A DNA stretch of 40,482 nt. It comes from Bacteriovoracaceae bacterium (GTDB taxonomy: Bacteria; Bdellovibrionota; UBA2394). This document shows, in pieces, positions 1 through 40,482 of the stretch (positions within the stretch are counted from its first letter, which is position 1; every line of letters starts with the position of its first letter). The stretch covers positions 1-40,482 of the forward strand of contig JAQBPA010000117.1 in assembly GCA_028287765.1 (NCBI GenBank). The letters are read 5' to 3'. Made by a program: the position numbers and the translations under genes. The notes under the pieces are model-generated. The model had not been told where the DNA came from, made no database searches, and saw only the letters and a program-made list of their open reading frames with translations.

Positions 1-401
1 GGAAGAACATCGTTTAAACTCTCACCCACAATAAAATTTTCGGCCATCCCGCGAACTTGCAGATCAGAAATTTTTACAATCATCGCGTCCAAAAACGGAA
101 AGGATACTAAATTTGAAATGAATTTAAGGCTCAACGGCCACGAAGATTTCTCGTCTTTTGGGGTCGAGAGATATTCAAGCAAATGCTCTCGTTTTTGCCG
201 AACCGTCTGCAGAACCGGGAGTACGTCTACGAACCGAAACAATTGAGTCTTTACACGCTGATCTCGGGTCGAGAGTTCGATGATCTTTTGGTACCAAAAA
301 TTTTTGTTAAAAATACGGAACTTCGGGAGCTTAAAAATCTGCTGGCCGATCTCAAGCACTCGTGCTTCAATTCCAGCAGGGTGGGTATACAGTGGATTCA
401 C
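1..401 (-). CDS. putA: Proline dehydrogenase / PutA-type protein, N-terminal part (runs off the window start)
   Basis: Open frame on the minus strand from GTG at 401..399 to the window edge, absent from the ORF track. Translation MNPLYTHPAGIEARVLEIGQQIFKLPKF...STRDQRVKTQLFRFVDVLPVLQTVRQKREHLLEYLS...MAENFIVGESLNDVL. The 'KTQLFRFVDVLPxL' block is typical of PutA/PRODH N-termini. Confidence 0.8.
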   Translation of the reverse strand, partial: MNPLYTHPAGIEARVLEIGQQIFKLPKFRIFNKNFWYQKIIELSTRDQRVKTQLFRFVDVLPVLQTVRQKREHLLEYLSTPKDEKSSWPLSLKFISNLVSFPFLDAMIVKISDLQVRGMAENFIVGESLNDVL

Positions 402-409
402 TGAATTAA

Positions 410-1960
410 ATGAAACGACGACTTCAGATCTTTGGGACATTTCTAGTCACCCTCTTTTTGATCACGGGTATCTCACTGCTTTACCATGACCTCTACTCGT
501 TGATCTCTCAGCAGCGCTCCATCCTCGAAAAAACCGCCTATACCATTTCTCGCCTACTTCCGACTGCAAGTATCGAGCTCTCTTCAGAGACTAAAGATTC
601 CCATACTTCGAATGATAGTCAACTACAAGACCTTCTCTTTAGCCTTCAAACGGACTTGAACATTGTCGGCGGGATTTTTATTGTGAGCTCGAAGCCGCCC
701 TTTCAAGTTCTCTCGAGCACAAAAGTAGGTTTTCGAAAGGGAGATCACTACGAAATCCCTCCGCTCGATTCATCATTAAGCGATGCAAAATCAACGAACC
801 TTTATAGAAGAGACGGCGGATTTCGCTTAAGTGCTTTTGCTCCGATTCGCGATGCTTCAGGCGAAGTTGTTGCGAGTCTCGCATTAGAGTCCGACGAGTC
901 GGCTTTTATTTTACGACTCATCGGCTACGGGCTTCACTATCTACTTTTGGCACTCGGCTTAATCACGATCGGTGGCTTTATTTTTCTTTGGATTTCGAAT
1001 CGAACATCGCTGTCTCTTAAAAAGTTGAAAGAAAGATATTTCACCCTGTTTGCGGAATCCTCCGACGGAATCTTAATCATTGATTCTAAGGGACAAATTC
1101 AAAAGCTAAATAAAGCGGCACTCGAAACTTTTGAAAGAACAGAACATCAAATGATCGGAAAAAATTTGTTTAAGATCGATGCCGAAGATTTTAATTTTAT
1201 TCCACTCGAAGTTGATAAGAATATTCAGAACAGAACGCTTTCTCTCAATTTACATTTTAGATCAAAGGCAAAACTTATCCTTGAAGCCGAAAAAATTCGA
1301 TATCTGAACTATTCTAGCTACCCTCTCAGCGACGGAAAAGATGTGGCCGGCGCCCTCATTATTTTTCAAGATATCACCTCGGATTTTATTCGAGAACAAG
1401 AACTCCATCACGACCAAGTGCAACTTCGATCTGAAAATTTACAACTTCAGCAACAAGTGATCACGGATCCCCTTACCCATACGCTCAATAAACAATATCT
1501 CTATTATATTTTGGATGAAAAAAATCTGAAATGGATGAGCGTCGAAGGTTGCTCGATGCTCGTGATCGATATCGATAATTTTAAACAAGTGAATGATATT
1601 CAAGGTCACGCACGCGGAGATGAGGTTCTTCAAAGCTTTGCAAAGTTTCTTCGCGGATTTTTTAGACGATCCGATAAAATTATCCGCTTTGGAGGCGATG
1701 AGTTTATCGTGATTCTTCCAAGAACGAATATTCAATCCGCCGCCCGGATCGCGAACAATATGAAAGAGAAGCTTGCAAAAGATTTCGCGAATACGCCTTC
1801 GAATATTTTGACCGTTTCAGTGGGCGTCGCTGAACTCCAGCCTCGCGAGAACGGCCACGCCTGGATGAATCGCGCCGATAAAGCGCTCTATCAAGCTAAA
1901 CACTCCGGAAAAAACGCCATTCAGACAGATGACTTCGGCGAACTTGAAGTTCTGAATTAG
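410..1960 (+). CDS. Membrane-bound PAS-GGDEF diguanylate cyclase
   Basis: Two TM segments around an extracytoplasmic region, PAS-like segment (YFTLFAESSDGILIIDSKGQI), GGDEF motif RFGGDEFIVILPR, and RxxD five residues upstream (RRSDKIIRFGGDEF). Confidence 0.9.
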   Translation: MKRRLQIFGTFLVTLFLITGISLLYHDLYSLISQQRSILEKTAYTISRLLPTASIELSSETKDSHTSNDSQLQDLLFSLQTDLNIVGGIFIVSSKPPFQVLSSTKVGFRKGDHYEIPPLDSSLSDAKSTNLYRRDGGFRLSAFAPIRDASGEVVASLALESDESAFILRLIGYGLHYLLLALGLITIGGFIFLWISNRTSLSLKKLKERYFTLFAESSDGILIIDSKGQIQKLNKAALETFERTEHQMIGKNLFKIDAEDFNFIPLEVDKNIQNRTLSLNLHFRSKAKLILEAEKIRYLNYSSYPLSDGKDVAGALIIFQDITSDFIREQELHHDQVQLRSENLQLQQQVITDPLTHTLNKQYLYYILDEKNLKWMSVEGCSMLVIDIDNFKQVNDIQGHARGDEVLQSFAKFLRGFFRRSDKIIRFGGDEFIVILPRTNIQSAARIANNMKEKLAKDFANTPSNILTVSVGVAELQPRENGHAWMNRADKALYQAKHSGKNAIQTDDFGELEVLN

Positions 1961-2121
1961 ATAAAAAAAAGCAGGCAGCACGGCCTTACGATAGAGTCAC
2001 AAACTCTGCATAATCTGCAGACCTCACGCTATTGCATTAAAAATAGGCAAGGGTTATGAGCTCTTATAAATAGATCTTCATGGTACATAATTTGCATTAA
2101 AAGCACTCAGAGGTTTAGATA

Positions 2122-3882
2122 ATGAAAGTCTTTGGAAAACTCGCGACACCGATTCCGTTCGTGGCTTTTATTTCATTGGGAGTTGGCGTCGATACGGCCA
2201 TGGCTACATCCTCGCCAGGTGCAAAAATAGATACAAGTATTGTCTCAACTATGCCCGAGGATTTTGGGACAAAAAAAATGAGTTACACTGACTCAGTGGA
2301 AAAAGCGGTGAATAAATTCAACCTCTATACTAGAGGCATTTACACCGCGGGTCATTTAAAACGAACCGGCCAATTCTTAAGGGAATTAACGGACGCTGTC
2401 CGGCCAAAACTGACGCCCAAATCAACTCCTCTCGATGCCATAAGAGAAATCCATCAGGCTGAAGTCGACACTGGAAATTTCGAATATGTGGCTGATGCAA
2501 ATGTGATTCAGGCACCCGACGCAAAGAAAATTACGATGGATTGTAATATGCAGAGCATCACCTATTTGATGGTACTGGAATCTCTTGCTCGAGAGTTTCC
2601 GAATATTGATGTGAGTAAAATACATTTTAAAGCAACGCTCGATCACGCATTCCTTGAAGTGGATAGCGAAGCCGGTTCGAGTGTGGTCGAAGTGGCCCAT
2701 CCAGATCGCTTTTTAGTGATGAATGCTCTGGCACGCCCTCCCGCGTATGATAATGCAAGAACACTCACTGGAGATGAAATCACTGCGGATATGCTCGAAG
2801 ATTTCGCCAACGATATCAAAGATAATTTGGATTCTAAGGCGATGGTGCTCTTGCAAGCCTCTGAGCTGGATCCGAAAGCCATTAATCCTCTCTATAACTT
2901 AGCGTCGGTTTTCGAGGAAAAAGAGGAATATAAAAATGCACTCCTTTCGATCGACGGAGCGATTAATCTTGGAAAGCAGTATGAAAATCTTTATTTGAGA
3001 CGGGCTATTATACAGATCAATTCTTCTGGATTGTTTGAAGATCCTGTTAGCCAAAAGAAAATCTCCATTGAGGAAGACAATTCAGATTCTCAAGTCGGAG
3101 ATAAGTCCGTTTCCGACAGGGAAAAAGTTCAAAGTGCTATAAAAAAGGCTCACCTTAAAAAAATAAAAGTGTCCAATTCAGCCCGAGAAATGAGAGTCTT
3201 CAGAGGGAAAAATAAAAAAAAGATTGATGAAATCTTGGCGGATTTTGATAACGCCATCAAAATAAATCCAGATTTTTTGGACGCCTATCTTAATCGAGCA
3301 ACATTCTATGCGATGATTGGAGATCTTCAGAAAGCTGCTGCCGACAACGAAAAGACGGAATCTCTCTTGGCGTCAGCTTTGGAAAATATTTTAAAAAATG
3401 GCGCACTTCCAAATGCACCGGGAAGTAACCCGTTTAAGGGCTCGAGTTTGGTGTTTGGACCGGTTGTAGCCCCTAATCCGCAGGACGCATTTAGAGAATA
3501 TACGAGAATAAAGACCGCAGCGAGTAAGGTGCACGAAAGGATTCGCGACGATGCAGACGAGAATGGACAAAAGATTAATTTTGGAAGTTGTACAAATAAA
3601 AGCAAAATCTCTGAGCTAGAGAAGCAACTCGAAGAAATTTCTAAACGCCCGATGATGACTAAAATCCCACAGCTCGAGGGACCGGCAAAGGAAGTCAATT
3701 ATATTGATCTTCCTTCATCAAAACTTCCTTCGCTTGATCCCGCGAGAAAAGCGAAAGAGGAGAATTCAGAATTTCATAAATTCTATCGTAGAATGTTGAA
3801 AGATCTAGAAGATCCCATGCGTCTTCGGGAATTTAATATCAAAATTATGGATGAGAACCGATACATGAATAATCGTTTTTGA
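2122..3882 (+). CDS. Exported transglutaminase-like/TPR protein (SirB1-like architecture)
   Basis: Signal-like N-terminus; TPR-like repeats (LDPKAINPLYNLASVFEEKEEYKNALLSIDGAINLG; INPDFLDAYLNRATFYAMIGDLQKAAAD). Possible Cys-His-Asp triad upstream (DCNMQSITYLMVLES / LDHAFLEVD / EVAHPDRF). Confidence 0.65.
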   Translation: MKVFGKLATPIPFVAFISLGVGVDTAMATSSPGAKIDTSIVSTMPEDFGTKKMSYTDSVEKAVNKFNLYTRGIYTAGHLKRTGQFLRELTDAVRPKLTPKSTPLDAIREIHQAEVDTGNFEYVADANVIQAPDAKKITMDCNMQSITYLMVLESLAREFPNIDVSKIHFKATLDHAFLEVDSEAGSSVVEVAHPDRFLVMNALARPPAYDNARTLTGDEITADMLEDFANDIKDNLDSKAMVLLQASELDPKAINPLYNLASVFEEKEEYKNALLSIDGAINLGKQYENLYLRRAIIQINSSGLFEDPVSQKKISIEEDNSDSQVGDKSVSDREKVQSAIKKAHLKKIKVSNSAREMRVFRGKNKKKIDEILADFDNAIKINPDFLDAYLNRATFYAMIGDLQKAAADNEKTESLLASALENILKNGALPNAPGSNPFKGSSLVFGPVVAPNPQDAFREYTRIKTAASKVHERIRDDADENGQKINFGSCTNKSKISELEKQLEEISKRPMMTKIPQLEGPAKEVNYIDLPSSKLPSLDPARKAKEENSEFHKFYRRMLKDLEDPMRLREFNIKIMDENRYMNNRF

Positions 3883-3927
3883 ATATTCCAAACGGACGAA
3901 TTCGGCGAGCTTGAAGTTTTGAATTAG
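3883..3927 (+). pseudogene. Remnant of a diguanylate-cyclase C-terminus (IFQTDEFGELEVLN*)
   Basis: Encodes QTDEFGELEVLN-stop followed by ATAAAAA, nearly identical to the end of the 410..1960 gene (QTDDFGELEVLN-stop, ATAAAAA). Confidence 0.65.
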
Positions 3928-3958
3928 ATAAAAATCAAATGGGCTGCTTGACCCGCCA

Positions 3959-3987
3959 TTGACGCACGGCATGTATGCTGGTATATA
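3959..3987 (+). promoter_or_regulatory. Predicted sigma70-type promoter of the vapBC-like operon
   Basis: TTGACG (3959-3964), 17-bp spacer, TATATA (3982-3987). The expected start site is at about 3994, the A of the vapB ATG. Confidence 0.5.
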
Positions 3988-3991
3988 TACC
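3980..3991. promoter_or_regulatory. Perfect 12-bp palindrome GGTATATATACC, candidate VapB(C) operator
   Basis: The sequence equals its own reverse complement, overlaps the predicted -10 and ends 2 nt before the ATG. Confidence 0.5.
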
Positions 3992-3993
3992 GT

Positions 3994-4197
3994 ATGGATA
4001 AGAAGGTCACCGTTATGCTTCCTCACGATTTACTTAATCGCGCATTGAAAGCGAGTGGCGAAGGCATTACCCCTACCCTCCGAAAAGGCTTGGAACTTGT
4101 CGCTGCTAAGAATGCTTATAAAAAACTTCTTCGGCTCAAAGGAAAATTTAATCTTCGACTCAATCTTGATGAGTCTCGACGAGATCGAGACGAGTAG
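3994..4197 (+). CDS. vapB: VapB-like antitoxin
   Basis: Small basic protein (MDKKVTVMLPHDLLNRALKASG...LRKGLELVAAKNAYKKLLRLKGKF) directly abutting a PIN-domain gene. Confidence 0.75.
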   Translation: MDKKVTVMLPHDLLNRALKASGEGITPTLRKGLELVAAKNAYKKLLRLKGKFNLRLNLDESRRDRDE

Positions 4198-4572
4198 ATG
4201 ATTGCGGCAGACACCAGCGTCTGGGTGGATTTTTCGAAAGGGCGCGAATCTATTTACGCTCAGCAACTTGAGTCCTTCATTGGAGATGGAAATCTTGTTC
4301 TCCCCCTTCCCGTTCTGTTTGAAATCTTAAGTGGACCTGGATTAACTAAGGAAGCGGCCGAAGCGATTTCGGAACTCCCGAGACTTGAATTGCTAGCCGA
4401 TTTTTGGGAACGAGCTGCAGAGATGCGACAAAAAATCCTAAAAAAGGGGTTAAAAGCCCGGTCCATGGATTGTTTGATTGCACAAAATTGCATCGACCAC
4501 GATGTCTCGCTGATCGCAGGTGATCAAGATTACAGACATTTCGTGAAGTTTGGCCTTCGCTTATTCACTTAG
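4198..4572 (+). CDS. vapC: VapC-like PIN-domain ribonuclease toxin
   Basis: PIN acidic motifs: MIAADTSVWVDF, PVLFEILSG, ARSMDCLIAQNC, DQDYRHF. Starts immediately after the vapB stop. Confidence 0.88.
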   Translation: MIAADTSVWVDFSKGRESIYAQQLESFIGDGNLVLPLPVLFEILSGPGLTKEAAEAISELPRLELLADFWERAAEMRQKILKKGLKARSMDCLIAQNCIDHDVSLIAGDQDYRHFVKFGLRLFT

Positions 4573-4587
4573 TCGTAATCCAAATAA

Positions 4588-5634
4588 TTACTTCAAACTC
4601 TCCATCACTTCGTTAAGCGACGCATTTGAAGGTCGAATTTTATCGATGGAAAGTTCGACGAGAGGAGTCTCGGCAATTTTAATGACTTCATGAAAAGGAA
4701 CTGTGTCGGGATTTACATAAAAGAGGCCCGTCAAAAAATGTCCCGACTCGCGAGCGGCGTGAAGAAGATCGAGTGCGGCTTTTCGATTGGTTGGATCATG
4801 ATCTTTAATTTTTTTGAGTGTGATATGAGCACCATCCGGTAGAGCAACCACCGTCGTCGTTCCTGGATCATAATCAACGTCGATCGGAGTATAGCTTGGA
4901 ACAAAGCCAATTTCGTGAATCGCTTGGTCGTTATCTTTTACAAATTTATAAGATTTTGTGGAGCCTTCGTGATTATTAAAAGTGATGCACGGAGAAATAA
5001 CATCGAGCACGGCTGTACCTCTATGCGAAAGTCCGCTCTCAATCAGAGGAACCATTTGTTTTGCATCGCCTGAAAAAGATCTTCCGACAAAGTCGCAGCC
5101 CAGATCGAGAGCGAGCATACAAAGATCGATCGGATTAAAATGATTCGAATCGCCTTTCTTCTGCACTGAGCCAAGATCGGAGGTGGCCGAGAACTGACCT
5201 TTCGTCAGACCGTACACTCCATTGTTCTCTATTATATAGAGGAGCGGAATGTTTCTTCTGACGATATGCACAAATTGCCCCATTCCAATGCTCGCCGAGT
5301 CTCCATCGCCGCTCACGGCGATATTCACCATCGAACGGTTAGCGACTGCTGCACCTGTTGCGACGGACGGCATTCTTCCGTGGACCGCGTTAAATCCATG
5401 AGCGCCCGATAAGAAATAAGCGGGCGTTTTACTAGAGCATCCAATACCGCTCAGCTTCGCCACTTTATGCGGCGGAATATTCAGTTCATAAAAAGCAGAA
5501 ATAATATGAAGAGTAATCGAATCATGTCCACAACCTGTGCAAAGAGTCGAAGGAGAGCCTCCATAATCTTTTTTTGTAAGCCCAACTTTGTTGGGTGTGG
5601 TCATTGGGTTAACGCGAGCTTCGGGTACCGACAT
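4588..5634 (-). CDS. korB: 2-oxoacid (2-oxoglutarate):ferredoxin oxidoreductase, beta subunit
   Basis: LCTGCGHDS; TPP-binding GDGDSASIGMGQFVHIVRRNIPLLYIIENNGVYGLTKGQ. Confidence 0.88.
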   Translation of the reverse strand: MSVPEARVNPMTTPNKVGLTKKDYGGSPSTLCTGCGHDSITLHIISAFYELNIPPHKVAKLSGIGCSSKTPAYFLSGAHGFNAVHGRMPSVATGAAVANRSMVNIAVSGDGDSASIGMGQFVHIVRRNIPLLYIIENNGVYGLTKGQFSATSDLGSVQKKGDSNHFNPIDLCMLALDLGCDFVGRSFSGDAKQMVPLIESGLSHRGTAVLDVISPCITFNNHEGSTKSYKFVKDNDQAIHEIGFVPSYTPIDVDYDPGTTTVVALPDGAHITLKKIKDHDPTNRKAALDLLHAARESGHFLTGLFYVNPDTVPFHEVIKIAETPLVELSIDKIRPSNASLNEVMESLK

Positions 5635-5643
5635 TCAATCTCC

Positions 5644-7464
5644 TTAAGCAATTCGCTTCTTTTGTTTATTCGATTCTAATTCCAAAACATGGTTTGTAAT
5701 ATATCGAGCATCGAGGGGAAGGCCGCTATAATGAAGAATACTTTCAGTCTTCGAGAGCAGAGACTCGTAACCCTTCTCCATTTTAATGAGCGATAGAAGT
5801 TGTGCATCTCGATTTTGCTCAACGACATAAATCACGTCATGATTTTCTAAAAACTTCTTCACATCATTCGAAAACGGATAAGCACGAATTCTTAAATAAT
5901 CGACTTCGAGTGCAGCTTCCGTTTTTAATTGGTGGATCGACTCCATCATCGGTTCATTCGACGAGCCGTAAGCAATCACTCCAATTCTATTTTTTCCAGA
6001 ACCGGTGAGAATCGGCGCGGGTACAAAACTTTTGGCGGTCTCCCATTTTTTTAGAAGGCGATCCATGACGTTTTTATATTCCACTCCGCTTTCGGTATAA
6101 GCAGCCTTTTCATTGTGACCGCTGCCTCGCGTGAAAAAGACGCCTCTTCGATCTTTCATTCCGGGTAGTGTGCGGTACGGAATTCCATCTCCATCAACGT
6201 CTGCGTAGCGGCCGTAGGTTGCAAGTTTCTCGGTATCTTTGTCGGTGAGCACTTTTCCACGATCGAGCGGCGCTTCCAAATAAGGAAATGGATCGGCCAT
6301 ATAAAAATTCATTCCAATATCTAAATCCGACAAAACAAAAACGGGAGTCTGAAACCGCTCAGCTGTATCGAAAGCTTTGGCTGCAAATTCATAACATTCG
6401 AGAACTGATCCCGGATAGAGGCAGATATTTTTTGTATCGCCGTGACTCAGAATCGCCGCAAATAAAACATCGGCCTGACTCGTACGTGTAGGAAGTCCTG
6501 TCGACGGACCTACGCGCTGAATATCGTAAACGACTGCGGGAATTTCTGCAAAATAACCAAGGCCTGTGAACTCGGCGATGAGCGAGATGCCAGGTCCAGA
6601 AGTGGAGGTCATCGCACGCGCACCCATCCAAGAAGCGCCGAGCACCATTCCCATCGCAGAAAGTTCATCTTCAGCTTGAACGATGGCGAAATTTTTTTGC
6701 TTCGAGACCGGATCAACGCGATATTTTTCGGCGTATTCCGTAAAATAATCAATCACGCTCGATGACGGAGTAATCGGATACCAACTAACAACGGTGCATC
6801 CAGAAAAAACCGATCCAAGAGCACAGGCTGCATTTCCTTCGATCAAAATTTTTCCCTGCGTCTTATTCATCGGTTCTACTTTGAAAGGAAACGAAGCGAC
6901 TTCAGAATGTTCTTTGGCAAATTTTCGACCCGCAACAATCGCCGCACGATTCAGATCAATGACTTTTTGTTTCGTCTTAAATTGTTGAGCCATCGCAAGC
7001 TCTAGGCCTTCGTCGGTGATTCCCAAAAATTCGGCGAGCACTCCCACGTAAACCATATTGACGGCAAGTTTTCGAAGACGCGGATCCGGACAAGCCTCGC
7101 TAATGATTTTTGAAAATGGAATAGAAATCGACGTCACGTCTTTTCGAAGCGCGGGAACACTCATATGTTCGTGATGAAGAACGACGCTTCCAGGTTTGAG
7201 TGCTTTCACATCTTCAACATAAGTTTGGTCATTCATGCAAACGAGAATCTCAGTCTCGGCCTTACGTGCCGCCCATCCATCTTTATTCACGCGAATCGTA
7301 AACCAAGTGGGAAGTCCCTGAATATTCGAAGGAAAAAGATTTTTGCCGCTGACGGGAATTCCCATTCTAAAAATGGATCTCATAAGGACGTTATTGGATG
7401 ATTGAGAGCCCGATCCGTTCACGGTCGCGACATGAATGCTAAAATCATTAACTTTTACGCTCAT
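5644..7464 (-). CDS. korA: 2-oxoacid:ferredoxin oxidoreductase, alpha subunit with fused gamma domain
   Basis: N-terminal gamma-like domain (HVATVNGSGSQSSNNVLMRSIFRMGIPVSGKNLFPSNIQGLPTWF) then alpha (GNAACALGSVFSGCTVVSWYPITPSSSVIDYF...TSTSGPGISLIAEFTGL). Adjacent to korB. Confidence 0.88.
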   Translation of the reverse strand: MSVKVNDFSIHVATVNGSGSQSSNNVLMRSIFRMGIPVSGKNLFPSNIQGLPTWFTIRVNKDGWAARKAETEILVCMNDQTYVEDVKALKPGSVVLHHEHMSVPALRKDVTSISIPFSKIISEACPDPRLRKLAVNMVYVGVLAEFLGITDEGLELAMAQQFKTKQKVIDLNRAAIVAGRKFAKEHSEVASFPFKVEPMNKTQGKILIEGNAACALGSVFSGCTVVSWYPITPSSSVIDYFTEYAEKYRVDPVSKQKNFAIVQAEDELSAMGMVLGASWMGARAMTSTSGPGISLIAEFTGLGYFAEIPAVVYDIQRVGPSTGLPTRTSQADVLFAAILSHGDTKNICLYPGSVLECYEFAAKAFDTAERFQTPVFVLSDLDIGMNFYMADPFPYLEAPLDRGKVLTDKDTEKLATYGRYADVDGDGIPYRTLPGMKDRRGVFFTRGSGHNEKAAYTESGVEYKNVMDRLLKKWETAKSFVPAPILTGSGKNRIGVIAYGSSNEPMMESIHQLKTEAALEVDYLRIRAYPFSNDVKKFLENHDVIYVVEQNRDAQLLSLIKMEKGYESLLSKTESILHYSGLPLDARYITNHVLELESNKQKKRIA

Positions 7465-7504
7465 GCGGAAAACATAACTAAAATCAAACGGAATTGTGAG
7501 CGGT

Positions 7505-8716
7505 TTATTGGGAAATATTGAAATCAGCTGAAGAGACGTGATTAGCCTTTATTTTCTCAGCATGAATATCGGCAAGCGATTTTCCATCGATTTGATAAAC
7601 GATCGATTCGACATCCATTTGAAAGTCGCCCAAATTTAATTCATTTGACCGGACTTTATAATCGGCGGAAATCAAATTTCCAATCGCCTGATTAGATTCC
7701 TTATTATGCATATTTGCCCAATTTTCTAACTGTCGAACTTGAAATAATCTTAGCTCCGGATTATCTCTCGTCTTCCGATAAAGCTCCAAAATACGTCTTA
7801 GAACAGTATTTTCGATCAGCGCTTCTTTAAGTCCATCCCTCAATATATATCGTGCGGCGAGCGTCCCTGATTTGACAGTCTTCGATGTTGGCTTCATCAC
7901 CATGCCGGGAGATTCTTGTGACATCCAAAGAGCGATTACACTTTCATTCCTCTCAAAAAGCTCGACGATTTCACGATGCCAAAGAACAGCAGCCGGAATT
8001 AAATAATAGGGGATTTGAGCTGCAAGTTCTGTCGAAATCCGAAGCATCCCAGAATTATTTGTACAAAAATAAGAAGGACCGCCCGAAACCCGAGTGAAAT
8101 CCCCGGGCACCATGAAATCGTATTTTTGAATCGTAGAATGCAATAAAAACTGAGATTCAAGTAATTTATGAACGTCTTTCGGTTCCGGCGATCCAACCGT
8201 ATTCGCCAAATCGTATGAAAGAACGATATTATATTTTCTCACTGATTCAAAATAATCGAGCGTGGTATTAGCGATCGTAAGTAAGTCATCAGGCGACGTA
8301 ATATTCGCATAATTTTTTGCCATCTCTACCATGTCAAATGGGGCTTTGATCTTTTTTTGACGGCGAAGAATGCTTCTAATTTGAGTATTGAAACCTACTG
8401 CTCCCCATAGTTTTGAATTTCCCCGGGACAATTTCTTTTCTAAAATGTTGGCTCGTTCAAGGCCAAAACTAAACAAATTTACGATGTGAAACTGAGTCGC
8501 TTGTTTAGCTGACGAGATTTTTTTATTCATGGCTTCTATTAATTGTTTTGGACTGCTAAGAAGCTCAACCAGAGTGGCGCATTTCTTATTTGTAAGCTGA
8601 CGCTGTCCCTCGCGAAGTCCAAATGGCGAAACGGCGTGAACGTCTCCACTTAACAAAATAAGCGAGACGGCGACGAAGACGCTCCGTAAACCTATAATGT
8701 ATGTTAAAAACCCCAA
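7505..8716 (-). CDS. Hypothetical protein with signal-peptide-like N-terminus
   Basis: 403-aa ORF with a hydrophobic N-terminus (FVAVSLILLSGDVHA). No family recognised. Confidence 0.6.
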   Translation of the reverse strand: MGFLTYIIGLRSVFVAVSLILLSGDVHAVSPFGLREGQRQLTNKKCATLVELLSSPKQLIEAMNKKISSAKQATQFHIVNLFSFGLERANILEKKLSRGNSKLWGAVGFNTQIRSILRRQKKIKAPFDMVEMAKNYANITSPDDLLTIANTTLDYFESVRKYNIVLSYDLANTVGSPEPKDVHKLLESQFLLHSTIQKYDFMVPGDFTRVSGGPSYFCTNNSGMLRISTELAAQIPYYLIPAAVLWHREIVELFERNESVIALWMSQESPGMVMKPTSKTVKSGTLAARYILRDGLKEALIENTVLRRILELYRKTRDNPELRLFQVRQLENWANMHNKESNQAIGNLISADYKVRSNELNLGDFQMDVESIVYQIDGKSLADIHAEKIKANHVSSADFNISQ

Positions 8717-8784
8717 AGCAGTTTAAAGTGAATACTACGGGGTTTATCAAAGTCAATCCGGATTATTTCACGGGCCTTTAAAGC

Positions 8785-9489
8785 TTACCCGCCCAAATAA
8801 GCTCGTTTGAGTTCATCGTTTGAAAGCAAATCTTGAACGCTGCCCGAAAGTTTAATTTTGCCGGTTTCGAGCAGATAAGCACGGTCAGAAACCCGAAGAG
8901 CCATATGTGCATTTTGTTCGATCAATAAAATGCTGATGCCGCGACTCCGGATTTCTTTAATCAAACGAAAAATATTCTGAATAATTTTGGGAGCAAGCCC
9001 CAGGGACGGCTCATCTAATAATAGAAGTTTGGGTTTTGAAAGAAGTGCTCGTCCAATCGCGAGCATTTGTTGCTCGCCGCCAGAGAGAGTTCCCGCATTT
9101 TGATTAAGCCGCTCTTTAAGAATGGGAAAGAGTGCATAAATACCCTGAAGTTCATTTTGCCAGTCTGTTCTGTGATAAGCGCCGAGTTCTAAATTTTCAA
9201 GCACGGTAAGCGTAGCCAAAATGCCGCGGCCTTCTGGTACAAGTGCAAGTCCACGCTCGACTAATTGATCCGTGCGAATTTTTTGGAGTTTCTCACCAAG
9301 AAAATAGACGCTCCCTTTCGAATAAGAAACAGACTGCATGATCGCGCGAAGTAAACTCGATTTCCCAGCGCCGTTTGCACCGAGAAGAGAAACAATTTCG
9401 CCGGATTTGACTTCGAGTGAGACGCCCTTCAAAGCTTGAACAGCGCCGTAGCTCACTTCTAAATTTTCTACTCGAAGAAGTTCGCTCAC
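8785..9489 (-). CDS. livF: Branched-chain amino acid ABC transporter ATP-binding protein LivF
   Basis: Walker A GANGAGKSS, signature LSGGEQQML, Walker B LLLLDEPSLGLAP; operon context. Confidence 0.92.
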   Translation of the reverse strand: MSELLRVENLEVSYGAVQALKGVSLEVKSGEIVSLLGANGAGKSSLLRAIMQSVSYSKGSVYFLGEKLQKIRTDQLVERGLALVPEGRGILATLTVLENLELGAYHRTDWQNELQGIYALFPILKERLNQNAGTLSGGEQQMLAIGRALLSKPKLLLLDEPSLGLAPKIIQNIFRLIKEIRSRGISILLIEQNAHMALRVSDRAYLLETGKIKLSGSVQDLLSNDELKRAYLGG

Positions 9490-10253
9490 GTTATCGTCTC
9501 CTCGCCGAGATACGCTCGAATGACTTTTGGATTATTTTGAATTTCTTTCGGAGTTCCTTCTGCAATGAGTTGTCCGTGATCAAGAACATAAATTCTCTCA
9601 CAAAGGCCCATGATGAATTTCATATCATGCTCGATTACTAAAATAGCCAGTTTAAACTTCTCACGAATAAATCGGATCAGATTTAATAATTCAGCCGTTT
9701 CGCTTTCGTTCATTCCAGCAGCGGGTTCGTCCAAAAATAATATTTTTGGTTTGGTTGCCAGGGCGCGAACAATTTCGAGTTTTCGTTGATCTCCGTACGG
9801 AAGATTTTTTGCAAGCTCGTCATATTTTTCGTGGAGATTAAAAATTTTTAAAAGCTCAAAAGCTTCTCCTCGAATTCTCTTCTCAGAATCAAAAAACTTT
9901 TGCGTATGAAGTGCTACCGTCCAAAATCCGTAATCAATTTTAAGGTGAGAAGCGACGAGCACATTATCAAGAACGGAAAGGTCCCGAAAAAGCCGAATAT
10001 TTTGGAATGTTCGAGCGGCATGGCATTTATTCGCGATATCAAAAGCATGAAATTCGCGAATGTTGTGACCATCAATTTTTATCCGACCGCTCGTTGGCCG
10101 ATAAATTCTTGTGATTAAATTAAACAGAGTGGTTTTGCCTGCACCGTTTGGCCCGATCAGACCGACGAGTTCGTTATCGTTTACTTTCAGGTAAACATCT
10201 TGAACGGCTTTAAGGCCTCCGAACTCAATCGAAACATGGTCGACTTCAAGCAT
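9486..10253 (-). CDS. livG: Branched-chain amino acid ABC transporter ATP-binding protein LivG
   Basis: Walker A GPNGAGKTT, FNLITRIYRPTSG, Walker B ILFLDEPAAGMN; 4-bp overlap with livF. Confidence 0.92.
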   Translation of the reverse strand: MLEVDHVSIEFGGLKAVQDVYLKVNDNELVGLIGPNGAGKTTLFNLITRIYRPTSGRIKIDGHNIREFHAFDIANKCHAARTFQNIRLFRDLSVLDNVLVASHLKIDYGFWTVALHTQKFFDSEKRIRGEAFELLKIFNLHEKYDELAKNLPYGDQRKLEIVRALATKPKILFLDEPAAGMNESETAELLNLIRFIREKFKLAILVIEHDMKFIMGLCERIYVLDHGQLIAEGTPKEIQNNPKVIRAYLGEETIT

Positions 10254-11232
10254 TGTGCGGCCTCGAGCGACGCTTCTTAAAAAAATCGGTTACTTCACTT
10301 CGACCAAAAATCCCTTGAGGTCTAGTGAGCATCAAAACAATCAGCACTAAAGAATAAATCACCATGCGAAGATCTACCCCCGTATAATCTTGAAGAGGTC
10401 TCAGAGCTTCGAGCAAAACGGTCAGTAAAATAGCAGCCGTCACACTGCCCGAAAGACTTCCCATTCCACCCAGGACCACCATCGCGATAATTTGAAAGCT
10501 ATAATTGAAATTGAAAGTAGAAGGATTCAGATAACTATAATAGTGAGCAAAAAGTGCTCCTGCGACTCCAGCAAAAAAAGAAGCCAAAACAAACGCGCGC
10601 ACTTTAATTCGAGTGGTCGAAAGTCCGATCGATGTGGTGGCCGTCTCATCATCTCGCACGGCCATAAATTGTTTTCCAGGAATGCTCGTTACAACGCGTG
10701 CAATTATGACGGTTGATAAAATCGAGAGCCCCAAAACCCAGTAAAGATTACTCCACTGCGGAATTCCAATAAATCCCCTCGCGCCGCCAATGGCTTCGAT
10801 ATTTAAAATGGAGGTTCGAATAATTTCACCAAAGCCTAAAGTCACGATCGCAAGATAATCACCCTTAAGTCGCAGCGAAGGAACGCCGACTAAAAATCCA
10901 ATGAGGCCCGCACTGAGACCCGAGACAATCAGAACTCCAAAAAATAAAAGATTTTGAGTGAAGACATTCATCTCACCTGAAAAGCCGAGCGCCGGAAGAA
11001 GAAGAGTCGAAAGTGTCGCCGACATATAAGCACCCACCGCCATAAAGCCTGCGTGGCCCATCGAGAATTGTCCGGTAAATCCATTTACGAGGTTGAGACT
11101 CACCGCAAGAATCACATTAATTCCGCAAATAGCAATGATCGTCTGATAATAATCAGGGACAAATTCCGTCAACAGCCATCCGAAGATGGCCACGACGAGA
11201 ATAAAACTACCCCACTGAATGAGCTGCTTCAT
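10246..11232 (-). CDS. livM: Branched-chain amino acid ABC transporter permease LivM
   Basis: Polytopic; LNLVNGFTGQFSMGHAGFMAVGAYMSA and GGMGSLSGSVTAA motifs. Confidence 0.92.
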   Translation of the reverse strand: MKQLIQWGSFILVVAIFGWLLTEFVPDYYQTIIAICGINVILAVSLNLVNGFTGQFSMGHAGFMAVGAYMSATLSTLLLPALGFSGEMNVFTQNLLFFGVLIVSGLSAGLIGFLVGVPSLRLKGDYLAIVTLGFGEIIRTSILNIEAIGGARGFIGIPQWSNLYWVLGLSILSTVIIARVVTSIPGKQFMAVRDDETATTSIGLSTTRIKVRAFVLASFFAGVAGALFAHYYSYLNPSTFNFNYSFQIIAMVVLGGMGSLSGSVTAAILLTVLLEALRPLQDYTGVDLRMVIYSLVLIVLMLTRPQGIFGRSEVTDFFKKRRSRPHNA

Positions 11233-12137
11233 ACTTTCTCAATTCTCGACGTACCGAGAAGACCCGACGGTCGCACCAATAAAATGAGAATCAGAATCGT
11301 GAATGCAATCGCATCTCTAAATGAACTCGAAAGATATCCAACCGTATATTCTTCAGCGAGTCCCATCAGTAATCCCCCAAGAACAGCACCAGAAATACTT
11401 CCAATTCCACCAAGCACGGCCGCAACAAAAGCTTTGAGTCCAAGAAGTGCACCCATCAATGCGTCGACCTTCGGATACATCGTCGCGACCAAAGTTCCCG
11501 CCGCTGCAGCGAGACAGCTCCCCAGAACAAACGTAAATGCAATCACACGATTAACCGGAATACCGAGCAGAGAAGCGATCTCGGGACTTTCCGAAACAGC
11601 TCGCATGGCTTTTCCCATTTTGGTTCGAAAGACAATGAATTCTAAAATACCCATCAGCGAAAACGAGAGCCCGAGAACAAGAATCTGCAAATTCGAAATC
11701 TCAAGTCCGCCAATAGAAAAAACGATCTGCCTTTCGATGAGCTCCGGATAACTTTGAGGAATCGCTCCAAAAATAAAATCCAGCTGCGTAAAATACTGAA
11801 TAAAAAGCGAAACCCCAATCGCCGTAATAAGACAATTAATCCGCGGTGATTTACGAAGTGGCCGGTAAGCAATTCGCTCAATCAAAAGGCCAACAATAGA
11901 ACAAACAACCATCGAGATAAGAAGCACCGATAAAAACAAACCAAGCGAAGGATGAACCGGTCGACCAAAAAGAGGTGCCACAAAAAAACCGGTCACAGCC
12001 CCAAGCATCACCACTTCACCGTGGGCAAAGTTAATCAGCTGCAAAATGCCGTAAACCATCGAATAACCGATCGCGATCAGCGCGTAGATACTACCAAGAG
12101 AAATACCATTGATTAAATGTTGAAAAAACTCCGCCAC
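11229..12137 (-). CDS. livH: Branched-chain amino acid ABC transporter permease LivH
   Basis: GISLGSIYALIAIGYSMVYGILQLINFAHGEVVMLGA and AAVLGGIGSISGAVLGGLL. Confidence 0.92.
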   Translation of the reverse strand: MAEFFQHLINGISLGSIYALIAIGYSMVYGILQLINFAHGEVVMLGAVTGFFVAPLFGRPVHPSLGLFLSVLLISMVVCSIVGLLIERIAYRPLRKSPRINCLITAIGVSLFIQYFTQLDFIFGAIPQSYPELIERQIVFSIGGLEISNLQILVLGLSFSLMGILEFIVFRTKMGKAMRAVSESPEIASLLGIPVNRVIAFTFVLGSCLAAAAGTLVATMYPKVDALMGALLGLKAFVAAVLGGIGSISGAVLGGLLMGLAEEYTVGYLSSSFRDAIAFTILILILLVRPSGLLGTSRIEKV

Positions 12138-12437
12138 CTTTATTGATATAGAACAAATAAAGGGGTTAGCGAAATGATTTTCGTTATAAATAGGCAGTTG
12201 TTTAGTCGAATTAACGCTTTATAAAACTTTGGGAATCCCAACCAGTGAGCTGCCAGAGTGACAGTCACCCGTTAGAGAATCAGTTTTCAGATTTGACGTT
12301 CATGCGAGTGCGCGGGTTTTCCGAATCAGGCATCAGCCAGTCAGCCATCGGCCAATCGTGGCAACAGAAAACTTTGACTGAGTCTCTGACTGGATACTGA
12401 TTCCGCTCACCGATTTTTTTCTGAGTGCCCGATTCCC

Positions 12438-13577
12438 TTATGGATTCACACGAGTCGCAAACTTCCAATTATTGTCCTCAATTTTTAGCATAACCGCAGG
12501 CTTCGCCGCGTTTCTGTCTTTATCAATGGTGATCAGTCCGGTGACTGCAGGAAAGTTTTTCGTCTGAGCGATCGCATCCTTCAGGTCGGGCCCACTTAGG
12601 CTCTTCGCTCGTTTGAGAGCGTCTACCAAAACCAAAGCGGCATCGTAACCCATGACTGCAAGGCCGTCGGGAATTTCTTTGAATCTTGCTTTGAAGCTTG
12701 AAACGAATGCCTGAACTCGTGGATCTTTGTCTTCAGAGCTATAGTGATTAGAAATATAACTTCCGTTCGCGGACTTTCCGGCGATCTCAAATAATTTGGG
12801 TGAATCCCATCCATCGCCACCAAGAACGGGCATATTGAGCCCGAGTTCTCGAGCCTGTTTAAGAATTAAACCAGCCTCCGTATAATATCCCGGAACAACG
12901 ATGATATCGGGTTTTTTACTTTTAATGGCCGTGAGTTGTCCTTTGAAATCAATATCCCCGCCAACATAATTTTGCTCGATAATTACTTTTCCACCCAGCT
13001 CTCCAAAAGTTTTCTTAAAAAATTCTGCTAGTCCGACCGAGTAATCACTTTTGGTGTCGATTAAAAGAGCAGCTGTTTTTGCTTTAAGATCTTCTGCCGA
13101 AAATTTCGCAATGATTTTTCCTTGAAAGGGGTCCGTAAAACAGACTCTAAAAATATAATCTCCCACTTCAGTGACTTTAGGATTCGTCGATGAGGGAGAG
13201 ATCATGGGAATTTTGTATCTTTGAGCGACCGGTGCAGCAGCCAGCGATCGTGAACTCGCCACTTCGCCAAGGATGACGTGAACTTTATCTTGGGTAATCA
13301 TACGTTGAACGGCGAGCTGTGCTTCTTCGGACTTACCTTGGTCGTCGAGGCTGATCAGTTTTAATTTTTTTCCATTCACGCCACCTTTGGCGTTCACTTC
13401 ATCGATTACAAGCTCAATTCCGTGGTGAGTCGAAATTCCAAAAGTCGCCTCTGTTCCCGTCATCGAGCCAAACTCGCCGATGCGAATTTCATTTTCATCT
13501 TTGGGTTTCGATTTGCAACCCACTGAAAATAAAACAAGAGCTGCAACGACCCATAATTTTTTAGTTTTCATACTCAC
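12438..13577 (-). CDS. livJ: Branched-chain amino acid ABC transporter substrate-binding lipoprotein
   Basis: Lipobox-like LFSVGC; IRIGEFGSMTGTEATFGISTHHGIELVIDEVNAKGGVNGKKLKLISLDDQG typical of Leu/Ile/Val-binding proteins. Confidence 0.88.
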   Translation of the reverse strand: MSMKTKKLWVVAALVLFSVGCKSKPKDENEIRIGEFGSMTGTEATFGISTHHGIELVIDEVNAKGGVNGKKLKLISLDDQGKSEEAQLAVQRMITQDKVHVILGEVASSRSLAAAPVAQRYKIPMISPSSTNPKVTEVGDYIFRVCFTDPFQGKIIAKFSAEDLKAKTAALLIDTKSDYSVGLAEFFKKTFGELGGKVIIEQNYVGGDIDFKGQLTAIKSKKPDIIVVPGYYTEAGLILKQARELGLNMPVLGGDGWDSPKLFEIAGKSANGSYISNHYSSEDKDPRVQAFVSSFKARFKEIPDGLAVMGYDAALVLVDALKRAKSLSGPDLKDAIAQTKNFPAVTGLITIDKDRNAAKPAVMLKIEDNNWKFATRVNP

Positions 13578-13581
13578 TCCT

Positions 13582-14061
13582 TTATTTTAGACGCTTAATA
13601 ATATGAAACCCAAAAGGAGAACGCTCCTTATCAAAGTTGGCGATTCCTATTTCTCCCGGTTTCAACGTAAATCCTAAATCTCCAAACGCTCGGACCATCT
13701 GCTCACGCGGAAACTCTTCGCCTTCGGGGGTAATACCCGTATTCGATATGGCGTAAATTCCCGGAGCGCGGTCGTCTGTATATTGCTTTACTAAGGCTTC
13801 AAAATCGGAGCCCGCTTTTGCCTTCACCAAAATTTCGTTGGCCAACTTTTGCGCTTCTTGTTGAGTTCGCTCGATTGTTTTTCCGGGAAGGCTCCCTTTG
13901 AATCCAATCAAAATATGCTGAACTTCTATATGCGCTTCTTGACCGCTCGTTTTGGCAACCCCATTCGCGGCGGACTCAGGCGCATGTTTATTTTTACAAG
14001 CTGCAAAATTAAACGCAAAAATTGCTAAAAATAAAATCAATTTTCGGGCCTCAAAAATCAT
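13582..14061 (-). CDS. Single-domain parvulin (PpiC-type) peptidyl-prolyl isomerase, putative lipoprotein
   Basis: Lipobox-like FNFAAC; EVQHILIGFKG...SDFEALVKQYTDD...FGDLGFTLKPGEIG...SPFGFHIIKRL. Confidence 0.85.
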   Translation of the reverse strand: MIFEARKLILFLAIFAFNFAACKNKHAPESAANGVAKTSGQEAHIEVQHILIGFKGSLPGKTIERTQQEAQKLANEILVKAKAGSDFEALVKQYTDDRAPGIYAISNTGITPEGEEFPREQMVRAFGDLGFTLKPGEIGIANFDKERSPFGFHIIKRLK

Positions 14062-14131
14062 CTATGCCTTTATTTACCCAAAGTCTCTGTCCTTGAAAAG
14101 GAAATGCCTCGCTGTTATGTCTTTGAGCGAT

Positions 14132-14851
14132 ATGGCTGGCCATAATAAATGGAGCAAAGTGAAGCGGCTGAAGGCCGTCACCGATAAGAGAAAGGGCGCC
14201 CTTTTTTCGAAGACTTTGAATGAAATTATGCTGGCGGCTAAGTCGAGTACGGACCCCGCGAGCAATTTCCGATTGCGAAAGGCCATCTCAGACGCCAAGG
14301 CCCAGAGTATCCCAAAAGATAATATCGACCGCGCGATCAAAAAAGGTTCCGGAGAACTGAACGACGGCGTAACACTCGAGGAGCTGATCTACGAAGGCTT
14401 CGGTCCTGGCGGGGTGGCGTTCATGGTGGAATGTGTGACGGATAACCGAAATCGAACTCAACCCGAGCTCAAAAAGATATTTGAAAAAGCGGGTGGAATG
14501 ATGGGTGAAATGGGATCCGTCGCTTGGAGTTTCGAAAAAAAGGGGCAAATCTTGGTGAGTCGAGACAAAGCCAAAGAAGAAGATCTAATGAACTTAGTCC
14601 TCGAAGCGGGTGCCGACGATCTAAAAACATCCGAAGATGGCTATGAAATTCTCGTATCCCCTCCAAAGTTCGAATCGGTGAGGCAGACCTTAGAAACGCA
14701 AAAGATTCCCGTCGAACTCGCCGAAATTACCTTTGTTCCGACCAACAAAGTACCTGCGTCGGCCGATCTCATAGAGATCATCGATAAACTCTCCGAATCT
14801 CTCGAAGACCATGCCGACGTTCAGCGTGTGGTTCATAACGCTGATATTTAA
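14132..14851 (+). CDS. yebC: YebC/PmpR family protein
   Basis: MAGHNKWSKVKRLKAVTDKRKGALFSK, canonical YebC start at 14132 inside the longer ORF 13952..14851; EGFGPGGVAFMVECVTDNRNRT. Confidence 0.93.
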   Translation: MAGHNKWSKVKRLKAVTDKRKGALFSKTLNEIMLAAKSSTDPASNFRLRKAISDAKAQSIPKDNIDRAIKKGSGELNDGVTLEELIYEGFGPGGVAFMVECVTDNRNRTQPELKKIFEKAGGMMGEMGSVAWSFEKKGQILVSRDKAKEEDLMNLVLEAGADDLKTSEDGYEILVSPPKFESVRQTLETQKIPVELAEITFVPTNKVPASADLIEIIDKLSESLEDHADVQRVVHNADI

Positions 14852-14967
14852 TCGAATTTCTCCTCTCAAACCCACTTCTCTTTGACATCCCAGCCCTCCA
14901 TGCGGCAATTTATGAGCACACATCCTTCTTGGGATCGTGAGAGGGATATTGAGGGGAAATCTGGAAA

Positions 14968-15918
14968 ATGGGCTTACGTAAATTTTTCGTCGCTAAGGGA
15001 TTTTTCCTTCCCATTTTTCTGCTCGCGCAGTTGGCTTGTGTTCACGCTGCCGAAAATCCGAAAGAAATTTTAGGAAATTCTAGCTCGCCTGAAGTGAGCG
15101 CGATTCCTGTCACGCGAGAAGATCTTCAAAAAATTTCCGCTGATAAATTACCTGAAGAAGTTCGAAGAGAACTCGCTGCTCCCGCACCCACTTCTCACGA
15201 GAGTCCTCTCACAGGATCAAAAAACACTTGGTTCGATTATCTTCTCGTCACTGTGCGATCGAGCATGAACGGCGCTTCCATCACCGCTGGATTTATGATC
15301 AATATGGGCGCGCCTTTTCATATGGCGATTATTCCAGGGCTTTTAGGATCTGGAATGTCGGGAGCGCTTCAGCTGTATCATCCGGCATTTAGTCACTGGC
15401 TTGAGCATAAATCTAAGCTGAACAATTGGTATGATCTAAGAGGAATTTTTCGGGTTGCACCCAATGAGAAAGCCAGTTTTATAGAATCTTTTTTCATGAA
15501 AGAATTTGCCGTTGGAATTGTTTATTTAAACGCGATTCAAATTTTATCCGCAGCCATAAAAATTCATCATGAAATGTTTTCAGTACGCCCAACCGAGTCT
15601 GCATTTCTTGGATTAATGTCGGAAGGCGTTTGGTATGTTCTCATCGCGCACTTAACCGAAAAGCTGGTGAACAAATTTCCGAGTCGCTCTGAATTCACTT
15701 GGAGAATTAGCAAAACAGCGGCCGTTTTAGTTTCGATCATCTCAACCTTTGGCTCGGTGATGTTTCTGATGAATAAATCTTGGGCGCCTGCCATCATGGG
15801 AGGCCTCGGAGTTGCGGGCGCTATAACGTATGGGGTGACTCATGAGAAGACTCTCAGCTTCGCAAGAAAAACCAAATCCTTTTGCAGAGATGCTCTATCT
15901 TCGCTCTTGAGAGACTAG
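14968..15918 (+). CDS. Hypothetical membrane protein
   Basis: 316-aa ORF with signal-like N-terminus and several hydrophobic segments; no family recognised. Confidence 0.6.
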   Translation: MGLRKFFVAKGFFLPIFLLAQLACVHAAENPKEILGNSSSPEVSAIPVTREDLQKISADKLPEEVRRELAAPAPTSHESPLTGSKNTWFDYLLVTVRSSMNGASITAGFMINMGAPFHMAIIPGLLGSGMSGALQLYHPAFSHWLEHKSKLNNWYDLRGIFRVAPNEKASFIESFFMKEFAVGIVYLNAIQILSAAIKIHHEMFSVRPTESAFLGLMSEGVWYVLIAHLTEKLVNKFPSRSEFTWRISKTAAVLVSIISTFGSVMFLMNKSWAPAIMGGLGVAGAITYGVTHEKTLSFARKTKSFCRDALSSLLRD

Positions 15919-15967
15919 CAAATCGATAAAACTTGCCTTTCCCATGATTCCTTGTAATGGATGCCTC

Positions 15968-16351
15968 ATGAAATTGACTTCACTTTTCATTCTCCTGCTC
16001 GCGACTCTTACGATCACTCTCACTCCGAACAAACCGGCAGCTGCAGTGTCTGAAGAATATTTGAGAGGTCTAAACGCCGACGCTCTCGTTTATGGAAAGA
16101 CGACTGTTGCGGTGAGTAAAGACGGCAGAACAGAGGTTTTGCAATTAGATAAAGTTTCGTTATGCAGCCGTGTTGTGAGTGCAGTTAAGTCTGGAGCGGT
16201 TGGAACAATTAAAATTACATCTCTCTTGGGAGGCTTGGCTCTTCAAAAAGTTTATCCTGGATATAAAGCACGAATCGATCGCGAACGAGATCGAGCGGAT
16301 TATAAAGAAGAAACTGAATGGAACGCCTACCTTCGAAGTCTTCCTCAGTAG
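15968..16351 (+). CDS. Hypothetical small exported protein
   Basis: In-frame ATG at 15968 gives a signal-peptide-like MKLTSLFILLLATLTITLTPNKPAAA. Confidence 0.55.
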   Translation: MKLTSLFILLLATLTITLTPNKPAAAVSEEYLRGLNADALVYGKTTVAVSKDGRTEVLQLDKVSLCSRVVSAVKSGAVGTIKITSLLGGLALQKVYPGYKARIDRERDRADYKEETEWNAYLRSLPQ

Positions 16352-16411
16352 CCGATAAAAATCTCTTAAACCCTATACAATTCTCACTCGCCTCCTTTAT
16401 CTTGATCATCA

Positions 16412-16939
16412 ATGAGAGTGATGGGGATAGATCCGGGTTCAATTCGTACAGGTTTTGCAGTTATCGAATCGGATGGAACTCGTCTTAAATATATAACGAG
16501 CGGAACCATTGTTCTCGACGAGTCTGCCCCCATTTCCAAACGGCTTTTTAATCTCTCGCAAGATCTCGATGCTCTCATTTCAAAATACAAACCAAAAGAA
16601 GTCGCGATCGAAAGTCTCTTTTTTTCGAAGAATGCGCAGAGTGCTTTAAAGCTCGGTCAAGCGCGCGGAGTGATTCTCATGAAAGTGGCCGCTCACTCCC
16701 TCGAGATTTACGAATATACCCCTGCCGAAATTAAAGTCTCCGTCGTTGGCACCGGTCGAGCTCAAAAGGATCAGATCGCAAAGATGCTAAAGATTTTATT
16801 TAAATTTCCTAAATCTTTTGATTTTAAGAGCACAGATCAGTCAGATGCGCTTGCCATATCGCTCACCCACGTCCAAAGTGGAAAATTGAAGGGGTTACAA
16901 AAACGTGATCGCCCAGCTTACTGGCAAAATTCTTTTTAA
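16412..16939 (+). CDS. ruvC: Holliday junction endodeoxyribonuclease RuvC
   Basis: MRVMGIDPGSIRTGFAVIE; VAIESLFFSKNAQSALKLGQARGV; STDQSDALAISLTH. Confidence 0.93.
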   Translation: MRVMGIDPGSIRTGFAVIESDGTRLKYITSGTIVLDESAPISKRLFNLSQDLDALISKYKPKEVAIESLFFSKNAQSALKLGQARGVILMKVAAHSLEIYEYTPAEIKVSVVGTGRAQKDQIAKMLKILFKFPKSFDFKSTDQSDALAISLTHVQSGKLKGLQKRDRPAYWQNSF

Positions 16940-17510
16940 AAGTACGACTTCTTCAGTCATTGACTGCAGCGGCGTGGGCTATGAAGTTTTTCATACGCCT
17001 TTTACTGCCGAAAAACTTTCGGGCGAGTCGGCTTCTCTTTTTATTTATTCGCATATTCGAGAAGACGCTTTTCAACTCTTCGGTTTTTTTTCGACAGAAG
17101 AGCGCTCTCTTTTTAAAGAACTTCTGCGGGTGAGCGGTGTTGGACCCAAAAGTGCCCTCTCCATTTTGTCTGGCTTACCTTACGAAGAACTTCTCGGAGC
17201 CATAGCTTCGAAAGATAAAAGTAGACTGCAAAATATTCCAGGCATTGGCAAAAAAACGGCTGAGCGCCTGATGGTTGAACTTTCTGATCGCTTGAAAGAT
17301 CTTCCACAATCCATTTCGACCTCCACTCCTCGAAGAGAATCGAGAACCACTGAACTTGAAAGTGTTCTTCTTCATTTGGGTTATCAAAAAAATGAAATTC
17401 AGAGAGCGGTGAATGGCCTTAAATCGAAAAATGATTCCTTTGACGAACTGCCACTTGAAGCTCTGGTCAAATCGACGTTAAAAGAACTCACGCAGGTAAA
17501 AAGTATATGA
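16905..17510 (+). CDS. ruvA: Holliday junction DNA helicase subunit RuvA
   Basis: GTG start; [56 protein letters not shown]. Confidence 0.93.
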
Positions 17511-18592
17511 TCATTGAGGAAGAATTTAAGAATTTAGAAGAAAAATCTCAAGACGCTCGCCTGGTGTCTCCCAAATTTGATCGGGACGAACTTTCGAATT
17601 TGCGTCCAACCAGCCTTGAGAGTTTTGTTGGCCAAGAAAAATTAAAAAAGAATCTGGCCGTTTTTATTGAGGCAGCAAAAAAAAGAAAAGAAGCGCTCGA
17701 TCACGTTCTTCTCTCCGGACCTCCAGGCCTCGGAAAAACAACTCTCTCTCATATTGTTGCGCGTGAGCTCGGCGTTAATATTCGCGTCACAACCGGACCT
17801 TCGATTGAAAAAACGGGCGATCTAGCTGCTCTTCTCACGCATTTAGAACCTTTTGATGTTCTTTTCATCGATGAGATTCATCGGCTACCTCGAACGGTTG
17901 AAGAAATTCTTTATCCTGCGATGGAAGATTTTAAACTGGATCTCATGATCGGCGAAGGCCCGACCGCAAGATCTCTTCGGCTCGATCTTCCGCCTTTTAC
18001 TTTAGTCGGCGCGACGACAAGATCAGGCCTTCTCTCATCACCGCTTCGGTCTCGATTTGGAATTCCTCTGCACTTGGAATTTTATTCGGATGAAGAGCTC
18101 ACCACGATTGTTCTTAGGTCTGCATCCATTCTCAATATGAAAATAGAAAAGAATGCGGCGCTTGAGATTGCAAGACGTTCGCGAAAAACGCCGCGGATCG
18201 CTAACCGACTTTTAAAGCGAGTGAGAGACTTCGCGGAGATTTCTGGAAAAGACACGATTGATTTGAAACAAGCGGACTATGCACTTCTTCAACTCGAAGT
18301 GGACCAGCAGGGATGCGATCCGATGGATCGACGGCTGCTCTCGCTCATCATCGATCAATTTGGCGGAGGCCCGGTTGGAATTGAAACGCTTTGCGCGAGT
18401 CTCCAAGAAGAACGAGACACCATCGAAGATATTTACGAACCTTATTTACTTCAAGCAGGCTTTCTCTCAAGAACTCCGCGGGGCCGCATCGCGACTGACC
18501 TTGCCTATACTCATCTTCAAAAGAAGCGAAATGCGTCTCAACAAGGAAGTCTTTTTTCGGGACAAATCGAAGTAAAAGATTCCATCGTCTAA
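17507..18592 (+). CDS. ruvB: Holliday junction DNA helicase subunit RuvB
   Basis: [79 protein letters not shown]. Confidence 0.95.
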
Positions 18593-18713
18593 GACGCCTT
18601 TTTCTGACTCGGCAAAAATGATCTAGCTCACGAAACGAATGCGATTTTCAGTGAGCTTGCTGCTGCGCCCAAAAAGATCCGGGTGGTAAAATATTATAGA
18701 GAGCAGGTGAAAA

Positions 18714-21071
18714 GTGAACGCGGTTAAAGAGGCAACTAAGTTCTACGAAGGATTACAAAATCATATTTTAAATAGCCCGCATCTTTCACCGCTTCGAGAA
18801 TATTTACCCGTCACACCTGCACAACTTCGAGATTACAATTTTTGTCGAAATCTTCACGGCACTACGATGTTAAAAAGTTTTGGTAATTCGAATCTTTCGA
18901 ATTTAATGCTTCGTGCGATTGATGAGTATATTCGAAACGATTTAAGAATTCCTTCACTTGCAAAACGTTTTGATCCAAAAGTTCTCGAGAGCGTTCAGAC
19001 CATGCATGCAAAAGGACATGCCGATTTATCTCCGCTTTCGTTGCAAAAAGTAAAAGAAATGCGGGATTATTTTTCTGCACAAAAAGTTTACGGTGCGGAC
19101 AATAAAACTCTCATCTCACTGGAAGAAGCTTCGGAGCGCCTCAATATTGCCAACTATCCCGTTGAAACCATTTTGGCGAGCCCACATCTGATGTCCATCG
19201 CCGCTGATCCTGAGATTCTTTCAATTGTCGAAAATTATCTTGGAACGGTTCCGACAATATCTGTCGTCGCTACCTGGTGGTCGTTCGCCGGAAAAGAAGC
19301 GCCCAAAGACGCTCAACTCTTTCACTACGATTACGACGACTATCGATTCTGTAAGCTCTTTCTTTATCTCACGGATGTCGATATGGATTCCGGCCCTCAC
19401 TGCTACGTTGAGAGCACACATACTCTCGAAAAAATTAAGCAAGTTCGAGAAAAATGCGCGAACGAAAGTGAACTCGCCGAATTTGATAAAAGTTATATGC
19501 ATAGTCTTCGAAAGACAGATGCCGATATTCTGAAATATTTCGGAAGTCCTATTTATCTTACGGGTAAAGCGGGTTCACAATTTCTCGTCGATACACGCGG
19601 CATTCATAAAGGACTCTTGCCCACGAAGAACAATCGGCTTCTTTGCCAAATTACATACGGAGTATCGCCGCTTCTTCAAGATAAACCCACCAGCATTCGA
19701 CTTGGAACTCCAGAATCGAAGAATATTCCAGCATCAATCAATGAATCCCCGTACAATTATGTGGCAAGAATGTTTGTGGAACCGGATCCTGCCGTCGAAC
19801 AAAAAAATTCTGAAGTCATTATTCTCGATAATGTTGATCATTGGGATTCAAAAACAGTCGATCATTTTATCGGAACTATTTTTAAAAACGAAGACACCAA
19901 AAAAGCGATTAGTTTGATGCTTCAAACTCGAGACGATAAGATTACTTCCTACAATGAACTTCTGACCGCTCTCAGAAATCTTTTCAGAGATAATATTGAA
20001 TGGGCAGCTCGCGATCCAAACCACAAATTGATTGAATATCTGCGCGAGCTTTCGAATTATGAACAGCTCGTAAATCGAAGTCTTACGGCTTATAATCCCA
20101 AACTAAAACCGAATCCCGGTGCAGTCTTTTGGCCAAACCCTACAAACGATCCCAAAAACTCACTCTTTGAAACTCTTCCTATTGCCGTTCGCCATCCCAT
20201 TGTCTCTAAAGAAACTCCCATCGGCTCAGCCGGAAGTTGTTTTGCTTTTGAGATCTCTTACTATCTGCAAGAGAGAGGATTTAATTACGTTGTCACTGAA
20301 GAGGGTCAAAACGCCGACAAAGGAATTTTGATCGAGGGCTTTGATCCCGCAGTTCCCTACGAAAAGTTTTGCGCGAATTGGGGAATATTATTTAATACAC
20401 CAAGTTTTAGACAACTTGCAGAAAAAGCTTTTGGTAAACGAAAACTTCCTAAAATTCTTGTTAAAAAACATACGCCGGATCCTGCCGGAAATGATTTTAC
20501 ATTTTATGTTGATCCATTTCGGGAGAATGTTTTCTTCTTGAGTCCTAAAGCTTATGAAGACAACTACCAGGAACATCTGGAAGCCACCCGAAAAGCGCTT
20601 CTTGAAACAAAAGTTTTTATTCTTACCCTTGGACTCAACGAGTGTTGGGAATTTATAAAAGACGGCTCAGTCGTTTCTAGAAACCCACATACGACTGTCG
20701 CCTACAGCTTACTTCGCCATCGAACATTAACGGTCGAAGAGAATGTTGCCAATATTCAAGCCTTCATTGATATCGTTCGCGAACATAATCCTGATTTCAA
20801 AGTGATCATCTCGGTCTCACCCATTCCTTTTCTTGCGACCGGACGAGCCGACGAACAACATGTCATCACCGCAAACGGCCACTCCAAAGCAATTCTTCGA
20901 GTGGCGGCGGAAGAGCTCGTAAAGAAAAATAAGGGAGTGTTTTATTTTCCGAGTTTCGAAATGGTTGGCCACTGCATTCAAAATCCGTGGGAAGCCGATC
21001 AAAGACACGTCACTCGTCCTGCGGTTCAAAGAGTCATGCAGCTTTTTGAAACGATGTTTATGAAGAACTAG
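18714..21071 (+). CDS. Two-domain protein: PhyH-like Fe(II)/2OG dioxygenase + GSCFA (SGNH-like) domain
   Basis: N-terminal half FHYDYDDYRFCKLFLYLTDVDMDSGPHCYVESTH ... DTRGIHKGLLPTKNNRLLCQITYG. C-terminal half IGSAGSCFAFEISYYLQERGF ... FILTLGLNECWEF ... VSPIPFLATGRADEQHVITANGHSKAILRVAAEEL ... ADQRHVTRPAVQRV. Confidence 0.82.
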   Translation: MNAVKEATKFYEGLQNHILNSPHLSPLREYLPVTPAQLRDYNFCRNLHGTTMLKSFGNSNLSNLMLRAIDEYIRNDLRIPSLAKRFDPKVLESVQTMHAKGHADLSPLSLQKVKEMRDYFSAQKVYGADNKTLISLEEASERLNIANYPVETILASPHLMSIAADPEILSIVENYLGTVPTISVVATWWSFAGKEAPKDAQLFHYDYDDYRFCKLFLYLTDVDMDSGPHCYVESTHTLEKIKQVREKCANESELAEFDKSYMHSLRKTDADILKYFGSPIYLTGKAGSQFLVDTRGIHKGLLPTKNNRLLCQITYGVSPLLQDKPTSIRLGTPESKNIPASINESPYNYVARMFVEPDPAVEQKNSEVIILDNVDHWDSKTVDHFIGTIFKNEDTKKAISLMLQTRDDKITSYNELLTALRNLFRDNIEWAARDPNHKLIEYLRELSNYEQLVNRSLTAYNPKLKPNPGAVFWPNPTNDPKNSLFETLPIAVRHPIVSKETPIGSAGSCFAFEISYYLQERGFNYVVTEEGQNADKGILIEGFDPAVPYEKFCANWGILFNTPSFRQLAEKAFGKRKLPKILVKKHTPDPAGNDFTFYVDPFRENVFFLSPKAYEDNYQEHLEATRKALLETKVFILTLGLNECWEFIKDGSVVSRNPHTTVAYSLLRHRTLTVEENVANIQAFIDIVREHNPDFKVIISVSPIPFLATGRADEQHVITANGHSKAILRVAAEELVKKNKGVFYFPSFEMVGHCIQNPWEADQRHVTRPAVQRVMQLFETMFMKN

Positions 21072-21083
21072 ATCACGGTGGGG

Positions 21084-22028
21084 CTAGCCTTTCGTTCCAA
21101 CGACTCGCCTCTCTCGGCTCGGCCTTTCAATTGGTTGTTCATGCACTTCCTTTTTCACTTTGAAACACATGGGATCATGATCCAGCAGCACACAGGTCTG
21201 CTGGGCTTTTTCCATCAGCTCGTTTCCTTTTTCAAAATCTTCTTCTTCGAGTCGATAGCCTTCCAGATAAATTTTATGAGCGGCCTTAAAAACTCGATTT
21301 TCTAATCGATCCAGATCGTCCGATTGAAATCGATTTCTAAATCGTCGGATTTCTTCGGCGGCTGCGAGCGTATTTTGATCTTTTAAGTAATCGACAATAA
21401 GCGCTCTCGAAAACTGCGCTTCGAGGACCTGCGCGGGTCGCAGAGTTCCGCACTCTGCATGCCTTTCACTTTCGAGTGTGCTTTCTATCGAATCAAGTTC
21501 TGCTCTCGATTTTGCCCACTGCTTTGTCTTTAAAGACGTTTGAAAACTCTTTTTTAGCTCACCTAAATTTCTAAAAAACATTTGCTCTGCTGCATCACCC
21601 TCAGATGTCCCCCAAGCTCCGCTTGAAATTTTTTCGAGCCGTCTCGAGCAGACAATGTGCTTATTTGAGCCAGAATTTAAAAGAAGGCTATGCACGAGAA
21701 AAATGAAAAGAAGGCCTGTTAAGAAAACGATCGATGCCCAACGAATTTTTTTTGAGAAAAGATTGAAGGCCTTCCACTGGCAAACAAAAGATTGAATTTG
21801 AAAAATTTCACCGGCCTCTATCTTTTCAATCCGATCCTCTTCTAGATAATGGATTTCTTCGGCTTTAAAATCGACGCGGGCAAAAAAGCCTGGAAGATCC
21901 TTTAAATAAACGTCCGCCGTTTTATCTGTGCCAAAAAGGATTTCATCTCGAATAAAAAACCTTTGTTTGATCTTCGCAGAGTCCGGGCTCCACACTCGAA
22001 TGGAATGAATAAAGTGAGGGAGTCTCAT
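21084..22028 (-). CDS. Membrane protein with degenerate FHA-like N-terminus, Tad-cluster associated
   Basis: RFFIRDEILFGTDKTADVYLKDLPGFFARVDFKAEEIHYLEE resembles an FHA fold; TM segment IVFLTGLLFIFLVHSLLL; overlaps the upstream TadB/C-like gene. Confidence 0.5.
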   Translation of the reverse strand: MRLPHFIHSIRVWSPDSAKIKQRFFIRDEILFGTDKTADVYLKDLPGFFARVDFKAEEIHYLEEDRIEKIEAGEIFQIQSFVCQWKAFNLFSKKIRWASIVFLTGLLFIFLVHSLLLNSGSNKHIVCSRRLEKISSGAWGTSEGDAAEQMFFRNLGELKKSFQTSLKTKQWAKSRAELDSIESTLESERHAECGTLRPAQVLEAQFSRALIVDYLKDQNTLAAAEEIRRFRNRFQSDDLDRLENRVFKAAHKIYLEGYRLEEEDFEKGNELMEKAQQTCVLLDHDPMCFKVKKEVHEQPIERPSRERRVVGTKG

Positions 22029-23008
22029 AAGGTAGTCATCAATTCCAAGAGCTGCGGACCGACAAGTAAAAACATGGTGCCTGGAAAAACCAAAATCGCG
22101 AGTGGCAATAAAGAAATCATCGTCAGTTTTCTAATTTCGTCTTCCCAAGAAAAGAGAAGTCGCTCTGTTTCTTTATCAGAGATCTCTTTTAAAAAACGAG
22201 ACAACCCGATTCCAGAATTCTTAGCCCAAATGAGTCCTGTCAAAATTCCGGGCCAAGAGCCTTTCAGCTTTGTTGAGAGGTCCAATAAAAAACTCTCCAT
22301 CGACTCCACACCGAGGCCCGGTCGACTAAGTCTTTGCTTTAAATTCTCAGGCAAAGGAACGGCTTCGAGAGATCGATACCAACTTGAAACCAAATCGAGT
22401 CCCGATTCAACGTGAACAGATAAAAAATAAAAGAAGAAGGAGGTCGAAAGGAGTGGCCCCAGAGTTCGGCGCGGCCTTGAGCAAAGCCAGTGGAGTAAAA
22501 TAAATCCGATTAAAATAATTCCCAAACCTCCGTAAAACAAATCGGGCCGTTTTAAAGTTAAAAATGTTGGAAATAAGCCCGGCGCCATTAAGGGAAAACC
22601 CCATGCGAAGCCCAAGGTCATCAGGAGCGAAGTACAGCTCTGAAATCTGGGAATAAATAAAAGGCTTTTCTCTTTTCTTCGCAGTTGAATAACGGATCGT
22701 CCAATTTCAGAAAAACTTTTAAATAGATTTGAGAGATGAAGCGAACCCCTGTTCGCCTGTAAAAGAATCTCGACAAACATTTTCCATAAAAGATCTGGGG
22801 ACTTCTCTCGCTCTTCTAATAATGTATTTTCAAGAGAGTCGATCTTTAAACGCCTCAATAATCCTCTCAAGTGATCTCGAATTTTAATTTTATGATCTGA
22901 TTTCGAAATCCACTCGAGAATCGAAATCCAATCACGGCCACTTTTGAGACCAACTTCCATCATTGTAGAGATGCGAACTAAATCTTCTGACGAAAAAGGA
23001 GGCTTCAT
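22025..23008 (-). CDS. Type II secretion F / TadB-TadC-like membrane protein
   Basis: T2SSF-like helical segments and TMs; overlaps the cpaF-like gene by 4 bp. Confidence 0.7.
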   Translation of the reverse strand: MKPPFSSEDLVRISTMMEVGLKSGRDWISILEWISKSDHKIKIRDHLRGLLRRLKIDSLENTLLEEREKSPDLLWKMFVEILLQANRGSLHLSNLFKSFSEIGRSVIQLRRKEKSLLFIPRFQSCTSLLMTLGFAWGFPLMAPGLFPTFLTLKRPDLFYGGLGIILIGFILLHWLCSRPRRTLGPLLSTSFFFYFLSVHVESGLDLVSSWYRSLEAVPLPENLKQRLSRPGLGVESMESFLLDLSTKLKGSWPGILTGLIWAKNSGIGLSRFLKEISDKETERLLFSWEDEIRKLTMISLLPLAILVFPGTMFLLVGPQLLELMTTL

Positions 23009-24399
23009 ATTTTTTTCACTTCCATCAAAATTTGGCTTTGATCTAAACCACGAACGAAAGCATATTCCAAAAGTTTGCGTGAACCCGCCAAATCACGCCC
23101 GCAGTGAAGAACAAGATGCAAATTTCTCGCAATCAAATCACGCATGGCGGATTCCGAAAGAGATGCAGATGACATTTGAATCAAACCTTGCAGCCGAAAA
23201 AGAGCATCTCGTGCTGAGTTTGCATGCAGACTTCCCATGCATCCTCGATGGCCTGTATTCATCGCATGCATGAGATCAAGCGCTTCTTCTCCCCGAACTT
23301 CTCCAATCATAATTCGATCAGGTCTCATACGAAGGGCCTGACGCACAAGGTCTCTGAGAGTCACAGGCGGAAGACTTCCTCGTAAATCCATTCGACTATA
23401 TAAAAAAGCGGCATTCTCTCTCGGAATGCGAAGCTCAGAAGTGTCTTCAATGACCACGATTCTTTTTGATTTTGGAATTTCATTCAGAAGTGCTTTCAGC
23501 AGCGTTGTCTTTCCACTTCCTGTGGCACCTGAAATGAGAATATTACATCCGTCTAGAATAGATTTTCTTAAAATTTTTAAAGTATCCTCAGAAAACATCG
23601 TCCGCTGATGCAGGTCCTCGAGTGTAAAAAAATCTTTTTTTATTTTTCGAATTGAGAGATATCTTGCGCCGTCGGTCAGTGGTGGAACAATTAAATGGGC
23701 TCTCGAACCGTCCGTCAAAACAAAGTCGAGAAACGGACGAACTTCATCGATGGTCTTATGAAGTCCCGAAAGAAGATTTTCTAAATAAATTTCGTAAGTG
23801 TCGGGATTAATGAATCGAAGTCCTGACGGAAGAAGCTCTCCCGATCTCTCAATCCAGATACGATCATAAGACTCCACTAAAATATCCGTGATCTCAGGAT
23901 CTTCGAGTAATTTCTCGATAGGACTCGAAAGAGAAATCTCGGCGACTTGCGATTTAAGTAGCTTTCGAATCTCTTCGGGAAGTTCTTTCGTGAGAAACCA
24001 GCGGCGCCTTAAAGATTGATAGGCTTCCACCAGATTTTCACTCTTCACTTCCTTTAAAATGGCTTTGAATGAATCCAAAATAGATTTTTCGTATTCTTTT
24101 CGGAGAGCTTCGAAGTCCTTCACAGAAGCTTTCCAAATTCCAATTGAAACTTCTTTGTTACTTATAAACCTGAAAATATTTTTATCTTGAAAATCTCGGA
24201 AGCAAAATTCACCATTTTCAATGAAAAATTGCCCGTGAAGAGATCGAACGCCTCTTCCGTCAATCGAGATTGCGTTCGACGAAGCAGACCCCACCGTGCA
24301 GCGGTCCGTAAGCGGCGCAAATTTTATTTCAGCTTCTGATCGAAAGCAGACCCACATTTGCTGAGAAGGAAAACTTAAAGATCGGGGCTCGGCAGCCAT
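23005..24399 (-). CDS. cpaF: CpaF/TadA family secretion ATPase with N-terminal FHA-like domain
   Basis: Walker [56 protein letters not shown]-terminal [41 protein letters not shown]. Confidence 0.88.
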
Positions 24400-25529
24400 G
24401 CGCCCTCCATTTTTTTTGCAGTAATAAATAAATAAGCTTCACTTTTTTGACTTTTAAAATCTTCACTTCGAAAGAGCCGTCCGAGAACAGGAATGGAACT
24501 AAGGCCGGGAATTTCATCAGAAAATTTGGATTGAGACGCTCGAATCACTCCTCCGAGAGCCATCATTTCATTGAGCCTGGCAAACACTTGGGTTTTTAAT
24601 TCTTTTTTTACAATCATGGGAAGACCGTCGACCTGACTGCCCAAATCGATATCCGAAACTTCCGAGTGAACGATTAAATGGATCGTCGGCGGACTCTCAA
24701 GAAAGGGCGTGAATTTTAAAAAGAGACCGAACTGTTTGTATTCCACTCTCGAAGAGTGAGCGCTGACGATTTTGATTGGAAATTCACCTCCCGCTTGAAA
24801 CTCTCCTTCTTTTCCGTTTTGAGTAACAATGGATTGCTTAGCATGAATTTTGGCTTCGCCGTGTTGAAGTGCTAAATCTAGAAACGCGCGAATCGGATCC
24901 ATGCTTTGAATATTCCAATCACCACGCTCTTTTGGAAGAAACTTGAAATCAAAATTAGACCCGGCAGAAATATTTCCGTTCAGATGAGTTCCCAATTTTT
25001 GAAGTGCAGATTTTTTCACTTCGACGAGAGCCATCTCCAGAAGAATTGTTGGCTCAATTTTTCTTGAATGATGCTCCGGTTCTTCAAGAATGATGTCCGG
25101 ATAATAATTTTGCAGCTCGTGCAGGAAACTTGGAGAGACTGCTCCGATAAGAATAAATTTAGAGCCGCTCATTTTGAGTTCCGAGTTTGGGGAAACTCTC
25201 TTAATTCTGGAACGGAGCTCCTTTTCGGCAAATAAAATCGCATCGCGACTGAGATGAGTTTTATTGTCAATTTCGGGATGGCGGCTTAATAGCTGCTTCA
25301 CCTTCTTAAGATCCCCTACTCGCTGGATTTCCCCCTTTAATCTAAGCTGACCCGCTTCTAATTCTTGAAATTCTAGGCCATCGATCCCACTCAAAAGAAC
25401 AGAAGCCTCTTCAAACGCTCCGCCGATATCCCCTTCGTCGGCCAGAAGGGTTGACCGCATTCCTGCGAGTGATAAATAAAATGAAAGGACGAGAAAAAAC
25501 AGTGTATTCATGGCTCGCTTGAATTGCAC
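24375..25529 (-). CDS. Secretin-like protein (CpaC/RcpA type)
   Basis: Secretin core: QSIVTQNGKEGEFQAGGEFPIKIVS...YKQFGLFLKFTPFL...HLIVHSEVSDID...IPGLSSIPVLGRLFRSEDFKSQKSEAYLFITAK; signal-like N-terminus. Confidence 0.82.
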   Translation of the reverse strand: MQFKRAMNTLFFLVLSFYLSLAGMRSTLLADEGDIGGAFEEASVLLSGIDGLEFQELEAGQLRLKGEIQRVGDLKKVKQLLSRHPEIDNKTHLSRDAILFAEKELRSRIKRVSPNSELKMSGSKFILIGAVSPSFLHELQNYYPDIILEEPEHHSRKIEPTILLEMALVEVKKSALQKLGTHLNGNISAGSNFDFKFLPKERGDWNIQSMDPIRAFLDLALQHGEAKIHAKQSIVTQNGKEGEFQAGGEFPIKIVSAHSSRVEYKQFGLFLKFTPFLESPPTIHLIVHSEVSDIDLGSQVDGLPMIVKKELKTQVFARLNEMMALGGVIRASQSKFSDEIPGLSSIPVLGRLFRSEDFKSQKSEAYLFITAKKMEGAWLPSPDL

Positions 25530-25623
25530 AAGTCATGCCAGTGCCCTGTCTCCAATCAAAACAAGGTTTTAAGTTAAAATCCGACCGGAAATATCACGAT
25601 TCCGGCGAAGAGCAGAAAAAAGC

Positions 25624-26547
25624 TTACGAAAATCGTTTGGATAGGATTTCGCTCTTCGATCCATATTCGGTCGCGTAAACTTGAGTAATTTCGGCACCCA
25701 AAAATAAAATTTGAGCCGCGTAGTAAACCCAAATAAAAATAATGGCCAAAGACCCGGCCGCGCCGTAAGTCGATGCAATTGCCGATCGACCCAGATAAAT
25801 GCCGATAAAATATTTTCCGATTTCAAATAATAATGAAGTGAACAGAGCGCCTATCCAAACGTCTTTCCACTTAACTTTGGCGTCCGGGAGAACCTTAAAA
25901 ATCAACGCAAAAAGGAAAGTGATAACAAAAAACGACGCCAAAAAATTTGCCATCAACCATAGTCTGCTCCCACCAGGAAGCAGGTGTTCATTCGCAAACC
26001 ATGCGTCCACGCCTGAAAGGACCGCACTTAAAACGAGAGAAACAAGAAGTAAAAACCCAATGACGAGAACCATCGCAAATGAAACTAGTCGCTGTTTAAA
26101 AAAAGCTTTCAATCCACCTGACGTTTTACGTCGAACGCCCCAAATAGAATTTAGCGAATCCTGAAGTTCCGTAAAAGCACCCGTCGCCCCAAAGAGAAGT
26201 GCGATCGTGCCGAGAATCGTAGCGCGTAAACCAGAATGATCTTTCGAAGCATTCGACATAAACGATTCAATGGCCACTGCGCTCTGACTTCCGATTAAAT
26301 TTTGAACTTGAAGAATGATTTGGTGTCGAGCTTCCTCCTTATTGAACAGTATGCCGGCAACGGTGACAGCAATAATCAAAATGGGAGCCATCGAAAAGAC
26401 AGTATAGTACGAAAGAGCAGCCGCCATCTTAGGGGATCGATCATCCATCCATTTGTTCAAAATCTTTACCGCCAAATTCCAAATTTTTTTAAAAAATAAT
26501 TTCATCTCTTCAAAGATTAATGGAAGCGAAGATTTATATAAATACAT
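25624..26547 (-). CDS. YihY/BrkB family inner membrane protein
   Basis: WMDDRSPKMAAALSYYTVFSMAPILIIAVTVAGILF, FGATGAFTELQDSLNSIWGV, YGAAGSLAIIFIWVYYAAQILFLGAEITQVYA. Confidence 0.9.
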   Translation of the reverse strand: MYLYKSSLPLIFEEMKLFFKKIWNLAVKILNKWMDDRSPKMAAALSYYTVFSMAPILIIAVTVAGILFNKEEARHQIILQVQNLIGSQSAVAIESFMSNASKDHSGLRATILGTIALLFGATGAFTELQDSLNSIWGVRRKTSGGLKAFFKQRLVSFAMVLVIGFLLLVSLVLSAVLSGVDAWFANEHLLPGGSRLWLMANFLASFFVITFLFALIFKVLPDAKVKWKDVWIGALFTSLLFEIGKYFIGIYLGRSAIASTYGAAGSLAIIFIWVYYAAQILFLGAEITQVYATEYGSKSEILSKRFS

Positions 26548-26642
26548 CTGACTTAAATTCTTGCTGCATCGCGTTGTCTCACCGCTTCCTAAAGATCGAA
26601 AATCCTATTAGAAAAAAAACGAAACAGCTAAACTCATTCTTA

Positions 26643-26659
26643 TCTCAATTAAATTGAGA
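26643..26659. promoter_or_regulatory. 17-bp dyad TCTCAATT-A-AATTGAGA upstream of the M14 peptidase gene
   Basis: Perfect 8+1+8 inverted repeat shortly upstream of the peptidase gene. Confidence 0.35.
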
Positions 26660-26661
26660 CC

Positions 26662-28116
26662 TTGGGGGAGGATCTATTCATGAAATTTATAATTACAACG
26701 TTATCATTTTTAATTCTCGTTTCTGCAAATTCATTTGCTGAGCCGTCCGGAAAAGTCATCATGCGTCTCAATTTTAAAAAAGCAAATCTCATGCTTCAAC
26801 AACTACCGGGGTCCATCGATATTGCGGGGCAGGATGTCAAAGGTGGAACTCTGGATATTGTTGGCTCGCATGAATATTTTGAACTCTTACAACAGGAAGG
26901 ATATCCTGTAGAAATTTTGCAAGAACAAACAACAGGGCTCGACGAACGTTATATGCGACCCGATCGTATTTTGGCGCTCGTAAAAGAACTTGAGGCCGAG
27001 TATCCGAGCATCGTTCACGTAGAAAAAATCGGTGAGTCGCTTCAACACAGGCCCATCTTGGCAGTTCGAATTTCGACGGGCGATAATCTTTCTTATAAGC
27101 CGACGATTCTATTTAATGGAATGCATCACGCACGCGAAATTATGACGACAGAGGTGACTGCCGACATCATGATTTATCTCGTGAAGAATTTTAATAATCC
27201 CGAAACACCTTGGGTGACTGAATGGATTAAAAATTTAGCCATCTGGGTTGTGCCTCAATTTAATCCCGATGGAAACGAAATCGTCTGGACGTCAGACAAT
27301 TGGTGGAGAAAAAACGCGCGCGGAGATGACAGCGGAACGTGGGGAGTGGATCTGAATCGTAACTATCCTTATGAATGGGCTTCGTGCGGCGGAAGTAGCG
27401 GAAGCAAAGACAATCAAACCTATCACGGAAGTACTGCCGCGAGTGAACCAGAAACTCAGGCCATGATGAAGTTTGTAAAAGAGCAAAATTTCGCAATCGA
27501 TGTCTCTTATCATTCGTACAGCGAGCTTGTGATCGCACCTTACGGATGCCAGAATCACTACACACCTGAAAATGCGATCGTTCAAAAAATCGGATCCGAT
27601 TTTTCTAAGCTTCTGAAAACAGATAGCGGAAAAGGAAATTATACTTACGGAACGGGTTGGGAAATTCTTTATCCGGTAGACGGCGATGATATCTCTTGGA
27701 TGTATAACGAAGTGAATACGCTCGCCTACGTGGTTGAAATGAATAGCTCGGCCCAAGGATTTCAGCCGAACTATGATAAATGGCGAAATAAAACCGTCGA
27801 AGGTCAACGCGCTGGCTGGGAATTTTTAATCAATCAATTACTGACAGGTCCTCAAGCACGCGGCCGAATGCTAGACGCAAAAACGGGCCTACCTGTGAAT
27901 GGATCTGTTTCTCTTGATGGAATTAAATATAGAGATGAAAAACCTCGAATGGCGAAGAACGGCTTTTACAATAAGCTGCTTATTCCAGGCACCTACGATT
28001 TAAAATTTTCTGCCCCCGGTTATCGTTCGCAAACGCTCTCCGTTTCGGTCGACGCACATACGGCGATTAATCAGGATGTTTTCTTCGAGCAAAGTTTAGG
28101 CATCGACGCAGAATAA
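26662..28116 (+). CDS. Secreted zinc carboxypeptidase, M14 family, with C-terminal CarboxypepD_reg-like domain (ATG at 26680 in frame)
   Basis: GMHHAREIMTTEV (HxxE), GVDLNRNYPYEW, DVSYHSYSELVIAPYG, AYVVEMN; C-terminal GRMLDAKTGLPVNGSVSLDG...PGTYDLKFSAPGYRSQTLSV. Confidence 0.9.
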   Translation: MGEDLFMKFIITTLSFLILVSANSFAEPSGKVIMRLNFKKANLMLQQLPGSIDIAGQDVKGGTLDIVGSHEYFELLQQEGYPVEILQEQTTGLDERYMRPDRILALVKELEAEYPSIVHVEKIGESLQHRPILAVRISTGDNLSYKPTILFNGMHHAREIMTTEVTADIMIYLVKNFNNPETPWVTEWIKNLAIWVVPQFNPDGNEIVWTSDNWWRKNARGDDSGTWGVDLNRNYPYEWASCGGSSGSKDNQTYHGSTAASEPETQAMMKFVKEQNFAIDVSYHSYSELVIAPYGCQNHYTPENAIVQKIGSDFSKLLKTDSGKGNYTYGTGWEILYPVDGDDISWMYNEVNTLAYVVEMNSSAQGFQPNYDKWRNKTVEGQRAGWEFLINQLLTGPQARGRMLDAKTGLPVNGSVSLDGIKYRDEKPRMAKNGFYNKLLIPGTYDLKFSAPGYRSQTLSVSVDAHTAINQDVFFEQSLGIDAE

Positions 28117-28122
28117 TCGGTC

Positions 28123-28192
28123 CAGGTGGGGTCAAACCGGTTAGGAGCCAGGTTGGAATTAACCTGGCTCCTAACCGGTTTGACCCCACCTG
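28123..28192. repeat. Perfect 32-bp inverted repeat with 6-nt loop (intergenic palindrome)
   Basis: CAGGTGGGGTCAAACCGGTTAGGAGCCAGGTT / GGAATT / AACCTGGCTCCTAACCGGTTTGACCCCACCTG. Confidence 0.92.
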
Positions 28193-28196
28193 ACGC

Positions 28197-28223
28197 AAAA
28201 CTCGCGTTATTATTGAGTTTTTT
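28197..28223 (+). terminator. Possible weak intrinsic terminator
   Basis: AAAACTC-(11 nt)-GAGTTTT followed by TT; AT-rich stem. Confidence 0.3.
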
Positions 28224-28265
28224 AAATCCCGCCACTGCTCACACTTTTGAGGTTAAAATATTGAT

Positions 28266-29876
28266 GTGGTCGGGTGTCCATATTGTGGGGAGAAAGTAGC
28301 TTTAGAGGCTCGTATATGCCGACATTGTAATCGGCATATTCTCTACTCCGTCATCCACAACTCAATTCTCGACGAAAAGCAAACTCACCAGTTTTTTAAA
28401 AGCTGGAATGCAATCGATAAAAAATCATTTCGTCATCTCTCGCTCCTCAATTATTCACAATCTAAAGCCGAACTCGCAAAAACTCCGCTCACACTTGCGT
28501 GGGATCTTTCTTTTTTGGATGCAGAGAGGTTTTCTAAATCACTCACTGATTTTAAAGTGGAGACGAAACTTCAAGGTGGTATGCCTTCGAATATGTCTTT
28601 TATAGAGGAAAAGCCTGTAACGAAAAACCATATTCAATTCGTTTACTTAATGTTGCTCCTCATCACGATGACCGTTGGAATAGCTTTCTGGTCAAAGAAA
28701 AAGCAGGAAGAGCCCACCGCGACCGACGAAAACATTCGCCAGGCCCTCCACGAGATTACAGAATCCGATTCGGCTCGGAATAATAATGCTGTGCAACCGA
28801 ATTCAGAACTCAATCGACAGGCAATTCAAAATGAAAAAACTTTCGATCGAAATGAAATGGAGCATATTTTAAATGCATCGGTCTTTATTCGAGATAGTAA
28901 TAGTCTTGGCTCTGGCTTTCTTATCACGGCGGATGGCTATTTACTTACTAACTCTCATGTCACCTCCCAAATGGCTGAGCCGATTGTCATTTTAAGAGAC
29001 GGCCGGCAATTTAAAGCTGAAAAAATAAGGGAGGATAAACATCTCGATGCGGCTCTTTTGAAAATTCCAATTGCGGCCGGCGAATTTCTGAACCTTGGAA
29101 ATGCCAACGAGCTTTTTCCTGGCCAACCGGTGATCACGATTGGAAATCCCGGCGGATTATCCTTTACCGTGACTCGCGGAATTGTGAGTTATGTCGGGCG
29201 CGTGATTAGCGGAGTTCCCTATATTCAAACGGATGCTGCGATCAATCGTGGAAATAGTGGCGGCCCCATGATCAATCAAAAACTTGAAGTCGTCGGAATC
29301 AATTCGATGACGTCACTGGGTGAGCAAGGAATTTCATTTGCACTTCCGATCAATCTTGTTTGTTCCAATAGTGGAATTGCCGTTGGAATCAGCACGACGC
29401 CGTCCTCTTGTGATTCTTTGCTCGTGAGTCCAGATACGATCACTCCTGCAACACTTGAACGACAAAAACCGGAAGCAAAAAATCCCTCAGCGCTTACGTC
29501 CCTCTATCAATCTGAAATTGACTCGTTAAAATCTCAGTTAGATAAAGACGAAAAAGACCTTGTGGCAGATACCGATCGGCTCAATTCCGAGATGAAAGAC
29601 TTGCAAGACCAAGCGAATGCAAACGCTTCCAATAATTCCATTCGAGAAAGTATTCAACATCAGTTCGAAGAAGCTAAAAAAAATCTGGATGCGATCCCTT
29701 TCAAGCGAGCGGAATCTCAGCTTCGCTATATAAGGCAGGCCATTTCTGTGCTCGAAAGGCAAAAGGCAGATCCTGATTTCGCTAGTTCAAACTCCCAAAT
29801 AGAAGGTCAAATTTCAGGACTTGCCACAAAACAAAAGTCTCTCGAAGCCGCTCTCAACACTCGCACCCTTCAGTAA
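28266..29876 (+). CDS. Membrane-anchored HtrA-like trypsin-fold serine protease with N-terminal zinc ribbon and C-terminal coiled coil
   Basis: GTG start; CPYCGEKVALEARICRHC; TM IQFVYLMLLLITMTVGIAFW; triad contexts TNSHV, LDAALLKI, NRGNSGGPMI; no obvious PDZ; helical C-terminus. Confidence 0.85.
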   Translation: MVGCPYCGEKVALEARICRHCNRHILYSVIHNSILDEKQTHQFFKSWNAIDKKSFRHLSLLNYSQSKAELAKTPLTLAWDLSFLDAERFSKSLTDFKVETKLQGGMPSNMSFIEEKPVTKNHIQFVYLMLLLITMTVGIAFWSKKKQEEPTATDENIRQALHEITESDSARNNNAVQPNSELNRQAIQNEKTFDRNEMEHILNASVFIRDSNSLGSGFLITADGYLLTNSHVTSQMAEPIVILRDGRQFKAEKIREDKHLDAALLKIPIAAGEFLNLGNANELFPGQPVITIGNPGGLSFTVTRGIVSYVGRVISGVPYIQTDAAINRGNSGGPMINQKLEVVGINSMTSLGEQGISFALPINLVCSNSGIAVGISTTPSSCDSLLVSPDTITPATLERQKPEAKNPSALTSLYQSEIDSLKSQLDKDEKDLVADTDRLNSEMKDLQDQANANASNNSIRESIQHQFEEAKKNLDAIPFKRAESQLRYIRQAISVLERQKADPDFASSNSQIEGQISGLATKQKSLEAALNTRTLQ

Positions 29877-29883
29877 ACTTAAA

Positions 29884-30501
29884 CTAAACTTCCCGAACGC
29901 CATTTCGAAGACGAGGCTTCTCATTTGCATAAGGAGGAAAATCAGCCGACAAGCGCTTTGCCAGTTGTTCAAGAGCTAAAAGAAAAGTGTCACCTTCCGA
30001 TCGCTTTGAGAAATCTTTCGCAAGCAAGATACCAAGCTCTGTCCATTCTCGATGCTCGACTTTTTTATTGAATCCTTTATCAGCCAAAATATAAACCGCT
30101 TGTTCGAATTCTGAGATGAGAATGAGAACTCCCGTTCGATGTGGGGTATCAAAAATTTCTTCCTGTAAAAAAAGATGAAAGGCATTTTTTTCCACCGCTT
30201 GAAGGATTACGTGACGCGGCAGAAGATGGCGAAAGGCCCATTTCCATGAAAAAATCAGGATAATAACGGCCGTAATCACAATCGCACTCAGCAATTTATA
30301 GTGCGGAGGCAAAAAATATTCTTTAATCGTCACCAGCGAAAGCGTGAAAGAAAAGGTAAGAAGCGCATAAATTATTTTCCAAAGAGAATAGGAGGAACTT
30401 TGACGAGCCACGATCGGAACAAATTCGACTGAGGTATGCAATTCGAGTTCAGAAATTTTTTGCTCAATCTTTTTTTTAAATTCAGCCGTCAGCTTTTTCA
30501 T
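29884..30501 (-). CDS. TPM domain membrane protein
   Basis: FKKKIEQKISELELHTSVEFVPIVARQSSSY, TM helices, HRTGVLILISEFEQAVYILADKGFN; operon with lemA and a second TPM gene. Confidence 0.75.
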   Translation of the reverse strand: MKKLTAEFKKKIEQKISELELHTSVEFVPIVARQSSSYSLWKIIYALLTFSFTLSLVTIKEYFLPPHYKLLSAIVITAVIILIFSWKWAFRHLLPRHVILQAVEKNAFHLFLQEEIFDTPHRTGVLILISEFEQAVYILADKGFNKKVEHREWTELGILLAKDFSKRSEGDTFLLALEQLAKRLSADFPPYANEKPRLRNGVREV

Positions 30502-30504
30502 ATA

Positions 30505-31221
30505 TTACCAATCTCCTGAAGCGCCGCCGCCACTAAAGCCCCCGCCGCCGCCACTCCATCCGCCACCGCCGGAACTTCCGCCACCAAATCCACCTCCGTA
30601 AAAACCACCGCCCCCGTAATAGCCTCTTCGTCTCGATAAGAAATTAATCAGCCCAATGATTCCAAAAAATATCAAAACAAAAATAAAATTAATCTTGGGC
30701 TCTGACGGCTGAGGAGTTTCTTGCAGTTCAGGAGCTGGCCCTCCCGTTGCTTTTTGATAAATAAACTGCGCGGCGTTTTCAAAACCGGTCGCGTAGGCAC
30801 CTGCTTTAAACGCGGGCTTCATAATCTGATCCACAATTCTTCCGGCAAGCGCATCCGGAATATCTCCTTCAAGGCCCTGCCCGACTTCTATTCGCATTCG
30901 TCTTTCTTTTTTAGAAACGAGAATGAGAATTCCTTTATCTTCTTTTTTAGTACCAAGCTTCCATTTATCGACAGCGCGAATCGAAAGATTCTCGATAGGC
31001 TCATCGTCAAGGCTCTCAATAGTCCAAATCTGAAGCTGAATTTTGGGAAAAAAACTTCTGAGGAGTTGATATAAGCTCTGCCGTTCACCAGGAGAAAGAA
31101 AACCCGCTTCGTCCATCACGGGTCCGGAGAGTTCAGGAATTTTTCGTTCGGCAAAAACCGAAGCAGAAAAAAGAAGGACGAAAGCAAATAGAAAAAAACG
31201 ATGGAAACCTAGCAGCATCAA
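30505..31221 (-). CDS. TPM domain (YgcG-type) protein with Gly-rich C-terminus
   Basis: VMDEAGFLSPGERQSLYQLLR...WKLGTKKEDKGILILVSKKERRMRIEVGQGLEGDIPDALAGRI; Gly-rich tail GGGGFYGGGFGGGSSGGGGWSGGGGGFSGGGASGDW. Confidence 0.92.
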   Translation of the reverse strand: MMLLGFHRFFLFAFVLLFSASVFAERKIPELSGPVMDEAGFLSPGERQSLYQLLRSFFPKIQLQIWTIESLDDEPIENLSIRAVDKWKLGTKKEDKGILILVSKKERRMRIEVGQGLEGDIPDALAGRIVDQIMKPAFKAGAYATGFENAAQFIYQKATGGPAPELQETPQPSEPKINFIFVLIFFGIIGLINFLSRRRGYYGGGGFYGGGFGGGSSGGGGWSGGGGGFSGGGASGDW

Positions 31222-31814
31222 AACTTCACTGTCGGGGGCTTCTTCAGCTCACCTTCATTTTCAACGCTAAACTGTGGTTTTTTGTCGTAGTGAAAGAAAA
31301 AGGAATTGGCAATATTAGTTGGAAAAACAGAAACGAGATTATTAAAAATTTTCACTTGTTCGATATATCTTTGTCTCGCGATGGTGATTCGATTTTCAGT
31401 TCCTTCGAGTTGTATCTGAAGATCTCTAAAATTTTGATCCGCTTTCAAATTGGGGTACTGCTCAGCAACAAGCATCAGCCTCGAAAGAGAACCTTTTAAT
31501 TGATCTTGAGCTTGCTGGAATTTTTTCAAATTCGCCTCATTTAAGTCTTTGGCATCAAGTTTAATCTGAGTCGCCGACGCACGGGCTGCAATCACACTCT
31601 CAAGCGTTTCCTTTTCATGCTTAGCGTAGCCCTTCACGACTTCGACTAAATTAGGAATTAAGTCGGCCCTTCTTTGGTACTGATTGAGAACTTCCGACCA
31701 AGCCGCGTCCACTTCGTTTAACTGTGTGGGAATGGATTGAACCCCGCAACCGGTGAAAGAAAGAGCGATAAAACTCAAAAATGCGATAGAAGTAAGAAGT
31801 CTTTTCATGGCCAA
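31218..31814 (-). CDS. lemA: LemA family protein
   Basis: NEVDAAWSEVLNQYQRRADLIPNLVEVVKGYAKHEKETLESVIAARASAT. Confidence 0.93.
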   Translation of the reverse strand: MAMKRLLTSIAFLSFIALSFTGCGVQSIPTQLNEVDAAWSEVLNQYQRRADLIPNLVEVVKGYAKHEKETLESVIAARASATQIKLDAKDLNEANLKKFQQAQDQLKGSLSRLMLVAEQYPNLKADQNFRDLQIQLEGTENRITIARQRYIEQVKIFNNLVSVFPTNIANSFFFHYDKKPQFSVENEGELKKPPTVKF

Positions 31815-31882
31815 ACACTAGCAAATTTTCGACAAAATTGGATAACAAATCTTTGGTTGTTTGGGTTAAGCTTTGAACGCTT

Positions 31883-32500
31883 ATGGCGAAGGGAGTCCTA
31901 ATCACATTTGAAGGAGGAGAAGCGGTCGGCAAATCGACTCAAATTGCCCTTCTCAGTAAAGCGCTCCAAAAGCTTGGTTATAAAATTCATTTGGCTCGAG
32001 AGCCAGGTGGAACCAAATTAGGAGAAGAACTCCGCGACATGATAAAAACGAAAGAGATGAGCCACCGAACTGAGCTCCTTCTTTTTGAAGCATCGCGCGC
32101 TGAACTTTGTCATTCTGTAATTCGCCCACGGCTAAAGGCCGGCGAAATCATTCTTTGCGATCGGTTTGCCGAATCGAGCCTTGTTTATCAAGGTGCCAGT
32201 CGGGGAATTCCTGAGAAAGAAGTCACCTTTGCGAATGAGCTTGCGACGAATGGCGTGAAATCAGATTTTATTGTTTTGCTGAATGGCTCCGATGCCAAGA
32301 CGCGCCTTCAAAATCGAAAGACGAAAGACCGAATTGAGCTCGAAAAAGACTCGTTCCACCGTCGAGTGGCCGCCGGTTATTTAAAACTCGCCAAAAGAGA
32401 TAAGCGCTTTCATCTCTACTCAGCAAATTTGGATCGACAAGTGATCCACAAGATGATTTTAAAAGACGTACTAAAACTAATTAAGCGGAAAAGTGTCTGA
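31883..32500 (+). CDS. tmk: Thymidylate kinase
   Basis: GVLITFEGGEAVGKSTQIALL, REPGGTKLGEELRDMI, ILCDRFAESSLVYQGASRGI. Confidence 0.93.
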   Translation: MAKGVLITFEGGEAVGKSTQIALLSKALQKLGYKIHLAREPGGTKLGEELRDMIKTKEMSHRTELLLFEASRAELCHSVIRPRLKAGEIILCDRFAESSLVYQGASRGIPEKEVTFANELATNGVKSDFIVLLNGSDAKTRLQNRKTKDRIELEKDSFHRRVAAGYLKLAKRDKRFHLYSANLDRQVIHKMILKDVLKLIKRKSV

Positions 32501-33222
32501 TGCTCGAGAATTTTTTTAAACAAAAAAAATTTCCATCGCCTCTCATATTAGAAGGCGGCTCTGAACGCACAACTCTCATTTTAAAAATGGCCGGCTACGC
32601 TCTGTGTGAAACGCAAACGGCTTGCGGCACTTGCAGGTCCTGTAAACAGGTGACCAAAGGTTTTCACCCGGATTGGCTAGCCCTAAACAGCGCCGTAAAA
32701 ATCGAAGAACTCCGAGAGAAACTTTTTCAACTAAGACAGCGTCCATTCCAATCCAAGGTCCGATTTTTTTCATACGACGATGCTCAAGAAGCAAGTGTGT
32801 TCGTTCAAAATGCCTTATTAAAAACATTAGAAGAACCGCTTCCACACTGGGTTTTAGTGCTGGGAGTGAATTCAAAGCTAAGTCTTCTACAAACGATTCG
32901 CTCTCGCTGTCTATTTTATAAAATTCCAGAGACCGGCGCTCCGATTAATCTGACAGACGAAGAAGAAAATCTTTTTAGATTTATCGCAGAATGTAATGAA
33001 CTCTTTATTCAAAAAGAAATGGATACACTTTTAAAGGACAGGCAAAAAACAAAAGCAACTTTTCAAAAACTCCTACAAAAGTCCGCAGAAAAAAAATATC
33101 CAGGCCACTGGATGAATCTAAGTCCGTATCTCGAACAAACCATCCCCGAACTCGCCAGAAATTTAAATCCAAGACTAGTTTGGGACCGAGCCTGGGCAAA
33201 AAGTTTTACTGAAACGATATGA
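32500..33222 (+). CDS. holB: DNA polymerase III delta' subunit
   Basis: CETQTACGTCRSCKQVTKGFHPDW; FFSYDDAQEASVFVQNALLKTLEEPLPHWVLVLG; TIRSRC; follows tmk. Confidence 0.85.
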   Translation: MLENFFKQKKFPSPLILEGGSERTTLILKMAGYALCETQTACGTCRSCKQVTKGFHPDWLALNSAVKIEELREKLFQLRQRPFQSKVRFFSYDDAQEASVFVQNALLKTLEEPLPHWVLVLGVNSKLSLLQTIRSRCLFYKIPETGAPINLTDEEENLFRFIAECNELFIQKEMDTLLKDRQKTKATFQKLLQKSAEKKYPGHWMNLSPYLEQTIPELARNLNPRLVWDRAWAKSFTETI

Positions 33223-33995
33223 AACTGATCGACACACACACCCATCTCTCCTCCGAAGAATTTAACGACAACCGAGCAGAAGTAGTAGCGAGAGCGCTCA
33301 AGGTCTGTGACTACATAATCGATATCGGCTCAGGCACATCAAAAAATGCTTTCCAAAGAGCCAAAGATTTAGCCGAAGCCCACCCGGAAGTTTATTTCAC
33401 CGCAGGCATTCACCCCCACGACGCCGAAGCCTTAGGAAAAAACGAAGAAATTTTAAAAGAAATCGAATCCCTACTCACCCACCCCAAATGTGTAGGAGTA
33501 GGCGAAGCCGGATTAGATTATTTCTACAAACACTCCTCAAGAGAAGCCCAAATCTCCGTTTTCAAATGGCATATAAAATTAGCCGAAAAATATAAACTCC
33601 CCCTCACCATCCACACAAGAGACGCCGAAGAGGACACAAAAGATTTACTAAAAAACTTCGAAGGCCCAGCCGTATTCCACTGTTTCACCGGAACCCAAGA
33701 CCTAGCCAATTTCGGCCTAACCAAAAAAATCTGGATCTCCTTCTCCGGAATCGTGACATTTAAAAATGCCCAAGATTTAAGAAATGTATTTCTGTCTCTC
33801 CCATTAGACAGAGTCCTACTAGAGACGGATTCCCCATTCCTAGCCCCAGTCCCCATGCGAGGAAAAACAAACGAATCCGCCTTCATAGAACACACAGCAA
33901 AATTCCTAGCCGACCTCAAAAAAATAAGCCTAGAAGAACTAACAAATACGACCTCAAAAAACGCACTAAGTTTATTTTCAAAAATAAAAAAATAA
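33219..33995 (+). CDS. tatD: TatD family hydrolase
   Basis: MKLIDTHTHLSSEEF, FTAGIHPHDA, GVGEAGLDYFYKHSSREAQISVFKWHIKLAEKYKLPLTIHTRDA, LLETDSPFLAPVPMRGKTNE. Confidence 0.93.
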   Translation: MKLIDTHTHLSSEEFNDNRAEVVARALKVCDYIIDIGSGTSKNAFQRAKDLAEAHPEVYFTAGIHPHDAEALGKNEEILKEIESLLTHPKCVGVGEAGLDYFYKHSSREAQISVFKWHIKLAEKYKLPLTIHTRDAEEDTKDLLKNFEGPAVFHCFTGTQDLANFGLTKKIWISFSGIVTFKNAQDLRNVFLSLPLDRVLLETDSPFLAPVPMRGKTNESAFIEHTAKFLADLKKISLEELTNTTSKNALSLFSKIKK

Positions 33996-34052
33996 AAACA
34001 GAATGTCTTTGATTTAAGATTTAATTTTGATTTGGTCTTTGTATTTGTATTA

Positions 34053-34267
34053 GCGGTCGGACGGGAGTCGAACCGAGGACGAACGTGAACGGGGCATGGG
34101 TGAAAAACTCCTAAGGCAGGCAAGTAAGCCATGCGAGAGAAAAAAGACCCATGCCGAAGAAGCATCACGCGGACAAAGTTCAGAATTTAATTGAATCGAC
34201 AATGAGCGAGTTTTCTCACCCAAGCCCCGTTCACGCTCGCCCGCAGATTCGACTCCCGCCCGACCGC
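34053..34267. repeat. Imperfect ~60-bp inverted repeat around a ~97-bp core between tatD and lgt
   Basis: Left arm 34053-34110 against the reverse complement of 34208-34267 shares blocks GCGGTCGG, CGGGAGTCGAA, CGTGAACGGGGC, TGGGTGA and AAAACTC. Confidence 0.85.
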
Positions 34268-34290
34268 CCGGCCGCCCGATCGAAAAGTTT

Positions 34291-35073
34291 TTAGTTAAGT
34301 TTTTTACCAAAAAACTTAACCCGGCTGGCAAGCCACCCAACACACCCAACAATCAAAACCAAAGAAATCAACTGCGAAGTCGAAAGCGCCGACTGAAAGT
34401 AAACCCCCCGATCAATATCCCCACGCAAAAATTCAATAAAAAATCTAAAAACAGAATAAACAAGCAACATCATCACAAAAGAAACGCCAGGCCATTTCGT
34501 AGGACCCCGAAAAACTTTTAAAAAGATAAAACAAGAAATAAATCCAAAGAGCATCTCAAGCGCCTGCGTCGGATGAATCGGAATGCCAAGAGGTGCAGCC
34601 GAACGAGGATCCGTAAACACCATTCCCCAAAATAACTGAGTTTCACTTCCATAACAGCATCCCGCCGCCAGACAACCTACGCGGCCGATTCCGATTCCAA
34701 GAAGCAGACAAGGTGCAACCACGTCCGCCCATCGACCTAGAGGCTCCTTAAGCGCACGGATAAAAAGATAACTCGCAAGAATTCCGATAATGATTCCGCC
34801 GTAGAGAACAACACCCCCCTGCCAGAAATAAAAAACACGAATAGGATGCGCCAAATAATATTTGGGTGCCTCGATTAAAATGTGAAATAGACGAGCTCCA
34901 ATCACACCCGAAATAAAAATGACGATTCCTAAGTCCACTGCCCGCACAGGACTCAAACCATCTTTTTTCGCTTTATAAGTGCCGAGCAAAATAGCGCCCA
35001 AAAAGGCGAGAAGATAGAGAACATAGTAAGTGGGAGTTTCAAAGAGCGTATTTGCGAAAAGAAAAGGCTTCAT
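34291..35073 (-). CDS. lgt: Prolipoprotein diacylglyceryl transferase
   Basis: LFHILIEAP, WQGGVVLYGGIIIGILASYLFIR, GIGRVGCLAAGCCYG, HPTQALEMLFGF, FRFFIEFLRGD. Confidence 0.92.
   Translation of the reverse strand: MKPFLFANTLFETPTYYVLYLLAFLGAILLGTYKAKKDGLSPVRAVDLGIVIFISGVIGARLFHILIEAPKYYLAHPIRVFYFWQGGVVLYGGIIIGILASYLFIRALKEPLGRWADVVAPCLLLGIGIGRVGCLAAGCCYGSETQLFWGMVFTDPRSAAPLGIPIHPTQALEMLFGFISCFIFLKVFRGPTKWPGVSFVMMLLVYSVFRFFIEFLRGDIDRGVYFQSALSTSQLISLVLIVGCVGWLASRVKFFGKKLN
34294..34320 (-). terminator. Hairpin in the last codons of lgt, terminator-like
   Basis: GTTAAGTTTTTT-ACC-AAAAAACTTAAC, perfect 12-bp stem with 3-nt loop; on the minus strand followed by TAAAAACTTTT. Confidence 0.4.
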
Positions 35074-35613
35074 CTACTTACCCGATTTTTTATTATCGAA
35101 TTTAGATTTCGATTTGGATCCAAAAAGCATTGTAAAAAGTAGAAGAGTGACACCCACAGAAATGGCACTGTCCGCAATATTAAAAGTATACCAGTGATAG
35201 TTGCCGATATAAAAATCGATAAAGTCAGTCACTTCGCCATAAGCCATTCGATCAAATAAATTTCCAAAAGCTCCGCCCAAGATCAGTGCGAGACAAAAAC
35301 GCTGTAATTTTTCAGATTGAGGCGTGGTTCCAAGCCAATAGAGAAGCATATAAAGACAGATCACCGTTACGGCACCAAAAAAGAAAAGTCGAAAGATCGC
35401 TCCTGAATGGTGGAACATTCCAAAAGCAGCTCCTCGATTTGTAGTATGGATCAGATTAATCGTCGGAAAAAGCTGAACTCGATCTCCCATTTGAATATAG
35501 GTCACGACGGCGAACTTAGAAACCTGGTCCAAAATAAAGACAACTAGAGCTGTCACCCAATGAATAGGCCTAAGAACTTGTTTCCAAGAAAAGTTTTGAG
35601 CTTCAGATTTCAA
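35074..35613 (-). CDS. lspA: Signal peptidase II
   Basis: FILDQVSKFAV, NRGAAFGMF, GGAFGNLFDRMAYGEVTDFIDF, FNIADSAISVG. Confidence 0.93.
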   Translation of the reverse strand: MKSEAQNFSWKQVLRPIHWVTALVVFILDQVSKFAVVTYIQMGDRVQLFPTINLIHTTNRGAAFGMFHHSGAIFRLFFFGAVTVICLYMLLYWLGTTPQSEKLQRFCLALILGGAFGNLFDRMAYGEVTDFIDFYIGNYHWYTFNIADSAISVGVTLLLFTMLFGSKSKSKFDNKKSGK

Positions 35614-36491
35614 AAAAGCACCCTCTCGTCAGCTAATTTCTTCTCGATTTTTTTTCTCAAATCCAACTGAAGCTTTAAAGTAACAGCTCCGGGAGAAAAA
35701 GTCTTTCTTTGACCTTCCGGCGTTCCAATTTCGACAACCGGAACAACTTCCTTAAAAGTGGACAGCGCAAAAACTTCGTCCGCCGACATCAAATCTTCTA
35801 ATTCAAAATAGTCTTCAGTGATATCGACCACTTCAAGGAGAAGCTTCCTTGTAATTCCGTGCAGAATGCCGGCGTCAATCCGAGGCGTGAAAACTTTTCC
35901 AGCCTTGATCCATCCGATATTACTCGTGGTCAATTCGGTCACTTCGTTCTCGGGATTCAACATCACAGCATCATCAAATTTATTTTCGAGAGCTTCTTTA
36001 TAAGCCATTACGTTGTTCAGGTAATTTCCACTTTTGATAGAAGGATCAAGAGCGGTGATTGCGTTTCGACGAACCGTCGATACCCAGAGGCGCACTTCTT
36101 TAGGCTGCGCAGCCAAATCGAACTTCCAAGCCGCCATATATATAGAGGCAACTGCACAGGTGCGGTAATCGATATGCAGTTTTCCGACACCCCTTGTAAT
36201 GATCATGCGTAGCGCTGCACTGGGTTCTGTCAAAGAAATAAGAAGGTCTGACATTCGCTTTTCGATCGTTGGAAGATAACTTCGAATATCAATACCCAGT
36301 TTATCGCCTCCTCTAAGAAGACGGTCTCGATGCTCTGCCCATGCCAAGATCTTTCGATCGTAGAGCCGAACAACCTCATAAAGAGAATCGCCAAATAAAA
36401 ATCCATGATCCAAAAGCGAAACACTCGGGGCCTGAGAAGAAATTTTTCCTTCGATATCTGAAAAAAGCATCTGCTGCACAGCATCTAACAA
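35610..36491 (-). CDS. Class IV PLP-dependent aminotransferase (branched-chain or D-amino acid aminotransferase-like)
   Basis: SLLDHGFLFGDSLYEVVRLYDRKI, IKSGNYLNNVMAYKEALENKFDDAVMLNPENEVTELTTSNIG. Confidence 0.88.
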   Translation of the reverse strand: MLDAVQQMLFSDIEGKISSQAPSVSLLDHGFLFGDSLYEVVRLYDRKILAWAEHRDRLLRGGDKLGIDIRSYLPTIEKRMSDLLISLTEPSAALRMIITRGVGKLHIDYRTCAVASIYMAAWKFDLAAQPKEVRLWVSTVRRNAITALDPSIKSGNYLNNVMAYKEALENKFDDAVMLNPENEVTELTTSNIGWIKAGKVFTPRIDAGILHGITRKLLLEVVDITEDYFELEDLMSADEVFALSTFKEVVPVVEIGTPEGQRKTFSPGAVTLKLQLDLRKKIEKKLADERVLF

Positions 36492-36504
36492 ACGAACGAA
36501 GCCG

Positions 36505-36560
36505 GCAAGGGGTCAGGCCCGAAAAAACTAGTGTGGCACCTTCTGGGCCTGACCCCTTGC
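36505..36560. repeat. Inverted repeat, 16-bp perfect arms, 24-nt loop, GGGGTCA core
   Basis: GCAAGGGGTCAGGCCC ... GGGCCTGACCCCTTGC. Confidence 0.9.
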
Positions 36561-36606
36561 TGCAGTGCCGGACGACGGTGTTTTGAAGCTACGGTAAAAT
36601 CAATTG

Positions 36607-37158
36607 ATGGCTTTCACCATCCCCACCGAAAAGGGCGAACCCACGATCAAAGTTTTTGAATCTGTGAAGGAGTTGCAAGCTGAAACGGGTCAAACGGTTT
36701 GTCATGGCTTCTTTGATGCTGAATCCAATATGATCATCGCGACTGCCGACTCGGTCGCCCATGAAGTCGGGCATTACCTCGATTTTAAATCTGGAAAACT
36801 GAAAGTTTTAAAAAACAGCGCGAGCCCAATCAAAAAAATTGAAGCCTGCCTCAGAAACGAAATCGTAGCGATTCTTTTTGCCTACACGAAATGTGGAGAA
36901 GGTGGCGCGAGTTTAATCTATGAAGTGCGCTTTCTTGAATGGCTGCGATTCACACGCAGATCTCAAAAATTTGGCCCCCACGCAGAGAGATCTCTCTTAG
37001 AACTGAATTTAAAAGAAATTCAAGATCTAGCCGATTGGGTGACACTCTCGGAACATTCCTGGTTTGACCGATTGAATTATTTTTTTAAAAACTACCTAGC
37101 CGATGATCAAACCATTCTGACTTACGGGCAAAATTCCATAAAACTAAAGAGTCACTAA
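36607..37158 (+). CDS. Putative zincin metallopeptidase (HEVGH motif)
   Basis: GFFDAESNMIIATADSVAHEVGHYLDFKSG; ATG at 36607 (ORF track uses TTG at 36604). Confidence 0.6.
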   Translation: MAFTIPTEKGEPTIKVFESVKELQAETGQTVCHGFFDAESNMIIATADSVAHEVGHYLDFKSGKLKVLKNSASPIKKIEACLRNEIVAILFAYTKCGEGGASLIYEVRFLEWLRFTRRSQKFGPHAERSLLELNLKEIQDLADWVTLSEHSWFDRLNYFFKNYLADDQTILTYGQNSIKLKSH

Positions 37159-37160
37159 AT

Positions 37161-39278
37161 TTAGTTTTTCCCTGCTGCCTTCGGCACAACTGAAGGTGCG
37201 TTGGTTGAAGTTTTATCATCCGTTTTAGATTTAACAACGCGCGACAATATTCTGAAGCTATTTTTTCTTTCAGCTATTTTGGCCTCTCGAATAAGTTTTA
37301 ATAATTCATAGTATTCTGCATCCACTTCCGGTTGAAGCTCTTCAATTCGTCGGTTGTTCATATGATGAGAGATGATAGGAAACTCTCGTTCAAAAAAAAC
37401 ATACGGGTCCAAGTAGCCTTCTGTATGCTGACGATTACGAAATCGACGCTGCCATCCAGCCTCCCTCGAGGCGTTGCCGGGATCATGAAAGAAATCATCC
37501 AAGTATTTTTTGTCTGCGGAATTAATTCCGCCATGAGCGTGCTGAACGAAAGTATAACTTTTATTTTCAAACTCCGTGTCTTCTGTGAGAATTTTTAGCT
37601 GGCTAAACATATCTTTAAGTTCCGATGGAACAGGAACGCTCGTCTTATTCATTTCAATCACAAAAGTCATGATGGCCAAGGACAGGATCGCACTACCCCA
37701 AGCCGATTTTTTGGAATTTAATATTCCCGCACCCTTAATTTGGCCCAGAATTTGAGCGGTCATCAATGTAGCATTTCCTAGGGATAAAATGGTTGTGGGA
37801 CTGAATGCAAAATTTTGGGCAGCTTCCGCAAAGTCACTCATTCGTTTGTTTCGGTCCCGTTTATCATCCGCTTCAGCCTTGCGAGAAACTTTTGAGCCAG
37901 CCAATTTTACGCGTGCATCTGTTTCATAAATTTCATGATATTTTTCTGGCAAACGAGAGTATTGAAATCTCTGCGAAGTGCGCGCAGGACGATAGACCCT
38001 TACATAATCTTCTGCGGCCTTTTTAATTTTCTCGTTCGAACTCCGTTTGTAAACGTTAAACAGTTTGTACTCACTATTGAGTCGCTCTGTCCATGAAAGG
38101 GCAGATTGATCGAGTTCTGCTCTCACTTTGCTTCCTATTTTAGCGTCTTCATTTAACAGTGAGTCGAGCGTTTGATATTTTTCTTCAAGATCCGAAATCA
38201 TATTCCTAAGAAAAATTGCATCCATTTTTAAAGCTGCAATAAGCCGAACTTTTGATTCTTCAAATATATTTTTAGCACTTTCCCGCGCGTCGAAAGTTTT
38301 TGTATTTTGTCGCTCTAAAAGAGCGGCCACGACGTCCTCTGTTACAGCCGATTCCGGTAAAGCAATGGGACCCGATTTACGGTCAATGATTTGAGCGACC
38401 GTCATGGCTAACGTAAAATTTTTCACAATTTCTAATCGATATTTTTCGGTGAGCTCCGGAAGCAGCACATCTTTTTTGTCCGCGAGAGGCGCGTTCTCCA
38501 GAACAAAGGCAAACTTTTGCGTTGCCTCGTCGGACAGTGCGGAGTGATTCATATTCCAATTTACTAAATATCGACTCACAAAATAGACGAATTCGTTCCA
38601 AGGAATCTGAGCAGCAGCAACAGGCTCCTTCAAAAGTTGAGTCATCTGGCGAGTTCTCGTTGGAAGGCGGCCCAACCATTTGACAGCGCTCAAGAGTCGC
38701 GAGTCAAAACGATAACCGGACCTCTTTTCTACATCTGAAAAAGCGAGCGTTACTGCGCTTGAAGGATTTTTAGAAAGATAAAGAAGTCTGCGAGAAACGA
38801 AAAATTCCAATGCCTCGAGACGAGACATCTTTACGCCTTTTTTTATTTCCAATTCAACCCCATCCGCCTGAAGGAAGGCTTCAGGCAAATGATCTTTAGA
38901 AATATTTTCGACAGTTTCTGAATTTGAAAATAAGGCCGCCAAAGAAATTAAATTTTCTCGAAAAAACGCCACTTCCTCTGGCTTTGAGGCGTCCACTTTA
39001 AAAATTTCTAAAATCTTCTCGCGGGTAGGAAAAAAAGGATGGTCGCGCGATATTTTTCCAGGGTCAAAATAGACCGAAAGTTCCGCCCAATTGATCTCCG
39101 ACCATTTAAAACTGGCCAGCAGCTTTTGAGTCTCTTCAGCACTGGGTCTACCGAGCCCCGCTAGTTTTGTCAGAGAACTTAAACAAAAGAGATCATTGGC
39201 TCTAAGTGGAATAAAAGCAGAAAACAGAATCCCGCAAAAAAAACAAAGTCCCTTGAAATAAGAAAACACGCCCTTCAT
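37161..39278 (-). CDS. Large hypothetical exported protein
   Basis: 705-aa ORF with signal-peptide-like N-terminus (LCFFCGILFSAFIPLRA); no recognised domain. Confidence 0.7.
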   Translation of the reverse strand: MKGVFSYFKGLCFFCGILFSAFIPLRANDLFCLSSLTKLAGLGRPSAEETQKLLASFKWSEINWAELSVYFDPGKISRDHPFFPTREKILEIFKVDASKPEEVAFFRENLISLAALFSNSETVENISKDHLPEAFLQADGVELEIKKGVKMSRLEALEFFVSRRLLYLSKNPSSAVTLAFSDVEKRSGYRFDSRLLSAVKWLGRLPTRTRQMTQLLKEPVAAAQIPWNEFVYFVSRYLVNWNMNHSALSDEATQKFAFVLENAPLADKKDVLLPELTEKYRLEIVKNFTLAMTVAQIIDRKSGPIALPESAVTEDVVAALLERQNTKTFDARESAKNIFEESKVRLIAALKMDAIFLRNMISDLEEKYQTLDSLLNEDAKIGSKVRAELDQSALSWTERLNSEYKLFNVYKRSSNEKIKKAAEDYVRVYRPARTSQRFQYSRLPEKYHEIYETDARVKLAGSKVSRKAEADDKRDRNKRMSDFAEAAQNFAFSPTTILSLGNATLMTAQILGQIKGAGILNSKKSAWGSAILSLAIMTFVIEMNKTSVPVPSELKDMFSQLKILTEDTEFENKSYTFVQHAHGGINSADKKYLDDFFHDPGNASREAGWQRRFRNRQHTEGYLDPYVFFEREFPIISHHMNNRRIEELQPEVDAEYYELLKLIREAKIAERKNSFRILSRVVKSKTDDKTSTNAPSVVPKAAGKN

Positions 39279-39339
39279 AGCTCTAAGAAGCCGAAGTACC
39301 GGATCGCTTGCGTTTCTGCAAGACGAGAGCTCGGCCTAC

Positions 39340-40482
39340 TTACGGAAAAATCTTCTCCATCATTCGTGGAAAGGGAATCGTCTCGCGCACATGAGGAACT
39401 CCTGTGATCCAGGCGACCGTTCGCTCGACTCCAAGGCCGAATCCTGCATGAGGTACCGAGCCAAAACGTCTCAGATCGAGATACCACTCGAAAGCTTCTT
39501 TCGGGAGCTTCTGCTCTTCAAGTCGCTTCACAAGTTTTTCCATATTATCTTCTCGCTGTCCGCCTCCGATAATTTCGCCGTAACCTTCGGGCGCAATCAT
39601 ATCGACGCAAGCGGCAAGTTTTGGATTCTCTTCGCTCTGCTTCATATAAAAAGCTTTGATCGCCAGTGGATAGTGATGAATCATCACCGGCCGATCGAAC
39701 TGCTGAGAAATGACCGTCTCTTCATCTCCGCCAAAATCATCTCCGAATGCTGCCGGCTTTCCATTTTTATTTAAAATATCAATCGCGGCTTCGTAAGTAA
39801 TTCTTGGAAATGGTTTTCGAACTCGAGAGAGCGGTTCTAAATTTCGCTCCAAATATTCGAGTTCTGTTTTTCGATTCTTAATCGTTCGCTGAACGACGTA
39901 CTCCACAAAATCTTCGGCGAGATCCATATCGCCGTAAATATCCATGAACGCTACTTCCGGCTCGACCATCCAAAATTCGGTCAAATGTCGTCTCGTTTTC
40001 GATTTTTCTGCGCGAAAGGTGGGACCAAAAACGTAAATCTTGCCAAGAGCAAGAGCGCTGGCCTCGCCGTAGAGCTGCCCGCTTTGAGTCAGATAGGCTT
40101 TGTCGTCAAAATAAGGCGTTTCAAAAAGAGTCGACGTCCCTTCGCATGCATTGGGCGTCAGAATGGGAGAATCCATCAGATAAAAACCTCGGCCGTCAAA
40201 ATAATCACGAATCGCACGAATCACTTCGGAACGAACGCGAAGAAGCGCAACCTGCCGAGAACTTCTCAGCCACAAATGCCGATGCTCCATTAAGAACGCT
40301 ACCCCATGCTCTTTATTTCCGATCGGAAATTCGGGAGAGATATTTAAAATTTCAAAATCTTTGAGACCAATTTCATAACCGATTTTAGATCGAGCGTCTT
40401 TTCGGACGACTCCCTCAACTATTAAGGAAGACTCGAGCGTGAGTGCCTTTAATTTCTCAAACTTCTCAGGCCCAAGCTCCTG
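39340..40482 (-). CDS. asnS: Asparaginyl-tRNA synthetase (N-terminus beyond the window)
   Basis: [77 protein letters not shown]. The frame stays open from 40290 to the window end (...[50 protein letters not shown]), i.e. the OB-fold side. Confidence 0.92.

Follow-up and report, generated by a model that had tools for sequence, protein, structure and literature searches.

A GSCFA protein fused to a PhyH-type oxygenase, a candidate two-step tailoring enzyme for nonulosonic acids

The stretch of DNA analysed here (the window; 40,482 nucleotides, contig JAQBPA010000117.1) comes from the draft genome of a Bacteriovoracaceae bacterium (G000; 2.84 Mb, 76% complete), and carries a single-copy gene with a GTG start whose uninterrupted reading frame (18714..21071, forward strand, as are all features below) encodes a 785-residue protein. 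Its N-terminal half is a PhyH-type Fe(II)/2-oxoglutarate (2OG) oxygenase and its C-terminal half a GSCFA protein. The initial annotation had placed both domains on one 785-residue chain, which the single open frame at 18714-21071 bears out, and all of the motifs that it quoted are present: His204 and Asp206 (FHYDYDD), His298 (GIHKG) and Arg308 (NNRLLCQ) in the oxygenase half; Ser508/Cys509 of the GSCFA motif, Asn642 (GLNECW) and Asp762/His765 (DQRH) in the GSCFA half. The helical linker of about 110 residues that it drew between the domains must be redrawn. A stand-alone GSCFA protein from a relative in the same taxonomic family (G001) aligns through its N-terminal part with residues ~369-455, which are confidently modeled as four helices with high pLDDT; this segment (residues about 368-455, 19815..20078) belongs to the GSCFA protein, as its helical N-terminal domain, and the true joint between the halves comprises about 10 residues. 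Sequence searches gave no match in the PDB and nothing useful in NCBIfam or PHROGs.

The two halves were folded separately with AlphaFold, and as had been anticipated the first adopts a PhyH-type and the second an SGNH-type fold. The expected Pfam matches materialized for one half: GSCFA (PF08885) scores 150.2 bits against a curated cut-off of 25, while PhyH (PF05721) covers residues 110-268 of the oxygenase half with 15.1 bits against 22 (E 0.029). Homologs of this half do better, with a separate oxygenase in a family relative matching Pfam PhyH at E 3.4e-4 and a fused homolog in Calothrix passing the cut-off (50.8 bits, E 3.4e-13). The oxygenase domain (residues 1-365, 18714..19808) is further delimited by its separate homolog adjoining the GSCFA gene in relatives. 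Its model (pLDDT 87.6, from a 12-sequence alignment) has 425 PDB matches under 1e-3 by Foldseek, the best at E 1.4e-9, headed by SnoN, SnoK, GriE, AviO1, HygX and KanJ (E about 1e-9 to 1e-8). Sugar-acting enzymes, namely HygX, AviO1, EvdMO1 and KanJ, are among the nearest solved oxygenases. The double-stranded beta-helix is accompanied by the expected HxD..H ligands and 2OG-binding Arg, all invariant in 12 relatives: the predicted iron ligands His204-x-Asp206 (19323..19331) and His298 (19605..19607), and Arg308 (19635..19637), the predicted ligand of the 2OG carboxylate. Because the predicted fold settles its identity despite the sub-threshold Pfam score, we assign the N-terminal half by modeled fold and ligands as a PhyH-type Fe(II)/2OG oxygenase, not as a member of Pfam PhyH. 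Members of its PhyH subfamily also occur elsewhere, e.g. as the rear part of a fusion with a family-2 glycosyltransferase at a polysaccharide locus (G052, L015:8710-10842) and amid sugar-nucleotide genes on phage-type contigs (L149-L151 and L153, the last also with a NeuB homolog).

The GSCFA catalytic domain (residues 503-778, 20220..21047) matches PF08885 with E 1e-43 and contains the eponymous motif. The model of this half (residues 368-785; pLDDT 91.3, 36-sequence alignment) finds as its best Foldseek match the peptidoglycan O-acetylesterase Ape1 (E 1.6e-4, prob 1.0), followed by CE2 esterases, PAF-acetylhydrolases, the transferase PatB and sialate O-acetylesterases. TM-scores are low (0.2-0.5) and the topology match is partial, so the SGNH assignment holds at the level of fold only. 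Block I would fall on the GSC motif, where Cys509 occupies by motif the position expected of the Ser, with Ser508 beside it (20235..20240), and both are invariant in 36 GSCFA domains, as is Gly557 of block II (20382..20384), the predicted oxyanion-hole Gly. The block III Asn and block V Asp-x-x-His are both present as Asn642 (20637..20639) and Asp762-x-Arg764-His765 (20997..21008). The nucleophile is thus probably Cys509 rather than the classical SGNH Ser, a reading based on motif position and on one in vivo mutant of the distant homolog PipG, whose GSCFA-motif Cys is needed in vivo (PMC12828459). No binding site for acyl-CoA or an acyl carrier was identified in the fusion protein.

The gene lies, as first described, alone between ruvB and a Tad-like cluster. 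The arrangement of ruvC-ruvA-ruvB converging on this cluster is kept in four family members that lack the fusion gene, which indicates that the gene was inserted at the junction. Across the window (18592-21084) and L174-L177, this junction is either empty or occupied by an 84-aa gene, by an unrelated gene of ~320-330 aa (as in G003 and G004) or by the fusion; it is possibly an insertion spot. The Tad genes are probably not partners of the fusion gene, and a function in Tad pili was set aside, since Tad is a neighbor only and relatives carry different genes at the junction. A toxin or defence role was likewise set aside as unsupported. No NRPS/PKS cluster occurs at the locus, the neighbors being ruvCAB and the Tad-like genes.

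A search of genome contigs with the whole protein returned no relative, and an alignment of the GSCFA domain was then used as query against one genome per species (84,980 species), keeping the best 80 loci. Among these matches, about 14 loci form a close set with 35-59% identity to the GSCFA half of the fusion, the remainder being ordinary GSCFA, and the tree separates the close set with support of 100/100. The GSCFA domain of the window therefore belongs to a rare monophyletic subfamily. Within the phylum, a survey of 369 genomes matched the GSCFA half only in the host and in G001, where separate neighboring genes encode the two halves, with GSCFA ahead of PhyH and thus in reversed order. Viral contigs contain oxygenase relatives as well as two GSCFA matches of the ordinary kind, and no fusion.

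Across 15 close-set loci (counting the window and L136, and leaving out the truncated L055), 11 of those listed pair the GSCFA gene with an oxygenase. The PhyH pairings comprise N-terminal fusion in the window, C-terminal fusion in Calothrix (L049), and unfused genes that lie next to (L042), directly upstream of (L043) or convergent with (L051) the GSCFA gene. The remaining pairings involve a divergent HxD..H..R oxygenase-like domain without a Pfam match, here HCDox, which is fused ahead of GSCFA in L048, L050, L136, L045 (a gene truncated where its contig stops) and L044 (as three tandem genes), and is encoded convergently to it in L046. Profile comparison by hhalign relates HCDox to the PhyH group at E 1.1e-7, with the HxD, distal His and Arg aligned. 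No linked oxygenase was seen in the other four subfamily loci (L047, L052-L054). In the tree of PhyH domains, the Calothrix oxygenase groups with PhyH proteins of nonulosonic acid (NulO) clusters, apart from the group of the window. By these sequence relationships PhyH domains have been recruited to GSCFA at least twice, in addition to the divergent HCDox, and a pairing that arose more than once suggests a shared pathway step rather than an accident. The fusion itself is uncommon, its exact single-gene order occurring only in the window among the matches listed. HCDox, beside Maf, flagellin or NulO synthase genes in L048, L050, L044 and L136, looks like an undescribed 2OG-oxygenase family in its own right.

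The close set also differs from ordinary GSCFA in its active site. Residues were compared over 78 domains, 17 from the close set and 61 ordinary, among the matches listed. Asn642 is matched in 16 of the 17 and replaced by Thr in all 61; the block V His is found in all 17 and in none of the 61, so that every ordinary domain lacks both SGNH residues. A PipF- or WcbI-like SGNH protein is adjacent or fused to 44 of the 61 ordinary domains and to none of the 17 (again among the matches listed). Genome-wide, PipF-like proteins were missing from 14 of the 15 close-set genomes, with no match in G001 or the 76%-complete host, in a search that found four positive controls; the genome that does have one (G380/L054) carries the most divergent close-set member, and the one without the Asn. 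PipF-like proteins keep an invariant Ser and His and a nearly invariant Asp. Their profile comparison with GSCFA is not significant, with the alignment placing DQRH on DATH. From these residue patterns we infer that ordinary GSCFA proteins act as partners of a Ser-dependent SGNH protein, and that in the branch to which the fusion belongs the active site is complete within GSCFA itself. The ordinary loci (L037-L121), often polysaccharide loci whose GSCFA genes are mostly adjacent or fused to PipF-like or WcbI-like SGNH proteins, suggest a general two-subunit acyltransferase, one subunit of which has lost its catalytic residues.

The surroundings of the close set point to NulO metabolism. Among the matches listed, a NulO synthase or Maf gene is found no more than about 7 kb away in 8 of the 15 loci. 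A NeuB/PseI-type synthase adjoins the GSCFA gene in L044 (about 2 kb), L045, L047, L048, L049 and L136 and lies about 7 kb away in L052, and Maf and flagellin genes stand beside it in L048 and L050. No NulO synthase occurs within loci L043, L046, L051 and L053, and the L043 genome has neither Maf nor PseI over its cut-off. PseI exceeds its curated cut-off in 11/15 carrier genomes compared with 3/40 ordinary-GSCFA genomes (p=3e-6), and Maf/MptE-like proteins are found in 9/14 compared with 3/40 (p=6e-5), among the matches listed; both p-values overstate the case because carriers and controls differ in taxonomy. Unfused relatives of the oxygenase half within the phylum adjoin NeuB, PseB and PseC (L016-L018, L029, L033). 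The host encodes PseI (518 bits, cut-off 340) and PseH (120, cut-off 93) in one cluster with a cytidylyltransferase, the WbuX amidotransferase, HisH and HisF2, a gene content that points to acetamidino-pseudaminic acid. It also encodes flagellins and four Maf-type (MptE-like/Maf) proteins, one adjoining flagellin. By gene content the host thus combines pseudaminic acid synthesis with Maf, and its fusion gene is not near its NulO or Maf genes.

We tentatively propose, at slightly less than an even chance, that the fusion is a two-step tailoring enzyme that hydroxylates and then O-acylates pseudaminic-type surface sugars for transfer by Maf. In the first step, the PhyH-type domain, with His204, Asp206 and His298 binding Fe(II) and Arg308 binding 2-oxoglutarate, would hydroxylate a C-H bond of a nonulosonic acid (a sialic-acid-like sugar of pseudaminic or legionaminic type) or of an acyl substituent thereof. 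In the second, the SGNH-like GSCFA domain would transfer a short acyl group to a hydroxyl, most simply the newly made one, with Cys509 serving as the nucleophile alongside the pair His765 and Asp762 and an oxyanion hole from Asn642/Gly557. The outcome would be a sugar both hydroxylated and O-acylated, passed by Maf-type transfer to flagellin. The folds of both halves, the residue conservation, the recurrent convergent pairing and the association with pseudaminic acid and Maf genes are computed observations; that a NulO is probably what the fusion hydroxylates and acylates is suggested by the genes for NulO synthesis and flagellin attachment that adjoin its relatives, and the acyl donor, the order of steps and the choice of transfer over hydrolysis are likewise proposals. 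For the subfamily as a whole, a shade more doubtful, we envisage a GSCFA branch with a Cys nucleophile and a standing 2OG-oxygenase partnership, making hydroxylated and O-acylated NulOs for Maf-dependent flagellin glycosylation. The original suggestion of a hydroxylase coupled to an esterase or acyltransferase acting on a surface glycan, lipid or secondary metabolite is thus partly supported: its domains and active-site residues stand, a surface glycan is the more likely kind of substrate, and lipid and secondary metabolite are less supported.

The closest characterized parallel is the pathway to pseudotetraivprolide, in which acetylation of the hydroxyl introduced by the dioxygenase PipE requires PipD, PipF and the GSCFA protein PipG together (PMC12828459); detoxin-type clusters have the same kinds of genes (PMC9503745). 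This system, together with the detoxin, rimosamide and miramide clusters, likewise unites a GSCFA protein and a 2OG dioxygenase in one pathway, and since PipG is needed for O-acetylation after the dioxygenase, it favors acyl transfer over hydrolysis for the fusion. PipG, for which alone among GSCFA proteins functional data were found, works in a complex and needs PipF and PipD, which leaves its own chemistry open. Moreover, the PipG system has separate proteins, a TauD-type oxygenase, an NRPS/PKS context and an obligatory SGNH partner in PipF, whereas the fusion has one chain, a PhyH-type oxygenase, no NRPS/PKS neighbor and no PipF, and keeps the Asn and His. Ordinary GSCFA proteins (PF08885; Alphaproteobacteria and others) share the domain and its invariant GSCFA, T-GL-E-W and SPVPL motifs, and differ in lacking the SGNH Asn and His and in being mostly adjacent or fused to PipF-like or WcbI-like SGNH proteins, among the matches listed. 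Nearer at hand are the HCDox-GSCFA proteins of marine gammaproteobacteria (L044, L048, L050, L136), which belong to the same GSCFA subfamily, have an N-terminal HxD..H..R domain, and are encoded beside NulO synthase, Maf and flagellin genes; their oxygenase differs from that of the fusion in being divergent and lacking a Pfam match (the hhalign E of 1.1e-7 given above). HygX, AviO1, EvdMO1 and KanJ resemble the N-terminal half in fold and facial triad, and differ in acting on antibiotic oligosaccharides or aminosugars. We know of no GSCFA partner for these four enzymes. On the product side, Campylobacter flagellin carries Pse5Am7Ac8OAc and di-O-methylglyceroyl-Pse, known decorations that represent O-acyl and substituted-acyl (hydroxyacyl-type) versions of the proposed product; the genes for them were called uncharacterised in 2010 (PMC3068675).

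It is somewhat unlikely, though to be taken seriously, that the same two activities serve a different substrate (another glycan sugar, a lipid or a small metabolite), in which case the NulO link would stem from the type of bacterium in which the gene occurs. The locus in the host has no NulO link, a fused acyl-CoA mutase immediately precedes the G001 pair, L043, L046, L051 and L053 lack a NulO synthase, and DRL systems apply GSCFA to peptides; against this weigh the 8/15 loci that have a NulO synthase or Maf gene at a distance of about 7 kb or less and the rarity of PseI or Maf in ordinary-GSCFA genomes (both among the matches listed), and the unfused oxygenase relatives inside NulO clusters. 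The C-terminal domain might instead strip an acyl group rather than add one, making the fusion a hydroxylase and esterase. This we consider improbable: the best Foldseek matches are O-acetylesterases (Ape1, CE2 and sialate esterases) and the full SGNH residue set is retained, but PipG is required to add and not remove an O-acetyl group (PMC12828459), the WcbI partners of the GSCFA family carry a putative acetyltransferase annotation, the context is biosynthetic, and Foldseek also matches a transferase, PatB.

Less probable again is a non-enzymatic GSCFA half that serves for binding or complex formation and offers the oxygenase its sugar. Such a role would accord with the PipG motif Cys, whose part is unexplained while PipF holds the important Ser and His (PMC12828459), and with the loss of Asn and His from ordinary GSCFA domains among the matches listed, but sits poorly with a subfamily that keeps Cys, Asn and His in genomes of which 14/15 lack a PipF-like protein (four positive controls found). 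That the fusion is an artefact, whether because an error in assembly or sequencing merged two neighboring genes or because they fused by chance and without meaning, is very improbable. The window does come from one 76%-complete draft genome, and the exact PhyH-GSCFA single-gene order is confined to it among the matches listed; against an artefact, the frame is open and unbroken across 2.3 kb, the unfused pair directly adjoins in the same order in L043, a reversed fusion occurs in Calothrix, and GSCFA is fused to another oxygenase in five further loci.

GSCFA was listed in a 2022 review as an SGNH family without function or structure (PMC9487903). As far as our searches show, each domain family is known, and their combination, the catalytically complete GSCFA branch and the NulO/Maf link are undescribed. 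The literature found on GSCFA describes neither a fusion to an oxygenase nor a connection with NulOs, that on the Campylobacter NulO decorations assigns no GSCFA or PhyH gene, and titles and abstracts on NulOs and flagellin draw no link to phytanoyl/2OG oxygenases, with subscription literature mostly outside the scope of these searches. If correct, the proposal for the subfamily as a whole would provide the first function for this GSCFA branch and one answer to how hydroxyacyl and O-acyl NulOs are made. With a full catalytic set, no need of PipF and an oxygenase on the same chain, the fusion offers a clean system for establishing GSCFA function, and the NulO/Maf link gives it a concrete, testable substrate class.

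Several further genes merit separate mention. In G001, a gene for a fused B12-dependent acyl-CoA mutase (C15, L013:5923-10375; IcmF-like, with B12-binding, MeaB and mutase domains) overlaps at its end with the GSCFA gene, and the mutase might supply or share an acyl donor. The host has a second, ordinary PhyH oxygenase in a sugar/aminotransferase locus (G000:C162, L129:6041-6877). Finally, the contig of the window encodes, about 29 kb downstream of the fusion gene, an 889-aa flagellin (L019:9444-12113), an unusual filament protein in which Flagellin_N and Flagellin_C flank a large insert of FG-GAP repeats.
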